NCBI RefSeq assembly: GCF_009695545.1
Contig: NZ_VUNS01000004.1
Span: 186,001 to 250,000, forward strand
Direction of reading: 5' to 3'
Length of the DNA: 64,000 nucleotides
Source: Victivallis lenta
GTDB taxonomy: Bacteria; Verrucomicrobiota; Lentisphaeria; Victivallales; Victivallaceae
Of this stretch, positions 1 through 64,000 are shown piece by piece. The translations under genes and the position numbers were made by a program. The notes below the pieces were generated by a model. It had not been told where the DNA came from. It saw only the letters and a list, made by a program, of their open reading frames with translations, and ran no database searches. The stretch's first letter is position 1. Every line of letters begins with the position of its first letter.

Positions 1-1
1 T

Positions 2-550
2 ATCGCGGCCGCGCTGGGAGTGAAGGTGCTGCGCATCTTCGCCGGCTTCACGTCCGACAGCCTCGTTTACGGCGAACGGTTCGACCGCGCGCTTGAGGCG
101 CTGCAGCTCGCGGCGGAACACGTGCGCGGCACCGGCGTCCGGCTCGCGATCGAGACGCACGGCGGCGTGGCGGCAACCGGAGATGTGCTCCACCACTCCG
201 CCACCGTCACGACCCGGATCGACACGATGCGGAAACTGCTCGAATCGCTCCCCGCCGCCGAAATCGGCATGAACTACGACCCGGCCAACCTCGCGGCGGT
301 CGGCGACGCCGCTCCGGAACGGTGGTTCGGGCTCTTCCGGGACCGGATCGTCCTCGTTCACCTGAAGGATTTCCGGGACGTGCCCGGCGGCATCGTCCCG
401 GCCGGCTGCGGCGAAGGACGGCTCGACTGGAAGGCGCTGCCGGCCGTCCTGAAAGAGTACGACGGCCCCGCGCTGATCGAATACGAACTGCCGGCCGACG
501 TGGAGGACGGGCTGCGGCGCTCGCTGCGTTTCCTCAAACAGAATCAATAA
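2..550 (+). CDS. Sugar phosphate isomerase/epimerase, 3' part
   Basis: The frame is open from the window edge, so the start lies upstream; the GTG at position 20 is probably internal because IAAALGVK reads naturally into it. The visible 182 residues look like the C-terminal half of a xylose-isomerase-like TIM barrel (AP endonuclease 2 family). Candidate metal ligands lie in RLAIETHGG, MNYDPANL, VLVHLKD and LIEYEL, in the order expected of the family. Members isomerise or epimerise sugars or keto-inositols in the cytoplasm; the substrate cannot be read here. The next gene begins 20 bp downstream on the same strand, so it probably opens a carbohydrate operon with the GH57-like and GH36 genes. 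Confidence 0.85.
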   Translation: MAAALGVKVLRIFAGFTSDSLVYGERFDRALEALQLAAEHVRGTGVRLAIETHGGVAATGDVLHHSATVTTRIDTMRKLLESLPAAEIGMNYDPANLAAVGDAAPERWFGLFRDRIVLVHLKDFRDVPGGIVPAGCGEGRLDWKALPAVLKEYDGPALIEYELPADVEDGLRRSLRFLKQNQ

Positions 551-570
551 CAGGATCAAGGAGTTAAACC

Positions 571-1953
571 ATGCCGAAGAAACCGCGGATCATCTTTATG
601 CCGCACGCGAACATCCAGTACTCCCAGCTCGACCCGGCGCGGCGGCGGTGGGTGTGCGAGCACTCCTACCGTCCGCTGTTCGAACTCGTGCGCGACGGCG
701 GATACCGGATCGCGTTCGAAGCCTCCGGCCGCACGCTCGAGGTCATGGCGCAGGAGGCGCCGGAAGTGCTCGCCCTGCTGCGCGAACTCGTCCAGTCCGG
801 GCGGATCGAGCCGGTCGGCTCTCCCTTCATCCACGTCATGCTGGCCAACATCCCGCCGGAAATCGGGCTCGACACGCTCCGGCACGGCCTCGATGCGTGG
901 GAGAAATACACCGGCGTGCGCCCGGCCGCCGGATGGAACCCGGAGTGCGGCTGGGCGTCGTTCCTGCCCGAGCTCTACCGCGAGGCCGGTTTCCAATCGC
1001 TCGTGATGGATGCGGACAGCTTCTTCCTGTCGTTCCCCGAGATCCGCGAAGCGACCGGGCTTTCGTACGACGTGCAGGGGCACAGCAACAAGAATCACCT
1101 GTTCAAGATCGAGGAGTACATCAGGGACAAGCCGGAATTCCTGCGCTACCTGACGAATCCGTCGGCCGCCCCGAACGGGCTCAACATGATCTTCCGTTCC
1201 GACTGCATGGCCAACCCGATGCTCTGGTACCTGATGGGAGCGACCGAGGGGATGCGCAGCGAACCGGTTTCGTCCGGCGAAATCCGCGCCATGCTCGAAA
1301 ACTGGAAATCGCGCATCGCAGCTTCCGGCAGCTTCATCATGCCGTACGCCGAGGATGCCGAGTATATCGGAACTTCCGCCTACTTCTACGTCAAGCAGTT
1401 CAACCAGGCGCGCTTCTTCGAGCCGGAGCCGTCCAGCGTGGCGCGCTTCCGCGAGCTGCTCGACACGGCGACATCGCTCGGCTACGAGCTCTCCACTCCC
1501 TCCGAGGTCATCGAGAATGCCGGCCCCCCGATCGAGAACGATCTCATCGAGCAGATCGAAAACGGCGTCGCCTGGCACGGCGGCACGGCGAAGGCGTGGG
1601 CGAACACCGAATATTCGCGGCTGCTCGACCCGGTCTGCCGTTCGATCTTCGACGGCATCGCGCTCCTGAAAAAGCGGACCGGCGGCCGGAAAGAGCTTGA
1701 CGACGCGCTGAAGGCGCTGACCAGCGCGTGGGTGTCGGATTCGCGCTGGCCGCCGCTGCCGACCTCCCCGGGCCGCTTCAACGTCCGCGAAACGCTCGAC
1801 GACCTGTACCGGGCGAACGGATTTCTCGAAAAAGCGATGGAGAAGGCCGGCATTCGGGAGCTCCGCGCGCTATATTCTCCGGAACTTATGCGGACCCAGA
1901 TCCGCTGCATCGAGGAGAATCTGATGAGCCGCAAGTATTTCGGCGAAGTATGA
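571..1953 (+). CDS. GH57-like glycoside hydrolase
   Basis: A 460-residue protein without a signal peptide, started at ATG 571 behind AGGAG. It carries motifs resembling family GH57: an N-terminal histidine region (FMPHANIQ, residue 12), SGRIEPVGSPFIH near 77-88, WNPECGW near 122-128 with E125 in the position of the GH57 nucleophile, and MPYAEDAEYIG near 258-267 with D262 as candidate acid/base. GH57 enzymes act on alpha-glucans or alpha-galactosides. Placement before a GH36 alpha-galactosidase suggests an alpha-linked galactoside or glucoside, but that is inference. A GH38-like or deacetylase-like barrel is the main alternative. The gene ends 16 bp before the GH36 gene. Confidence 0.72.
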   Translation: MPKKPRIIFMPHANIQYSQLDPARRRWVCEHSYRPLFELVRDGGYRIAFEASGRTLEVMAQEAPEVLALLRELVQSGRIEPVGSPFIHVMLANIPPEIGLDTLRHGLDAWEKYTGVRPAAGWNPECGWASFLPELYREAGFQSLVMDADSFFLSFPEIREATGLSYDVQGHSNKNHLFKIEEYIRDKPEFLRYLTNPSAAPNGLNMIFRSDCMANPMLWYLMGATEGMRSEPVSSGEIRAMLENWKSRIAASGSFIMPYAEDAEYIGTSAYFYVKQFNQARFFEPEPSSVARFRELLDTATSLGYELSTPSEVIENAGPPIENDLIEQIENGVAWHGGTAKAWANTEYSRLLDPVCRSIFDGIALLKKRTGGRKELDDALKALTSAWVSDSRWPPLPTSPGRFNVRETLDDLYRANGFLEKAMEKAGIRELRALYSPELMRTQIRCIEENLMSRKYFGEV

Positions 1954-1969
1954 AACAACGGGGGCGGGC

Positions 1970-3907
1970 ATGAGAATAACGGCGGAAAAAGACGGGTTCC
2001 GGATCGAAAACGGCGGCGGCGTTCCGCTGATTGCCGAACTCCGGCTCACAGCCGGATTCAACGGGCGAAAAGTTGAAGCGAAAAACTGGCGCAGCTGCGG
2101 GCCGGACCGGTTCGAGGCGGAAAACGGCGGCATCCGCTTCCGGGCCGGCGTATCTCCGGACGACGGCGGGCTTTTCCTGAAGTCGGAATTCACCAACGAA
2201 ACCGGTTCGCCGGTCGAAGTCGATTTTCTCCGCTGGTCGCGGTCGCCGGAGCGGGATTCGCTCGCCGTCCCGGGTCCCCGCCTGCGCGTCTACCGCGAAG
2301 GGTGGACCATGGCCAGCGCCTGCGGAACAGTCGGCTGGGGCGAGACGGATTTCCGCTGCAACCCCGATTACCTGCCGTTTGCGGTTTCGGTTCCGGAGCG
2401 TTTCGAGCCGCCGAAGCCGAATCGCTTCACCTCGGAGTATGTGACCGTCCTGCTGCCGGACGAGGGCGACTCCCTGCTGGCCGGCTTCGTCACGACCGCC
2501 GACCGGGTCTGCCGGTTCGAGATCGAGCTCGGCGAAACAGCGCCGGCCGGCTTCGACGCCGTTTCGTGCGGCGACCGCGCCCGCCTGCTGCCGGGCGAGA
2601 CGTTCCGGGCGGAAGAGCTGCTCCTGCTGCCCGGTCCCGACGCCTGGGCGCTGCTGCGGAAATACGCCGGAATCTGGGGCGACCGCATGCAGCTGCGCCG
2701 CCGGGACCACACGCCGACCGGCTGGTGCAGCTGGTATTACTACTTCTCGAAGGTGACCGAAGCGGACGTGCTCGAAAACCTTGCGTACATGAAGGAACAT
2801 CGCGCGGAGTGGCCGCTCGAATACCTCCAGATCGACGACGGTTACCAGGCTGCGCTCGGCGACTGGCTGGTCACGAACGAAAAGTTCCCGCACGGGCTCA
2901 GGTTTCTGGCGGAACAGATCCGCGCGGCGGGAATCAAACCCGGGCTCTGGCTCGCGCCGTTCATGGTCGAAGAGCGTTCGAGTTTACTCGTCGAACACCC
3001 CGACTATGTCGTGCACGATTCCCGAGGAGACATCGCCTGGACGACTGAGTGGCGCGGCAGCCGGGTCGCGGTTCTCGACGGCACCCATCCGGGAGCGCAG
3101 GCGTATCTGCGGACGCTCTTCCGGTCACTGGCGGAGATCGGCTTCGAATATGTGAAACTCGACTTCATGATGTACGCCTGCGCAGCGAAGGACGGCCGTT
3201 TTCACGATCCCGGCGCGACACGGGTGCAGGCGCTGCGGCGCGGGCTTGCCGCGATCCGCGAGGGATTCGGCGACGACCGCTTCATCCTCGGCTGCACGAC
3301 CGTGCTCGGCGCCTCGGCCGGACTGGTCGATGCCGAGCGGATCAGCACCGACATCACGCCGTACTGGCGCCCGGACAACCGCGAGGATTTCGCCGAAGCG
3401 CCGACCGTCCCGAATGTCTGCCGGAACGTCATCAACCGGAGATATATGCACAAGGCGTTGTGGATCAACGATCCAGACGTCCATATCGCCCGGCTCGACA
3501 ACAATCGCCTTTCGGAGGAGGAGGTCCAGCTCTGGAGTTCCGCGCTCTGGCTGGCCGGCGGCCTGCTGCTGCTGTGCGACCGGTTCGAATCGCTGGCGCC
3601 GGAGCGGGCGGAGCTTTCGAAACTGCTGCTGCGCCGGACCGATGCGTTCCGCGACGTGCGTCCGCTCGATTTCCGCGACAGCACCGTGCCCTCCGTCTGG
3701 TTCGGCCGTTTCGCCGAAACCGGCGCGCCGGTCTACGGATTCTTCAATTTCGGCGAAGAGCCGCGCCGGTTCGCAATCCGGCACGACGGCCCGGAAACGG
3801 CATTCAAAGAGCATTGGAGCGGGCAGCTGCTGGAAGCCGATTCCGGCCGGATCGAAGCGGAAGTGCCGCCCCACGGCTGCCGGCTGTTTTTCGGTGTGAC
3901 GCCATGA
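1970..3907 (+). CDS. GH36 alpha-galactosidase
   Basis: A 645-residue cytoplasmic enzyme of the GH36/GH27 clan. An N-terminal beta-sandwich (about 1-230) precedes the TIM barrel that opens with GWCSWYYYF near 251. The nucleophile aspartate is D398 in VKLDFM and the acid/base aspartate is D461 in RISTDITPYW; LQIDDGYQ near 286 and KPGLWLAPF near 323 are further family landmarks. A short C-terminal beta domain follows. It should release alpha-1,6-galactose from oligosaccharides such as raffinose, melibiose or galactomannan fragments. The stop overlaps the next ATG by 4 bases, so it is translationally linked to the GntR-type regulator that probably controls the operon. Confidence 0.92.
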   Translation: MRITAEKDGFRIENGGGVPLIAELRLTAGFNGRKVEAKNWRSCGPDRFEAENGGIRFRAGVSPDDGGLFLKSEFTNETGSPVEVDFLRWSRSPERDSLAVPGPRLRVYREGWTMASACGTVGWGETDFRCNPDYLPFAVSVPERFEPPKPNRFTSEYVTVLLPDEGDSLLAGFVTTADRVCRFEIELGETAPAGFDAVSCGDRARLLPGETFRAEELLLLPGPDAWALLRKYAGIWGDRMQLRRRDHTPTGWCSWYYYFSKVTEADVLENLAYMKEHRAEWPLEYLQIDDGYQAALGDWLVTNEKFPHGLRFLAEQIRAAGIKPGLWLAPFMVEERSSLLVEHPDYVVHDSRGDIAWTTEWRGSRVAVLDGTHPGAQAYLRTLFRSLAEIGFEYVKLDFMMYACAAKDGRFHDPGATRVQALRRGLAAIREGFGDDRFILGCTTVLGASAGLVDAERISTDITPYWRPDNREDFAEAPTVPNVCRNVINRRYMHKALWINDPDVHIARLDNNRLSEEEVQLWSSALWLAGGLLLLCDRFESLAPERAELSKLLLRRTDAFRDVRPLDFRDSTVPSVWFGRFAETGAPVYGFFNFGEEPRRFAIRHDGPETAFKEHWSGQLLEADSGRIEAEVPPHGCRLFFGVTP

Positions 3908-4911
3908 GCAAAGGAGCGGTCTACAAACAGGGCGATATCGTCGCGGAGCTCGAGCGCCGGCTCGATGCCGGAATCTACACGTCCGGCTTTCCGGTCGGAG
4001 CGGATCTCGCCGCCGAGTTCGGCGTCAACATCAAAACGATCAACAAGGCGATCAACCAGCTGGTCGAAGCCGGACGGCTGGCCCGCAAGCGCGGCGTCGG
4101 CACCTTCGTGCTGTCGCGCAGTGCGGGAGAACACCAGATAGAGGTGCTGTTCGAAGGTTATTCGGCCCTTTTCGAGCACCCGTTCTGGGGAGAAATCTGG
4201 AACGGCTGCATCACGCAGCTGCTCGACTCCGGCTATCGCCCCGTGCTGACCCAGCTTCACGCCGACGACGGAACCGGCGAGCTTCTGCTCGACGATTTCC
4301 GCTTCAGCCGGACGGAGGGGAAAATCCTGCTCGGCATCACCCAGCCCCGCTTCCTGGAACTGATTCAGGAACAGGGCGTTCCGGTCGTCAGTGCAGGGGA
4401 CCGCATCGCCGACCCCGAGTTTCCGCAGGTCTATTTCGATTACGAGCCCGGCATTCGGGAGGCGATGCAGTTCCTCTCCGGGCGCGGCTGCCGGCGAATC
4501 GCATTTCTCGGCGAAGTGAAGGACAGCTACAACCCGATGCTGCTCAACAAATTTCACGCCTACCGCCGTTCGCTGGAGTCGCTCGGGCTGTACGATCCGG
4601 AACTGACGGAGCACACGCGCCCGCTGCCGGAGGCGGCCGGAAATGCCTTGCGGCTCCTGCTCGCGCGCACAATGCCCGACGCGATTTTCGTCGCGGGCGA
4701 CCATCAGGTTCCGTATATTGAAAAGGTCCTGAAGGGAAAGGGGATGCGCCTTCCGGTCGTCGGCTGCGACGGCCTCTCTTTCGCGGCCTGGCCGACCGTG
4801 GCGCTGCCGCGCCGCGCCGCCGGAGAAGCGGCCGCGCGGATGCTGGTCGCCCGGCTGCGCGGCGGCATCACGCCCGAGCAGACGGTCCTGCCCTCCCGCT
4901 TCGTCTGCTGA
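3904..4911 (+). CDS. GntR-type winged-helix regulator with LacI-type sensor domain
   Basis: The start is ATG 3904, overlapping the GH36 stop as ATGA, giving 335 residues; the open frame extends far upstream only as a shadow of GH36. Residues 1-75 form a GntR winged helix (LAAEFGVNIKTINKAINQLVEAGRLARKRGVGTF). The rest resembles the periplasmic-binding-protein-like sensor of LacI regulators (RRIAFLGEV, PDAIFVAGDHQV, VVGCDGLSFAAW). This architecture is typical of AraR-like sugar-responsive repressors. Its position as last gene of the sugar operon suggests it senses a breakdown product and regulates the operon. The inducer is unknown. Confidence 0.9.
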   Translation: MSKGAVYKQGDIVAELERRLDAGIYTSGFPVGADLAAEFGVNIKTINKAINQLVEAGRLARKRGVGTFVLSRSAGEHQIEVLFEGYSALFEHPFWGEIWNGCITQLLDSGYRPVLTQLHADDGTGELLLDDFRFSRTEGKILLGITQPRFLELIQEQGVPVVSAGDRIADPEFPQVYFDYEPGIREAMQFLSGRGCRRIAFLGEVKDSYNPMLLNKFHAYRRSLESLGLYDPELTEHTRPLPEAAGNALRLLLARTMPDAIFVAGDHQVPYIEKVLKGKGMRLPVVGCDGLSFAAWPTVALPRRAAGEAAARMLVARLRGGITPEQTVLPSRFVC

Positions 4912-4942
4912 GTGCGCGCTCCGCCTCCGCAATGCGCGGCGG

Positions 4943-5629
4943 TTACGGCAGCGTCTCCCTCTGGGCGAAAACCAGAACGTTATTGCGACTGGCGCTGTCC
5001 ATGCCGGAACCGACCCTGATCCGCATGACGACGCGGCCGTCATCCATCAGGTAGTTGAACTCATACGGCATATGGCGGAACGCCCACCCTCCGGCCGCGG
5101 AATCCCAGAGAGCGCTGTCGCTCATCAGGGCATTGGAAAATTTCCCGGCAATTCTCGGAGGCGCCGGCCTGGCCCACCAGAGATTGCTTTCCGGCGTCAG
5201 GGTCCCGTAGTAGTTGTAGCTGATCCCCCTCTGCTGCGTCATGTTGACGCTGTTGCTGAGCACATCCCAGTTATTGATCACCGGCGTGCGCGTGGAAATC
5301 CGGTCGACGGGACAGAACAGAGTTTTCCAGGTCTGAGTATACGGCTTGATCATCCGCAAAAAAGCGGCCGGATTCTGCTGATAGCATACGTACTCGTAAT
5401 TCCAGTAGCCGTCGAACGGATAATACTCCTGATTGCTGTTCGGATAAATTCCTTTGTTGTCCGCCGCATACATGTGCAGGAAGAGCCCGTTCTGCTTCAG
5501 GTTGTTCACGCAGTTCGACATTTTCGCGGCCAGACGTGCTTTGTTCAGCGCCGGCATCAGCATGGCCGCAAGAATGGTGATGATCGCAATCACGACGAGC
5601 AATTCGATCAGGGTGAAACGCTTTTTCAT
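4943..5629 (-). CDS. Pseudopilin-like protein (type II secretion/prepilin N-terminal motif)
   Basis: A 228-residue protein beginning [20 protein letters not shown], a class III prepilin signal and the hydrophobic N-terminal helix of pseudopilins. The glutamate at position +5 after the expected cleavage site is kept, but the residue before F is R rather than G. The C-terminal body contains LFCPVD and a cluster of aromatic residues, with no further recognised catalytic motif. Such proteins are abundant in Lentisphaerota and Planctomycetota and are thought to assemble at the inner membrane. It lies 13 bp downstream of the secreted GH39-like gene on the same strand, so the two are probably co-transcribed. 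Confidence 0.85.
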
Positions 5630-5642
5630 GGTCGGGTCCTTT

Positions 5643-8108
5643 CTATTTCAGAACAATGGTGTTGAATTCTTCGGGATTCTTATTGACGCCGATCCCGTCC
5701 GCCCAGTGAAGGTAGCCTTTGCGGCCGGCACCGTCGTTGTCGTTGACCACGAGCGCGAGACGCATCGAGTCTCCCGGCCGGAACGCCCTGAGCCCGAGTT
5801 CATGCGCGGTCAGCGTGAGGGTGTAGCGCGTAAGGGTTCCCCGGCGAACAATCTGAAGCGGGACATCACGCAGATTCTGTTCGGGGTTGTTGCCGGAGCG
5901 GCCGCCGGTCCGCCAGGCTTTCCCCCCTTCCGGTGTAAGCCCGATGGTGTACTCGGTGAACTTCGCCCGCTCGGCCAGGCTCTTCGGTTTTCCGGCCTGA
6001 AGGCCGATCTGAACGGAATCCCCCTTCCACATTTCCGCAGGCGGAAAACTGCAGAAATGGCGGTCGTCCTCAACCTCCACGGTCAGTGTGAGGGCTTCAT
6101 CCGTATAACTCAGGCGGAATGCGGCGTCGAGATCAGCGCGGCTGTTCCACGGCTGATCCTTGATGCGGATCTGCCAGTTCTCCAAACCTCCGAATCCGAC
6201 CTGTGCCATTCCACCGCGCGGAACCTCAAGCCTCTGCACCGCGCCGAGCGGCCGGAACGCGAGGGAAGCGCGGTCCGTTCCCGCCGCGGATTCGACCGTG
6301 AAATCCAGATCGAGCGGAGCGGCTGCCCCTTCCGGCATCATGACCGTGAAATCCAGCCGCTTTTTGCCGCAGGGCGGCACGATGACGGATTGTGCGGCTT
6401 CCCCCGCAACCAGCATAAGCCCGGTGTCGACGGAGAGCTCCGCCTCCTGCGCCTCGGCGGAGAGATTCCAGATGTCGAGACCGACCGGGACCGGAGTTCC
6501 CGCCGCAATCGTATAGCCGCCGGCGGAACTGTAACGGCTGATCGCCTGAAAATCAGGATGCGGAAAGAGCACGAGCGGGGAAGGCGGCGTCCGGTCCGGC
6601 GCAGGCAGTCCGGCAAGCGCGGCCAGGCGGTTTTCCGGCGTGCCGGTGTCAAGCAGCTCTTCCGGAACCGTGTCGGAAAGCAGATAGACAACCGGGTCCG
6701 GCAGCGGGACGGAACCGTCGGCGTTTCCTGCGATGACCCTGCCGTCCAATCCCTCGACCCTGCAAACGGGATACGGCGGCGCGAATGTCCCGCCGCCGGC
6801 GGTTTCGAGAACGGTCACACAGCCGCGGTCCCCCGTGTAGACACGGGCGGAACGGATCATCCGGTTCCCGGTCCGGAGCTTGCCGGCGTACCGGGTGTGG
6901 CCGAGACGACGGACGCTCTGCAGGAACGCGGCGAACGAAAGGCGCGGCGTCCGGTCCGGCGCCAGAAATCCGAACGTCTTGTTCCCCTCTTTCAGTTCAT
7001 AGTAGGCGAAGAAATAGAGCTGCTCGAGCCCGACGGCGCGTCCGACAGCAGCCTGCATCGCAAGTTCCGCCGCGATTTTCAAGGACTCCTCACCGGTCCG
7101 GAAATTATCCCAGGCGACGCGCGAAACCTCGGTGAGGCGCAGCGGCATGCCGCTTTTTCCGTTGGCGGCAAGCCATTCACGGTATTGCCGGGTGAGGGTA
7201 ATGAGCGACTCCGCATCGCCGTAGGTGTGAAAACTCACAAAATCGGCATTGTCCAGAAGGCCGTTCTTCGCCGCAGTCCGGTGGTAGTTGCCGGAGGGAG
7301 CGATCGAAGTGAAACCCGCCGCGCCGAGTTTGACGGCGGGAGCCGCATGATAAAGCCCGTACCGCATTGCCTTGGCGCCCGGCATCATCTGATCGGCCGG
7401 AAGATTCGCGCCGAATCCGCCTTCGGGTTCGTTCCAGGTTTCGACGGCGTTCCAGCAGCTGCTCCAGTTCGCCCCGAGCGTCATCCAGAAAACGGATGCG
7501 GCCTGAAGCTGCTCCGGAAAACGCGGAAGATTCGGGTGCGCCCAGTCCGGCGCGCCGTGATGAACGTCCAGCAGCCGGACCCCGGTACGCGGATACAGCC
7601 GCCGGTTTTCGTCATAACGATTGCGGAACAGGTAAACCCTGGGATCTTTCTGGATCGCACTCCACTCGAAACGGTCGCGGACCGCCGCAACGCCATAGCG
7701 CCGCAGCAGCTTCAGCGCTTCATACATTTCCGAATGGGTGATTTCGTTCCACGAAAAAAAGCAGTCGATGCCGAAGAAGAAATCCGGCTCACCCGGATAC
7801 GCCTCCTGGACGAGCAGCCCGAACTTTGCTCCGTCAACGGTGAGCGTGTAATAACCGGCCGGAAGTCCCTCTTTCCGTTCGAAAACAAACTCTCCCCCGA
7901 GAGGGACAAGGCGGACGGTGCCGTATTTCTGCCCGGAAAAGGCAGTCAGCCCGACCTGCGGTGCGGCGTTTCCGGCACTTCCTTTGAATTTAAGCCGCAA
8001 CGGCTTGCCCGGAACGGTGAAGAATGCGTTCGGGTCGACCGGCAGCAGCGCGGCCCCCAGCTGAAAACCGGCGGCGAGAATAAGCACGATGAATGTCGAA
8101 CGGATCAT
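5643..8108 (-). CDS. Secreted clan GH-A hydrolase (GH39-like) with C-terminal CBM9-like domain
   Basis: An 821-residue exported protein with an N-terminal signal peptide ([20 protein letters not shown]). A short beta domain is followed by a TIM barrel, about 110-420. [11 protein letters not shown] places the acid/base glutamate at E227, and LRLTEVSR places the probable nucleophile at E327, the spacing seen in clan GH-A families such as GH39. An intermediate beta-rich region follows. The last 180 residues ([43 protein letters not shown]) resemble the CBM9-like carbohydrate-binding fold. The substrate is a plant or algal polysaccharide by inference. The upstream GntR regulator and downstream pseudopilin share its strand. 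Confidence 0.78.
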
Positions 8109-8150
8109 GACGTCTCCCTGAATCTTGATTGCTGCATAAATCCGGCTTTT

Positions 8151-9206
8151 CTACCGCGGCAGGACCGGCCCGGAGGATTCCCCCTGCCAGATGCTCATCT
8201 TCTCCCAGGAATAGAGCAGCCGCTCCGGTGTTCTCCTGTCGAGGATGTCGCACAGCAGATTGCGGCACTGCCGTTCGATATCCGTCGCACAGATGACCGT
8301 GATGGACGGAATCGAAAGCCGGGCGCTCTCCAGCCCGCCATACGCGCAGACCGATATCTCCTTTCCCGGCCGCATCCCGTTGTCGTGAACCGCGCGGAGC
8401 GTGCCGATCGCCGCTTCGATCGTAGTCGTGACAATGCCTGTTCCGGAGAAGCAGTTCCGGCGGATGATCCCGCCGGCAAGCTCGTATGCTTTATGGTCGG
8501 CGCGCTCGAAAGTATTGACGGGAGCATTGAAGAACTGATGCTCGAGCCCCAGTTCAGCACTCCTGCGGCGAAACACCTCGATGCGCCCGGTGATGACTTC
8601 GTTGAGCGGCTGCGTATTGAGCAGCGCAATCTTCCGGTGTCCGAGCATATGCAGGTGATCGACCAGAAGCCCCATGTTTTCCGGCGAAGCAGCGTCGAGG
8701 CAGGTCAGCCCGAAGTCGGTCAGGTCATGCTGCAGCAAAACCACTTTGTCTCTCATTCCGCAGAGCCGCTGCCGGGTCAGCTCCGGAATGACCGGCAGTT
8801 CGAGGAATACGCGGGAGAAGTCTCCCGTCAGCGCCTCCTGAATGACGTTGTCGTCCTCATGGTCGAAATAGACTGTTTTCAGCACGCCGTTCCGTTCCCG
8901 CACCAGTTCGTACAGCGCCTTCCGCCATTTGTCCAGAGACGGAATCGGCCAGTTCGGCAGAACCAGGACAACGTTCAGGCGCCCGGCGTTTTCCACGGCG
9001 GCCGGGCCGATCGCCAGCCGGCCGTTTTCGCAGCGCAGGAAGAAACGATCCTCGATCAACTGCTGCACGGCGCGCCGGGCGGTCATGTAGCTGACCCCGA
9101 ACGAGTCCGCGAGCTTCCGCTCGGAAGGCACCTTCTCGATCAGGTAGTCACCATTCCGGATCTGCCGCTTGATCGACTCCGTGATCTGGAGATATTTTGC
9201 ATCCAT
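8151..9206 (-). CDS. GntR-family regulator with LacI-type sensor
   Basis: A 351-residue one-component regulator. Residues 1-70 are a GntR winged helix (QITESIKRQIRNGDYLIEK, PSERKLADSFGVSYMTARRAVQQLIED). The remainder is a LacI-like ligand-binding domain (LNVVLVLPNWPIPS, LLVDHLHMLGHRKIALLNT, GTGIVTTTIEAAIGTLRA, ISVCAYGG). It sits directly upstream of the GH39-like hydrolase and the pseudopilin on the same strand with a 42 bp gap, so it is probably the local regulator. Its own promoter carries a 34 bp imperfect palindrome just downstream of the -10 box, which fits autorepression. The ligand is unknown. Confidence 0.9.
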   Translation of the reverse strand: MDAKYLQITESIKRQIRNGDYLIEKVPSERKLADSFGVSYMTARRAVQQLIEDRFFLRCENGRLAIGPAAVENAGRLNVVLVLPNWPIPSLDKWRKALYELVRERNGVLKTVYFDHEDDNVIQEALTGDFSRVFLELPVIPELTRQRLCGMRDKVVLLQHDLTDFGLTCLDAASPENMGLLVDHLHMLGHRKIALLNTQPLNEVITGRIEVFRRRSAELGLEHQFFNAPVNTFERADHKAYELAGGIIRRNCFSGTGIVTTTIEAAIGTLRAVHDNGMRPGKEISVCAYGGLESARLSIPSITVICATDIERQCRNLLCDILDRRTPERLLYSWEKMSIWQGESSGPVLPR

Positions 9207-9215
9207 GAAATCACC

Positions 9216-9249
9216 TATAGCAAATTTGAACTATATCAATTTTGCTATA
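9216..9249. promoter_or_regulatory. Palindromic operator upstream of GntR regulator
   Basis: TATAGCAAATTTG (9216-9228) and CAATTTTGCTATA (9237-9249) are inverted copies that pair at 12 of 13 positions, separated by 8 bases. The element lies 10 bp upstream of the regulator start and touches the downstream edge of the -10 box, so binding there would block transcription. GntR-family operators are typically AT-rich palindromes of this size. Confidence 0.65.
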
Positions 9250-9250
9250 T

Positions 9251-9279
9251 ATTATGACAAAAAAAATGCGCTTTGTCAA
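9251..9279 (-). promoter_or_regulatory. Sigma-70 promoter of GntR regulator
   Basis: Read on the minus strand, TTGACA (9279-9274), a 17-base spacer and CATAAT (9256-9251) form a near-consensus promoter, with TG one base before the -10 as an extended -10. The promoter contains the inverted repeat TGACAAA-N10-TTTGTCA, shared with the LacI promoter at 17963-17991. Confidence 0.7.
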
Positions 9280-9401
9280 GAGCGGGATGAAAATAATCGT
9301 AAAAATTCCGTTTCCCAAAAAAAGAACGGGCAGTCGCTACGACAAATACCGTACGGGATAGTATACCGCCGCGCCCGGTATGGAGGCGGCGGCGGAATGC
9401 G

Positions 9402-9617
9402 TCAGAACAGGACGAAGTAGAGGCCGGTCAGCAGAAAACCAAGCGTGAAAATGCCGAGCACGACCCGGGCGAAGATGTGACTGTCCACACGCTCGCTGCC
9501 CGGCGCCGTACGTTTGCCCGCGAGCTGGTTGAAACTGCGGGTATGCATATAACGCTTCAGGTTCTTTTTCGTATGCTGCCGCCTCTGCAGGGCGGCGGAA
9601 AGCTCCGACTGGGTCAT
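9402..9617 (-). CDS. Small single-pass membrane protein
   Basis: A 71-residue protein with a basic, glutamine-rich N-terminal half (QRRQHTKKNLKRYMHTR) and one hydrophobic C-terminal segment (FARVVLGIFTLGFLLTGLYFVLF). The start ATG 9617 is preceded by AGGGAGGA, a strong ribosome-binding site, which supports a real gene. It begins 13 bp after the M42 peptidase on the same strand and is probably co-transcribed. The cationic cytoplasmic tail and C-terminal anchor suggest a small membrane-associated accessory protein. No family was recognised. Confidence 0.6.
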   Translation of the reverse strand: MTQSELSAALQRRQHTKKNLKRYMHTRSFNQLAGKRTAPGSERVDSHIFARVVLGIFTLGFLLTGLYFVLF

Positions 9618-9630
9618 CGGGTTCCTCCCT

Positions 9631-10704
9631 TCAATCGATTCCGGGGATGAAGCTCTCGTCGCCCTTCAGCGCCGCGATCGACTCAACCAGCAGCCTGACC
9701 GCCCCCTCGACGTCGCGCAGGTCGCACATCTCGACCGGAGAGTGCATATACCGGTTCGGGATGCTGACCAGTGCGGTCGCCACCCCGGCGCGGGTCATCT
9801 GCATCTGGGCCGTGTCGGTCCCGCCCGACGCGCGGTGCGCCGCCGTCTCCTGATAAGCGATCTTATGTTTCCGGGCGACCTGCCGGATCAGGCGGCCGAG
9901 CACCGGGTTGTTGTCGCAGCTCCGGTTCAGTTCGGGGCCGCCGCCGAGCTTGATCTCGCCGAGCAGCTTCTTCGGAATATCCGGCAGATCGGTCGCAAAG
10001 CCGACGTCGACGGCGAAGCCGACCTGCGGGTCAATGCCGAAGCAGCTCGTGTGCGCGCCGCGCAGGCCGACCTCCTCCTGCACCGTGCCGACACCGTAGA
10101 CCGCGACATTCAGCTTCCGTTTCGAGAGCTCGCGCAGCGTTTCGGCGACGACGAAGGCGCCGACCTTGTCGTCCGTCCCCTTCGAGATGAAACGATGCTC
10201 GTTCAGCATCCGGAAATTCGGGCAGACCGCGACCGGGTCGCCGATCGAAACGAGGCTCTCGGCCTCCTTCCGGTCGGCCGCGCCGATATCGATCCACATG
10301 TCGGAGAGCTCGGGCGGAACGTCGCGCTCGGAGGCCTTCAGCAGATGGATCGGCTTCTTGCCGATCACACCGTGAACCCGGCCGTTCGCGGTCAGGACTT
10401 CGACCTCGGTGGACGGGACGTTCAGCTTGTCGATTCCGCCGTTCGGACGGAAATAAAGCAGCCCCTCGTCGGAAATGTAGACGATCTGGAAGCCGATCTC
10501 ATCGTAATGGCCGGCCAGCATGACCCGCAGCGGCGCGCCCGGATTCAGAATGCCCATCGTATTGCCGAGCACGTCGGTCCGGACCTCCGCACAGAAGCCG
10601 GATACATAGGAACGGAACACGCCGGCCGCCTCCTCCTCGAAGCCGGAGGGGCTCGACGCATTCATGAAATCACTCAAAAACTTCAGACTTTCCCTGGTAA
10701 GCAT
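9631..10704 (-). CDS. M42 family metallo-aminopeptidase
   Basis: The preferred start is ATG 10704 (MLTRES), which has GAGGAG 7 bases upstream; a longer frame to 10740 lacks such a site. The 357-residue product is a cytosolic M42 glutamyl/leucyl aminopeptidase of the tetrahedral TET type. The dinuclear metal ligands and catalytic residues are visible: H66 in AGHYDEIGF, D178 in KGTDDKVGA, E210-E211 in VQEEVGLRG, D233 in VDVGFATD and H321 in YMHSPVEM. It trims peptides released by proteasome-like or Lon-type proteases. Some relatives are annotated as endoglucanases, which is not supported by these ligands. Confidence 0.92.
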   Translation of the reverse strand: MLTRESLKFLSDFMNASSPSGFEEEAAGVFRSYVSGFCAEVRTDVLGNTMGILNPGAPLRVMLAGHYDEIGFQIVYISDEGLLYFRPNGGIDKLNVPSTEVEVLTANGRVHGVIGKKPIHLLKASERDVPPELSDMWIDIGAADRKEAESLVSIGDPVAVCPNFRMLNEHRFISKGTDDKVGAFVVAETLRELSKRKLNVAVYGVGTVQEEVGLRGAHTSCFGIDPQVGFAVDVGFATDLPDIPKKLLGEIKLGGGPELNRSCDNNPVLGRLIRQVARKHKIAYQETAAHRASGGTDTAQMQMTRAGVATALVSIPNRYMHSPVEMCDLRDVEGAVRLLVESIAALKGDESFIPGID

Positions 10705-10850
10705 GGAAAAACTCCTCGCAAAAACGTGAATGCCGCTCAATCTTATTATTTATACAACATAATGCGTATTCCCTGAATTTCCAGACGGGCAGACCACAAA
10801 ATCGTGGATTATTTTCTTCGCCGGAACACCGGCCGCCCGCAAATTCCGGG

Positions 10851-10879
10851 TTGAAATCCGTTCCGGCCGATGCTATGTT
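10851..10879 (+). promoter_or_regulatory. Promoter of UroD-like gene
   Basis: TTGAAA (10851-10856), a 17-base spacer and TATGTT (10874-10879) lie 44 bp before the ATG at 10923. The start is preceded by a GGAGG ribosome-binding site, so the transcript would have a short leader. Confidence 0.55.
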
Positions 10880-10922
10880 TACCGGAATCAGGTCAACAAT
10901 CGGCATATGCGGAGGCAATACG

Positions 10923-11993
10923 ATGGATCAGCGGGAAAATATCTTGAAGCTGTGGCGGCGCGAAGGGTTCGAATTTCAGCCGGTGCATTTCGATCTCTGC
11001 CCGGCGCTTGAGCGAAAATTCCACGAGGTTTACGGCGAGGAGGCCGATTACCGGGACGTGTTCGAATTCCCGTTCCGCAACCTCCGGACCGGGTTCCTGC
11101 GCCAGGAGTTCCGCGACTGGAACGAGCGCTGCTACTCCGGCCGGGAGTTCCTGCCCGGCACGAGCTTCTCGATCTGGGGCGTGGCGCACGAGCCGACGCC
11201 GGAGTCGATGCATATGAGCCGGATGTACCACCCGATGCAGAATTTTACGACGGAGGAGGAGTTCGCCTCGTACCCTTACCCCGAATTCGACCCGTCGCAG
11301 GCGGAGGAGTGCCGCCGGGAGGTCGAGGCGCTCCATGCACGCGGAATTGCCGCCATGGTTCCGCTGAACTGCACGATCTGGGAGACCGCCTGGTACATGC
11401 GCAGCATGGAGGAGATGATGGTCGGCATGATGACCGACGACCCGCTGACCGAACGGCATTTCGAACGCATCACCGTCCTGGCTGAACAGCGAGCCGCCGC
11501 CTTTGCGTCCTGCGGCGCCGACCTGCTGCATCTCGGCGACGATATCGGCATGCAGCAGACGATCATGATGTCGCATGAGCTTTACCGGAAACACCTGAAA
11601 CCGCGTCTCGCCCGCGTGGTGCAGGCGGCCAAAGCGGCCAAGCCGGATATGGTCATCACCTACCACTCCTGCGGGTACGTCACGCCGTTCATCACCGACC
11701 TGATGGAGGCCGGCGTCGAGGTGTTGAACCCGGTCCAGCCCGAGTGCATGGATTTCGCCGAAATCCACGCCGAGTACGGAAAAAAGCTCTCGTTCTGGGG
11801 TACCGTCGGCACCCAGAGCACAATGCCGTTCGGAACGCCGGACGAGGTCAAGGCCGTCGTCCGGCGCAACCTCGAGATCGCCGGAGAAGCCGGCGGGCTG
11901 CTCTGCACCCCGACCCACCTGCTGGAACCCGAAGTTCCGTGGGAGAATATCGAAGCCTACGTCGAAGCCTGCCGCGAATTCCGCCTCGCCTGA
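10923..11993 (+). CDS. Uroporphyrinogen decarboxylase-like methyltransferase family protein
   Basis: Start ATG 10923 with GGAGG upstream; 356 residues. The protein belongs to the UroD/MtaA superfamily, whose members outside heme synthesis are cobamide-dependent methyltransferases. The diagnostic region is TYHSCGYVTPFITDLMEAGV near 240-260, where the HSCG histidine and cysteine would bind zinc in methyl transfer, followed by LNPVQPECMD and FWGTVGTQ. It is one of three UroD paralogs in the window; the other two sit in the corrinoid cassette at 42-47 kb, but this one stands alone. A true heme-pathway UroD is unlikely because no heme gene is near. Confidence 0.82.
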   Translation: MDQRENILKLWRREGFEFQPVHFDLCPALERKFHEVYGEEADYRDVFEFPFRNLRTGFLRQEFRDWNERCYSGREFLPGTSFSIWGVAHEPTPESMHMSRMYHPMQNFTTEEEFASYPYPEFDPSQAEECRREVEALHARGIAAMVPLNCTIWETAWYMRSMEEMMVGMMTDDPLTERHFERITVLAEQRAAAFASCGADLLHLGDDIGMQQTIMMSHELYRKHLKPRLARVVQAAKAAKPDMVITYHSCGYVTPFITDLMEAGVEVLNPVQPECMDFAEIHAEYGKKLSFWGTVGTQSTMPFGTPDEVKAVVRRNLEIAGEAGGLLCTPTHLLEPEVPWENIEAYVEACREFRLA

Positions 11994-12013
11994 CCGCGGC
12001 CGGGAATACCGCT

Positions 12014-13990
12014 CTACTTTCCGGCGAGCAGCGTGACGGAGCGGGCCGGCAGGATGAACCGGCCGCCGGAGAGCGTGATATCGGCGTTCCGGCGGCGGTA
12101 TTCGCCGGGGGCCGCCGCCGCGAAGCTGTCCGCATCGATCCGCCGGAGCGCGCATTCGGCAGGGAACCCCGGCCAGCGCAGCCGGACGAGAACCGGAATT
12201 TCCAGCGGATTCGAAACGAACAGCAGCGGCCGGCCGCCGGCGCCGGTTCCGGCGAGGACCGTGCCGGGAAAGCCGAACGCTGACTCCGTCCCGGCGGCGC
12301 AGACGCTCCCGCCCGCAAAGGCCGACAGCATGGCCATGACTTCGGAGCCGGGGGAAGGCACATACTCCTTCGGGTAGCAGCGGACCGAATTCGACTTGGC
12401 CGGATTCACGAACCAGTTGCCGTCACTCCCCTCCTGCCGGGGCGGCGGCGTCTTTCCGTCCAGCGAATGAAAACGGCGGCCGACCTCGTCGAAACCGGCG
12501 TCGTAGCGGGTCAGCCCGAAGTAGTTCGACTCGAAATCGTGAAAGACGGCCATATCGACCTTGCCGTTTTTAAGCAGCTCGGGCCAGTTCCCGGCAAGGG
12601 CAAGCCCGAGCGCGAAGGAGGGCTGCATCCGGTTGAAGTCGTAAGTGAAGAGGTTGTAGACGCTGCTTTCGCTGACCGAAATGTTCTTTTCGCTCCCGGC
12701 GGAATGGGCGAGGTTCTTCGAAAAGCGAACGTCGGCATTCGCGAAGCTGCGGTAGTCGGCGGTCAGGTAGCCGGGAGTCGGCCGGGGCCAGGCCGCATAC
12801 GGGTAGTGCGTCGTGACTCCGGTAACCTGATCCCAGACGCCGAGCGCCTTGAGCTTCTCCGGCAGCTCCTTCATCCCGGTCACGCAGATCGGCCTGCCGG
12901 GGTCGTATCTGGCGATGACCGGAATGAAGGCGGCGCAGACTTTCGCGTAGCGCCCGGAATCCATATATGCGAACTCCTCGTTGCCGATCTCCCAGTAGTC
13001 TACATCGCCCGGAACGAATACGCCGTTCCGGAAATTCCGCTCAAGCGCGGCGGCGGCTTCGGCGTAACGCGGCGGACTTTCCCTGAAACCGGCTTTGCGC
13101 GGAAAATACGTGTCGTCAATCGGGCGGATTTCGTTGCCGTCGTCGAGGTAAAAACTCGTGTTGAGCTGATAGATGATCTTGATCCCGGCCTCCTTCATGG
13201 TCGATTTGAACTCCTGCCAGCCGACCGGGCAGGCCGGGTCGCGGCGCTCGGTCAGGCGGAAGAGCCGCCGGGTCGCCCCGACGCTCTCGGGAAGAAACCA
13301 GTGGCTCTCGGTGCCGCCCGGATAACGGGCCGCGCGCAGCCCGGTCGACTGTACGAAGCGGATGAAATCGCTTCTCCGCGAGCCCGGCTCCGAAGCGGGG
13401 CGGGTTCCGGCCAGAATGCCGGGGAAGTTGCCGACCACGTTCGCGCCGAAGTGGAATGCGGTCGGGGAAGCCAGGCGCTTCGACGGATCGACGCTGACCG
13501 TCACCTCAGACCCGGTCAGCTGTTCCGGCGTCACTTCGGCGAGCGTGACATCTGTGATTCCGGCCGTGCCGCCGCGATCGCCGAGCCGGAGCTTGATGCC
13601 GAGCTCGGTCGCGTCGGCCGGAACGGTGAGAAAACTGTCGTAGCAGTCGCTTCCGGGCGTGATTCCGGCTCTGACGACGCTGTTCCAGTAGTGGTTGCCG
13701 GCCTCGCGGCCGCCCTGAAAGAGCGCGATCACGGTGAACGGCGCGACCGGAGCGGATTCCGCCGTCCGCACGGTCAGCCGGAGCAGCCGGTATTGTCCCC
13801 GGCCGAAGTGGACCTTCGTTTCGAGCAGGACCGGTTTCCGGGCCCGCAACGCATTTCCGTCGCGGCGGAGAGCTTCGGGAACGGCGCCCGGCCATCCGGC
13901 GATTTCCGCTGCGTTCCAGCGGCGTTCGAAAGCCGCAAAACCGGGAGCGGCAAGAAGAAGAACGAGGAGAAATCCGGTTATTTTCATCAT
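12014..13990 (-). CDS. Secreted GH51-like glycoside hydrolase
   Basis: A 658-residue protein with an N-terminal signal peptide (MMKITGFLLVLLLAAPGFAA). A beta-sandwich module (about 25-155) precedes a TIM barrel. DYWEIGNEEF gives the acid/base glutamate at E338 and ISVSESSVYN the probable nucleophile at E441, as in GH51/GH79-like clan GH-A enzymes. A C-terminal beta domain with a predicted sugar-contacting face ends the protein. It starts inside the stop codon of the preceding lipoprotein hydrolase (ATGA overlap), so both are made from one message. The likely activity is alpha-L-arabinofuranosidase or a related exo-hydrolase, not proven. Confidence 0.78.
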   Translation of the reverse strand: MMKITGFLLVLLLAAPGFAAFERRWNAAEIAGWPGAVPEALRRDGNALRARKPVLLETKVHFGRGQYRLLRLTVRTAESAPVAPFTVIALFQGGREAGNHYWNSVVRAGITPGSDCYDSFLTVPADATELGIKLRLGDRGGTAGITDVTLAEVTPEQLTGSEVTVSVDPSKRLASPTAFHFGANVVGNFPGILAGTRPASEPGSRRSDFIRFVQSTGLRAARYPGGTESHWFLPESVGATRRLFRLTERRDPACPVGWQEFKSTMKEAGIKIIYQLNTSFYLDDGNEIRPIDDTYFPRKAGFRESPPRYAEAAAALERNFRNGVFVPGDVDYWEIGNEEFAYMDSGRYAKVCAAFIPVIARYDPGRPICVTGMKELPEKLKALGVWDQVTGVTTHYPYAAWPRPTPGYLTADYRSFANADVRFSKNLAHSAGSEKNISVSESSVYNLFTYDFNRMQPSFALGLALAGNWPELLKNGKVDMAVFHDFESNYFGLTRYDAGFDEVGRRFHSLDGKTPPPRQEGSDGNWFVNPAKSNSVRCYPKEYVPSPGSEVMAMLSAFAGGSVCAAGTESAFGFPGTVLAGTGAGGRPLLFVSNPLEIPVLVRLRWPGFPAECALRRIDADSFAAAAPGEYRRRNADITLSGGRFILPARSVTLLAGK

Positions 13991-16161
13991 CTGGCACCAT
14001 CCTTTATCTCGAGCCGGGTGATTGAAAAGGGCGGCAGCGTGACGGTGACGAGACCGTTCCGCACCGGGGCGGCTCCGCCGACGGCGAGGGGCGGCTGCGG
14101 CAGGCCGTCGAGGCCGGGCCAGCGGATGCCGCCGAGCTCCGCGCGGCCGGAGGCGAAGTGTTCCGACACATCGAGCGTAAGCCGGCGTTCCTCCGCTCCC
14201 CGGTTCACGCAGCTGACGAGCAGCCCTTCGCCGACCGGAGAGGCAAGCAGGTCGAAGAGCACACGCTTCGGAGCCGGAGTCTCCACCGTATCCTCAAGGA
14301 CGCCGAGTCCGCAGTGGCGTGAAAGCTGCTTCATGGCGTGCCCGGAGGGGAGCACGAGGCAGCGGTCCCGCAAAAAGTATTCCGGCGGCACACCGGCGGG
14401 ACAGGCCGTCATATCCGGCTTCAGCAGCTCGAAGCGGCCGGTTGCAGGATTGAAATACTGCCCGGAGAGAATCATGCCGAAAAACGGGGATTCGAGGTCA
14501 TGGAAAGTCAGCACGTCCATGTCGTCGATCTTCATCGCCTCCATCCAGTTCGCCGCGAAAAGGAGACCGTGCGCGGGCGTGTAGATGACCCGGTGCGCAT
14601 CCCAGGTGTGAAACTTGAATACGCTGGTCTCGTTGCCGGCCATCCGGATGCGGTCGAATCCGGCGTCGCGCAGCATCTTGAGGTGGGCCTTTGTGTTGAC
14701 GCCCCAGTGCAGCGTGCCGCAGACGAAGCGTTCGAGGTCCTTCTCTCCGCCCGGCTCGGGGCGGAAGTGATCGCCCCACGGATAATGGGCGGAGAGGTAA
14801 TCGACGCGGTCGAGTGCGCCGCTCCGGTCGAGCGCCTCGCAGAGAGCCGCAGGCCAGGTGTTGCCGGTGACCGTGATGACCGCGCCGGGATTCTTCGCTT
14901 TGATGACCCGGGTAAAGGCGGTCACGATCGCGGCATACTCCCTGAGCGGCATCAGCGCGAACTCCTCATTGCCGATCTCCCAGTAGCGGATCGCATCCGG
15001 GGCAGGCAGCGTGTCGATGAAGCGTCCGAGCGCGGCGGCCGCCTCCCCGATGCGGCTTTCCGCATAGAGTTCGGGACGCTGTTCTTTATATCTGTTCTCC
15101 GAAACCGGCCAGACGTCGCCGTTTTCGTCCGCAAAGAACATCGTATTGACCTCGAACAGCAGTTCGAATCCGTTCCGGCGGCAGAAATCGAGCACGTCAG
15201 GAAAGCGCGGATAGCCCATGCCGCGGTAATAGTACGACTGCGCCGGAAAAAGCCGGAACAGCTTCGCCTGCGCCTCCGGTCCCTCGGTGAAATACTGGTG
15301 GGTCGGCATGCCGCCCGGAAAGCGCAGCACCCGGACTCCGGCTTCGTGCAGCGCCGAAGCGAATTCGCGGTTCAAGCTCCGAGGGTCATGCGCCGGCAGC
15401 GTTCCGCGCGTGATGCCGGGGTAGCGGAATTCGGCGTTGACACCGAACAGCAGCTCCGACAGCCGCGGCTTGACGATCTTCGCACCGACCTTCGCCCGGA
15501 TCGGACTCGCTTCGGCGAGCGCCTCCGCGACGGGCGGCCGCAGCTCGAGGATGATCCGGTCGAAATCGGCGGTTCCGGCGGCGCGGAAGAGTCCGCATTC
15601 GATGCGGAATGCGGCAGCTTCGGGCGGCAGCGTGAACTCAAGCTCGTAGTTGTCCCACCAGCCGTCCTTGATCCGGTCGATCGCCTGCCACTGGTTTTTC
15701 GCGTCCTCGGTGCGCCGCAGGTGGCTGCCGGGGGTCCGGCCGACGGCCCGGCCCTCCGCATCGAGGAACGTGACCAGGATGCCGGCGCCGCCGCCTTCGC
15801 CGCCGAGGACCTTGTAACGCAGCCAGTAGGTCAGCCGGTAGCTGCGGCACGGCTCGGCCGGATCGGCCGGAACCGTCTGCGCATAGTAGTTTTCGGTTTC
15901 ACACAGCGCCGCGGGGACTGACACGGTCAGGAGCGAGGCGGATTCGAACCCTTCCGGCGCGATGCCGCCCCGGGCCCCGGGCAGCAGGTGCGGCGTGAAC
16001 GCTTCGAGGCCGTTTTCAAAGTCGCCGTTGCGGACCAGGCTGCCGGACGGCAGAATGTCGCCGGCACCATCCCGGGGAGAGGCGCAGGAGAGGCCGCTCC
16101 CGGCGGCCGCGGCGAGGACGGCAAGCATACTCATAAGTCGGATCTTCAGCTTCTGTTTCAT
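13987..16161 (-). CDS. Lipoprotein GH51-like glycoside hydrolase with CBM4-like N-terminus
   Basis: A 724-residue protein. The signal peptide ends in a lipobox, GLSC with the cysteine at position 26, so it should be lipidated and held at the cell envelope. Residues about 40-205 resemble a CBM4/9-type jelly roll (LVRNGDFENGLEAF, LTYWLRYKV, FDRIILELRPP). The TIM barrel carries YWEIGNEEFALM with acid/base E399 and RMAGNETSVF with probable nucleophile E511. It is clearly a paralog of the following gene in overall plan. A lipid-anchored and a free secreted enzyme encoded together suggests surface capture followed by release of the same glycan. Confidence 0.78.
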   Translation of the reverse strand: MKQKLKIRLMSMLAVLAAAAGSGLSCASPRDGAGDILPSGSLVRNGDFENGLEAFTPHLLPGARGGIAPEGFESASLLTVSVPAALCETENYYAQTVPADPAEPCRSYRLTYWLRYKVLGGEGGGAGILVTFLDAEGRAVGRTPGSHLRRTEDAKNQWQAIDRIKDGWWDNYELEFTLPPEAAAFRIECGLFRAAGTADFDRIILELRPPVAEALAEASPIRAKVGAKIVKPRLSELLFGVNAEFRYPGITRGTLPAHDPRSLNREFASALHEAGVRVLRFPGGMPTHQYFTEGPEAQAKLFRLFPAQSYYYRGMGYPRFPDVLDFCRRNGFELLFEVNTMFFADENGDVWPVSENRYKEQRPELYAESRIGEAAAALGRFIDTLPAPDAIRYWEIGNEEFALMPLREYAAIVTAFTRVIKAKNPGAVITVTGNTWPAALCEALDRSGALDRVDYLSAHYPWGDHFRPEPGGEKDLERFVCGTLHWGVNTKAHLKMLRDAGFDRIRMAGNETSVFKFHTWDAHRVIYTPAHGLLFAANWMEAMKIDDMDVLTFHDLESPFFGMILSGQYFNPATGRFELLKPDMTACPAGVPPEYFLRDRCLVLPSGHAMKQLSRHCGLGVLEDTVETPAPKRVLFDLLASPVGEGLLVSCVNRGAEERRLTLDVSEHFASGRAELGGIRWPGLDGLPQPPLAVGGAAPVRNGLVTVTLPPFSITRLEIKDGAR

Positions 16162-16188
16162 GGCTGGAAATGCACCTTTCTGTTGGTT

Positions 16189-16857
16189 TTACCAGTAGCT
16201 TTCGGCGATGTCGTTGCGGTAACGCGCCGGGAGGGTTTTCAGATTTTCGGCGTGGCCGTCGGCGAAAACGACGTTCCCGGTCCGGTTATGGTGTCCGAAG
16301 GTCCGGTCGCCGAAATGGAAGTCGCGGAACAGGAACACCTGCGACCCCGGCAGAGGACGGCCGTAGCCCCAGGAGCCCCGGTCGTAAGTCTCGCGCATGG
16401 TTCCGGCAATTTTCGCCTCCGAAAAGCGGTAGTTGAACTGATAGTCGCTGCGGTGATAGCTGTTGAAGAAACCGGTTTTTCCGGCGATGTGCGAGGGGCA
16501 GTTCAACAGCTTCGAGTTGTACCAGCCGTCGGTTCCGCCGTACTGCTTCCAGACCCAGTACGAGCCGCCGAGCGCCTGGAACTCCCTGCCCATGCGGCTG
16601 GCCGCGTAGTTCGTCGCATTGTAATCGGGGTCGGACGGCATGGTCGCGCCGTCCCACTGACGGGCGCACGGCAGCAGGTCGCGGTTGTTTTCCGCATAAG
16701 TCTGGCAGACGAAGCCGAGCTGCTTGAGCGTATTCAGACAGCCGGTCTTTTTCGCGCTTTCGCGCGCCCGGTTCAGGGCCGGCAGCAGCATCGAAGCCAG
16801 AATCGTGATGATCGCGATCACGACCAGAAGTTCAATCAGTGTAAAAGGGCGTTTCAT
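16189..16857 (-). CDS. Pseudopilin-like protein with H-x9-DG C-terminal motif
   Basis: Start taken as ATG 16857 (a GTG six bases upstream is possible; GGAG precedes both). The 222-residue protein begins [20 protein letters not shown], a prepilin-type helix with P before F instead of the usual G. Near the C-terminus [17 protein letters not shown] matches the H-x9-DG signature found in such proteins of Planctomycetota and Lentisphaerota. It lies 27 bp upstream of the lipoprotein hydrolase on the same strand and downstream of the LacI regulator, so it is the first structural gene of this glycan operon. Its partner secretion apparatus is not in the window. Confidence 0.85.
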
Positions 16858-16908
16858 GGGCACAATTCTCCTGGGTTTGTCGATTTTACGGTTTATTCGG
16901 AGAGACGG

Positions 16909-17916
16909 CTACCGGGGCGCTTTGCCCGTGCTTTCCCGGACGACGAGCGGCGCCGGGAACACCTCGCGCGGCAGCGGCCGCCCGGGATCCTTCAGGCACA
17001 GGTCGAGCTCCCGGATCGCCTTCGAGGCGATGTCGTAGATCGGGTGGCGTACCGTGGTCAGGGACGGGACGAAGCAGCAGCTCTGCGGCAGATCGTCGAA
17101 GCCGACGAGCGACAGGTCGTCCGGAATCCGCTTCCCGAGTTCCCAGGCGGCCCGCATGGCGCCGGGGGCAACCTCGTCGCTCGTAACCATCAGCGCGGTC
17201 AGCTCCGGATGCGACGAGAGCAGCTCCTTCGTCGCGCCGCGGATCTTCTCGCAGGAACCGCCGGGCTGGATGACCCAGCCCGGCTCCGGCACGATTCCCA
17301 CCTCGCGGAGCCCGTCCTCGTAGGCCTTGTAACGCTGAAGATGGTTCAGCGTCCGGGACGGGTGGCGCACGTAGCCGATCGCGCGGTGGCCGAGACCGGT
17401 CAGATGGCGCACCGCTTCGAGCGAACCCGCGTACGCGTCGTGATCGACGAACCCGACCTCGCCCTCGAGCGGCGAAGGAGTGCTGTCGATCAGGATCACC
17501 TTGAGTTCGGAATCGATGAGAGAGGGTAAATCGCTCTCGAACTGGGCCGGCAGAATGACGATCACGCCGGAACACTGAAGCTCGCGGATCTCCTCAAGCA
17601 GCGTGCGCCTGTCATTGCATGCCCGGATCACGGAGCAGAAGTCGATGCCGTGCTCGGCCGCGGCGTCCGTGAAGCCGTAGTAGAGCTCGGTCTGGTAGCC
17701 GCCGAAGCTGCAACTGTTCTGCAGGATCGCAATGCGCTTCTCCCGGTTCAGGTGGTTGTTCCCGATGTAATTGTGCTTGCGCAGAAGCTCGTTGACGCGG
17801 CGGCGGACGTCCTCGCTCACGCCGTTGCGGCCGTTCATCGCCCGCGACACGCTCGCAATCGAAAGTCCCGCTTCCCTTGCGATCCGTGTGATGTTGACTC
17901 CCTGGCTTCTCCGCAT
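16909..17916 (-). CDS. LacI-family transcriptional regulator
   Basis: Start chosen at ATG 17916 (MRRSQGVN), which follows a GGAAGGGA ribosome-binding site; the longer frame runs into the promoter. The 335-residue protein has a LacI helix-turn-helix at its N-terminus (ITRIAREAGLSIASVSRAMNGRNGVSEDVRRRV) and a periplasmic-binding-protein-like sensor (AVRHLTGLGHRAIGYVRHPS, LMVTSDEVAPGAMRAAWELG, LVGFDDLPQ). It precedes the pseudopilin and two GH51-like genes on the same strand, with 51 bp to the pseudopilin. Two operator-like palindromes bracket its promoter, consistent with autoregulation. Confidence 0.93.
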   Translation of the reverse strand: MRRSQGVNITRIAREAGLSIASVSRAMNGRNGVSEDVRRRVNELLRKHNYIGNNHLNREKRIAILQNSCSFGGYQTELYYGFTDAAAEHGIDFCSVIRACNDRRTLLEEIRELQCSGVIVILPAQFESDLPSLIDSELKVILIDSTPSPLEGEVGFVDHDAYAGSLEAVRHLTGLGHRAIGYVRHPSRTLNHLQRYKAYEDGLREVGIVPEPGWVIQPGGSCEKIRGATKELLSSHPELTALMVTSDEVAPGAMRAAWELGKRIPDDLSLVGFDDLPQSCCFVPSLTTVRHPIYDIASKAIRELDLCLKDPGRPLPREVFPAPLVVRESTGKAPR

Positions 17917-17947
17917 CGGATGATCCCTTCCGTTTTCGTTGCGATCT

Positions 17948-17963
17948 TTATTTTCGTAAATAA
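17948..17963. promoter_or_regulatory. LacI operator O1 (proximal)
   Basis: TTATTTTCGTAAATAA differs by one base from the perfect palindrome at 18018-18033. It lies immediately downstream of the -10 box of the LacI promoter, over the probable transcription start, a classical repressing position. Confidence 0.7.
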
Positions 17964-17991
17964 TTATGACAAACTTTCCAACGTTTGTCAA
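17963..17991 (-). promoter_or_regulatory. Sigma-70 promoter of LacI regulator
   Basis: On the minus strand TTGACA (17991-17986), a 17-base spacer and CATAAT (17968-17963) with an extended -10 TG. It has the same 11-base flanks and the same 10-base centre length as the promoter at 9251-9279. Confidence 0.72.
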
Positions 17992-18017
17992 GAGGGAAAC
18001 GGAAAATTTTCCAACTT

Positions 18018-18033
18018 TTATTTACGTAAATAA
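18018..18033. promoter_or_regulatory. LacI operator O2 (distal)
   Basis: TTATTTACGTAAATAA is a perfect 16 bp palindrome with a central CG, the form of LacI-family operators. Its centre lies 70 bp from the centre of the proximal operator, about seven helical turns, so a tetrameric or paired repressor could loop the promoter. Confidence 0.72.
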
Positions 18034-18146
18034 TAAGCCGTTGAAAATGAATGCCATCGATCTGACGAATCAAATGGACTTGGCGGACAGGACAGACGGG
18101 ACGGATACGGTTCGGCCGCCGGCGGACAAACACAGGCGCGCACGGC

Positions 18147-19514
18147 CTACTCGTCCGGCCCCTCCTCCCCGATCTTCGAAAAATTCCTGGCGATGAAGAT
18201 CACGAGCGTCAGGACGAGGATGCCGATCACGCTGAAAAAAATCCAGCGCAGATCCAGCCGGTCCGGAAATCCCCCGGCGCGACAGTCGGGATTCGTCTTC
18301 CGGATTCCGGCCCGGAACTCGTTGAAGCCCAGCCTGGCCGAATCGATCGACGCAAGGGTGGCCGGCAGATCGTACTCCCCGGGAGGGACGCCGTCGCCGC
18401 CGAAACAAAGCCGGGCCGGAATATCCTTCGGCCAGGTCATCAACCGGTAGACCAGGTACTCCGCCGTCAGCGCCGGCTGCTCAAGCGGCGCATTGTCGCC
18501 GTCCCGGATGGTCAGTCTGCAGATGCCGAGCCGCCGCCCGCCGTCGAGCGGAACACTCATGGCGCTCCATCGGAACCCGGGCAGCGAAACATCTTCGAAC
18601 TGACACGGGCGCGTGTAATTCTCATCCTCCTCGGTCAGCACCGCCTTCCGGCTGAAATTCGTGCTCCGGGTCGTCAGCGTGAGGGAGGCCAGCGGCAGGT
18701 TGCCGCAGTCGAATTCGATCACGGTCGTCTTTCTGCCGCGGTCGACCACGACACTGCGGATTTCAGGCGTATACCGCGCCAGCACGGGCGAAACGGACAC
18801 CCGGTCGAAAACCGAGCGGCTCAGCTCCACGCCGTCGATCTTCAATTCGCGGAACAGGACCTCCCGCTCTTCCCGGCGGACGGCCGGATCATCCCCGGCC
18901 GTGAGCTTCCGCAGGGGGGAGACATAATCCTCGCCGTAATTGTCGATTTCGATTCTGAGCTTCCGGTAACGTCCCTCGGGAATGGAGAACTCTTTCCTGC
19001 CGATCGCAAACCGCGGGTTCCGGTCGAAGAACGGCAGATGATCGGCCAGCGGCCTCCAGCTGATATCGTCCAGGCCGCTGATCGAAACCCGTTTCTCGAA
19101 GTTCTGCTCCCCTGTGCGGATCGCCACATGGTTCAGGACCGCCCCGTTCTCCCCCGGCACGCCGACCTCGACGACGAGGACCGCCCGGCCGCTCTCCACA
19201 TCGAACGATTCGACCCGGCTCCGGACCGGATTCGACCGGAAAAGCTCCCGCGAAGTGAACACCGGCTCGCGCTTGAACGGCAGTTCCCGCCCGTCCGCGG
19301 AGAAGAGCCGCAGGTCGTCGGGCGACGCAATCGCCGAAAGAACGTCCGCATTCAGCCGGACCGAGTTCAACCGCTCCGGAGAGATCGTAGCCGGCGGCAC
19401 GAGTTCCTCGAAATACCGGAAATCCTCCGGCTCCGCCGCCGTCAGCGGCAGCGCCGGAAACAATGCCGGAAACAGCGCCGCCGAGAGCACCGCCGACCAA
19501 ATGCTACGCTTCAT
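18147..19514 (-). CDS. DUF3999 family membrane-anchored protein
   Basis: A 455-residue protein with an N-terminal signal sequence (MKRSIWSAVLSAALFPALFPALPLTAA) and one C-terminal transmembrane segment (LRWIFFSVIGILVLTLVIFIA). The extracytoplasmic body is beta-rich. It overlaps by 11 bases the upstream DUF2339 gene; DUF3999 and DUF2339 proteins are known neighbours in Gram-negative bacteria, which supports the call. The shared function is unknown; an envelope complex of a polytopic protein and a tethered periplasmic partner is the plain reading. A GGGGAGG ribosome-binding site lies before its ATG. Confidence 0.75.
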   Translation of the reverse strand: MKRSIWSAVLSAALFPALFPALPLTAAEPEDFRYFEELVPPATISPERLNSVRLNADVLSAIASPDDLRLFSADGRELPFKREPVFTSRELFRSNPVRSRVESFDVESGRAVLVVEVGVPGENGAVLNHVAIRTGEQNFEKRVSISGLDDISWRPLADHLPFFDRNPRFAIGRKEFSIPEGRYRKLRIEIDNYGEDYVSPLRKLTAGDDPAVRREEREVLFRELKIDGVELSRSVFDRVSVSPVLARYTPEIRSVVVDRGRKTTVIEFDCGNLPLASLTLTTRSTNFSRKAVLTEEDENYTRPCQFEDVSLPGFRWSAMSVPLDGGRRLGICRLTIRDGDNAPLEQPALTAEYLVYRLMTWPKDIPARLCFGGDGVPPGEYDLPATLASIDSARLGFNEFRAGIRKTNPDCRAGGFPDRLDLRWIFFSVIGILVLTLVIFIARNFSKIGEEGPDE

Positions 19515-22044
19515 GACCGCCGCCTCCCCTCTCCGGCTCCCCGTCGTGCGGCCGGAACAACTGTTCCACGCGCATATAGGCGAAAGCGCCGATGAAAAAC
19601 AACAGCCCCATCGCCAGGAAGGCGAGCACCCGGTAAAGCGACGGCAGCCGGGCGAGGTCGAGAAAAATCGCCTTGGCCGCCACCACGCCGAAGAGTGCGA
19701 GCCCGGTCATCCGCAGCGGCTTTTTCCGGTAACGGATGCCGCCGGCCAGCAGCGCCAGCGCATAGACCGCCCAAAGCACCGAGAGCCCGCCCGTCGCGAA
19801 CTCCGGCAGATACAGATTCAACGCCCGGTAAAGCTCGGCGCTGCTGTAAACGAACCAGACCGCCCCGGCGAAGCTGCCGAACAGCTCGGCCATGCTCTCC
19901 CGGGAGTGACGGTTCCGCAGCACGAGGGCGACAGCCGCCGCACCGGCGCTGAAGATCAGGAATCCGGCCAGCCGGAACCCGGCCAGCGCCGGGTAGTCCG
20001 CATACCGGGCGGTCAGGGCGAGGCGCGCGAGGTCGCAGCCGGAAGCGATCATCGCCACGGCCATGATGCGGCGTATGGCGGAGGTGGCGCAGAACCGGTC
20101 CTGCCGAAGCAGGAATGCAAGCGTGCCGAGGTAGAGCACGGCGCAGAGCAGCAGCCGCAGCGTCGGAACCACGTCCGGAAGCTTCCCGATCTCGATCCGG
20201 CAGAGCAGGAAGACGGAGACGGCCGCCCCCCAGAAAAAGAGGCAGGCGAAGGCCGTGCTCTTCCATTCTCCGAACACGGACGGTTCGTTCGCCGTCACCG
20301 CCTCCGACGGCGGGCTGCCGGAGCCCCGCCTCATGACGAAACAGCCGGCGACGAGCGAGAGCGAAAAAGTGCCGAGCGAAACAAGGCGGTCGGTCAGGCC
20401 GGCCAGATAGGAGACATATGCGCCGCCTCCCCCGAGCAGCGCTGCCGCGTAGCCCCCCGCCACCACATAGAGAACCGACGCCAACAGCTGCAGGAAGCGG
20501 CTGCCGGAACGGACTCCGAGATAGAGCATCAGCGCTGCCTGAATCGCCCATGCCGCCGTGATCCAGCTAGCGGAGAAAAGCAGCGGCACGGTCAGCGCGA
20601 CCGCGAGAGACGAGAAGGTCAGCAAACTCAAATACAGATTGCGGTCACGCACCCGGCAACGCACACAGATCAGGAATTCGGCCGCGAAGACGAGCGCCGC
20701 GAAAACCGTGACGCCCGCCTCGTAACGCATCCCCGGGAACGCCTGCTGCGTCGACCGGACCGCAATCCACAGGAAACCTGCCGTGTTGACCGCCAGCAGC
20801 AGGGTTTCAAGAAGCGTGATCTTCAGGCGGTGCAGCAGCGAGTAGAGCAACGGCAGCACGCTGAAGAGGACGAAGAACCCGCTGCCGAAGCCGACGACGG
20901 CCCGCCAGTCGGCGGGGAGCTGCGGATCGTAGAATTTCCAGACCGCTCCGCAGAAGAGCGCGCCGTTCGAAGCAAATGCGACGAAATTCAGCAGTCTCCA
21001 GTTGCGGTAGAAGGCGAGGAACAGCGAACCCGCCCCGATCATCAGCAGATAGCCGAAGAGTTCCGGCAGCTGTTTCGCCCCGGTCGAGAGCAGGACCGGC
21101 GTCGCGTAGCCGCCAAGCACTGCCGCAAGCGCCACAAAGAGCGAGTTCAGCCGCAGCGAGAGCAGCGCCCCGGCCACGGTGATCAGGATCATGAGCGGAA
21201 ACGCCGCCGTGTTCGGCAGGAACCGGTAAATCGAAGCCGAAGCGAAAATCGAAAAGTAGAGCGTGACGACGCCGATCCCGGCCAGCCCGAAGCCGAGCAG
21301 CCGGTAGCGGGGATTCCGGGAGAGCCGGCAGCCCGCCGCGATGACCGCCAGCCCGAGCAGGATGACGCCCGCGATGCGCAACTGGGGCGGGAACAGGTTG
21401 TTGTCGTGCGAATATTTGACGAAGAAACCGATGCCGATCAGCAGCAGCAGCACGGCGCTGCGGACGAGCCAGACCGTTGCGACCGCGTATTCGACCGCGA
21501 CCTTGCCCGGCCGGTACTCCTCGCCGACGCTGATCCAGTTCCAGATCTTCTGCAGCGCCTCCTGCGCCTTCCGATCGAATTCGGGCAGCGGCGGCACCGG
21601 CTCCTCTTTTGCGGAGAACAACGGCGAAGGCATCGGCCGAGGCGACGGAACCGGGGCGGCGGGAAACGGCTTCGGCGCCGATTCGGCCGCCAGCGCGGCG
21701 GCGAACTTTCCGGCCCGCCCGGCCGCGGGCGTCTCCGGAACGGCCGGCGGCAGTTCCGGCGCAGGAGCCGTGTCCGGATTCATCGCCGCAACCGGCCCGG
21801 CAGGCTCCGAAAGGGACAGCGGCGGACCGGCGGACGGTTTCTGCACTCCCGGCTCCGGCTGCCGCCGTTCCGGCGGCGGGGCGGGCGGGGGCGGGTGAAG
21901 CAGCCACTGCAGTTCAAACCGGTCCAGCCGTCGATTCAGGCTTCTCAGCTTGCCGCAGCAGTTGGCCAGCGCGGCCAGATTCGCAATCAGAAGAATAAAA
22001 ACGCAGAGGAAGCACAGGACCGCAATCAGGATCATGATCTCCAT
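19504..22044 (-). CDS. DUF2339 polytopic membrane protein
   Basis: An 846-residue protein with an N-terminal membrane segment, a coiled-coil and proline-rich linker (about 35-160, LHPPPPAPPPERR), then a conserved NWISVGEEYRP region and some twenty or more hydrophobic segments to the end. The segments LLLLIGIGFFVKYS, LAVIAAGCRLS and LAAVLGGYATPVLLSTG match the DUF2339 family. It acts in the inner membrane; its biochemical role is not known. Start ATG 22044 follows AGGCGGAAAA. It precedes and overlaps the DUF3999 gene, so the two form one operon. Confidence 0.82.
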   Translation of the reverse strand: MEIMILIAVLCFLCVFILLIANLAALANCCGKLRSLNRRLDRFELQWLLHPPPPAPPPERRQPEPGVQKPSAGPPLSLSEPAGPVAAMNPDTAPAPELPPAVPETPAAGRAGKFAAALAAESAPKPFPAAPVPSPRPMPSPLFSAKEEPVPPLPEFDRKAQEALQKIWNWISVGEEYRPGKVAVEYAVATVWLVRSAVLLLLIGIGFFVKYSHDNNLFPPQLRIAGVILLGLAVIAAGCRLSRNPRYRLLGFGLAGIGVVTLYFSIFASASIYRFLPNTAAFPLMILITVAGALLSLRLNSLFVALAAVLGGYATPVLLSTGAKQLPELFGYLLMIGAGSLFLAFYRNWRLLNFVAFASNGALFCGAVWKFYDPQLPADWRAVVGFGSGFFVLFSVLPLLYSLLHRLKITLLETLLLAVNTAGFLWIAVRSTQQAFPGMRYEAGVTVFAALVFAAEFLICVRCRVRDRNLYLSLLTFSSLAVALTVPLLFSASWITAAWAIQAALMLYLGVRSGSRFLQLLASVLYVVAGGYAAALLGGGGAYVSYLAGLTDRLVSLGTFSLSLVAGCFVMRRGSGSPPSEAVTANEPSVFGEWKSTAFACLFFWGAAVSVFLLCRIEIGKLPDVVPTLRLLLCAVLYLGTLAFLLRQDRFCATSAIRRIMAVAMIASGCDLARLALTARYADYPALAGFRLAGFLIFSAGAAAVALVLRNRHSRESMAELFGSFAGAVWFVYSSAELYRALNLYLPEFATGGLSVLWAVYALALLAGGIRYRKKPLRMTGLALFGVVAAKAIFLDLARLPSLYRVLAFLAMGLLFFIGAFAYMRVEQLFRPHDGEPERGGGGHEA

Positions 22045-22072
22045 TTTTCCGCCTTTCCGCGTACATGCCGCA

Positions 22073-22520
22073 TTACGCCTTGAGCAGTGCCGGCATCCGG
22101 GCGATATCCGCGGATGCCATTTCGAACTTCGACCTTTCGATCAGCAGATTCCCGCCGGTCATGATGCAGGACGGGAACACCCGGACATCTCCGAAATAAA
22201 AAGCGCCGCCGCGCAGTTTATAAGTCGATCCGGAGGGTATGACGTTCCGGCCGCTCCGTTTCTTAGCGATCCGGTTGAACATTTTCTTCACGACATCCTC
22301 CATCAGCATGACCGCCTTCAGATTCGGAAACAGGTCGAATTCGGCTTCGAGCAGCGGCAGAACGGCTTTCTGGTACTCCGGCGCCGGACGGCCGCAGCAG
22401 TTCCGCAATTCTGATTTTCATCGCCCCGTCCTCCCGGTTCGTTCCGATAAGAACGTACCACGGTTCCCGGCGAAAATCAAGCCGGAAATCCGCCTTTTCC
22501 GGAGTTACAAAAGTATACAA
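22073..22520 (-). pseudogene. Frameshifted remnant resembling uracil-DNA glycosylase superfamily
   Basis: Two minus-strand frames join into one coherent protein tail. The upstream frame reads DFRLDFRREPWYVLIGTNRE (from about 22490 to 22410). The downstream frame, one base out of phase, reads FPNLKAVMLMEDVVKKMFN, IPSGSTYKLRGG and VRVFPSCIMTGGNLLIER to the stop at 22073. The second part resembles the C-terminal half of UDG-superfamily proteins seen in anaerobes (IPSGSTYK, then VFPSY, TG and an IEKSK element). No N-terminal catalytic GE.PG motif is visible, so it is truncated as well as frameshifted. The family call is from remembered pattern only. The shift lies within about 22395-22425. Confidence 0.45.
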
Positions 22521-22604
22521 TCCACAATCTGTTCGCGAGTAACAATTTAATCAAACTTGACCACTCCCGGAATCATTTTTCTGTATCTTTTTTTAACGGC
22601 GAAA

Positions 22605-22633
22605 TTGCTTTCCCGTTCCATTTCGATCATAAT
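22605..22633 (+). promoter_or_regulatory. Promoter of LacI-pseudopilin-hydrolase operon
   Basis: TTGCTT (22605-22610), 17-base spacer, CATAAT (22628-22633), 28 bp before the LacI ATG. The -10 hexamer is the same CATAAT used by the other two glycan-locus regulators. Confidence 0.55.
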
Positions 22634-22661
22634 AATAACAAACGCAACAACGGAGAGATCC

Positions 22662-23711
22662 ATGGTTTTGACAAACGCAACCATCCGGCAGGTCGCCGAA
22701 CGCGCCAAGGTCAGCACGGCGACCGTTTCACGAATCCTGAACGGAAAAAGCGGCCACCGCGCCGCGACGGTCGAATCGGTGCGCCGCATCGTCTCCGAGA
22801 TCGACCGCGAAGCTTCGCAGGCGGCCGCCGCGGTCCGCGCGCCGGAGTGCATCGGCATCGCAATGGCCTCCTACACCGACTTTCTGAATACCAGCTACAA
22901 CAGCACACTCCTGACGGCGATCATGGAGTCGCTGACTACGGAGGGATTCGTCGCGCAGCTCATCACCCGCAAACCGGAGCAGATGAACGCCGATTTTTTC
23001 CGCAACTGCATCCGCGCCTACCGCCTGAAAGGGCTGATCATCCCGGAGTTCGACACCTCCTACCGGGTGTCGCGAGAACTCAACAGCTTCGGCATTCCGA
23101 TCGTCTCGATCGGGAATCTGAACGGCAGCGAGTCGCGCTGCTGCATTTTCGTCGACGACCCGGCCGCCGGGCGCGACGCGGCGACCTACCTCTGGAGCCT
23201 CGGCCACCGCCGGTTCGGTTTTATCGGCATGTCCCACTACGACATCAGCCAGCGCCAGCGCCTGACCGGATTTTCGGAGGCCATCCGCGAAGCCGGCGGC
23301 CGCCCCGAACGGATCTGGACAAAGGAGTTCCGCGACCTCGGCGACTCCGCCACACTGGCCGCGCTCGAATTCGCCCGTCTCCCGGAGCGGCCGACCGCCC
23401 TCTTCTCGACCAACAGCTTCATGACCCAGAAGCTGCTGGCGGAGCTCCATCGGCTCGGGCTGCGGCCGCCCGGTGATTTTTCGATCATCTCCTTCGAAGA
23501 GAGCAATGAGCTGCAATACCTGCCGACGCCGGTCACCGTGATCGCCCAGCCGACCCGCCAGATGGGATTCAAGGCGGTCGAGCTCCTGTTCCGGCTGCTG
23601 CGCGGACAGCCCGCGGAGCGGCAGCTTCAGCTCGATTACGCGCTGAATATCCGTGAAAGTACCGGTCCATGCCACATCCATGCAAAGCCTGTCAGGGAGG
23701 AAACCAAATGA
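22662..23711 (+). CDS. LacI-family transcriptional regulator
   Basis: Start ATG 22662 behind CGGAGAG; 349 residues. Helix-turn-helix at the N-terminus ([34 protein letters not shown]) and a PBP-like sensor ([54 protein letters not shown]). The last codons overlap the ATG of the pseudopilin gene as ATGA, so regulator, pseudopilin and a large secreted enzyme are read from one message. This is the tightest of the three regulator-pseudopilin-hydrolase sets here. The inducer is not known. Confidence 0.93.
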
Positions 23712-24415
23712 GAAAATCCGCTGCCTTCACTCTGATCGAACTTCTCGTCGTCATCGCGATCATTGCCATTCTGGCCTCCATGCTGCTGCCGGCGCTGAAC
23801 CAGGCGCGGGCGCGGGCGCACAGTTCGGGATGCGCCGGCAACCTGAAGCAGATCGCCCACGCCGCAGCCATGTACGCGGGCGACAACAATGACTTTCTGC
23901 TCCGTTCGCGCCATACGAACTGGACGCAATCCCGTCCGAACTGGCAGGACTGCACACGTTTCTGGCCGAATTTCATCAAGCGGTACCTCGGCATCAACGG
24001 CGCATTCACCGACGAGGACTGGTTCAAGCACAAGATTTTCCTCTGCCCGGCCAACCGGGTGCCGCCCGCAAACGGCGAAAAGCAGGGACTCAGCTATGCG
24101 CTGCACCACAACAACTTCTTCACAGGTTCCGGCTGGACGGAGAAGGCGTTCAAGGCGGGCGGCATCCCGGTTCCTTCCGCAAGGCTTCATATCCTCGACG
24201 GCAACAAGGGCGACTGGTGGGGGCTCGACTTCCTGTTCAGCCACGGCATCGACCCGGCCAGCAAAAATGCCGCCGACCCGCGCCACAGCGACCGGGTCAA
24301 CGCGACGTTCCTGGACGGACACGTGCAGTCGGTGCCGGGGCGGCTTCTCTTCGAATACCGCGCCACCGGGGAACCGTGGCGCTACGATTCGGCCAATGCA
24401 ACCGTCTGGAACTGA
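23708..24415 (+). CDS. Pseudopilin-like protein
   Basis: Start ATG 23708 inside the LacI stop (ATGA overlap) with GGGAGGAAA before it; 235 residues. N-terminus [20 protein letters not shown], a prepilin-type helix in which A stands where G is usual. The body has [11 protein letters not shown]-like cysteine, [19 protein letters not shown] and a C-terminal [18 protein letters not shown], the H-x9-DG-like signature of this protein class. It is followed after 10 bp by the large secreted enzyme. Translational coupling on both sides implies a fixed ratio of regulator, pilin and enzyme. Confidence 0.87.
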
Positions 24416-24425
24416 AAGGAAAGTC

Positions 24426-27400
24426 ATGAACATCCCGTTTTCCCTCTCCTTCGCGCTCCTTTTCCTTGCGCTCGCCGCGCCCGCCGCCGCGCCGGAGCTG
24501 CTTTATTCGCTTCATCCGCTGCCGGAGGCGGCCGTCACCGACCTCGGTTCCGGAATCAAAGAGCCGGATCGGATCGTCTCGCCGCAGATCGGCGACCTCT
24601 CTGTCGGCGCGGTGGAAAAGTTTCACTTCCGCATCGACTTTCCGGAACCGGTCCGGCTGCCGAGGCTCGCAATCCCGCGCGTCGGCTGGGGCGACTGGGC
24701 GCTGCCGAAAACCGTCGAATACAAAGTAAACGGCGGCCCGGCACGGACGCTCGAACTCAGGGCGGCCCGGATCGCGCCGAACGGCAAAGCGCCGTCCGTC
24801 CCGGCCGATCTGCTCATCCTCGGCAGCGACCCGGTGAAATCGCTCGAATTCAAGGTCGCCTCGATCGAAACCCGCGTCAACCGGCACGGCGCAATCAAGC
24901 TGGCGGTTCCGGGCCGCGCCGTCCTCTCCTGCCCACTCGGGGAGGAGTGGACCGATTCGGTCGGAGCCGCAATCGAAATCACCGTTCCGGCCGAGGTCGA
25001 AGGTGCGGAACTGGCGGCAACGGCCTACCGCTTCCGCAGCGATATCGTCTGGACCCGGCCGCTGCCGAAACTCGCGGCGGGGGTCAACCGGGTCGAGCTC
25101 CTCTGGAGCGAATTCAGCTGCCCGGAGGAACCCCAGACACCGCTTGCGCCGGAAAATCTCCATCTGCTTGAACTCTCATTTCCACATCCCCCGGCCGGCG
25201 GCGTATCGCTGAAGTGCGCGCCGCTTCCGGCCAGGCGCGCTGCCGGATTCGCGGAACGCTTCCCGATGCCGGATTTTTCGGCCGGGCCGGACGGCTGGCG
25301 GAACGGCATCCCGGCCGACGGCTTCGGCCGCTTCGGCTACCACGCCGGCAACGGGCTGCTGACCGTCAATCTCGAAAACGACGCCTTCTTCTACCAGACC
25401 TCCGACGGCGCTCACCTGAAACTCGCCGTCGGCAACGGCGGCGCGCAGCGGACCGCGTGGCGCCGGGTCGATGTCGGCAGCGACCACATGGTCGTCACGC
25501 AGCTCAAAAGGTTCCCCGGCGTGAAGGAGAACAAGGTCGCTAGCCGCGCATTCGGGGAGTTCGACGCGAGCCGCCTGCCGGAGCGCTATGTGGCGAGCAT
25601 TCTCGCGCCGGGCTTCCTGATCCATTCGCAGGATGCGGTCCTGACCCTGAAGCCGGAATCGGACCTCGGCGCCCCGTATCTGCTGTTCCCCGGCAGGAAC
25701 GGCGCGATGGTCTGGAGCAAAGCGGCCGAAGCCGATCTCACCGCGCTTTCGGAGGGGTGGGCCGTCGTCAGTTTCGAAAAACGTCCGGAACTGCCGGTTC
25801 TGCTGGCCTTCGAGGAGAAGCCGCAGAAGGCCGTCGCCGACGGCGGCACGCTCGGCTTCCTGTTCGGCCGGCCGCGCGGCTGGGTCGGCTTCGGTACGCC
25901 CGCCGGTTACCGTCCGTTCACCGGGAAACCCGGCGCCGGCGACGCCGAAACCCGTCGCCTTGCGACCGTTTCGCGGCGGCTCGCGTCTCTGCTGCGCTGC
26001 TATCCGCTCCAGAGCGAGATGAAATTCCGGGTTGACGGCGACCGGGTCGATTTCGCCGAATCGTTCCGCCATCTGGCCTGGAGCAACGCATGGGGGGAGA
26101 GCGGCGAACCGTTCCTGCCCTGCCCGCCGCTGGCCGCCTTCGGAGCGGACGAGGGATATCCGGTCACGTTCCCGGCCGGGGAGCCGGAACCGTTCGGACT
26201 CGATACGAAATACGGCCCGTACCGGGTCTGGAGGCTTTCGAAGCAGAAGCGCGGGCGCTATGCCCTGCCGCTGCCGCCGGCCGACAACACGCTCTACCCG
26301 CGCCCGGCCGGCAATGCGGAGGCGGCGCGGGTCGCGGAGGCCGTCGCCCGGCACATCGGCGGCGAGCCGAAGCCGCGCGGAAAAGGCGATTCGCTCTCCT
26401 GCTGGTGGATGTACGCCTCCAGCAGTCTCGCGCAGAGCCTCTTTACGCCGGAGCAGCGCGACGCGATCGCCGCCGCCTGGAAACACGACGTCGGATTCGT
26501 GCTCGGCCCGCGGCCGTGGTATGCCAGGACCGAGCCGTTCAGCAGCCGGCGCTACCCGGTCTCGTTCGCGTGGACCGACCGGGCGAACGAGATCCTCGGC
26601 GACCCGAATTCCGGCATCGGCGGGGCGCTCTCGGGGCTGGCGAACTACGCCCGTTTCACGGGGGACTGGCGGACGATCGACGAGAACTGGGAGACGATCC
26701 GCCGCTTTCCGCTCTTCTTCTACCTGTCGCACGACTGGACGATGATGCAGTCCGGCTGCCGCGAGCACACCGCCGCCTCGGCGATCGATATGGATGTCAT
26801 CTCCTACGAGGGCGTCGCCGGACTCCTCCGCATGGCGAAAACGCTCGGGAAGGGCGACGACGAGGCCGCCGCCGCGATGCTGCTCGCCCGCTATGCGCTG
26901 GCCGACACCCAGAAGTGGAAGGCGCCCGGCTACCGCCGCCCCGGAGTGCCGAGGGAGGAGTACCGGAGCATCGGCATCGGCTTTTCGGAACACTTCGGGT
27001 TCGAGGTCATGAGCGCCCGCGGCGGCAACCCGAACCACATCAACAGCGAAATCGCGCTGTCTCTGGCCTGGATCGGCAGTTATCCGTGTTTCTACGCGAT
27101 GCTGCTGGCGGGCAACGGCGAGGAGTTCTGGCGTTTCTTCGAATACACCTATGTCGAACAAAAGCTCGACAACTGGCGCAAGCGGCACCCGGGCCACCGC
27201 AACTGGCACGACGCGAACATCGCGCCGCACCTCTACCTGCGGCTGCTGCTCGGGGAGAAGCCGGAAACGGTCCGCCGGGAGCTCGAAGCCCAGAAGATGC
27301 TGGCCCCCGATCCGCGCATGGCGGCCGAGAATGCCGGATTCTATGCGCTGTACTTCGGCGGCACCTCCCCGGTCCGGCTCTCGGACCAGGGCCGGGCAAA

Positions 27401-27566
27401 GCTGCTCCGGTTCGACTGGGACGAAGCGGCCAGAACGGTGGAAGCGGAATTCGAATCGGCGGAACCGTTTACGCCCGCCTTCGAGCTGACTGCGAAACCG
27501 CGCAGCGGCCCCGGGAGCGGACAGGTTCTGCCGCCCGGCCGCCATACGCTCCGCTGGACGTTTTAA
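24426..27566 (+). CDS. Large secreted protein, probable alpha/alpha-barrel glycan-active enzyme
   Basis: Start ATG 24426 (MNIPFSLSFALLFLALAAPAAA, a signal peptide) after GGAAAGTC; 1046 residues. I could not assign a family. Residues about 25-270 look like one or two beta-sandwich domains and 270-620 is beta-rich with aromatic residues. The C-terminal 400 residues are helical with repeated motifs typical of (alpha/alpha) toroids: SLSCWWMYASSSLAQSLF, GIGGALSGLANYARFTGDW, HDWTMMQSGCREHTAASAID, GGNPNHINSEIALSLAWIG. The operon with a LacI regulator and pseudopilin makes a polysaccharide hydrolase or lyase likely. Catalytic residues cannot be named. Confidence 0.75.
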   Translation: MNIPFSLSFALLFLALAAPAAAPELLYSLHPLPEAAVTDLGSGIKEPDRIVSPQIGDLSVGAVEKFHFRIDFPEPVRLPRLAIPRVGWGDWALPKTVEYKVNGGPARTLELRAARIAPNGKAPSVPADLLILGSDPVKSLEFKVASIETRVNRHGAIKLAVPGRAVLSCPLGEEWTDSVGAAIEITVPAEVEGAELAATAYRFRSDIVWTRPLPKLAAGVNRVELLWSEFSCPEEPQTPLAPENLHLLELSFPHPPAGGVSLKCAPLPARRAAGFAERFPMPDFSAGPDGWRNGIPADGFGRFGYHAGNGLLTVNLENDAFFYQTSDGAHLKLAVGNGGAQRTAWRRVDVGSDHMVVTQLKRFPGVKENKVASRAFGEFDASRLPERYVASILAPGFLIHSQDAVLTLKPESDLGAPYLLFPGRNGAMVWSKAAEADLTALSEGWAVVSFEKRPELPVLLAFEEKPQKAVADGGTLGFLFGRPRGWVGFGTPAGYRPFTGKPGAGDAETRRLATVSRRLASLLRCYPLQSEMKFRVDGDRVDFAESFRHLAWSNAWGESGEPFLPCPPLAAFGADEGYPVTFPAGEPEPFGLDTKYGPYRVWRLSKQKRGRYALPLPPADNTLYPRPAGNAEAARVAEAVARHIGGEPKPRGKGDSLSCWWMYASSSLAQSLFTPEQRDAIAAAWKHDVGFVLGPRPWYARTEPFSSRRYPVSFAWTDRANEILGDPNSGIGGALSGLANYARFTGDWRTIDENWETIRRFPLFFYLSHDWTMMQSGCREHTAASAIDMDVISYEGVAGLLRMAKTLGKGDDEAAAAMLLARYALADTQKWKAPGYRRPGVPREEYRSIGIGFSEHFGFEVMSARGGNPNHINSEIALSLAWIGSYPCFYAMLLAGNGEEFWRFFEYTYVEQKLDNWRKRHPGHRNWHDANIAPHLYLRLLLGEKPETVRRELEAQKMLAPDPRMAAENAGFYALYFGGTSPVRLSDQGRAKLLRFDWDEAARTVEAEFESAEPFTPAFELTAKPRSGPGSGQVLPPGRHTLRWTF

Positions 27567-27584
27567 CCGCAGGCCGCCTCAGCC

Positions 27585-27626
27585 GGACCCGCTTCCGAGT
27601 TTCCCGGAGGCGGGTCCTCCGTTTTT
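27585..27626 (+). terminator. Rho-independent terminator
   Basis: GGACCCGCTTCCG (27585-27597) pairs with CGGAGGCGGGTCC (27605-27617) with one mismatch around a 7-base loop, then TCCGTTTTT. It lies 19 bp after the large secreted enzyme stop and closes the operon. Confidence 0.85.
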
Positions 27627-27743
27627 GCTTCCCGGAATACAACGAAGGATGTACTGGTTCTGAAAATCGTTTGCCGGATCACCGGCATTGCCGATGGCTT
27701 GACCGGCCCGGCGGGGACATCAAAGGAATCGTCCGGGGGAAAT

Positions 27744-28724
27744 TCATAATCCCTGCTCGTTCTGTATGATGATCTCCGACGTGACCCACGAGGGCCGGTT
27801 GCGGCACTCGTAGCCGAATGCGAGCAGCTCCTGCATCACTCCGCAGAGCTGCCGGCGGGCGGCGAGCGCGCCGTCCCGGTCACCGTTCCACTGCCGGCGG
27901 ACGCAGGCGGCGGCGATACGCGATGCTTCGTATTCGAGCTTTTCGCAGGTGTTGCCGACAAGCTGCCCCATGTCGCAGCGCAGGCGTATCGTGTATCGCG
28001 CGTAATTCCCTTCGATATACGCTTCCGTGATGTCCATAGTGCCGCATCCGGTTTCGACCCGGCGCTCGGTGCCGGCATCCAGCCGGCGGCGGCCCGTATA
28101 CACGTTTGCGAACCAGTGCTCCACATCCTTCTGGCAGGTGAGTTCATCCATCGCCGCCCGGATGTCGGATATCTCCCGGATCTCCGCCGGGATGGTCGGG
28201 ACAGATGTGCCGAGCACATTATACCAGGCATACCACGCCCTGACATTGCTGCGGGCAGCGAGCCTGTCCTTGTGCTCCAGCAGATAAGCATACAGCAGCG
28301 GACAGGTCCCGGCAAGCTCCTCTTCGGATAAAAACCATCCGTTGACCCGGTACGGATACAGGATGTACAGCTCTTCTGCATCCGCCTGCATCGGCAGCAG
28401 GGCCCGGAGCGCCGCCTTTTCAACCGCGAATCCCTCCGGGCCGGCCTCGGAGCGGACGATCGCGGTCTCTTCGTCCGCATCCTCAACCATGGAAACGATG
28501 AAAACGGAATCCATGCCGGTAATCGCCCCGGCGGCGTCCACCCGCAGAGTGTCATAATCGTCGCTCTGGCTGACGATCTGCCGGAACACGTCGTATTGCA
28601 GATCTTCCCTGACGATCTCCTCGCCCCCGAATGTCCTTTTCGCGAGCTTGTTTGCATACATGATTGTGGTGACGGCGAGCGTGGCGGTAATTGCCGACAG
28701 TGCGATGCGACAGAGCTTTTTCAT
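27744..28724 (-). CDS. Membrane-anchored protein with restriction-methylase TRD-like segment
   Basis: A 326-residue protein with one N-terminal hydrophobic segment (LCRIALSAITATLAVTTIMYA). Residues about 60-185 resemble the target-recognition domain of type IIG/Eco57I- and TaqI-like methylases: ITGMDSVFIV, FAVEKAALRALLP, LYILYPYRVNG, SEEELAGTCPLLYAYLLEHK and RLAARSNVRAWYAW follow the order of that domain's conserved blocks. No methyltransferase NPPY motif is present. The last 140 residues match nothing I recognise and are rich in helices with several cysteines. It follows a small gene by 5 bp. The resemblance is by pattern memory, so function is left open. Confidence 0.6.
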   Translation of the reverse strand: MKKLCRIALSAITATLAVTTIMYANKLAKRTFGGEEIVREDLQYDVFRQIVSQSDDYDTLRVDAAGAITGMDSVFIVSMVEDADEETAIVRSEAGPEGFAVEKAALRALLPMQADAEELYILYPYRVNGWFLSEEELAGTCPLLYAYLLEHKDRLAARSNVRAWYAWYNVLGTSVPTIPAEIREISDIRAAMDELTCQKDVEHWFANVYTGRRRLDAGTERRVETGCGTMDITEAYIEGNYARYTIRLRCDMGQLVGNTCEKLEYEASRIAAACVRRQWNGDRDGALAARRQLCGVMQELLAFGYECRNRPSWVTSEIIIQNEQGL

Positions 28725-28729
28725 GCGGT

Positions 28730-29065
28730 TCAGATCCTCAACAGTTCGATGATATGGTTTGCGGCCTGATACCGGCCAGAGCCGGTGACAAGCCCGGTAT
28801 AGTTTCCGGCGCGGTAGTCAAATTGCCTCAGGTCCGTATCCGGGTCGCCCTCGATCTGGACCACCACCAGCGCGGCGACGAAGAATTCCCCCTGCCGCTG
28901 CATGGTGTCGATCATGCTGCGAAGTGCGTCGATCATGCCGGACTCTTTGACGGAAACGAGCGTTTTTTCGATCTCTCCGTGGAATGTTTCATCGGTCGAT
29001 CGATTTTGTGCTGCGGGTCCGCAGATCATTCGCACGTGTAAATACTTCAGCTCCGACCGGTTCAT
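28730..29065 (-). CDS. Hypothetical protein, 111 aa
   Basis: A 111-residue frame 5 bp upstream of the TRD-like gene on the same strand. It has a mixed alpha/beta composition (ETFHGEIEKTLVSVKESGMI, FFVAALVVVQIEGDPDTD, YTGLVTGSGRYQAANHIIEL) and no signal peptide. No family was recognised. Only a weak ribosome-binding site (GGGTTG) lies before its ATG, and an internal ATG (MICGPAA) could be the true start. Close spacing to the next gene is the best support for it being real. Confidence 0.45.
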   Translation of the reverse strand: MNRSELKYLHVRMICGPAAQNRSTDETFHGEIEKTLVSVKESGMIDALRSMIDTMQRQGEFFVAALVVVQIEGDPDTDLRQFDYRAGNYTGLVTGSGRYQAANHIIELLRI

Positions 29066-29776
29066 GATTTCAACCCGAAAACGTCATTTTCTCTTTCGCT
29101 GCTCAATATGGGGTTCGTTCCGGATCGGCGTCTGCACCGCCGTTTCGATTCCGGGGGGGCGAATCATAAAGCAGGGGTGAATGCGCCCGCAGGAGACACG
29201 GCAGCTCTCGCGGCGCAATATATTTACGCGCCGGGCGGCGATCAATCCGTAAAAAACAGTCAACATGGTTCCGCTGTACCTCCGAGAATAAAAAGAGGGG
29301 CAACCCTCCTGCATAGTCCTCGAGGCACCGGCAAGCGCCCTGTCATGATATGCACAAGGGTGCCCCAAAGGACACCCTTGTTCACTTCACATGACATAGG
29401 AAATTTTGCCGGATTTCGAGGACAGAAAATGAACAAGAAAAAAATATACGGTTTTCAGATCAAAATTTACTTGCTGTCGATAATGCCTCCCGGTCTTGAA
29501 TCATGCTTTTCAATAATTTAACTGCTGAACTTGCCATTTGCAAATCGCTTCCGGCTATTTTCCCCGTTTCGTGTCCCCGCACCGTTCCGCCCGCAGCGGC
29601 CGCCCGGTCCCGCCCCCTCTGAAATCCCGCCAGGAGCGAGCGGGCCTGCCCCCCCGAATGCCTGTTTCCATAACGACAGTTCAAGCCCGCGAGCCGGATT
29701 GCGTCATCGAGAATACGTGCTATATTATCCAAACGTCAAAATGGCGGCCACCTATTTCAGTTTGGAAAGATTTCAG
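29066..29776. other. 711 bp gap without a recognisable gene
   Basis: No convincing frame. It holds a 5 bp hairpin with a GCAA tetraloop (29295-29308) and a perfect 9 bp inverted repeat, ACAAGGGTG and CACCCTTGT, at 29354-29381. Toward the right end TATATT near 29720, preceded by TTGCGT at a 16-base distance, may be the promoter of the GH63/GH37-like gene. The base composition is patchy, lower in GC between 29400 and 29530 than in the flanks. Confidence 0.5.
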
Positions 29777-31048
29777 ATGACAAACGCAGATTACTTTTCC
29801 CGCGAATTCCAGAAAGAGTTTGAAGAAGCCGCGTTCCGCATCGCCGAGAAAAAACAGAAACAGCTCGAATACAGCCGCAGCGGCCAGTCCCCTTCCGGAA
29901 AGTTGAAAAAACATCTGCCGACGGGCGGCAACTTTACCGGTCTCTTTCTGTGGGATACCGCTTTCTGCGTCCAATGGGCGAAATATGCCATGGAACGCTT
30001 TCCCGTTACGGATTCCCTCGACAATTTTTATGACCTGCAGGAAGAGGACGGTTTCATCTGCCGGGAGTATACAAGCGACGGAGAGGCATTCTGGTCGAAA
30101 AAACATCCGGTCTCCTTTGCGCCTCCGCTCCTGAGCTGGGCGGAGGTTTCGCTCCACGAAAACGGGCTGACCGGAACGGAACGGTTGAGGAAGGTATATC
30201 CTTCCCTGAAAAAGCTGCATGAATTCAATCGCCGGAACTGGCGGCGTCCCGACGGTCTGTACTTCGGGGACGCACTCGGTTGCGGAATGGACGATTTACC
30301 GCGTTTTCCGGTCAATGCCCGGTACGATATCACAGACGGGATCAAGCTGGAAAGTTCCATGGTCTGCCGAAAAGGACAGGAGTACTTTTCCCTGATCCGC
30401 GACAACCCGCTTTATCAATGGAACCGCCAGATGGGCTGGGTCGACATGAGTTCCCAGATGGCCTTCGACGCTCTGAATCTGAGCCGGATCGCAGCAGCCC
30501 TCGAGGACCGCAAAAGCGAAGCCGCCTGGCTGGAAGAGCACAGGGAACTCGGAGAAATCATCAACGAAAAGTGTTTCGATGAAAAACTTGGTTTCTATTT
30601 CGATTTTTATCAGGGTTCCGTGATTCCGCGTTTTCATGCCGGAGGATTCTGGCCGATGTTTGCCGGAATCGTCCCCCCGGAACGGGCGGAAATTGTGGCG
30701 GCGGCGCTTGCCGACCCGGCAAAATTCAACCGGAAGGTGCCTTTCCCGGCTCTCGCGGCGGATGACCCCGCATTCCGCCCGGAGACGGAGTACTGGCGCG
30801 GTTCCGTCTGGCCCTGCACCAACTATGTGGCGCTGTGCGGCCTGCGAAACATCGGCCGGGAAGCGGCGGCGAAAAAGTACGCGCAAAGATACTATGCCGC
30901 ATATGCGGAACTTTACCGTTCCACAGGCACCATCTGGGAGAATATTTCACCGGAACAGTATGATTGTCCGAAAAAGGTGTCCGCGCCGGATTTCTGCGGC
31001 TGGGGAGCGCTGGTTCCCGTGACGATCGCCCGCGAATTTCTGCAGTGA
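29777..31048 (+). CDS. GH63/GH37-like (alpha/alpha)6 glycosidase
   Basis: Start ATG 29777 with GGAAAG upstream; the open frame continues upstream but has no coding character. The 423-residue cytosolic protein resembles the catalytic (alpha/alpha)6 barrel of trehalase-like and mannosylglycerate-hydrolase-like enzymes. Landmarks are FLWDTAFCVQWAKYA near 55, MGWVDMSSQMAFDALNLSRIA near 220, EIINEKCFDEKLGFYFDF near 260 and YWRGSVWPCTNYVALCGL near 340. The aspartate in FLWDTAF is the likely general acid; the base glutamate would lie in the C-terminal TIWENISPE stretch. Substrates in this group include trehalose, glucosylglycerate and mannosylglycerate. Which applies here is unknown. Confidence 0.8.
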   Translation: MTNADYFSREFQKEFEEAAFRIAEKKQKQLEYSRSGQSPSGKLKKHLPTGGNFTGLFLWDTAFCVQWAKYAMERFPVTDSLDNFYDLQEEDGFICREYTSDGEAFWSKKHPVSFAPPLLSWAEVSLHENGLTGTERLRKVYPSLKKLHEFNRRNWRRPDGLYFGDALGCGMDDLPRFPVNARYDITDGIKLESSMVCRKGQEYFSLIRDNPLYQWNRQMGWVDMSSQMAFDALNLSRIAAALEDRKSEAAWLEEHRELGEIINEKCFDEKLGFYFDFYQGSVIPRFHAGGFWPMFAGIVPPERAEIVAAALADPAKFNRKVPFPALAADDPAFRPETEYWRGSVWPCTNYVALCGLRNIGREAAAKKYAQRYYAAYAELYRSTGTIWENISPEQYDCPKKVSAPDFCGWGALVPVTIAREFLQ

Positions 31049-31264
31049 AAATGCGTCATCCCGATTCACGCCGCCGGGCGGGAACGGAATTTCATATGAG
31101 CTGAAAGAAATGGCAAAATCCTCGCCGGCAGCTTTTCGTCACCGTCTGCGGTATTTGCAATCCTTTCTGCTTTTTCGCGTTTCCATGCAGCAACCGGATT
31201 ATACGTCAAATCCGGTCAGCCGAATATACTGCCCGGCTCCGAACCGGACGGCCCTGAAGAGAAT

Positions 31265-31301
31265 AAAAAAAGCTCCCGGCGCTTCAACGTCCGGGAGCTT
31301 T
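31265..31301 (-). terminator. Rho-independent terminator of rpsO
   Basis: AAAGCTCCCGG and CCGGGAGCTTT pair perfectly over 11 bp around an 11-base loop, with a run of seven T on the minus strand after the stem. It lies 15 bp downstream of the rpsO stop. Confidence 0.88.
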
Positions 31302-31315
31302 CTGAAATCGAACCG

Positions 31316-31585
31316 TTATTTGGCGCGGCGGATGCCGAGCGCGTCGGTAAGCTCGATGTACTTCGCGAGATTTTCGCGCATCAGGAACGCCAGCAGCTTC
31401 TTGCGCAGGCTGACCATGGCCAGCAGGCCGCGGCGGGTGCTGTGATCCTTCTTATTGGCCTTCAGGTGCTCGGTGAGCTCGAGGATGCGAGCCGAGAGCA
31501 GCGCGATCTGAACTTCCGGCGAACCGGTGTCGCCTTCCTTGCGGCCGTACTTGCTGATGATTTCGCTTCTTTTCGCCTTGTCCAT
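31316..31585 (-). CDS. rpsO: 30S ribosomal protein S15
   Basis: Start ATG 31585 ([16 protein letters not shown]) after GGGGATTCTT; the frame extends upstream without support. The 89-residue product has the usual S15 length and conserved blocks: [36 protein letters not shown] and [11 protein letters not shown]. It binds 16S rRNA helix 22 early in small-subunit assembly. In many bacteria S15 represses its own mRNA by binding a leader structure; a nested hairpin touching the ribosome-binding site is present here. It is a single-gene transcript bounded by its own promoter and terminator, with no pnp gene adjacent. Confidence 0.97.
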
Positions 31586-31594
31586 AAGAATCCC

Positions 31595-31645
31595 CTTTCG
31601 CTGTTGCGCGTCCGGCAGCCGTTCCGCCCGGACAAAGAGCGAAAG
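31595..31645 (-). promoter_or_regulatory. Candidate S15 autoregulatory leader hairpin
   Basis: CTTTCGCT (31645-31638, minus strand) pairs with AGCGAAAG (31602-31595), enclosing a second stem GTCCGG/CCGGAC (31633-31628 with 31615-31610). The 3' arm runs straight into the ribosome-binding site AAGGGG, so folding would mask it. Confidence 0.5.
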
Positions 31646-31672
31646 ACCACCTGAACCGTTGATGATTCTGTT

Positions 31673-31701
31673 AAAATATCCCGCCGCGCCCCATTTTTCA
31701 A
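31673..31701 (-). promoter_or_regulatory. rpsO promoter
   Basis: On the minus strand TTGAAA (31701-31696), 17-base spacer, TATTTT (31678-31673). Start of transcription about 80 bases before the rpsO ATG. Confidence 0.55.
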
Positions 31702-31726
31702 GCGCGGAACCGCAGAAATCGAAAAG

Positions 31727-31759
31727 AAAAAACGCATCCGGAGTTTCTTCCGGATGCGT
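31727..31759 (-). terminator. Rho-independent terminator after AhpD-like gene
   Basis: ACGCATCCGGA and TCCGGATGCGT form a perfect 11 bp stem around a 6-base loop, followed on the minus strand by TTTTT. It lies 18 bp beyond the stop of the AhpD-like gene. Confidence 0.88.
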
Positions 31760-31777
31760 CGTTCTCAAAACCGGCGC

Positions 31778-32155
31778 TTACTTCGACTTCAGGTCGGAGT
31801 TCAGGCTGATGGCCTTGTTGAAGTTGTTGTAGAGACTGATCGACGCGGCGACTTCGATCGCAGCGGAAATCTCCTCGTCGGTCACGCCGGCCGCAAGAGC
31901 GGCGGAACGGTGCGCGTCGAGGCAGTATTCACAGCCGTTGACCGCGCTGACCGCGATGATGATGAGCTCCTTGGTTTTCGGATCGAGCCCCTTGCCGGCC
32001 GCCTCGGCGATCCGCATGGCCAGATCGAGAAAGTCGCCGTTCCGCCCCATCGCCTGAAACACTTCGGGGACGAACCCGAACTTCTTCTCGATGCCTTCCT
32101 GAATCTTGACCGCTTTCGCATCGCCGGTCTTGTTGTAAAGTTTCACACCCGCCAT
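31778..32155 (-). CDS. Carboxymuconolactone decarboxylase/AhpD-like protein
   Basis: Start ATG 32155 (MAGVKLYNK) behind AGGAGGAAGAG; 125 residues. The all-helical CMD fold is shown by GFVPEVFQAMGRNGDFLDL, KTKELIIIAVSAVNGCEYCLDAH and GVTDEEISAAIEVA. C75 and C78 with H82 and E63 form the redox centre of the AhpD type, so a peroxidase-linked or thiol-disulfide role is more likely than lactone decarboxylation. It lies 35 bp after the pseudopilin gene on the same strand and ends at a strong terminator. No peroxiredoxin is adjacent. Confidence 0.9.
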   Translation of the reverse strand: MAGVKLYNKTGDAKAVKIQEGIEKKFGFVPEVFQAMGRNGDFLDLAMRIAEAAGKGLDPKTKELIIIAVSAVNGCEYCLDAHRSAALAAGVTDEEISAAIEVAASISLYNNFNKAISLNSDLKSK

Positions 32156-32190
32156 TTTCTCTTCCTCCTCTTTCAAATACGGAACAACCT

Positions 32191-32898
32191 CTATTCCGTC
32201 GCAAATTTATAAGACGAATCGATCTTTTCGGCATCCTTGCCGTTCTGCTTTGGATAATATCTCTTCTGATTGGTCAAATCTCCTTCCGACAACGTTTCCG
32301 TATGCCCGTCAAGGAAGAAGAAATTCGTACCCTTTCCATGAATCAAGAACGGCTTGCCGCCACTACCGTCAGCAAGGTCCAACAAATGCGATGCCGTTTT
32401 GGTATCCGTGCCGGTGACAGAACAACCTCCCATAACCAGAGCTGACGGCGACACCTGAAAATTGTCCGCATAAAGATGCCGGGTTCCTCGGAAATCAAAC
32501 CCCTTCAAATCAGTGGCCGAAGCAAAAACCATACCATAGGTCTGCTTTAGGTCGGAAGTGATCCGGGTCTCGTCGTTTGTCGAATTGGAGTTGCTGTAAT
32601 TGACGACGGAGGGGCAACGCAGAACGTTCGGGTCCTGATTCAGCTTGCGCCAATAAAGCGCAATTCCCCAGATATACTGGTTACCGGTGGTATCCGCTGA
32701 TATGAGATGCTGGTCGGATTCATTCATATAGGCACTGATGAATGCCGTCGTCTGTTTCTGATTATTGAGGCATTTTGCAGCTTTGGCGCGCTCTCTCGCA
32801 CCATTGATCGCGGGGATCAGTAACCCGGCAAGAATCGCAATGATCGCAATGACCGCCAAAAGCTCCGTAAGCGTGAAGTTCAAACGCTTCTGTTTCAT
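32191..32898 (-). CDS. Pseudopilin-like protein
   Basis: A 235-residue protein starting [20 protein letters not shown], a prepilin-type helix with N before F and T in place of the usual I at the third position; the +5 glutamate is kept. The body holds LRCPSVVNY and a C-terminal [18 protein letters not shown], the H-x9-DG-like signature. AAGGGACG precedes the ATG. It is divergent from the GspG-like gene at 33115 and has its own promoter. No glycoside hydrolase is adjacent, unlike the three other members of this class. Confidence 0.85.
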
Positions 32899-32959
32899 AT
32901 TTCGTCCCTTCTGAATGACAATACGTATTTGAACATGGATTCACATGGCTCTCCGATGA

Positions 32960-32990
32960 TTAACCTAATAGGTCAAGGAGAATTTGTCAA
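32960..32990 (-). promoter_or_regulatory. Promoter of pseudopilin gene with overlapping palindrome
   Basis: On the minus strand TTGACA (32990-32985), 17-base spacer, TAGGTT (32967-32962). The -10 box lies in the near-palindrome TTAACCTAATAGGTCAA (32960-32976), which pairs at 7 of 8 arm positions and may be a repressor site. Confidence 0.5.
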
Positions 32991-33040
32991 GCCTTTTCCG
33001 GTCATCAGAGCTATTTTTCGCAAAAAAAAACGATTGTCAT

Positions 33041-33069
33041 TTGAAAAATCGTCGAAAGTAACTTACTAT
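33041..33069 (+). promoter_or_regulatory. Promoter of GspG-like gene
   Basis: TTGAAA (33041-33046), 17-base spacer, TACTAT (33064-33069). It lies 45 bp before the first possible ATG. Confidence 0.5.
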
Positions 33070-33114
33070 ATCATATAGGAACGTATGTTTCGATTTTGAT
33101 ATCCGGCAACAATC

Positions 33115-33783
33115 ATGAAAAATACGGGAATCTTTAAGATTATGAAAACGCGACATTCATTTACTTTGACCGAACTTCTGGTCGTCATCGCCATCATCGC
33201 CATTCTTGCCGGGTTGCTGATCCCAGCCGTGATTCTCGGCCAGCAGCGCGGACGCATCACGCAAGCCAAGGCGGATATGAAAACACTGGAAACCGCCATC
33301 AAATCGATGGAAGGGACTTATCAGCAGATGGTCAAAAACGGCAAGGCTTATATGTCCAAACCATCGGGAAGTAAAAATTATATCAAAATCGGTGGAACAG
33401 ATTTCAACACAAGCGAATATGATAAATACATCGTAGAGCTTTCCGACCCGAAGAATCAGATTTTCAAAGATCCCGATAAGCTTAATATCAATAAGCGCCG
33501 AATTCAATTCCTTGAACCAAAGTCCGGCTACGACCCGACTCAGGACGGCGACGATGCCGCCAACCTGCCGTTTCTCTGGCGCGATCCCTGGGGAAATCGC
33601 TATGTGTTCCTGATAGATGTGGAATTCAACGACCAGATCGAAGTTCCGTATAAAACCAGCCAAAAACTGGCCACCAAGCTTGCGATTTATTCGCTGGGAC
33701 CGAATGGAACAAACGACGATGGAGCCAATGCGTCGGAAGGCACTGGTACCGACAGACAAGACGATATCGTCAGCTGGAAGTAA
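33115..33783 (+). CDS. GspG-like major pseudopilin
   Basis: A 222-residue protein. ATG 33115 or the internal ATG 33142 (MKTRHSFTLTELLVV) could be the start; neither has a strong ribosome-binding site. The prepilin helix keeps the +5 glutamate, with S before F. The C-terminal region LPFLWRDPWGNRYVFLI and IYSLGPNGTNDDG matches the conserved end of GspG, the major pseudopilin of type II secretion, whose calcium site lies in that loop. It is the only bona fide GspG-type protein here; the other four are shorter-conserved relatives. Its codons look less GC-rich than those of neighbours, and a strong terminator follows. Confidence 0.85.
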   Translation: MKNTGIFKIMKTRHSFTLTELLVVIAIIAILAGLLIPAVILGQQRGRITQAKADMKTLETAIKSMEGTYQQMVKNGKAYMSKPSGSKNYIKIGGTDFNTSEYDKYIVELSDPKNQIFKDPDKLNINKRRIQFLEPKSGYDPTQDGDDAANLPFLWRDPWGNRYVFLIDVEFNDQIEVPYKTSQKLATKLAIYSLGPNGTNDDGANASEGTGTDRQDDIVSWK

Positions 33784-33804
33784 TTGTTCCGAATCGGAAC
33801 ATGG

Positions 33805-33836
33805 ACGGCGCGGAGTTGATTCCGCGCCGTTTTTTT
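33805..33836 (+). terminator. Rho-independent terminator after GspG-like gene
   Basis: ACGGCGCGGA and TCCGCGCCGT form a perfect 10 bp stem with loop GTTGAT, followed by seven T. Confidence 0.92.
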
Positions 33837-33915
33837 GTCCGGGAAACTGGAAAAAATGTGTTTTGCGTGTATATTCCCCACACAAGAAAGAGGACATGTA
33901 CACAAGGAGCAGGGC

Positions 33916-34947
33916 ATGAGTTCATTCGGCAGATCGCGTGATTTTCTGGTTTATCTGGCGGTGCTGATCCCCTATCAGGCGATCCGGCTTATGCCGTATC
34001 CGGTCGTCAAAGGCATGGCGCGGCTCTGCGGCGGAACCATGAACCTGATTCCGTCGATCCGCAACCTGGTGCGGGCCAACATCCGGACCGCCTTCCCGGA
34101 ATATTCCGAAACGGAGGTTGCACGGGTCGGCAGCCGCTCGCTCTACAACCTCGCGCTGAACATGGCCGAATTCATCTGGCTCAACGGCCGGCCGGACCGG
34201 ATCGAGCGCTGTTATTTCCTGCCCCCCGACGTGACGGAGCGGCTGAAGGGACACGTCGCCCGGAAGGAGCGCATCATCTTCGTGAATCCGCACCTCGGCA
34301 GCTGGGAGGCGTCCGGCGTCATGGCCCCGTATTATGCGGGAGTCGATATGGTCGCCATCGCGAAGCCGGTCCGCAACCCGTATCTGAACAAAATGATCAA
34401 CAGCGGCAACCGGGAAAAGGTCCGGGGGCTTGAAATCATTTTTTCGAGCGGAGCGATCCGGGCGGCGACGAAAGCGCTGCGCGACGGCCGCGGCGTCGGC
34501 ACCCTGATCGACCAGAACACCCGGGTCCGGGACGGCGGCAGCTTCGTGAACTTTTTCGGGCTGCCGGTATCGAGCAGCACCGCCCCGGCCCACCTGATGA
34601 AATACTGCATCGCCCACGAAATTCCGGCCGTCATCATCTACGGCACGAGCGTGCGGCACGAGGACGGCCGGGTCCATGCCCACTCCGCCTATCTGCCGAA
34701 GCCGTTCTCCGAGTACGGCGACGAGACGGAAGTGCTTCAGGACCTGATGAACATCTCCGAGGAGTACATCCGGCGCTACCCTGACCAGTATCTGTGGTTC
34801 TACCGCCGTTTTCAGAACATCGAGCCGACCTGCCCGGAAGAGCTCAAAAAGCGGTATCCTTATTATTCGAAGGTGGTGGGGCCGCACTTCTACCGCAAGA
34901 CGAGCCGCGATATCAAAGCCGAGAAAGCGGAACGCCGCCAGCCGTAA
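33916..34947 (+). CDS. Lipid A biosynthesis acyltransferase (LpxL/HtrB family)
   Basis: Start ATG 33916 after AAGGAGCAGGGC; 343 residues. The family's H-x4-E catalytic motif is NPHLGSWEA (H126, E131). An N-terminal hydrophobic segment (FLVYLAVLIPYQAI) anchors it to the inner membrane. GVGTLIDQNTRVRDGGSFVNFFG and YPDQYLWFYRRFQ are further family blocks. It adds a secondary acyl chain to lipid A or a related lipid, which supports a Gram-negative envelope. Its stop lies 11 bp before the hairpin-rich element. Confidence 0.9.
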   Translation: MSSFGRSRDFLVYLAVLIPYQAIRLMPYPVVKGMARLCGGTMNLIPSIRNLVRANIRTAFPEYSETEVARVGSRSLYNLALNMAEFIWLNGRPDRIERCYFLPPDVTERLKGHVARKERIIFVNPHLGSWEASGVMAPYYAGVDMVAIAKPVRNPYLNKMINSGNREKVRGLEIIFSSGAIRAATKALRDGRGVGTLIDQNTRVRDGGSFVNFFGLPVSSSTAPAHLMKYCIAHEIPAVIIYGTSVRHEDGRVHAHSAYLPKPFSEYGDETEVLQDLMNISEEYIRRYPDQYLWFYRRFQNIEPTCPEELKKRYPYYSKVVGPHFYRKTSRDIKAEKAERRQP

Positions 34948-34958
34948 GGGGGAGCGAA

Positions 34959-35110
34959 GCGACCGGGTTCAGGGCCATTCGGCCCTGGCGGGATTCCAAA
35001 GGCCGCGAAGGCCTTTGGTGGAGTTTGAGGCAAAGCCTCAAGCTGACCCGGGCGAAGCTCCAGCTCAGAAGACCGCAACAAAGTTGCGGCGCTTCGACCG
35101 GTGTGAGCGA
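34959..35110 (+). repeat. 152 bp direct repeat, copy A
   Basis: Matches 35511-35662 with one difference (A versus G in the loop of GCAAC-AAA-GTTGC) and no gap. It contains hairpins GGGCC-ATTC-GGCCC, CCAAAGGCC-GCGAA-GGCCTTTGG, TTGAGGC-AAA-GCCTCAA and GCAAC-AAA-GTTGC. Confidence 0.95.
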
Positions 35111-35155
35111 CGCGGCGAACGCCGTGGAGCGGTCAAAGGGTCTGCCGCCTTGCAA

Positions 35156-35207
35156 TTCCGACAAACAAGGGTTGATCGGAGCCGCAAACATTGTTAAAAT
35201 GCGAGCT
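35156..35207 (+). repeat. Palindromic module, copy 1 of 3
   Basis: TCCGA pairs with TCGGA, followed by GCCGCAAACATTGTTAAAAT and GCGAGCT. Related modules lie at 35424-35474 and 35712-35763. Confidence 0.8.
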
Positions 35208-35227
35208 ATCAAGGTTGTAGACAGGGG

Positions 35228-35423
35228 GATGCGCGCCCCTTCCGGGGCGCGGTCTTTTTGCGCATCCGCGCAACAGACCGTGCGGGCTCCCCGTCCGAAT
35301 CTTCGATTCGGTTTGTGAGCTGGTCGGTACGCACGCAGGTTGCCTCCGGCGGCCGGGGCGCTTCGCCCCCGAACCCCAGACCGGCAGGGTGCCGGTGCCG
35401 ACGGCGGCTCTGCCGCCTTGCAG
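35228..35423 (+). repeat. Hairpin run, unit A
   Basis: Stems GCGCCCC-TTCC-GGGGCGC (35233-35250), TGCGC-ATCC-GCGCA (35259-35272), CCGAATC-TTC-GATTCGG (35295-35311), the GGGGCGCTTCGCCCC stem (35355-35369) and GGCGGC-TCT-GCCGCC (35403-35417). The same order recurs at 35785-35981. Confidence 0.85.
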
Positions 35424-35474
35424 TTCCGGTCAACAACGATTGACCGGAATCGCAGACATTGTTTGAATGCGAAC
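35424..35474 (+). repeat. Palindromic module, copy 2 of 3
   Basis: TTCCGGTCAA and TTGACCGGAA form a perfect 10 bp inverted repeat around 6 bases, followed by CGCAGACATTGTTTGAAT and GCGAAC. Confidence 0.8.
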
Positions 35475-35510
35475 CCCTGATGCCACAACACGCCGGCAGG
35501 GAGCGCCTGC

Positions 35511-35662
35511 GCGACCGGGTTCAGGGCCATTCGGCCCTGGCGGGATTCCAAAGGCCGCGAAGGCCTTTGGTGGAGTTTGAGGCAAAGCCTCAAGCTGACC
35601 CGGGCGAAGCTCCAGCTCAGAAGACCGCAACGAAGTTGCGGCGCTTCGACCGGTGTGAGCGA
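35511..35662 (+). repeat. 152 bp direct repeat, copy B
   Basis: Second copy of the 34959-35110 block, exactly 552 bp downstream, with one mismatch. Confidence 0.95.
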
Positions 35663-35711
35663 AAGCGGCCAAAGGCTGCGAAGCGACCCAAAAGGCCTAT
35701 CGCCACGGTGA

Positions 35712-35763
35712 CTCCGGCAAACAATGGTAGACCGGAGCCGCAAACGATGTTAAAATGCGAGCT
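35712..35763 (+). repeat. Palindromic module, copy 3 of 3
   Basis: CTCCGG pairs with CCGGAG, followed by CCGCAAACGATGTTAAAAT and GCGAGCT. Confidence 0.8.
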
Positions 35764-35784
35764 GTCTTTGTGATATATTCCGGA

Positions 35785-35981
35785 GATGTCCGCCCCTTTG
35801 GGGCAGACGTGGTCTTTATGCGCCTCCGGCGCAACAGACCGTGTACGCTACGCGGCAAAATTTCATTTTGCTGGTGTAGCTCTCCCGCTCCGCGTACAGA
35901 GGCCTCCGGCGGCCAAGGCGCTTCGCCCTTGGAACCCGACCGACAGGGTGCCGGTGCCGACGGCGGCTTACGCCGCCTTTA
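35785..35981 (+). repeat. Hairpin run, unit B
   Basis: Counterpart of 35228-35423 with altered stems: GTC-c-GCCCC-TTT-GGGGC-a-GAC (35788-35808), TGCGCC-TCC-GGCGCA (35819-35833), GCAAAAT-TTC-ATTTTGC (35855-35871), CCAAGGCGCTTCGCCCTTGG (35913-35932) and GGCGGC-TTAC-GCCGCC (35962-35977). Confidence 0.85.
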
Positions 35982-35984
35982 CTT

Positions 35985-36560
35985 TCATGTCCTGGCCACG
36001 CCGCTTTTTCTCTTTTTTATACGCCAGGCGAGCACTGCGAGGATCACGCCCCAGTATCCTGCCACGATCCAGAGGTTCTTCCCGAAACTCCAGCCGTCGA
36101 AGCTCCAGTCCGACAACGGCCAGAAAACCGGCGTCGCAAAATAGCTCCTGCCGTGCACCGGAATGTCGCAGAGAATATGAACCGGCCATGCCAGATACGG
36201 CAGGAAACCCGGTTTCCAGAAAAGCCGGACCAGCACTCCCGCCGCCAGCGCAATCACCAGACTGTGGGTCAGCTGATAATTCAGGATGACGTAGTGCGGC
36301 AGCATCTCCACCGGCGGCGCCGCCGCCATGACGTCGCCCGCCAGAAAGCGCCGCAGCATCTCCCGGAGCTCCCCCGAAAACAGCATGCCGCAGAAGTGCA
36401 CCCCGAAACTGGCCAGATCCGGCATGCTGCCGAAACCGGCGGCGGCCCAGAATGTCCAGTCCCTCCAGAACGGTTTTCCGGTCGGGTGCTTTACCGCACG
36501 TACCCCGGACCTGCTGAAGAAAAGCCCGCCGATCGCCGCATGCGCAAGCGTATCCATCAA
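35985..36560 (-). CDS. Membrane-bound metal-dependent hydrolase-like protein
   Basis: A 191-residue polytopic inner-membrane protein. MDTLAHAAIGGLFFS at the N-terminus, NYQLTHSLVIALAAGVLV in the middle and LAWPVHILCDIPVHGRSYF near 145 carry conserved histidines and aspartates in membrane segments, as in the YdjM-like putative metal-dependent hydrolases. The substrate is unknown. The gene overlaps the epimerase stop by 4 bases, so it is the last gene of an operon with the epimerase, pssA and psd. Its stop directly abuts the hairpin-rich element. Confidence 0.72.
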   Translation of the reverse strand: MMDTLAHAAIGGLFFSRSGVRAVKHPTGKPFWRDWTFWAAAGFGSMPDLASFGVHFCGMLFSGELREMLRRFLAGDVMAAAPPVEMLPHYVILNYQLTHSLVIALAAGVLVRLFWKPGFLPYLAWPVHILCDIPVHGRSYFATPVFWPLSDWSFDGWSFGKNLWIVAGYWGVILAVLAWRIKKRKSGVART

Positions 36561-37522
36561 CGCCCTTTCAGGCTGTCCCGCACATCGTCGATGACCTCTT
36601 CGAGCGACCGCTCCGGCTTCCAGCCGGTCAAGGCGTGAATCGCCGCGGTATCCGGCATGCGGCGCTGCATGTCCTCGAAGCCTTTCGCATAGGCTTTTTC
36701 ATACGGAACGAACTCAATGGCCGATCTGCTGCCGGTGCGTTCAATGACAAGGTGTGCGAGCTCCTCGATCGTGATCAGCCGCTGGCTGCCGATGTTGTAG
36801 ATCTGCCCGCAGGACTCGGTGCGGCCGACCAGCAGCTGCAGCGCCCGCACCACATCCGCCACATGGCAGAAGCAGCGGGACTGCGTCCCGTCGCCGTAGA
36901 CCTGAAGCGGCTCCCCGCGCAACGCCCGCCCGACAAAGCGCGGGATGACCATGCCGTACATGCCGGTCTGGCGCGGCCCGACCGTGTTGAAGAAGCGAAC
37001 CACGGTTCCGGGCATGCCGGTCGACCGGTGGAACGCCATGACGTAAAACTCGTCAAGCAGCTTGCTGCAGGCATAGGACCAGCGCGAATGGAACGGCGAA
37101 CCGATCAGGAGATCGTCCGTCTCCGAAAACAGCGGATTGGTCGACTTGCCGTACACCTCGCTGGTCGAGGCGACGATGACCCGCCGGTTGTATTTCGCCG
37201 TCAGCTTCAGGACGTTCTCGGTGCCGTGGACGTTCGTGGTGATCGTGCGGACCGGGTCCCTGACCACCAGCTCGACGCCGACCGCGGCGGCGAGGTGAAA
37301 GACCACGTCGCAGGCGGCGATGCAGTTTTCGAGCGTCTCCGCACAGTCGAGAATATCCGCCTCGATCAGAGTCAGTCCCGGATGATCCGCCACCCGGGCG
37401 AGATTCTCCGGCGAACCGGTCGAATAGTTGTCGATGACCGTAACCCGATGGCCGGAGGCGAGCAGCGCCTCCGTCAGGTGACCGCCGATGAAACCGGCGC
37501 CGCCGGTGATGAGATAATGCAT
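36557..37522 (-). CDS. NAD-dependent sugar nucleotide epimerase/dehydratase
   Basis: A 321-residue extended short-chain dehydrogenase. The Rossmann glycine motif GGAGFIGGHL is at the N-terminus, VTVIDNYSTG supplies the acidic ribose-binding residue, STSEVYG and YACSK (the YxxxK pair) give the catalytic residues, and VYGDGTQSRCFCHVADVV is the C-terminal substrate region. The overall plan resembles UDP-glucuronate decarboxylase or UDP-glucose 4-epimerase relatives that act on nucleotide sugars in the cytoplasm. It sits 6 bp after pssA and probably supplies envelope glycans. Confidence 0.9.
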   Translation of the reverse strand: MHYLITGGAGFIGGHLTEALLASGHRVTVIDNYSTGSPENLARVADHPGLTLIEADILDCAETLENCIAACDVVFHLAAAVGVELVVRDPVRTITTNVHGTENVLKLTAKYNRRVIVASTSEVYGKSTNPLFSETDDLLIGSPFHSRWSYACSKLLDEFYVMAFHRSTGMPGTVVRFFNTVGPRQTGMYGMVIPRFVGRALRGEPLQVYGDGTQSRCFCHVADVVRALQLLVGRTESCGQIYNIGSQRLITIEELAHLVIERTGSRSAIEFVPYEKAYAKGFEDMQRRMPDTAAIHALTGWKPERSLEEVIDDVRDSLKGR

Positions 37523-37528
37523 GATAAC

Positions 37529-38362
37529 CTACCTTTCCGCCGGTTTCGGGCCGGCCGGAGCGGCAAAGAGCTTGCGCACCCCGCGCCAGACTGCGAGCGC
37601 CGGACCGGCGAGAATATAAAGCGTGACGAGCGCGGCAATGCCGGGAATCCGGAAAAAGCCGACGATAAACAGCATTGCCGCAAAAACCGCCATCCGCTTC
37701 CGGTTGCGCCGCACCGAGAGAAGCCACTTTCCGGCGTGCGTGTAGGGAATCGGGCTGACCATCAGCAGCCCGAGCACGGCCGCATAGGCGGGCAGGAAAA
37801 ATGCGTATTTCGTCAGGTCGAAGTCGCACTTCCAGGCGTAGGCGACCACGACGCAGATGCCGGCCGCGGCGCCGGGAGAGGGCAGTCCGCTGAACTTCTC
37901 GCTGGACTTCTTCTCGAGGATCGCATGGACGTTGTAGGTGGCGAGCCGCAGCGCGGCGCAGCCGAGGTAGACCGAGCAGAGCAGGTAGATCAGCACCTCC
38001 TCGGTGCGCCCGATGTTGCTCGGCGCCCGCAGCGAGTGGGTCATGATCGCGACGAGCGTTGCCGGAGCAACGCCGAAGGTGACCATGTCGGCCAGCGAAT
38101 CCATCTGAACTCCGTGCATGCTCGCCGCATTGAAAATCCGGGCGGCGAGGCCGTCGAGCGAGTCGAAGATCATCGCACAGCAGATGATGACCGCGCACGA
38201 AAAGAACACGGTCAGCGAATCCTCCACCGTGCGCGCTTCATAGGCGCGCAGCGTGATGAGGATCGCGAGGAAACCGCAGAGGGAGTTGCACAGCGTCAGT
38301 GAGTTCGGCACGTACTTGAGCCACTTGTTGGCCTGGAGCATATCCCGGAAACGCCTTTTCAT
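37529..38362 (-). CDS. pssA: CDP-diacylglycerol-serine O-phosphatidyltransferase
   Basis: Start ATG 38362 (MKRRFRDML), overlapping the psd stop by 4 bases; 277 residues. The CDP-alcohol phosphotransferase signature DG-x2-AR-x8-G-x3-D-x3-D is complete: D70, G71, A74, R75, G84, D88 and D92. About eight hydrophobic segments follow. It makes phosphatidylserine from CDP-diacylglycerol and serine; the coupled psd gene then makes phosphatidylethanolamine. The pair thus encodes both steps of PE synthesis at the inner membrane. Confidence 0.95.
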   Translation of the reverse strand: MKRRFRDMLQANKWLKYVPNSLTLCNSLCGFLAILITLRAYEARTVEDSLTVFFSCAVIICCAMIFDSLDGLAARIFNAASMHGVQMDSLADMVTFGVAPATLVAIMTHSLRAPSNIGRTEEVLIYLLCSVYLGCAALRLATYNVHAILEKKSSEKFSGLPSPGAAAGICVVVAYAWKCDFDLTKYAFFLPAYAAVLGLLMVSPIPYTHAGKWLLSVRRNRKRMAVFAAMLFIVGFFRIPGIAALVTLYILAGPALAVWRGVRKLFAAPAGPKPAER

Positions 38363-39057
38363 TTCGCACTCTCCTGCCGGATTGCGGCGACGACCGTTTC
38401 GCCGCCGCGGACCTTGTCGCCGATGCCGACCTTGATATCGAACCGGTCGACCGGGAGATAGAGCTCGGTCCGCGAACCGAATTTGATCATGCCGTAGACT
38501 TCGCCGCGCCTGAGCGTGCGGCCCGGATCGACCGGGCAGACGATCTTGCGGGCGATCTTGCCGGAGATCTGCCGGATCGCCAGCGGGAAACGCACGTCCC
38601 CGGCCTTCGCGGTTCCGGCGATGGTCATCGCCTCGTTGCGGACGGCGCACTCCGGATGGCGCGCGTCGAGGAATTCGCCTTCCCGGTAATATTTGCTCTC
38701 GACCTCAAGCTCGGCCGGCGTCCGGTTCACATGGACGTTCAGCACCGACAGGAAGATGCCGATGCGGACCGCCCTGCCGTTGAACGGCGGGAAGTTGAAA
38801 TCCTCCACCTCGCCGATGTCGCGCACAACGCCGTCCGCAGGGCTGGCGAGCTGCCGCGGGTCCTCCGGAAGCCGGCGGGACGGATTGCGGAAGAAGGCGG
38901 CGAGCGCCAGAAAAAGGACAACGACCACCACGCCGACACCCGCGCCCCAGCCCGGATGCCCCGCCGCGCCGAGCCAGCAGCAGCCGGCCAGCAGCACGAC
39001 CGCCGCAACTAGGCCGACGCCCCACTCCCTGATTCCGTATTTCGTCAATGTCATCAT
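38359..39057 (-). CDS. psd: Phosphatidylserine decarboxylase proenzyme
   Basis: The preferred start is ATG 39057, with GGAG about 11 bases upstream; an in-frame TTG at 39081 is the longer option. The 232-residue proenzyme has an N-terminal membrane hairpin (WGVGLVAAVVLLAGCCWLG, VVVVVLFLALAAFF), SPADGVVRDIGEV, FLSVLNVHVNRTP and the self-cleavage site FGSRTELYLP, where G194-S195 would yield the pyruvoyl cofactor. It is the short type of Psd. Decarboxylates phosphatidylserine to phosphatidylethanolamine; directly followed by pssA. Confidence 0.93.
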   Translation of the reverse strand: MMTLTKYGIREWGVGLVAAVVLLAGCCWLGAAGHPGWGAGVGVVVVVLFLALAAFFRNPSRRLPEDPRQLASPADGVVRDIGEVEDFNFPPFNGRAVRIGIFLSVLNVHVNRTPAELEVESKYYREGEFLDARHPECAVRNEAMTIAGTAKAGDVRFPLAIRQISGKIARKIVCPVDPGRTLRRGEVYGMIKFGSRTELYLPVDRFDIKVGIGDKVRGGETVVAAIRQESAK

Positions 39058-39107
39058 ATCGTCACCGGCTCCGTTTCCCAAATAATGTTACGTTTTCCAC
39101 ATTCTAT

Positions 39108-39136
39108 AATATAGTCGGCCCGAAAGCGATTTACAA
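39108..39136 (-). promoter_or_regulatory. Promoter of psd-pssA operon
   Basis: On the minus strand TTGTAA (39136-39131), 17-base spacer, TATATT (39113-39108). The -35 box includes the stop codon of the upstream DUF2062 gene. Confidence 0.55.
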
Positions 39137-39670
39137 CTTTCCGGGCGCCTCTTTTGCGCGTCTTTCGGCCCGGCGGCGGCGGAAACCGGCCACAAGGCGA
39201 AGGGTCAGATAATAACCCGGAACCGCCGTCAGGATGCCGAACAGGAGCCCGCCGGCGAAAAACGACAGGATGATCGGCGTCCCAAGCTCCATCAGCGACG
39301 CAAGCGTCCTCTCTTCAAGCAGCCCGTGGAGCTTCTCGACCAGCACCGCCCAGCGGAACGGCCGGAAGATCAGAAAACCGCCGATGTAGCACTGCAGCGG
39401 ATAGATCACCAGCACCGTCGCATAGTTGCTGATGAAAGTCAGCACGACCGCCGGAATTTTCGCCCCCTTCAGCAGGAACGCAAGCGGCACCGCCGCCGCG
39501 ATCTGGAAACCGATCGGGATGGCGAATCCGATAAAAATGCCGAGCGCGGCTCCGCGCGCAATATATTCCGGCGACCCGCTGTTGCGCATCACCTTCAGAT
39601 AGTAGTATTTCACGATCCGGCGGCTTCGATTCAGCCAGCCGGATTTCCGCTGTGTCTCCGTCACTGTCAC
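39131..39670 (-). CDS. DUF2062 membrane protein
   Basis: A 179-residue protein with GTG start at 39670 and GGGAATA before it. After a basic N-terminus (RKSGWLNRSRRIVKYYYLKVMR) comes the DUF2062 core GSPEYIARGAALGIFIGFAIP, with further hydrophobic segments (LTFISNYATVLVIYPLQCYI, PIILSFFAGGLLFGILTAVPGYYLTLRL) and a charged C-terminal tail. Members are inner-membrane proteins of unknown role, often near glycosyltransferases or lipid genes. It reads toward the psd-pssA operon and is divergent from hydF. Confidence 0.88.
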   Translation of the reverse strand: MTVTETQRKSGWLNRSRRIVKYYYLKVMRNSGSPEYIARGAALGIFIGFAIPIGFQIAAAVPLAFLLKGAKIPAVVLTFISNYATVLVIYPLQCYIGGFLIFRPFRWAVLVEKLHGLLEERTLASLMELGTPIILSFFAGGLLFGILTAVPGYYLTLRLVAGFRRRRAERRAKEAPGKL

Positions 39671-39820
39671 TATTCCCGGGATTCAAAATAACCAAACCTG
39701 TACACTATAACGGCGAATTCGGAAAAATGCAACCGTTCCACGGCTTTACTTTTCAGCTTTCTTGTGGTATTTTATGCAAAACCGTTACCGCCGTTTGCGC
39801 GGCAGAGGAGGAAATTCACG

Positions 39821-41074
39821 ATGGAAACAGCACCCCGCTCCCTGCGGCTTCAGATTGTTGTGGCCGGACGCACGAATTCCGGCAAATCCAGTTTCCTGAA
39901 CCTGATCTCCGGGCAGGATGTGGCGATCACGTCCCCGGTCCCCGGAACCACCACCGACGTCGTCGAGAAGGCGATGGAGCTGCGCCCGCTCGGGCCGGTC
40001 CTCTTTCTCGACACGGCGGGAATCGACGACCGGACCGTCCTCGGAGACCGCCGGGTCGAGCGTTCCGGGCGCGCCTTCGACCGCGCCGACGTGATCCTGC
40101 TCGTGACCGAAGCCGGCGTATGGGGCGAGCCCGAAGAACGGTTGCTCGAGGCCGCCCGCGACCGCAAAGTCAGCCTGATTCCGGTCATCAACAAAACCGA
40201 TCTCGCCGAACCCTCTCCGGAATTCATCGCAAAGCTCCGGGAGGCGACCGGCTTCGAACCGCTCCGCGTATCGGCTGCCGGCGGCGACGCCGAGCGCGAA
40301 CGCATCCTGCCGCAGCTCAAGGACGCGCTGCTGGCAGGGTGCCCCGACGACTTCCTCGAACCGCCGCCGCTGCTCGGCGACCTCGTGAAGCCCGGGAACA
40401 CGGTCATCCTGATCGTTCCGGTCGATATCCAGGCTCCGAAGGGGCGGCTGATCCTGCCGCAGGTGCAGGCGGTCCGCGACGCACTCGACTCCGACGCGCT
40501 CTGTTACGTCGTCAAGGAAAGCGACTACAGGCGTGCGCTCGGCAACCTGCGCGAAAAACCGGCGCTCGTCGTCTGCGACTCGCAGGTCGTCGATCTCATG
40601 GTGCGCGAAACGCCGCCGGATATCGCCTGCACGACGTTCTCGATCCTCTTCGCGCGGCTGAAGGGCGATATGCCGCTGCTGGCCGGCGGCGCCGGAGCGA
40701 TCCGCTTCCTGAAGCCGGGCGACCGGGTCTTTATCGCCGAAGCCTGCACGCACCATTCAAGCGAGGATGACATCGGGCGGGTCAAGATTCCGCGCTGGCT
40801 CGCGAATACGGCCGGAGGCGCGCTCGACGTCACGGTCGGCGCCGGACGCGATTACCCGCAGGACCTGTCGAGCTACAAACTGGTGGTCCACTGCGGCAGC
40901 TGCATGCTGAACCGGCGCGAAACGCTGCGCCGCATCGAACTCGCCCGCCGGGCCGGAGTTCCGATCACCAATTACGGCATGGCGATTTCGGCCTGTCACG
41001 GCGTGCTCGAACGGGTGCTCTCCCCGTTTCCCGAAGCGCTGGCCGCATTCCGGGACGGGGGCGTCGCCGAGTGA
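39821..41074 (+). CDS. hydF: [FeFe]-hydrogenase H-cluster maturation GTPase
   Basis: Start ATG 39821 after AGAGGAGGAAATTCACG; 417 residues. The N-terminal GTPase domain has GRTNSGKSS (P-loop), PGTTTD (switch), DTAGIDD and INKTDL. The C-terminal cluster-binding domain carries EACTHH, HCGSCML and the conserved NYGMAISACHG end, with three cysteines that hold the [4Fe-4S] cluster on which the di-iron precursor is built. HydF delivers this precursor to the hydrogenase. HydE, HydG and the hydrogenase are not in the window. It implies hydrogen metabolism in a strict anaerobe. Confidence 0.95.
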   Translation: METAPRSLRLQIVVAGRTNSGKSSFLNLISGQDVAITSPVPGTTTDVVEKAMELRPLGPVLFLDTAGIDDRTVLGDRRVERSGRAFDRADVILLVTEAGVWGEPEERLLEAARDRKVSLIPVINKTDLAEPSPEFIAKLREATGFEPLRVSAAGGDAERERILPQLKDALLAGCPDDFLEPPPLLGDLVKPGNTVILIVPVDIQAPKGRLILPQVQAVRDALDSDALCYVVKESDYRRALGNLREKPALVVCDSQVVDLMVRETPPDIACTTFSILFARLKGDMPLLAGGAGAIRFLKPGDRVFIAEACTHHSSEDDIGRVKIPRWLANTAGGALDVTVGAGRDYPQDLSSYKLVVHCGSCMLNRRETLRRIELARRAGVPITNYGMAISACHGVLERVLSPFPEALAAFRDGGVAE

Positions 41075-42063
41075 AGCGGCCGTGGGACGGTTCGCTCGAC
41101 GTCCTGCGGGCCGGGGCCGCCGTCCTCGTCGTGCTGCTGCACTGTTCCGGCTCGCTCCGGCCGCTTGCCGAATTCGGGCCGGAGTGGTGGGGAACCGCGC
41201 TGCTGCAGGCATTCACGCGTTCGGCGGTGCCGCTCTTCGTCATGATTTCGGGGGCGCTCCTGATCGGGCCGGAGACGGAGAACCTCGCGGCGTTTTACCG
41301 CCGCCGGGCCTCCCGCATTCTGGTCCCGCTCATATTCTGGATGCTGTTCTATCAGCTCATTTCGACCAGGGGGCTCTCCGGCCGCATCGTCGCAACCATT
41401 TACGGCGGAACGCCCTACCCGCACCTCTGGTATCTCTATATGCTGCTCTGCCTCTATTTCGTGCTGCCGGCAGTTTCAGCAGCGTACCGTTCGATGAACC
41501 GGGGATGGCTCGTCCTGCTGTCTCTGGGACTGATCGGCTCGACATTCCTGAGTTACGCGTACAATCTCCTGGTGTTCCACCGTTTCCCGGTGCTGTTCTT
41601 CCCGCTCAAAACCATTCCGTTCATCGGCTATGCGCTGATCGGCAAAGTGTTGTACGACGCCCTGCCGCGCACCCGCAGTTCCGCGCCGTTCTGGCTGGCC
41701 GGCGCGATATGCGTCGCGGCATACCCGCCGCTGGCCGCGGCATGCCGGAGCACAACCGGATTCGGCAGTTATGCGCTCTGGCAGACTCCGGCCAGCCCGC
41801 TGGTCCTGCTCGAGTCGACCGCGTTTTTCAGTGCGGTGCTCCTGCTTCCCGCGGCGCGACGGCTCGGACTGACGCGCGGTTTTCGCCTGCTCGGCCAGCT
41901 CAGCTTCGGGGTTTACCTGATACACCCGTTCCTGATCTGGCTCCTGAAACAGTGCTGGAAAACCGCTCCGCTCTGGTATGCCGGACCGGTCCTGCTCCTG
42001 TCGCTGGCGGCGGCGTTCGGCATCAGCCGCGTGCCGGGAGTGCGGAAAATCATCGGTCTCTGA
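41071..42063 (+). CDS. Acyltransferase 3 family membrane protein
   Basis: GTG start overlapping the hydF stop (GTGA); 330 residues. About ten transmembrane segments with SLDVLRAGAAVLVVLLHCSG at the N-terminus, where the arginine and histidine correspond to the conserved R-x10-H of the family, and SFGVYLIHPFLIWLL near the C-terminus. Members O-acetylate or O-acylate exported glycans and lipids. Coupling to hydF is probably an accident of compact gene packing, as no functional link is known. Precise substrate unknown. Confidence 0.88.
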   Translation: MKRPWDGSLDVLRAGAAVLVVLLHCSGSLRPLAEFGPEWWGTALLQAFTRSAVPLFVMISGALLIGPETENLAAFYRRRASRILVPLIFWMLFYQLISTRGLSGRIVATIYGGTPYPHLWYLYMLLCLYFVLPAVSAAYRSMNRGWLVLLSLGLIGSTFLSYAYNLLVFHRFPVLFFPLKTIPFIGYALIGKVLYDALPRTRSSAPFWLAGAICVAAYPPLAAACRSTTGFGSYALWQTPASPLVLLESTAFFSAVLLLPAARRLGLTRGFRLLGQLSFGVYLIHPFLIWLLKQCWKTAPLWYAGPVLLLSLAAAFGISRVPGVRKIIGL

Positions 42064-42070
42064 CCTGGGC

Positions 42071-43120
42071 TCAGCAGCAGTGGACGAGCCCGTGAAGCGG
42101 CCGGCCGCAGGCGAGCGCCTGTTCAGCCGCTTCAAGCGGCAGCCCGAAGAGCGGAATGCCGCGGTCGACCGTATGCCGATAGATCTTCTCCATATCGTTG
42201 CACTCAGGCTGCGAAAGCTGAATGCCGGTCAGCTCCGGCACCCCGGCGAGAAGGTCGATGTAGTGGTCCCCCCGGCCGCAGAAGTGGACCACGCCGCCGC
42301 CGTACCGCTCCAGCAGCGCGCGGTCGAAGGGAAGAACGAATTCCGCATACATGTCGGGAGAGAGATTCATCGCCGAATCGTCGCGCAACACGATTTTGCC
42401 GCAGTGCCCCCAGCCCCAGTGGCAGCGGAAGCGGTCCGACAGCGGCGGGAATTCACGCTCCCAGCGATCCATGAACTCGCGGTAAGCTGCGGTAATCAGC
42501 TCGAAAAACGCCCGGATCAGGGCGGGATCGTCATAGAATTCCATAAAAATACCGCTGCCCCAGACCACCTCCGCGACATCCGCCGTCCCCTGCAGATCGG
42601 GGTGGTAGAGCCGGACATACTCCCGCAGTTTCGGATACGGCTCGAGCCGCGCCCGGAAAAAGGCGGCCGTGTCGAACACCTTCGGCGCCAGCCCGCGGTC
42701 GAGCGGCGGAACACCGGCATCGACAAGCCGGCGGATTCCGTCTCTCCCGTCGGCGAGCGGCATGGAGGTCGGCAGCGTATCGCAGTCGTCGTCGAGATAA
42801 AACGGTTCGACGCCGAAGAGCGACGGCAGAATGCTCGTGCCGTAATTGCAGCGGATGTTCAGGAGATTGCCGCTGCCGGCGGCGAGCGTATCCGATACGG
42901 ACCTGAGTTCGCGCAGCAGAAGCAGTTCCGGGTCTCTCAGCGCATGGTTGATGAGGATGGAGGGCCACTCCAGGCGGGCGGGCGCGGCCGCACGCCGCCG
43001 CGGACGAAAAATTCCTCCGTCGAACCGGCGGTCGAGAAAGCGATTCCACTCCGCTTCGAGCGCCTCTTCCGTCTGCGGGTCAAGCCGGTTCTCCAGCTCT
43101 TCGAGAAAGGGTTCGATCAT
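42071..43120 (-). CDS. UroD-family methyltransferase-like protein (cassette gene 5)
   Basis: A 349-residue UroD-superfamily protein, last gene of the corrinoid cassette, with GGAGGG before its ATG and a 4-base overlap with the DUF1638 gene. VHFCGRGDHYIDLLAGVPELTGIQLSQPE near 285-310 is the equivalent of the zinc-binding HxCG region, while CHWGWGHCGKI near 245 adds another cysteine and histidine pair. It is divergent from the first UroD gene of the cassette. It could be the substrate-side methyltransferase or act on a second corrinoid; direction of methyl flow cannot be read. Confidence 0.8.
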   Translation of the reverse strand: MIEPFLEELENRLDPQTEEALEAEWNRFLDRRFDGGIFRPRRRAAAPARLEWPSILINHALRDPELLLLRELRSVSDTLAAGSGNLLNIRCNYGTSILPSLFGVEPFYLDDDCDTLPTSMPLADGRDGIRRLVDAGVPPLDRGLAPKVFDTAAFFRARLEPYPKLREYVRLYHPDLQGTADVAEVVWGSGIFMEFYDDPALIRAFFELITAAYREFMDRWEREFPPLSDRFRCHWGWGHCGKIVLRDDSAMNLSPDMYAEFVLPFDRALLERYGGGVVHFCGRGDHYIDLLAGVPELTGIQLSQPECNDMEKIYRHTVDRGIPLFGLPLEAAEQALACGRPLHGLVHCC

Positions 43121-43848
43121 GACTGCCCTCCGGGCACAGCCTTCAGGATCTCATCCCAGTCGCCGGTCTGGCGGCTGGTTTCCCCGGGCCGCAGCACGAG
43201 GAATTCGCCGGCGGGCCAGTCGCCGTCGAGCAACATGCGGATCAGCCGGATATCGCCGTCGAGCCGGCGGAACGGCCGCCCCTCCTCCTCCGCCCTGGCG
43301 CGGCACTTCCCGAGCGCTTCGGCGCAGGGAATTTCCGGCATCGAAATAAAGCAGACCGGCTGGTACTCCCCGTCGAGCTTCGGGTGCATCGCCTCGTAGA
43401 TATAGCGGGCGTTGTCCTCGCCGTACTGCTCGACCAAAGCGGCATAGCTGTCGCCGAACATCATTTCGCCGTCCGCAAAGTAGTATTCCCCGTGTTCGAT
43501 ATAGCCGACCGAGCTGAACGGCGTGCTCGGCATGTCGCGGAACAGCTCCTCGAACCGTTTCCGGCTGCCGAGCAGGATGCCGCAGCAGTCGTGGCTGCGC
43601 GGCAGGACAACCGGGCGGTTCCGGGCCGCCAGCCCGTCGGTTGCGCGGCCGCAGAGCCCGTAGCCGAGCAGGACCGCATCGCATCCTTCCGCCGCATCGA
43701 TCCGCTGCTGAAGCATTTCGCGCAGCTTCGACGGGCGGGCGTGCTCGCCGAGCTCGAGAAACTCGATTTCGCATTCGTGTTTCGTCCGAGCGGCGGCGTA
43801 CTCGATTTCGCGCTTGAACACATTGCAGGAGATCAGCTTGAATTTCAT
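43117..43848 (-). CDS. DUF1638 protein of corrinoid operons
   Basis: A 243-residue cytosolic protein. Conserved segments are LISCNVFKREIEYA, VLLGYGLCGRATDGL, LPRSHDCCGILLG and VGYIEHGEYYF, with cysteines at about 68, 90 and 91 positioned as in DUF1638. This family recurs beside corrinoid proteins and methyltransferases in anaerobes; its job is not established, and metal or cobamide handling is often supposed. It overlaps both neighbours by 4 bases, so it is firmly part of the cassette. Confidence 0.82.
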   Translation of the reverse strand: MKFKLISCNVFKREIEYAAARTKHECEIEFLELGEHARPSKLREMLQQRIDAAEGCDAVLLGYGLCGRATDGLAARNRPVVLPRSHDCCGILLGSRKRFEELFRDMPSTPFSSVGYIEHGEYYFADGEMMFGDSYAALVEQYGEDNARYIYEAMHPKLDGEYQPVCFISMPEIPCAEALGKCRARAEEEGRPFRRLDGDIRLIRMLLDGDWPAGEFLVLRPGETSRQTGDWDEILKAVPGGQS

Positions 43849-45269
43849 GGCAATAACAAAGCCCCGATAAAATTGTCCTCGAATTCCGGCAGCAGATTAA
43901 GCGGAATGTCCTCCGGCTCGTCGATCAGGCGCTCGAGCTGCGCCAGCCGCTCCGGCGCAGCCGCCAGCCGCGCGGCCCCGGCCAGGCTCGTATTGCCGAC
44001 TACCGTGTATTCGCACTCCGGCAGCATGCCGATGCGGACGGCGTGCCCGAGATCGATGTACCGCGCAAAGCCGCCGGCCAGCCAGATCCGGCCGACCGGT
44101 TCCCCGCAATGCTCCGCCAGCGTCTGGATTCCGGCGAATACGGCGGCCTTGGCCTTCAGCAGCTGGGCGATTTCCCACTCGTGGATCGCCAGCCCCGGCG
44201 CAACCGGGAACGATTTCGCGGCCGGTTCGAGCCTGCCGAACTCATTGAGCCTGCCGCCTTCGCGCATGACCGCCAGAAAATCGATGAGCGCAGAGCCGCA
44301 GAGCCCGACCGGATCGACTCCGCCGAGCACGGACCAGCTCCCGTCCGCAAACCAGTGGTCGATCGCACCGGGCGCGGCGCGGCAGCCGCACTCGATGCCG
44401 GCCCCTTCAAAAGCCGGACCGGCCGCGGCGGCCGTGGAGTACAATTTCTCCCGCGTGCGAAAGATGATTTCGCAGTTCGTGCCGATATCGACGAGCATCT
44501 CGCCGGGCTTGAGCCCGACTTCGGCGATACCGGATGTCAGGTCGCCGCCGACATAACCGGCAATGGCCGGAACGGTCAGCAGACCGGCATCGCATTCAAT
44601 GCCGAGCTCCCGCGCATCGCAGACCGGAAAAATGCGCTGCGGCGGCGTGAACGGCATGATGCCGATCGGCGTCGGGTCGATTCCGTGCAGCAGCAGACTC
44701 ATAACCGTATTGCCCGATACGGCGATGCGGCTCACGCCGTCGCAGCCGAGTTCGCCGAGCAGGACGTTGATGTCGGCGACGGCGGCGGCCTGCAGCTCCC
44801 GCACTCCCTCCGCGGTGCCCGCATGGTTGATCCGGGTCACGACATTGTCGCCGAACCGGTTCTGGCTGTTGAAGCAGCCGGAGCGCGCGACGACTTCGCC
44901 GTTCCGGATTTTCACCGCCGCGACCGTCGTGGTGCCGAGATCGATGCCGATCACGGTTTCGGCGCGGACCGGCAGCGGAGATGCGCTCCATTCGACCGTG
45001 CTCTTCGCGTCGCCGCGCGCGAGCGAGAGTTCCGGGACTTCGACCTCGCCCGTCTCTCCCGCCAGCGTTGTCCGGCATGCGTTGACCGCCATCGGCTCAC
45101 CGGCGATATCGACCGTCTTTCCGTTGACCAGCCAGGAACCGGCGGTCAGCAGCACCCGGCATCGGCCGCAGGTCCCTTTGCCGCCGCAGCGCAGGTCGAG
45201 CGGGAAACCGGCGGCGGCGAGAAGGGAGGTCAAGCGGCCCTCCCCGCCGCGGCGGACCGTCACCTTCAT
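43845..45269 (-). CDS. Reductive activator of corrinoid proteins (RACo-like)
   Basis: A 474-residue protein with an N-terminal plant-type ferredoxin domain whose cysteines C28, C34, C37 and C65 bind a [2Fe-2S] cluster (CGGKGTCGRC, NAC). The rest is the ASKHA-like DUF4445 domain, with VIGIDLGTTTVAAVKI, DIGTNCEII, GVDPVGLCGSALIDFLA and IWLAGGFARYIDLGHAV as nucleotide-binding blocks. Such proteins use ATP to reduce inactive Co(II) corrinoid to Co(I). It starts one base into the corrinoid protein stop, in line with a role on that protein. Confidence 0.92.
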   Translation of the reverse strand: MKVTVRRGGEGRLTSLLAAAGFPLDLRCGGKGTCGRCRVLLTAGSWLVNGKTVDIAGEPMAVNACRTTLAGETGEVEVPELSLARGDAKSTVEWSASPLPVRAETVIGIDLGTTTVAAVKIRNGEVVARSGCFNSQNRFGDNVVTRINHAGTAEGVRELQAAAVADINVLLGELGCDGVSRIAVSGNTVMSLLLHGIDPTPIGIMPFTPPQRIFPVCDARELGIECDAGLLTVPAIAGYVGGDLTSGIAEVGLKPGEMLVDIGTNCEIIFRTREKLYSTAAAAGPAFEGAGIECGCRAAPGAIDHWFADGSWSVLGGVDPVGLCGSALIDFLAVMREGGRLNEFGRLEPAAKSFPVAPGLAIHEWEIAQLLKAKAAVFAGIQTLAEHCGEPVGRIWLAGGFARYIDLGHAVRIGMLPECEYTVVGNTSLAGAARLAAAPERLAQLERLIDEPEDIPLNLLPEFEDNFIGALLLP

Positions 45270-45889
45270 CAGCAGGCCATCAGGGAATCGACCAGCTTCA
45301 CGGCGCCGTTCGCGTCGTCGCTGTAACCGTCGGCGCCGATTTCGTCGGCGTAGGCCTGCGTCACCGGCGCACCGCCGATGATGACCTTCACGCCCTTGCC
45401 TTTGAAGTGCTCGACGACATCCTTCATATAAGGCATGGTCGTGGTCAGCAGCGAGCTGCAGCCGATGATCTGGGCGCCCTTGCCGACCGCGTCCTCGTAC
45501 TTCGCGATATCGCAGTTGACGCCGAGATCCATCACCTCGTAACCGGCCCCCTTCAGCATGATGCCGACGAGGTTCTTGCCGATATCGTGCAAGTCGCCCT
45601 TGACCGTGCCGATCGCGACCTTGCCGAGCGACTTGCGGCCGCTGGCGGCGATGAGCGGCTCGAGGAGCGCGAGCCCGGCCTGCATGGCGCGGGCGGCGAT
45701 CAGCAGCTCCGGCACATACGCCTCGTTGCGCGAGAACTTGTCGCCGATTTCGCGCATGGCCGGAATCATCCCCCGGTCGAGGATCGCATTGATGTCCTCT
45801 TTCCCGTCGATCGCGGCCTGGACCATCGCGGTGACCTTGTTGCGGTCGCCCTTGATGACCGCCGCCTTCAATGCTTCGAAGTCAGTCAT
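45269..45889 (-). CDS. Corrinoid (B12-binding) methyltransferase protein
   Basis: A 206-residue two-domain protein. An N-terminal four-helix cap (about 1-85) precedes a Rossmann-like B12 domain with KVAIGTVKGDLHDIGKNLVG; H101 of the D-x-H-x2-G motif is the lower cobalt ligand. SSLLTTTMPYMKDVVEHF and IIGGAPV complete the signature. It shuttles methyl groups between methyltransferases, as MtbC, MtmC and MtaC do. Flanked by a UroD-family methyltransferase (21 bp upstream) and its activator. Start ATG follows AGGAGAATTCACC. Confidence 0.95.
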   Translation of the reverse strand: MTDFEALKAAVIKGDRNKVTAMVQAAIDGKEDINAILDRGMIPAMREIGDKFSRNEAYVPELLIAARAMQAGLALLEPLIAASGRKSLGKVAIGTVKGDLHDIGKNLVGIMLKGAGYEVMDLGVNCDIAKYEDAVGKGAQIIGCSSLLTTTMPYMKDVVEHFKGKGVKVIIGGAPVTQAYADEIGADGYSDDANGAVKLVDSLMAC

Positions 45890-45910
45890 GGTGAATTCTC
45901 CTGTATGTTG

Positions 45911-46996
45911 TTATCGGTATGTTCCGAGTTTCAATCCGACATCCTGGAAATAGCGGTAGGTATCGTATTCGGCCGATTCCGGGATGGAGTGGTCCGAATG
46001 AAGAATAAAGCCGTTGTTCCGCATGACGGCCGGTATCTTGCTTTCGAGCTCGCGCCGGATGCCGTCACGGTCGTTGGCAGCCACCGGGCGCACGTCGAGC
46101 CCGCCCATCAGGGCGATCTTTTCGCCGTAGTCGCGGCTGATCCGCAGCAGGTCCATGCCGGCCTTGACCTCCATCGCCTGCAGGCAGTCGATGCCGGCTT
46201 CGACCATGCCCGGCAGCAGCGGCTCGACAAAACCGCATGAGTGCATGATGACCGGCAGGCCGTGCGCGTGCGCGAAATCGATGGTCCTCCTGTGGAACGG
46301 CATGACCAGTTCGCGGTACATCTCAGGCGACATGAACGGACGGTTCTTGAACCCCATGTCCTCGAAAAACCAGACTCCGTCCGGCAGCCCCTCGCGTTCG
46401 AACAATATCTCCCACATGCCGATGCACATGTCGGCATAGGTTCTGCCCATATCGAGCACCCACTCCGGATCGAGCGCCATGCCCATCAGGTAGTTTTCGT
46501 GCCCGCAAAGCGGGTGGATCGATTCGAAGATGTTGACGCCGGCCCAGCAGAAGAAGCGCCCCTGCTCCTCGCAGATCCGGCGGGTGCGCCGGTAGCCCTC
46601 GAAATCGATGCGGTCCGGCGACGGGGTCAGAAACGGTTTGGCGAACTCCTCCCAGCCGGCGCGATCCGCGACGCGGTAGCCGATGTGTTCGGGTGTGCTG
46701 TCGTGCGTCTTGTACCGCCGCAGGGTCGCGCCGTTGCCGTCGAGATACGTGCAGGTGTCTTCGTCCTCCGCGACGAGCTCGTCCCGTTTATGCGGCTCCA
46801 CCTTGAGGTTGAAGCTCCAGGAGAGGTCGATGTCGAGATTGAAGTGTTCGGATGCGGAAACTCCCGCCGGCATTTTCCCGGCTTCGACCCAGTTGCGAAT
46901 CGTGAAGTTCCAGAACTGCTCCATCACCGCAATGCGGTCCACGGGCAAATGCCGCAGCTGGCGGCACACCCGTTCCTTTCCGGTCAATGGTTCCAT
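45911..46996 (-). CDS. UroD-family methyltransferase-like protein (cassette gene 1)
   Basis: A 361-residue UroD/MtaA-type protein and first gene of the cassette. Residues near 255-300 read VIMHSCGFVEPLLPGMVEAGIDCLQAMEVKAG, with HSCG as the zinc ligand motif; IALMGGLDVRP and LHSDHSIPES follow. In MtaA and MtbA the zinc activates the acceptor thiol for transfer from methyl-corrinoid. Here the acceptor and the methyl donor are unknown. AGGAAAG precedes its ATG. A divergent AraC gene lies 116 bp upstream. Confidence 0.86.
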   Translation of the reverse strand: MEPLTGKERVCRQLRHLPVDRIAVMEQFWNFTIRNWVEAGKMPAGVSASEHFNLDIDLSWSFNLKVEPHKRDELVAEDEDTCTYLDGNGATLRRYKTHDSTPEHIGYRVADRAGWEEFAKPFLTPSPDRIDFEGYRRTRRICEEQGRFFCWAGVNIFESIHPLCGHENYLMGMALDPEWVLDMGRTYADMCIGMWEILFEREGLPDGVWFFEDMGFKNRPFMSPEMYRELVMPFHRRTIDFAHAHGLPVIMHSCGFVEPLLPGMVEAGIDCLQAMEVKAGMDLLRISRDYGEKIALMGGLDVRPVAANDRDGIRRELESKIPAVMRNNGFILHSDHSIPESAEYDTYRYFQDVGLKLGTYR

Positions 46997-47098
46997 GGCT
47001 TTCCTGTTCCCGGTTGTTTACGGCGCCTGAAAAACGCTTTCTTATATTTTACCCTGAAATAATGGCTTATTCTTCTTTTCTTTTGAAAACTTTTGCTC

Positions 47099-47112
47099 TA
47101 TATTAATCTATC
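47099..47112 (+). promoter_or_regulatory. Probable -10 box and leaderless start of AraC gene
   Basis: TATATT (47099-47104) lies only 8 bases before the ATG at 47113 and no ribosome-binding site is seen. The -35 region (TTTTCT near 47076) is weak, as for activator-dependent promoters. Confidence 0.4.
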
Positions 47113-48042
47113 ATGAGACCAATCACACTCGAACTCGACAATTTCATCAATCCGGCGGTGGGGGCCGAAGTTTCGTTCCACTCGATTTCGTGGAATGCGG
47201 GGCGGAAACAGTCTTCGATCCCGAGCGGCGGCAATCTGCACTATCACTCGCTGCCGTCGGGAGGGACGGTGGAGCACTCCCACGAGTTCGGCGAGCTGAT
47301 CCTGATCCTCTCCGGATCGATCGTCCACCGGGTCAACGGCGAACGGCAGCTGCTCGAAGCGAACTCGATCGCCTTCGTGCGGCCGGACGACCGCCACGGC
47401 TTCCTGCCGGCGCCGGACGCCCCGAACTGCGAGCTTCTTTTGCTCTCGTTTCACCTCGAATTTTTCGTAACGATCAGCCGCTACCTCGAGGACGACGGCT
47501 TTCTGCACCGCTATACCGAAGGGGTCCTGCCCGCCGTGTTCCGGCTGCCGGAGAGCCGGATGAACGAGCTGTCGCTCCAGCTGCTGAACCTGAACAGCCG
47601 GAACTCGACCCCGGCGGTGCGGAAGATCCGCTTCAAGGTGATTCTGGTCGAGCTGTTCACGCGCTTCTTTCTCGCGCCGGACAATGCGGAACATGCGTCG
47701 CGGGCGCCGGAGTGGCTCGACACGCTCTGCGAACTTATGCGGAAGCCGGAAAACTTCATTCCGGGACTGCACCGCATGCAGCAGCTCTCCGGCTACACGC
47801 CGGAGCATCTCTGCAAGGTGTTCCGGAAGTATCTCGACAAATCGCCGACCGAATATGTGAACGAACTGCGGATCAACCACGCCGCCCGGCTGCTGGCCGA
47901 CACGGACGAACCGATCGCTTCGATCTCGTACCGGCTCAACTTCCAGAGCCTGAGCCGGTTCTACCACCTGTTCCGGAAACAGTACGCCTGCACCCCGGCC
48001 GAATACCGGAGGCGGGCGCTGTCGGCGAAACGCCTGCTCTGA
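47113..48042 (+). CDS. AraC-family regulator (cupin sensor)
   Basis: A 309-residue protein. Residues about 35-105 form a cupin barrel (VEHSHEFGELILILSGSIVH, NSIAFVRPDDRHGF) and the C-terminal 100 residues are an AraC/XylS double helix-turn-helix (MQQLSGYTPEHLCKVFRKYL, DKSPTEYVNELRINHAARLL, SISYRLNFQSLSRFYHLFRKQ). It is divergent from the corrinoid cassette with 116 bp between starts, so it probably activates that cassette. The ligand is unknown; it would bind in the cupin pocket. Confidence 0.92.
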   Translation: MRPITLELDNFINPAVGAEVSFHSISWNAGRKQSSIPSGGNLHYHSLPSGGTVEHSHEFGELILILSGSIVHRVNGERQLLEANSIAFVRPDDRHGFLPAPDAPNCELLLLSFHLEFFVTISRYLEDDGFLHRYTEGVLPAVFRLPESRMNELSLQLLNLNSRNSTPAVRKIRFKVILVELFTRFFLAPDNAEHASRAPEWLDTLCELMRKPENFIPGLHRMQQLSGYTPEHLCKVFRKYLDKSPTEYVNELRINHAARLLADTDEPIASISYRLNFQSLSRFYHLFRKQYACTPAEYRRRALSAKRLL

Positions 48043-48052
48043 AGGCAGCAGC

Positions 48053-48922
48053 CTATTTCGAATGCGAGACGACCTCGCCCGGAACGGTCATGCTGTTCTC
48101 GGAGAGGCTGCGGCCCGGATAGATCGCGGTGTGAATTCCGGTGTGGACGTTTTCACCGATGATCGCGCCGAACTTCCGGCGGCCGGTGTCCACGAACGCC
48201 TGGTTCTCCAGCCAGCGGTGGTTGCGGCCGTCGTGGCGCAGGTTCGAGATGATCGTCCCGGCCCCGAAGTTGACCCGGTCGCAGATGACCGAATCGCCCG
48301 CATAGCTCAAATGCCCGACGCTGACCTTGTCGCCGAGCAGCGAATTCTTGATTTCGACCGCCTGGCCGATATGACAGCGGTCGCCGACCGAGGTGTTGCC
48401 GCGGATGTAGCAGTTCGGCCCGATCTTGCAGTCCTCGCCGATGACGACGTTGCCCTCGATGTAGACGCCCGGCAGAATCACGCTGCCGCGACCGAGATGC
48501 ACAAAGCCGTCGAACGTCGCACCGGCGCGGACGGTTCCCTCGATGCGGTTCCCGGTCAGCGCCCCGACCAGCTGCTCATTCAGTGCGAGCAGGTCCCATG
48601 GGTGGCGAATCCGGAACGAATCGGCGTCGATCGGAATCTGCCCCGGCGCTCCCGATACGCCGGGGATGCAGAGCTCCATGACCGTCGCGCCGTCGGAGGG
48701 GTCGACGACCGCGCAGTTGCCGGAGCCGAGCGCGACGAGCGCCGCAAACGCCGGGGACGGCAGAAAATCGGCCCGGCAGGTCAGCTTCCGGTCAGCCGGG
48801 AGCTCGGGGAAACGCTCCAGAATCAGGTCGCGCACCAGCTTCCCGGCCACCTTGATCGAACCGGCTTCGCGCGTGATCGGCCAGAGGCCGGGAACTTTGA
48901 CGGGAATAATTTCAACGGACAT
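48053..48922 (-). CDS. Left-handed beta-helix (GlmU C-terminal-like) protein
   Basis: Start ATG 48922 (MSVEIIPVKV) with GGAGG 6 bases before; 289 residues. The first third is alpha/beta and lacks a nucleotidyltransferase motif. From about 145 it reads hexapeptide repeats (LGRGSVILPGVYIEGNVVIG, CKIGPNCYIRGNTSVGDRCHIG) and GAGTIISNLRHDGRNH, close to the acetyltransferase half of GlmU. It probably acyl- or acetyl-transfers to a sugar nucleotide, or is a sensor relative. Two bases of stop-side context show it converges on the AraC gene end. Confidence 0.8.
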   Translation of the reverse strand: MSVEIIPVKVPGLWPITREAGSIKVAGKLVRDLILERFPELPADRKLTCRADFLPSPAFAALVALGSGNCAVVDPSDGATVMELCIPGVSGAPGQIPIDADSFRIRHPWDLLALNEQLVGALTGNRIEGTVRAGATFDGFVHLGRGSVILPGVYIEGNVVIGEDCKIGPNCYIRGNTSVGDRCHIGQAVEIKNSLLGDKVSVGHLSYAGDSVICDRVNFGAGTIISNLRHDGRNHRWLENQAFVDTGRRKFGAIIGENVHTGIHTAIYPGRSLSENSMTVPGEVVSHSK

Positions 48923-48991
48923 GGCAAACCTCCTCGCTGGACAATGATCGTTTGGGACAATATACCACAAGAAAGGGGCCGTTGCAAACCG

Positions 48992-49990
48992 TCACTGCCG
49001 GTTCGGCGTCCATTTCCACGCATCGATATCGTAACCGGAGGCGAGCCGCCTGCGCAGATTGCCGTCGACGGCGGTGAAGAAGCTGAGCCCGGTGACCGAT
49101 TCCACCGTATCGACCGAAACCGCGAACTCGTACAGCTTCCGGTCGCTTCCGGCGTTCGGGAGAATGAAGCCGATCATGGCCGGCGGCTTCGCCTTCGGCG
49201 CGTAGACGACCTTGTAGCAGGCCTGCGGCACCGCGACGTTATTGCGCCCGATCACCTTGTTTGAACGGGCGAACACCGGCCCGGTGACGACATGGATTTC
49301 ACCGTGATCGACCGCCCAGTCGCGCACCTTCTCTTCGAGCTTCTTCCAGATGCCGCGGTTGAATTCGGGCTGCTGCGGGGACATATTCGAGTAGTAAAAG
49401 CTCTCCGACATCGCCTTCCGCGCCCAGCCCATATCGGCGGCGGGGGCGAGATGGCCGCGGTCGAAGCCGCTCTTCGCATAATCCTCGGCCCGGGCCGAGC
49501 CGGTCGAAATGTAGGGATCGACCCGAAAGTCGTCGGTCCGGGAAACGGTTTTCTCGAGCACTTCCTCCGCAGTCAGCGTGTAGGCGACCCAGAGCGGCTG
49601 CTCATACTGCTCGGAGTAGCCGAGCGCATAGCCTCGCCGGTCGATGACGGCGTCGGTCATACCCGGCACGCCGAGCGACAGATTATCGTACGGGGAGTTG
49701 AGCGCATCCTCCGGCGTTCTGATCGAAATGGTCGGGTCCGGCACCATCAGGAGCCGGTCCTTCAGGAAATACGCCTGCGCCCGGAGCTGCTGGTAGTACG
49801 GCAGGCTGTCGGCGTACTTCTCCCCGATCTGCCAGAGACCGGCACCGGTCGCGGCCGTCAGGAAGGCCAGAAAGCTGAACAGCTTCAGCAGCGGATGCTT
49901 CCGCTTCGGCGCCTTTTTTCCGGCCGAAGCGGCCTTCTTTCGCGGCGCGGCGCCGGATTTCCCGGCCGCCGCGCGTTTTCGTGTCGCCAT
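48992..49990 (-). CDS. DNA/RNA non-specific endonuclease (NUC1 family)
   Basis: A 332-residue protein. A lysine/alanine-rich basic N-terminus (RKRAAAGKSGAAPRKKA) precedes one transmembrane segment (LLKLFSFLAFLTAATGAGL), so the nuclease domain probably faces the periplasm. The catalytic motif is DRGH with H180, the metal-binding asparagine is N211 in PEFNRGIW, and HVVTGPVF and CYKVVYAPK complete the beta-beta-alpha metal fold. It cleaves DNA and RNA without sequence specificity, for nutrition or defence. It is 12 bp from the phosphatase gene and co-directional, a phosphate-salvage pairing. Confidence 0.9.
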   Translation of the reverse strand: MATRKRAAAGKSGAAPRKKAASAGKKAPKRKHPLLKLFSFLAFLTAATGAGLWQIGEKYADSLPYYQQLRAQAYFLKDRLLMVPDPTISIRTPEDALNSPYDNLSLGVPGMTDAVIDRRGYALGYSEQYEQPLWVAYTLTAEEVLEKTVSRTDDFRVDPYISTGSARAEDYAKSGFDRGHLAPAADMGWARKAMSESFYYSNMSPQQPEFNRGIWKKLEEKVRDWAVDHGEIHVVTGPVFARSNKVIGRNNVAVPQACYKVVYAPKAKPPAMIGFILPNAGSDRKLYEFAVSVDTVESVTGLSFFTAVDGNLRRRLASGYDIDAWKWTPNRQ

Positions 49991-50002
49991 GCCGCCGGTC
50001 CC

Positions 50003-51769
50003 TTACTTCACGACGGGACGATGCAGCGGCAGCTTCCAGAGTTCGGCCATCGTGCTCGGGATCGCGATGTTCTCGATGACGCCCGAGAACCGGTCGGAAC
50101 CGGGACCGAAGGCGAAAACCGGCACAGGGGCCCCGGTGTGGCTCTGCGTCGTGTAGTGGATGAACGGCCGCTGCGGGTCGCGGTAATTCGGGGCGCAGTA
50201 AAGGCCGCCGGTCTCATGGTCGGCCGTCACCACAATCAGCGTGTCGCTGTTCCGCTTTGCGAAATCGAGCGCGGCCCTGACCGTGAAATCGACCATGAGG
50301 GGACCGTTCGCACTGAGCTCGGGGTTGTTGCCGTGGCCGCCGTAGTCCGGAAAATGCCCCTCGATCATGATGAAGAATCCCTTCGGGTTGGCCGAAAGCC
50401 GTTCGAACGCCTCGGCGGCAATCTGCGAAAGCAGCTTCGTATCCTGCTGCCAGCCGTCGATGAAGCCGAAAACCGGAAGCTTCTCCGCATTGCGGAAGCT
50501 GTCGAGGCTGTCGATCCGGATATATCCCTTCCCGATGAACTCGTCGACGATGCTGCGCCCGTCCTTGCGGCTGCCCTTTTCAGCCTCGGGCAGATACGCC
50601 CTGATGCCGTTCCCGATCAGAAGCTGATAGTTCGTGCCGAGCTGGTCGGCAGCGATTTCGGACGCCATGCCGCGGCTCGGGACGTGGGCGGAAAAAGCAG
50701 CCGGAGTCGCACCGGTCAGCGAATCGGTCGTGATGATGCCGACCGAACGGCCGGAGTCGCGCGCCTCTTCCGCGATGGAACGGAGCGCCTCCTTCTCCGG
50801 CGTCATGCCGACAAAGCCGTTGTTGGTTTTGTATCCGCTCGAAAGCGCGGTTCCGCTCGCGGCCGAGTCGGTCACCGGGCTGTTGGCGGAATAAGTCAGC
50901 GCCATGCCGTTCACCGGCAGCTGCTCCATGACCAGCGACTGCGGTCTGGCGTGGGCGTGGAGCCCGGCGAACTTGACCGCCCCCTGCCCCATGCCGTCGC
51001 CGATGATGAAGATGATGTTCTTCGGCGTGCCGGTGCGCGGATATTCCGCAAGTTCGGCCGCATCGACCGGCTCCGGCGCCGGATAGGTGCCGCGCAGCTC
51101 TTTCTTCACGTAGATCGGCTTCAGGGAGACCGCATCGCCGATCGAGGCGGCCGCGACCATCCAGACCGCGTCTTCCCCGGCATCGAACCGGACCGCTTTC
51201 ACCGGCTTTTCATCGAGGTCGAACCGCGAGCCGTACAGCGAAACCTGGGAGTTGTTGTTGTAGACGCTCCAGATCCGGACCGCGTTTTTTTCGCCGGCGT
51301 TGCTCCACCAGTCGGCGACGTCGCGGCCGGCGCGGATGCGGAACTCTTTCGTCCTGCCGTCCGCATACTCGACGGTCAGCCGGCCGACCAGATTCTTCTT
51401 CGGGTTCAGCCAGGCCCCGGCATGCAGCAGATAAAGCTTCCTGCCGGAGAGCGGCTCGGAAAGTTCGACCCGCGCCTGCTTCGGCAGGTAGTTCCGGTTT
51501 TCGGCGGCGGCAAGCACGATGCAGGATTTTCCGCCGCTCCTGCCGTCGTCGAGAATGGAGAACGGAACGCCGCCCAGCGTCTGCACGCCGGATTTCAGCA
51601 GCCGCAGGTCATTGGCCCCCTGGTCGGTCCAGCCGCCTCTGCGGTCGTCGGCCGTCTCATCGGCAAATGCGGAATTGGCGCCCGACGAGAGATCGAGCGG
51701 CCGGATGTCCGCCGCGGGGAGCCTTCCGGCCAGCAGGGCGGCGAAGAGAACGAGTGTAAAAATGCGCAT
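50003..51769 (-). CDS. Alkaline phosphatase (PhoA superfamily), secreted
   Basis: A 588-residue exported enzyme with signal peptide MRIFTLVLFAALLAGRLPAAD. Residues about 25-230 form a beta-rich accessory domain not found in classical PhoA. The catalytic domain starts at NIIFIIGDGMGQGAVKF (metal-binding D), with the nucleophile serine in VTDSAASGTALSSGYKTNNG, HVPSRGMASEIA, GHFPDYGGHGNN and VTADHETGGLY. It releases phosphate from monoesters in the periplasm or outside. The nuclease gene follows 12 bp on, consistent with phosphate scavenging from nucleic acids. Confidence 0.93.
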   Translation of the reverse strand: MRIFTLVLFAALLAGRLPAADIRPLDLSSGANSAFADETADDRRGGWTDQGANDLRLLKSGVQTLGGVPFSILDDGRSGGKSCIVLAAAENRNYLPKQARVELSEPLSGRKLYLLHAGAWLNPKKNLVGRLTVEYADGRTKEFRIRAGRDVADWWSNAGEKNAVRIWSVYNNNSQVSLYGSRFDLDEKPVKAVRFDAGEDAVWMVAAASIGDAVSLKPIYVKKELRGTYPAPEPVDAAELAEYPRTGTPKNIIFIIGDGMGQGAVKFAGLHAHARPQSLVMEQLPVNGMALTYSANSPVTDSAASGTALSSGYKTNNGFVGMTPEKEALRSIAEEARDSGRSVGIITTDSLTGATPAAFSAHVPSRGMASEIAADQLGTNYQLLIGNGIRAYLPEAEKGSRKDGRSIVDEFIGKGYIRIDSLDSFRNAEKLPVFGFIDGWQQDTKLLSQIAAEAFERLSANPKGFFIMIEGHFPDYGGHGNNPELSANGPLMVDFTVRAALDFAKRNSDTLIVVTADHETGGLYCAPNYRDPQRPFIHYTTQSHTGAPVPVFAFGPGSDRFSGVIENIAIPSTMAELWKLPLHRPVVK

Positions 51770-51814
51770 GTCGAACCTTCTTCCTGTTTACTGTTTTTAC
51801 AAGTGCATTGGGAA

Positions 51815-51844
51815 AGTATAACACAGGTCCATTTCAAAATCCAA
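51815..51844 (-). promoter_or_regulatory. Promoter of alkaline phosphatase-nuclease operon
   Basis: On the minus strand TTGGAT (51844-51839), 18-base spacer, TATACT (51820-51815), about 46 bp before the phosphatase ATG. No clear Pho-box repeats were seen. Confidence 0.45.
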
Positions 51845-51937
51845 TCCGTTCCCGGAATTTTTCTCCGGAAAATTTCATAAAAAGCGCCGGAATGCTCTTT
51901 GCCGGTCCGATTCAGAACGTTTTCCCGCATTCCCCGC

Positions 51938-51966
51938 TTGAAATACGGCCGTTTTTGTGGCATATT
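51938..51966 (+). promoter_or_regulatory. gltA promoter
   Basis: TTGAAA (51938-51943), 17-base spacer, CATATT (51961-51966), within a 300 bp gap that otherwise shows no gene. The transcript leader is about 100 bases. Confidence 0.5.
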
Positions 51967-52069
51967 ATAAAGTTTAAGTTTACATAAAAGAAAAAACCGG
52001 AGGCAGGGACGGTGCGTTCCCGCGGGAGGTTTGCAACGGTAATCGATTATTGAGAAGGAGGATTCCCAC

Positions 52070-53374
52070 ATGAACGAGAGTCCCGAATTTGTGACGCTTC
52101 AGATCGAAGACAAAATGGTGCGGCTGCCGGTCGTGGTCGGCTCCGAGGGCGAAAAGGCGATCGACATCGCGAATCTGCGCCGGGAAACCGGTTATGTCAC
52201 ACTCGACCCGAGTTTTATGAACACAGCGGCCTGCTACAGCCAGATCACGTATATCGACGGGGAAAAAGGCATTCTGCGCTATCGCGGCATTCCGATCGAG
52301 GATCTGGTCAAGAAAACCATGTTCGTCGAGGTCGCGTACCTGCTCGTTCACGGGGAACTGCCGACCGAGGATGAACGTCAGAAATTCTCCGAACTCCTGA
52401 ACGTGAATTCGATGCTGCACGAGGATATGCGCCATTTCTTCGACCACTTTCCGGCCGGAGCGCACCCGATGCACATCCTCTCGACGATGATCAACGCCCT
52501 GGCGGCCTTCTATCCGAACGTGGACCTCAAATCGATGGCCGACGACATCGACGTGTCGACCGCGCGGCTGATCTCGATCGTCCGCACCATGGCGGCGTTC
52601 GCCTACAAGAAGTCGATCGGCGACCCGGTGGTCTACCCGCGGCACGACCTTTCGTACTGCGCGAACTTCCTGAACATGATGTTCGACTCGCCGGTGAAGC
52701 CGTACCAGATCCACCCCGAAGCGGTGCGGATTCTGAACATTCTCTTCATCCTGCACGCCGATCACGAACAGAACTGTTCGACGACGACCGTCCGCACGGT
52801 CGGCAGCGCGCAGGTGAACTTGTACGCAACGATCTCGGCCGGTATTTCGGCGCTTTCCGGTCCGCTGCACGGCGGCGCGAACCAGGAAGTCATCGAAATG
52901 CTGAAGCTGATCCAGGCCGACGGCAACGTCCGCAAATTCATCGACATGGCGAAAGACCGCAACAACCCGTTCCGGCTGATGGGCTTCGGGCACCGGGTCT
53001 ACAAAACCTACGATCCGCGCGCCGCGATCATCAAGAAGGAGTGCCATGCCTACCTCGAAAAGACGAATTACAGCGATCCGCTGCTCGATGTGGCGCGCCA
53101 GGTCGAAGAGGTCGCTCTGACCGATCCGTATTTCATCGAGCGGAACCTCTACCCGAACGTCGATTTCTACACCGGAATCCTCTATCGGGCTCTCGGCATC
53201 CCCGAGAACATGTTCACGGTGATGTTCGCCCTCGCCCGCCTGCCGGGCTGGGTCGCGCACTGGAAGGAGATGATCGGCGGAACGACGAAAATCGTGCGGC
53301 CGCGCCAGGTCTATATCGGCAAGACCCCGGCGGAGACCGCCGAAGTCCTGGCCCGGCGCGAACTGCTGAACTGA
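52070..53374 (+). CDS. gltA: Citrate synthase
   Basis: A 434-residue type II-like citrate synthase. Start ATG 52070 behind AAGGAGG. Conserved blocks are RETGYVTLDPSFMNTAAC, SQITYIDGEKGILRYRGIPI, HADHEQNCSTTTVRTVGSA (substrate histidine), SGPLHGGANQEV (catalytic histidine), MGFGHRVYKTYDPRA and NVDFYTGILYRALGIP (catalytic aspartate). It joins acetyl-CoA and oxaloacetate at the entrance of the TCA or glutamate-making branch. It stands alone with its own promoter and terminator. Confidence 0.97.
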   Translation: MNESPEFVTLQIEDKMVRLPVVVGSEGEKAIDIANLRRETGYVTLDPSFMNTAACYSQITYIDGEKGILRYRGIPIEDLVKKTMFVEVAYLLVHGELPTEDERQKFSELLNVNSMLHEDMRHFFDHFPAGAHPMHILSTMINALAAFYPNVDLKSMADDIDVSTARLISIVRTMAAFAYKKSIGDPVVYPRHDLSYCANFLNMMFDSPVKPYQIHPEAVRILNILFILHADHEQNCSTTTVRTVGSAQVNLYATISAGISALSGPLHGGANQEVIEMLKLIQADGNVRKFIDMAKDRNNPFRLMGFGHRVYKTYDPRAAIIKKECHAYLEKTNYSDPLLDVARQVEEVALTDPYFIERNLYPNVDFYTGILYRALGIPENMFTVMFALARLPGWVAHWKEMIGGTTKIVRPRQVYIGKTPAETAEVLARRELLN

Positions 53375-53407
53375 TCCGCGCCGCGCCAGACAAACCCGAT
53401 AAAAATA

Positions 53408-53441
53408 ACCGGAGGGGGCGAAATGCTTCCTCCGGTTTTTT
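53408..53441 (+). terminator. Terminator of gltA
   Basis: ACCGGAGG (53408-53415) pairs with CCTCCGGT (53429-53436), followed by TTTTT. The minus-strand reading also ends in T-rich sequence, so it may serve the convergent lacZ. Confidence 0.85.
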
Positions 53442-53468
53442 ATCGTCTTCCGGCACGGCCGGAAACGG

Positions 53469-53494
53469 GCCTCCCGGCCATCCGGCCGGGAGGC
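53469..53494 (-). terminator. Perfect hairpin after lacZ
   Basis: GCCTCCCGGCC and GGCCGGGAGGC form a perfect 11 bp stem with a 4-base loop, 8 bp beyond the lacZ stop. No T-run follows, so it may stabilise the 3' end, with actual termination at 53436-53408. Confidence 0.5.
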
Positions 53495-53502
53495 GATGCG
53501 GG

Positions 53503-56700
<3,198 letters not shown>

Positions 56701-56744
56701 CACGCTTTCTGAGGAATGAAATATGATCTTTGGGGAAGTTGGAT

Positions 56745-57575
56745 ATGTTTTCCGGTAATTTCCCGGAGCCGTTCATCGTCTTCCGTACCATCGGCGCCCC
56801 GGCCGGCGAACGGTTCGGCGTCGGCGTCATGGACAAGTCCGGGCTGAGCAGCGACTACACCAACCGGGCCCATCCCGGCTACGTGCTCGTGCTGCTGCTC
56901 CGCGGGCGCGGCGTCTACCGCACGGCGGAGGGAGACGCATTCGCGCTGGAACCCGGCTCGGTATTCCAGCGCTTCCGGGGCGTGCCGCACACGACCGAGG
57001 TCGATCCGTCGAGCAACTGGCTCGAGTGCTTCATCGAACTCGGGGAGTCGGTGGCGGCGCTGCTGGCCAATTACGCCCTGGCCGATCCGGCCGAACCGGT
57101 ACGGCGCATTTCACCGGTATCCTCGCTCGTCGACCGCTTCACCGGGCTCGGTGAGTCGTTCCGGACCGCCTCCGACGCGGAGCTGCTGCGGCAGCTGCCG
57201 TCGATCGTGGAGCTGGCCATGCTCTGTCTCGGGGGAAAGGAGGAGCCGGCGCCGCGCGGCATTCCGCGCGAACTGATCGCGGCGGCCTGCGCGCTGCTCG
57301 GCCGCGACTTCCGCCGACCGGTCGACCTCGGGGAGTTCTGCCGCCGAAACGGCTGCGGCTACGAGAACTTCCGCAAACGGTTCAAAGCGGAACTCGGCAT
57401 CTCGCCGCACCGTTACCGGATCCGGCGCAGGCTCGATGCGGCCTGCGCGCTTCTGATCCGGCCGGAGCTGTCGATCGGCGAGATCGCCGAACGGCTCGGC
57501 TACGCGTCGCAGTATGAATTCTCCGCCCAGTTCAAACGCTATATGGGCTGCCCGCCCTCCGGTTACCGCCAGTAA
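56745..57575 (+). CDS. AraC-family regulator of lacZ
   Basis: Start ATG 56745 (MFSGNFPEP) after GGGGAAG; a TTG at 56730 is the longer alternative. The 276-residue protein has a cupin-like N-terminus (YVLVLLLRGRGVYRTAEGDAFALEPGSVFQRFRGVPHTT) and an AraC double helix-turn-helix at the end (LGEFCRRNGCGYENFRKRFKAELGISPHRYRIRRRLDAAC, IGEIAERLGYASQYEFSAQFKRYMG). Divergence from lacZ makes it the probable activator of lacZ. The effector is unknown. Confidence 0.92.
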   Translation: MFSGNFPEPFIVFRTIGAPAGERFGVGVMDKSGLSSDYTNRAHPGYVLVLLLRGRGVYRTAEGDAFALEPGSVFQRFRGVPHTTEVDPSSNWLECFIELGESVAALLANYALADPAEPVRRISPVSSLVDRFTGLGESFRTASDAELLRQLPSIVELAMLCLGGKEEPAPRGIPRELIAAACALLGRDFRRPVDLGEFCRRNGCGYENFRKRFKAELGISPHRYRIRRRLDAACALLIRPELSIGEIAERLGYASQYEFSAQFKRYMGCPPSGYRQ

Positions 57576-57601
57576 ATAAGGAGCGGCGGCGGTCCGGCCG
57601 G

Positions 57602-58582
57602 CTACCGGCAGCTTCCGAGCGGCCGGAAACCGGTCGGCACGAAGATTTCGCGCTCTTCGCCGCCGCCGAGCAATTCGAACGCCGCGCGCATGAGGGCGGA
57701 ACAGTCCAGCTCGACATGGCTGACGGAGGGAGTGCAGAGCTCCCCGATCCGCGGAACGCTCGTCCCGACCAGCTCGATCTCCCCGGGGATTCCGATCCCC
57801 TGCCGCAGCAGATGGTTCAGCAGATAAATCGACGCCTCCCCTGCGCCGACCAGCCACGCCTTCGGCGCGCCGTCCCCCAGAAAAAGCGCCGGCTCCAGCT
57901 TGAAATTCGAAAAATCGTCTCCCTCGAACTCACAGACGATCCCCTCGCAGCCGCAGGCGGAACACGCCTCGCGGAAGGACGGGATTTTGTTCGAAATCTC
58001 GCCCCGCGCGCCGAGGTAGCCGATGCGGCGATGGCGGGCGGCCAGCCGCGCCACGGCCTCCGCGAAGCCGCGGCGGTAATCGCAATGCACGGCGGGAGTT
58101 CCGGGCAGTTTGCGGTCGAAGGTGACGAGCGGAATCCGTTCGCTCCGGATCGTCCGGAACAGCGGATGCTCTTCCGAAAGGCTGCCCGGCAGGAAGATGA
58201 TGCCGTCAACTCCGGCCGCGAGCAGGTTCTCGAGCGCCTTGAGCTCCTTCTCCTTCGACCACTCGGTCGCGGAGACGATGAGCCGCCTGCCGTTCCTTTC
58301 GGCGTTCGCCAGGGCCGTCGCGGTCAGTTCGGAGTAAAAAAGCGAAGCGATGTCACCGACAACCATGCCGATCATGCCGCTGCGCCCCGTGCGCAGACTC
58401 CGTGCCGCCGCAGACGGGCGGTAACGCAGCTTTTCGGCGATTTCGATGATCCGCCGCCGGGTCTCCGGCCGCAGGCGTTCGGCCAGCGGCTTCCGGTTCA
58501 GCACCAGCGACACGGTCGAGGCATCGACCCCGGCCTCCTTTGCAATATCGGACAACGACGCCCGTTTTCCTTCCGGTTCCAC
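57602..58582 (-). CDS. LacI-family transcriptional regulator
   Basis: A 326-residue regulator: helix-turn-helix LSDIAKEAGVDASTVSLVLN, hinge RPETRRRIIEIAEKLRYRPSAAARSLRTG, and a PBP-like sensor (GMIGMVVGDIASLFYSELTATALANAE, GVDGIIFLPGSLSEEHPLF, ARHRRIGYLGARGEIS). It points away from, and lies beyond, the araC-lacZ pair, with only 26 bp between convergent ends. There is no co-directional structural gene downstream, so its target may be distant. The next LacI gene lies 55 bp upstream on the same strand. Confidence 0.92.
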   Translation of the reverse strand: MEPEGKRASLSDIAKEAGVDASTVSLVLNRKPLAERLRPETRRRIIEIAEKLRYRPSAAARSLRTGRSGMIGMVVGDIASLFYSELTATALANAERNGRRLIVSATEWSKEKELKALENLLAAGVDGIIFLPGSLSEEHPLFRTIRSERIPLVTFDRKLPGTPAVHCDYRRGFAEAVARLAARHRRIGYLGARGEISNKIPSFREACSACGCEGIVCEFEGDDFSNFKLEPALFLGDGAPKAWLVGAGEASIYLLNHLLRQGIGIPGEIELVGTSVPRIGELCTPSVSHVELDCSALMRAAFELLGGGEEREIFVPTGFRPLGSCR

Positions 58583-58637
58583 GGCGACCTCCTGTTCCTG
58601 TGTTCCTCAATACGGCCGGTTCCGCAATCGTCCGGCG

Positions 58638-59606
58638 TTATCCATTCCACCTGCCGACGCTGTTCCGGACGATCAGCGCAGTCGGCAGCCAGCTGTTGGC
58701 CCGCGGGGAGTGCGGCGCCCGGATCCGGGCCAGAAGCTGGGCGACCGTCTCCGCCGCCAGCGCATCGAGATTCTGATTGATCGTGGTCAGCTCCGGCGTC
58801 ATCCAGCAGCAGATGTCAGTCAATTCCGAAGTGATCAGCGAAATATCCTCCGGAATCCGGTAGTTGCGCTTCTTCAGCTCATAGGCGGCCTGGAGCGCCA
58901 CGCTCTCGCCGCAGACGACCAGCGCGGTCGGCTTCTCCGCCAGGACCCGGTCGAGCTCCCGGCAGGAGTCCTCGACGTCGAGGTCGCGGAAATGCCCGAT
59001 CGGCAGCTCGGGCAGAACACGCGCCGCCGCAAAGGCCCGGTAAGCGCCGATGCGCTCGCGCCCGGCCTGATTTTCGACCCGGTCGACCGTCAGCCCGATC
59101 CGGCGGTGCCCGTACGAATAAAGATGCTCGAGCGCCAGCGTGACCCCCTGCCCGTGGTCGGTGTTGACCGAGCTGCTGAAAGCATACTGCTTGTTGACCG
59201 TGACGATCGGCATCGAGAGGCGTTCGAACTCCCCGCGGTGCTCCTCGATCTCCGGCTCCGAAAGCAGCAGCAGGACCGCCTTCGTGTAACTGTCATAAAG
59301 CTTCGGCAGCTCCTTCACCGGAATCACCTCGGTCAGGAGATTGCGCCGCGTGATCTCGAAGACCGCGGAGGTCAGCAGCCGCTCCGAAAAGCTCGTGCGC
59401 CGCTGCGGGCTCGGCGCATCGGCCACGATGATCGCCACGCAGTCGCGCGCCATGACCTGCTGCGGCCGGTAATTCAGCTCACGCGCGGCGGCCAGCACCT
59501 TCGTCCGGATCGCCTCGCTGACCCGGGCGCGCCCGGTGAACACGCGCGAAATCGTCGCTTTGGAGACCCCGCACTTCTTCGCAAGCTGATTGATGTCGCT
59601 CGCCAT
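58638..59606 (-). CDS. LacI-family transcriptional regulator
   Basis: Start ATG 59606 (MASDINQLAKK) after CAGGGGC; the 322-residue protein has the helix-turn-helix INQLAKKCGVSKATISRVFTGRARVSEAIRTKV and a sensor domain (VAIIVADAPSPQ, LEHLYSYGHRRIGLTVDRV, TALVVCGESVALQAAYELKKR, ISLITSELTDIC). It follows a metallophosphoesterase by 14 bp on the same strand, an unusual partner. The effector is unknown. Confidence 0.92.
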   Translation of the reverse strand: MASDINQLAKKCGVSKATISRVFTGRARVSEAIRTKVLAAARELNYRPQQVMARDCVAIIVADAPSPQRRTSFSERLLTSAVFEITRRNLLTEVIPVKELPKLYDSYTKAVLLLLSEPEIEEHRGEFERLSMPIVTVNKQYAFSSSVNTDHGQGVTLALEHLYSYGHRRIGLTVDRVENQAGRERIGAYRAFAAARVLPELPIGHFRDLDVEDSCRELDRVLAEKPTALVVCGESVALQAAYELKKRNYRIPEDISLITSELTDICCWMTPELTTINQNLDALAAETVAQLLARIRAPHSPRANSWLPTALIVRNSVGRWNG

Positions 59607-59620
59607 GCCCCTGTACCCTT

Positions 59621-60424
59621 TTAAAGATTGATGGTGTGAAATGTGAAATTCCGGCTTTCGGGAGAATAATCGATCTCGACCATGCTGCCGTTCCGGGTGA
59701 CCGAGCCGGCGCAGCACTCGCCGCGGCCGGTCGGATCGACCTTCAGATACGGCTTGTGGACGTGCCCGCAGAGCGACAGGTCGATCTCGCGCGATTTCAT
59801 GAGTTCGAGGATCTTCTTCTGCCCGAACAGCCGATGACGCGTCCGCAGGAGCGGATGCTCCTCGATCATCGGATAGTGCGATACCAGAATGCGCGGCATC
59901 GTCTTCGGTTCCGAGCAGACCTTCTCAACCCACGCCGAATCCTGCCGGGAGACGAATCCCCACGAACAGAGCAGGTTCGACGGACGGCTCGTGTTGAGCA
60001 GCAGGAATTCAAGCCCGCCGTAAACCCGCGTCAGCGGCAGATCCGTGAAGCGGTAGTCGCCGCGCGACAGATATTCGGTCATCTCCCGCACCGCCGCCAC
60101 GCACTTCGGGCGCTTCACATAACAGTCGTGGTTGCCGGGCAGATACAGCAGCGGAATCTTCGAATCGCGCAGCGGCGCGAGAATCGGACGGACCTTTTCG
60201 AATTCGCCGGGCTGGCCGGAGCTGGTCAGGTCGCCGGTACAGACGGCCAGATCCGGCTTCGCGTCAAGGATATATTCGACCGCACGGGCGAGCTTGGTCA
60301 GATCGTGCCGGAACTGCCGCCGGAAGCGGTAGTTGAACACGCCGACCCAGCGTTTGTCGATATAGGCCATCCAGTCCTCGGCGGGACCTCCGGCGTGCGG
60401 ATCGGAAAAATGGAGGATTTTCAT
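59621..60424 (-). CDS. Calcineurin-like metallophosphoesterase
   Basis: A 267-residue cytosolic protein with the complete phosphoesterase signature: FSDPHAGGP (DxH), VCTGDLTSSG (GD), LPGNHDCY (GNHD), VSHYPMIEEHP and CGHVHKPYL (GHxH). These bind a two-metal centre. Substrates in the family range from cyclic nucleotides to UDP-diacylglucosamine; LpxH-type function is not indicated because the length and insertions differ. It is 15 bp from the gene for a tail-anchored protein and co-directional. Confidence 0.9.
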   Translation of the reverse strand: MKILHFSDPHAGGPAEDWMAYIDKRWVGVFNYRFRRQFRHDLTKLARAVEYILDAKPDLAVCTGDLTSSGQPGEFEKVRPILAPLRDSKIPLLYLPGNHDCYVKRPKCVAAVREMTEYLSRGDYRFTDLPLTRVYGGLEFLLLNTSRPSNLLCSWGFVSRQDSAWVEKVCSEPKTMPRILVSHYPMIEEHPLLRTRHRLFGQKKILELMKSREIDLSLCGHVHKPYLKVDPTGRGECCAGSVTRNGSMVEIDYSPESRNFTFHTINL

Positions 60425-60439
60425 CGGTGTCCCTCCAAC

Positions 60440-61006
60440 TCAGTGAAACAGAATGAACAACGCCGACGCGACGATCAGCGCCGACACGACGACCGCCGCC
60501 GCGAGCGGGAGCGACTCCGACACACTGCGGCGGAACGGCTTCTCCGCCGCGGCCGCCCCCGGCAGCGGGCCGCCGGATTTTTCCCGCAGAAACGCCGAAG
60601 CCCTTCCGGCGGCGCGATAGTGCGCAAAGCGAAGCTTTTCGAGCTCGCGCCGGGTCTCGGCGGACTCGGCCGGGCCGAGCTGCCGGAACGCCCGGTCGAG
60701 CTCCTCCAGCGCGGCGGCGAACCGCTGAAGCTCTTCGAGCCGGCGCGTTTCGACTTCCAGCGAGGCGGCGGCGGCGGCGCGGTCGCGTTCGAGATACCCC
60801 TCAAATTCGCGCTTCTGCCGCAGGAAATCGTCATCGCCGCCGGAGGCGGAACGCATCGGCTGCCGGGCGGAGAGCCTCGGCTTCTCCGGCTCCGGTTCGC
60901 GGACGGCGGGCGGAACGGCTCCGGAAACCGCCGCCTTCGCCGCATTCTCCTTGAGCCGGTCGCGCATATGGACCAGATTGTCGCTGATAAAATCGTTTTT
61001 CGGCAT
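60440..61006 (-). CDS. Tail-anchored coiled-coil protein
   Basis: Start ATG 61006 (MPKNDFISDN) with GGAGGG before; 188 residues. The N-terminal 60 residues are low-complexity and charged; about 65-145 is a coiled coil rich in E, R and A (RQKREFEGYLERDRAAAAA, LEVETRRLEELQRF); and the end is one hydrophobic segment (LPLAAAVVVSALIVASALFILF). No family was recognised. It could be a cytosolic-facing scaffold at the inner membrane. Its promoter diverges from that of mtaB. Confidence 0.65.
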   Translation of the reverse strand: MPKNDFISDNLVHMRDRLKENAAKAAVSGAVPPAVREPEPEKPRLSARQPMRSASGGDDDFLRQKREFEGYLERDRAAAAASLEVETRRLEELQRFAAALEELDRAFRQLGPAESAETRRELEKLRFAHYRAAGRASAFLREKSGGPLPGAAAAEKPFRRSVSESLPLAAAVVVSALIVASALFILFH

Positions 61007-61054
61007 GCTGCGCCCTCCCCGCGTCTGTATTGCGTTCGCCGTATCCAGTCCGGT

Positions 61055-61083
61055 AATATACCCCCCAACTCCGGATTGTGCAA
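61055..61083 (-). promoter_or_regulatory. Promoter of tail-anchored protein operon
   Basis: On the minus strand TTGCAC (61083-61078), 17-base spacer, TATATT (61060-61055). Confidence 0.55.
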
Positions 61084-61102
61084 GAAATTCACCCGCTTCG
61101 AG

Positions 61103-61131
61103 TTGCAAAAAACGCAAAACAGCTCTATGTT
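61103..61131 (+). promoter_or_regulatory. mtaB promoter
   Basis: TTGCAA (61103-61108), 17-base spacer, TATGTT (61126-61131), followed by the ribosome-binding site GGAAGGG before a TTG start. Confidence 0.55.
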
Positions 61132-61155
61132 ACCCGCAGGAAAGGAAGGGTAATC

Positions 61156-62448
61156 TTGAATCGTAAAGCGATCGTTCTCACGCTCGGCTGCCGGCTCAAC
61201 ACCGCCGACAGCGCATTGCTGGTCTCCCGCCTGGCCGAAGCCGGGTACGAGGTGGCCGAATCGGCCGAAAAAGCCGCGCTGGCAGTGGTCAACAGCTGTA
61301 CTGTGACCGCCGAAGCCGCCCGCAAGAGCCGACAGGCGGTGCGGAAGCTCCGCGCGACCCATCCCGAGGCGGTCATCGTCGTCACCGGCTGCAGCGCGGA
61401 GCTCGACCGCGATGCGTTCCTGACCGACGGCGCGGCCGATGTCGTGCTGTCGAACCCCGAAAAACGGTCCCTGCCGGAGCTCGTGCTCGAATACCTGGCC
61501 GGCCGGACCGATCCCGGCGGCGCGGCCCGCAGCAGCGAGGAGCCGATAACGCCTTTCCGGGAAAGGGCGTTCGGCAGTTTTCCGTTCCGCAGCCGGGCGT
61601 TTCTGAAAATTCAGGAGGGGTGCAACAATTTCTGCAGTTACTGCATCGTCCCGTATGCGCGCGGGCCGGAGCGGTCGCGCGCGTTCGACGAAGTCCTGGC
61701 CGACTGCCGCAGGGCGGTCGCGGACGGATTCCCCGAACTCGTGCTGACCGGCGTCAACACCTGCGCCTACTCCGACGCCGGGCGGGGCCTCGGTGAGCTG
61801 GTCCATGCCGTGGCCGGAATCGACGGAGATTTCCGCATCCGGCTCAGCTCGACCGAACCGGCGCCCGACAACCGGGGGCTGCTCGACGTCATGGCCTCCG
61901 AGCCGAAGGTCTGCCGCTTTCTGCATCTCGCGCTGCAGCACGGCAGCAACCGGATTCTGAAGCTGATGAACCGTCACTATACGACGGACGAATACGCCGC
62001 CTTCGTCGAAGCCGCCCGCGAAAAAATCCCGGGAATCCATCTCGGCAGCGATCTCATCGTCGGCTTTCCCGGCGAAACCGAAGCGGACTTCGAGGAGAGC
62101 CGCCGGTTCGTCGAAGCGATGGCTTTCGCCAATCTGCACATTTTCACCTATTCTCCGCGGAGCGGGACGCCGGCGGCTTCGTTCCCGGGCCGGGTCCCGG
62201 CCGCCGAAGCGAAAAGCCGTTACCGCCGTCTGGCCGCGACCGCGGCGGAATCGAAGCGGCGTTTCGTCGAGAGCCAGTGCGGCGCGTTCCTGCCGGTGAT
62301 CTTCGAACGCGTCGACTCCGGCGGCTTCGCACGGGGCTGGAGCGACAACTACCTGGAGCTGCGCGTTCCGGCAGGAACGGTCCCGCTGAACCGGATCGTC
62401 CCCGTCGAAGCGACGGCGGAAAACACGGCATCGAATCTCGAAACCTAA
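61156..62448 (+). CDS. mtaB: tRNA t6A37 methylthiotransferase
   Basis: Start TTG 61156 after AGGAAGGG; the open frame upstream has no better start. The 430-residue radical SAM enzyme has the N-terminal UPF0004 cysteines C12 (LTLGCRLN), C48 (NSCTVT) and C79 (TGCSAE) for one [4Fe-4S] cluster and C156, C160 and C163 (CNNFCSYC) for the SAM cluster. LHLALQHGSNRILKLMNRHY and a short TRAM-like end (residues 365-430) follow. It makes ms2t6A at tRNA position 37. The cysteine spacing fits MtaB rather than MiaB or RimO, although MiaB cannot be ruled out by eye. Confidence 0.88.
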   Translation: MNRKAIVLTLGCRLNTADSALLVSRLAEAGYEVAESAEKAALAVVNSCTVTAEAARKSRQAVRKLRATHPEAVIVVTGCSAELDRDAFLTDGAADVVLSNPEKRSLPELVLEYLAGRTDPGGAARSSEEPITPFRERAFGSFPFRSRAFLKIQEGCNNFCSYCIVPYARGPERSRAFDEVLADCRRAVADGFPELVLTGVNTCAYSDAGRGLGELVHAVAGIDGDFRIRLSSTEPAPDNRGLLDVMASEPKVCRFLHLALQHGSNRILKLMNRHYTTDEYAAFVEAAREKIPGIHLGSDLIVGFPGETEADFEESRRFVEAMAFANLHIFTYSPRSGTPAASFPGRVPAAEAKSRYRRLAATAAESKRRFVESQCGAFLPVIFERVDSGGFARGWSDNYLELRVPAGTVPLNRIVPVEATAENTASNLET

Positions 62449-62466
62449 CCATACGGGAGGAGCCCC

Positions 62467-63390
62467 ATGACCGACAACGCGACCCATTTCTACAGCTATC
62501 TCGCCGAGGGAAACATCATCTGCCGATGCAAGGCGCGAACCGGAGCGGAGGTCGTCAGCGAACTGGCCCGGCTGCTGGCGCGCAACAACGCGGGGCTCTC
62601 CGCCGAAAGCATCGTCAGCGAAGTACTGGCCCGCGAAGCGGTCTTTCCGACCGTCATCGCGCCGGGCCTCGCCGTGCCGCACGCACGGCTGGCCGAGCTC
62701 GACAAGCCGCTCGTCGCGCTGGCCTCCAGCCGGGACGGAATCGATTTCCAGGCGCCGGAGACGGGTCCGGTCAAAGTCGTCCTCATGCTGCTGACGCCGG
62801 GCGACGACCCCGGGCTTCACCTGCAGCTCCTGTCGGCATTGGCCAAAGACTTCAGCACACCCGGCGAGATCGACAAAGTAGCGAATCTGCCGGACGCCGG
62901 CGCCGTCATGGCCCACTTCAACGGGTCGGACCTCACCATCCCGGACTATCTGCGCGTGCGCGACGTCATGACGCGCAAGGTGACGACCGTGCTCGAGCAG
63001 GATACGCTGCAGCGCGCGATCGAACTCTTCGCGGTGACCGGAGAGAGCGAAATGCCGGTTCTCGACGACGACGGCGACCTGCGCGGCGTCGTGTCGCTGC
63101 TTGAACTGTTGAAATTCAGCATGCCGGAGCATGTGCTCTGGCTTGAGGATCTGACGCCGATGTACCGTTTCCAGCCGTTTTCGGAGGTGCTCAAAGGCGC
63201 CAATGACACGAAGGTCGCGGATGTCATGCGCACCGAATTCACCAGCGTCAGCGAATCGGTACCGGCGGTTCAGATCGCCAAATTGTTTCTGGTCAATCAG
63301 ATCGGCCAGCTCATCGTCGTCGATTCGGCCGGACGGCTCGCCGGGATCGTCCAGCTCAGGAAATTCGCGGCGCGGCTGTTCTGGGAATAA
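62467..63390 (+). CDS. PTS EIIA (PtsN-like) domain fused to two CBS domains
   Basis: A 307-residue cytosolic protein. Residues about 1-150 are an EIIA of the fructose/nitrogen type, with the phosphorylatable histidine H72 in GLAVPHARLAEL. Residues about 162-305 are a pair of CBS domains (VRDVMTRKVTTVLEQDTLQRAIELF, VADVMRTEFTSVSESVPAVQIAKLF) that bind adenine nucleotides. No EIIB or EIIC lies near, so it is more likely a regulatory output that joins phosphorelay and energy state than a sugar transporter part. GGGAGGAGC precedes its ATG; 18 bp after mtaB. Confidence 0.88.
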   Translation: MTDNATHFYSYLAEGNIICRCKARTGAEVVSELARLLARNNAGLSAESIVSEVLAREAVFPTVIAPGLAVPHARLAELDKPLVALASSRDGIDFQAPETGPVKVVLMLLTPGDDPGLHLQLLSALAKDFSTPGEIDKVANLPDAGAVMAHFNGSDLTIPDYLRVRDVMTRKVTTVLEQDTLQRAIELFAVTGESEMPVLDDDGDLRGVVSLLELLKFSMPEHVLWLEDLTPMYRFQPFSEVLKGANDTKVADVMRTEFTSVSESVPAVQIAKLFLVNQIGQLIVVDSAGRLAGIVQLRKFAARLFWE

Positions 63391-63503
63391 TCCCGGCGCA
63401 CAGCCCGGAAGCAGTATCGCGGGAGCCGGAGGAGAGGGCACTTCGCCTTCCTGCGGCTCCTGCGGCATATTCCTCCGGATATCGCATCCGGCCCGGTGTT
63501 TTT

Positions 63504-64000
63504 TCAGCGGAGACCGACCGCTTCGCGGACCTTCGCCATGGTTTTCCGCGCTTCGATCCGCGCCTTTTCCGCGCCGTTGCGCAACACTTCCCAGACAAAA
63601 TCGGGATTCCGCTCAAGCTCCGCCCGGCGCTTCCGCATCGGCTCGAAGTAGGCCCAGAGCTTGTCGAAAAGCGCGAGTTTCGCGTGTCCGTAACCGTAGC
63701 CGCCGGCGCGATACTTCGCTTTCATCTCCTCAAGCTCCTCCGGCGTCGCCACAAGTTTATAGAGCGCCACCACGTTGCAGTTTTCGGGGTCCTTGGGCTC
63801 CTCGAGCTGTTTGCAGTCGGTGACCACATTCATGATCGCCTTCCTGATCTCCTTCTCCTTGCCGAAGATCGGGATCGTATTGTTGTAGCTCTTCGACATC
63901 TTCTGCCCGTCGGTTCCGGGCACGATCGCAACCTCCTCCGGAATCAGCTCCTCCGGAATCGTGAACACGTCGCCGTACTGGTTGTTGAACTTGATCGCAA
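63504..64000 (-). CDS. trpS: Tryptophanyl-tRNA synthetase, C-terminal part
   Basis: The open frame runs off the window edge; the start lies beyond. The visible 165 residues contain FNNQYGDVF, DGQKMSKSYNN (the class I KMSKS loop) and the C-terminal helical region ending KTMAKVREAVGLR. The match is to TrpS rather than TyrS by the VVTDCKQLEEPKDPENCNV stretch. It charges tRNA-Trp. It converges on the EIIA-CBS gene with 113 bp between stops; no strong T-rich terminator was found there, only a hairpin at 63422-63460. Confidence 0.9.
   Translation of the reverse strand, partial: AIKFNNQYGDVFTIPEELIPEEVAIVPGTDGQKMSKSYNNTIPIFGKEKEIRKAIMNVVTDCKQLEEPKDPENCNVVALYKLVATPEELEEMKAKYRAGGYGYGHAKLALFDKLWAYFEPMRKRRAELERNPDFVWEVLRNGAEKARIEARKTMAKVREAVGLR

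Follow-up and report, generated by a model that had tools for sequence, protein, structure and literature searches.

A modular, hairpin-rich intergenic repeat of Victivallales resembling pneumococcal BOX elements

Introduction

The BOX elements of Streptococcus pneumoniae are composed of boxA-boxB(n)-boxC, in which the ends of boxA and boxC hybridize; they are enriched between convergent genes and have been taken for non-autonomous parasites (PMC3049150). In bacteria, 92 families of stem-loop-containing repeats have been described (PMC2267715), and template switching at the DNA level has been proposed as a mechanism by which perfect stems are created and kept (PMC8794818).

Here, we describe a hairpin-rich intergenic space of Victivallis lenta, which is located in a stretch of 64,000 nucleotides (contig NZ_VUNS01000004.1, positions 186,001 to 250,000; hereafter the window). 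Like BOX, the element is modular, variable in tandem number, intergenic, highly base-paired, enriched at convergent genes and presumed to be non-autonomous (PMC3049150). However, its units of 200-280 bp are much longer than the BOX modules and G+C-rich, and a relation in sequence is not claimed. The ends of its arrays are unpaired, whereas those of BOX are paired, and as paired ends were not found, we do not file it as a BOX element, though it works like one. With stem-loop repeat families such as REP/BIME, ERIC and RUP, it shares a high number of intergenic copies and a common predicted fold (PMC2267715), but it is much longer, has linkers that are kept order-wide and stems that are exchanged, and shows no association with Y1/RAYT. 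MITEs are likewise non-autonomous, folded and expand in lineage-specific bursts (PMC3049150); in contrast to these, the element has neither terminal inverted repeats nor target duplications in its own genome, although a relative in another genome, G016, has inverted ends. Acido-Lenti-1 (RF01687), a candidate RNA, is also a structured sequence from Lentisphaerae (PMC2864571); the window and the element, however, match no Rfam family. A preliminary description of the locus knew of no named element with such a layout, which is right for the sequence, as Rfam is silent, while the layout is of much the same kind as that of BOX in pneumococcus (PMC3049150).

Architecture of the array and its neighboring genes

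The 1.04-kb intergenic space at 34948-35988 is filled by four modules, which form the array A-B-A'-B'. It starts directly after the stop (34947) of a gene for a lipid A acyltransferase of the LpxL type (33835-34947, plus strand; PF03279, E 1.5e-36), whose start at 33835 is that of the mechanical ORF, so that the true start may be further in, and it ends at the stop (35985) of a convergent gene for a YdjM-like membrane protein (35985-36560, minus strand), an assignment resting on a weak match below the cut-off (PF04307, E 0.003). That the element reaches to the stop of the downstream gene had been seen correctly before; the start, which had been placed 11 bp behind the upstream gene, has to be moved to right behind its stop. 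Two units of the same order had been proposed at 34959-35423 and 35511-35981, and these were recovered as A-B units at 34949-35491 and 35506-35988 with their modules in the same order. The units, given as about 470 bp, are thus real, but each consists of two modules, A and B, which are also found separately elsewhere in the genome.

The modules were delimited by nhmmer and by two covariance models, R1 for the core of B (58 positions, from 11 sequences) and R2 for the core of A (100 positions, from 7 sequences); all four are read on the plus strand. The first A unit (34949-35227; nhmmer segmentation, R2 match at 34959-35058, repeats D1/D2) comprises an outer stem around three hairpins, conserved linkers and a 67-nt tail. 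The first B unit (35229-35491; R1 match at 35342-35400) consists of a GGTCT..AGACC stem, a variable stem, a GCCTCCGGCGGCC-hairpin-GAACCCC-ACCGGCAGGGTGCCGGT core, a GGCGGC/GCCGCC hairpin and a tail, in this order. Unit A' (35506-35790; nhmmer segmentation, R2 match at 35511-35610) is followed by unit B' (35792-35988; R1 match at 35902-35959), which belongs to a B subtype differing from the first copy and whose 3' end, GGCGGCTTACGCCGCCTTTAC, coincides with the stop of the gene that follows. A and A' are 99% identical over the first 152 bp; the other modules common to both halves are 72-94% alike, and their order is kept.

Three long ORFs inside the element have no Pfam match, and a decayed coding sequence was rejected on these grounds. 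In agreement with the preliminary description, domains of transposases, integrases, reverse transcriptases or Cas proteins are absent from the genes tested on either side (about 29.5-42 kb). Upstream of the element, two genes (32191-32898 and 33115-33780) in divergent arrangement encode prepilin-like proteins that have N-terminal methylation motifs; only the second (33115-33780) passed Pfam.

Copies in the genome and their position behind genes

In the genome of V. lenta (5.5 Mb, 78 contigs), 54 blastn matches were obtained, which correspond to about 30 loci after merging of neighboring matches. The loci carry A and/or B, either alone or in tandem, and include the array types A-A-A-A-B-B (L013), A-A-A (L019), B-B-B (L023) and A-B as well as solitary A or B units; within arrays, A recurs with a period of about 281 bp. 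A comparison of these loci shows that arrays lengthen or shorten as A and B modules are gained or lost in tandem. Because the same modules are seen at about 30 distinct loci, whose flanks differ, and also in the assemblies of other species, an assembly artefact is unlikely. At L019 (about 2001-2114), the end of the A-A-A array adjoins the inverted first 40 bp of A, thereby forming a near-perfect palindrome. A hairpin GAGCTTAT..ATAAGCTC is found inside the A stem at L029 (about 2014-2139) and directly before the A unit behind RecN at L024 (about 2090-2120), which suggests nesting of hairpin modules.

Of 27 loci in the genome, 13 lie between convergent and 10 between co-directional genes, none is found between divergent genes and four are located at edges, compared to 25 co-directional, 11 convergent and 10 divergent gene pairs in the window. 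Given the divergent share of 10/46, the probability of finding 0/23 divergent loci is about 0.004, with gene calls taken from a simple home-made caller. In other Lentisphaeria, none of 75 cores overlaps a called gene and 4 of 40 placed cores lie between divergent genes; in the congener G007, such an overlap is seen for 8 of 21 cores, and some of the genes concerned are apparently false calls.

In two congeners, G002 and G003, only a few tens of bases separate the convergent genes for LpxL and an epimerase, and both the element and a YdjM-like gene are missing; the absence of the latter makes the exact insertion site unreadable there. MetG is separated from the next gene by about 30 bp in G002 and G003, versus about 460 bp with a degenerate copy at L021, and the RecN and lipase genes, which adjoin each other in G005, have an A-B copy between them at L024. 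Since congeners lack the element at corresponding junctions, it is, as judged from these gene junctions, a lineage-specific gain behind genes.

The location between the stops of two convergent genes and the GGCGGC/GCCGCC hairpin at the 3' border would suit a dedicated bidirectional terminator or insulator that is selected between convergent genes. However, sites resembling intrinsic terminators (a G+C-rich stem with a T tract behind it) number 3 versus 2.1 +/- 1.5 in shuffles, LpxL and its neighbor manage without the element in G002 and G003, and many copies are found between co-directional genes, so that we regard such a function as very improbable. An intrinsic terminator as such was rejected because the site count is at chance level.

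Relatives across the order Victivallales

R1 matches were found in 15 of 100 relatives, among them G007 with 55 B cores, and R2 matches in five genomes, namely G000 and four others including G016 (32 A-like cores). Each family is specific to a species and numbers up to 55 copies; the linkers are kept and whole stems are exchanged. Judged by these model matches, the element family occurs across the order Victivallales (Lentisphaerota). When 84,980 species were scanned with a DNA pattern for the B core, at least 80 loci were obtained; among the matches listed, 72 belong to Lentisphaeria/Victivallales, and the 8 remaining loci gave no convincing R1 match.

In G007, which belongs to the same genus, several of the 55 B cores are arranged as inverted pairs and form large palindromes between genes. 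Three intergenic palindromes of this genome (L116, L118 and L119; about 0.7-0.9 kb) carry B cores in inverted orientation at both ends, around a repeated centre of the GGCAACAATACAATTGCC type. G053, a member of another family, contains a tandem 412-bp unit, the A-like part of which was detected by R2, whereas its B-like part was recognized by eye only and not reported by R1.

G016, a member of the same family as V. lenta, carries a 294-bp element with an A-like core inside (R2, E about 1e-8) and the terminal inverted repeats GGCTSTGTACTAAAC, which is present in over 40 copies with T or A runs as insertion sites. In some of these copies, a second hairpin is nested in a loop. The inverted ends and the T- or A-rich sites suggest that a transposase may act in G016, and they are consistent with a transposase-mobilized MITE, whose ends would be recognized in trans by an IS transposase and whose hairpins would be passenger structure. 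In the genome of the window, however, the array ends have no terminal inverted repeats (the longest exact inverted match is 4-9 nt, with no common end sequence), and no target duplications surround the arrays, the longest flank repeat having a mean of 4.9 nt versus 4.8 nt in shuffles in a test that ancient or decayed duplications may escape. This absence of a transposition signature also counts against the repeat that we favor below. An autonomous IS with the G016 ends was not found in the stretches examined, and Y1 transposases (PF01797) number zero in the copy-rich genomes G007, G016 and G088 and two in G000. The same absence of Y1 from G007, G016 and G088 led us to reject REP with RAYT, and we consider the MITE improbable.

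No family in Rfam 15 was matched by the window or the element at the gathering or a permissive threshold (best sub-threshold E 1.5), which upholds the preliminary description. A search of the window for tRNA and tmRNA gave no hit, and literature on repeats in Lentisphaerota provided no lead. Distant blastn searches of phage and plasmid collections were empty as well, and a phage or plasmid element was rejected. G+C-rich intergenic hairpins that may be similar occur in Desulfovibrio and Treponema.

Hairpins, covariation and the question of RNA or DNA

The preliminary description had emphasized the richness in hairpins, and this was borne out by a strict local search (at least 7 Watson-Crick pairs, loops of 3-6), which found 14 hairpins in the 1041-bp element; first-order shuffles have 1.7 on average, and the window's remaining 1041-bp stretches have 2.4. 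For the first A-B unit, folding gave a z of -7.45.

Strong covariation is usually read as proof of a selected RNA. In model-aligned matches, 23 of 28 pairs of the A stems and 10 of 13 pairs of the B stems show changes on both sides, with 160 double-sided change cells in A (38.5 in shuffles) and 77 in B (21.8 in shuffles). The observed covariation score was reached by 0/500 shuffles, and slid structures fell far below it; as the alignments were fitted to the models, they lean towards structure. The exchange of whole stems is, in addition, plain in raw copies, for instance CAAGGGGC/GCCCCTTG for TTAAGGAC/GTCCTTAA. Covariation and a fold far stronger than that of shuffles would both be expected if A and B were structured non-coding RNAs, that is, tandem small RNA genes with a promoter at the preceding junction and a fold selected as RNA. 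The missing Rfam match, the variable copy number and the lineage-specific gain at non-orthologous sites argue against this explanation.

A selected RNA strand is expected to tolerate G-U above A-C. The main count was restricted to pairs with a Watson-Crick majority and complemented by a run in which G-U was forbidden. In the specified stems A3 and A4, 30 G-U and 24 A-C deviant cells were counted (A3 21:12, A4 9:12), and local hairpins contain 3 G-U versus 5 A-C, which are small numbers. With G-U forbidden in the prediction, the ratios for the own genome are 18:13 in A units and 3:5 in B units. RNase P of 28 genomes of the same order, which served as control with a predicted rather than curated structure, gave 60:16; its G-U excess shrinks to 24:12 with G-U forbidden, which speaks against a reading at the DNA level. 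In 14 tRNAs, 26 G-U and 0 A-C were found, but ARAGORN itself favors G-U. Unrestricted RNAalifold folds are G-U-rich on the plus strand (174:17 in A, 96:10 in B and 189:22 in RNase P), which likewise counts against a DNA reading; on the reverse strand, the ratios are 75:25 and 28:11. These counts were not relied on, as RNAalifold looks for G-U pairs whichever strand it folds; if they were preferred, the rating of the RNA explanation would rise. Although the contrast is built on few deviant cells and on stem lists drawn up from Watson-Crick stems, G-U and A-C have a similar, low frequency in the specified stems, and this balance leans towards a constraint at the DNA level over a selected RNA fold, for which little or no G-U excess is seen.

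Promoter-like sequences are found on the plus strand at the junctions A to B (35172-35200; TTGATC-17-TAAAAT), B to A' (35440-35468; TTGACC-17-TTGAAT) and A' to B' (35728-35756; TAGACC-17-TAAAAT), each with TG before the -10. TG precedes the -10-like hexamer in all 23 junctions inspected, and 18 of the 23 match the sigma-70 consensus in at least 8/12 positions at 17-nt spacing; in the region of the window, there are 4 promoter-like sites, whereas shuffles have 0.2; the plus strand carries 3 of the 4, including 2 at junctions. Furthermore, the arm of the tail hairpin opposite the promoter-like junction is more variable. The units may be transcribed from these junctions, and such sequences would be needless for a purely passive repeat. 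However, the first unit of most arrays stands behind a gene and has no promoter-like junction, and the junctions are closely related copies, so that sequence conservation there is partly due to descent. The RNA explanation keeps its standing because promoter-like sequences recur at unit junctions, yet it appears rather unlikely to us. The preliminary description had left the choice between structured RNAs and a DNA repeat kept for its structure; what stands is a repeat family with conserved structure, and the evidence leans to the DNA option because of the near symmetry of G-U and A-C, the lineage-specific insertion behind genes and the chance level of terminator-like sites.

A repeat probably maintained at the DNA level

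With a probability of roughly 0.6, the array at this locus belongs to a modular, BOX-like interspersed repeat of Victivallales that is non-autonomous and undescribed, and the stems of which are kept by DNA-level events. Its copies would land or be copied just behind genes, mostly at convergent pairs, and would mainly be tolerated at gene 3' ends. The hairpins would be a property of the DNA repeat itself, in which stems change as matched pairs and linkers stay. Most simply, perfect stems would be re-made either by template switching between the arms or by exchange of whole hairpin modules between copies. DNA template switching probably keeps the stems perfect; since it is able to make or mend such stems (PMC8794818), it would explain strong covariation with few wobbles. 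If transcripts ran through it, the repeat would give them a highly stable structure at the 3' end and would keep convergent genes apart.

It is tempting to go further and to speculate, as a long shot, that these are Victivallales-wide DNA elements whose hairpins are recognized in the form of single-stranded DNA or of a cruciform, in which the stems undergo active rewriting and the linkers persist, and which have a copying mechanism of their own aimed at gene 3' ends. If this were true, structure would be passed on more faithfully in this repeat than the sequence of the stems. The repeat has many copies and very strong covariation, yet shows little sign of an RNA strand, in many genomes of one order; it is thus a natural test case for whether template switching at the DNA level can create and keep perfect stems (PMC8794818), and a warning for pipelines for the discovery of structured RNAs.

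Among the genomes sampled from the genus, the repeat-rich G000 and G007 are the largest, with 5.5 and 5.2 Mb, respectively, versus 2.0-3.8 Mb in G001-G006 and G008. Members of the 294-bp family of G016 (L114 1352-1646, L107, L322, L328) are often located at contig ends, and as copies of the repeat are found at many contig ends, it is probable that assemblies of Lentisphaerota genomes break at them.
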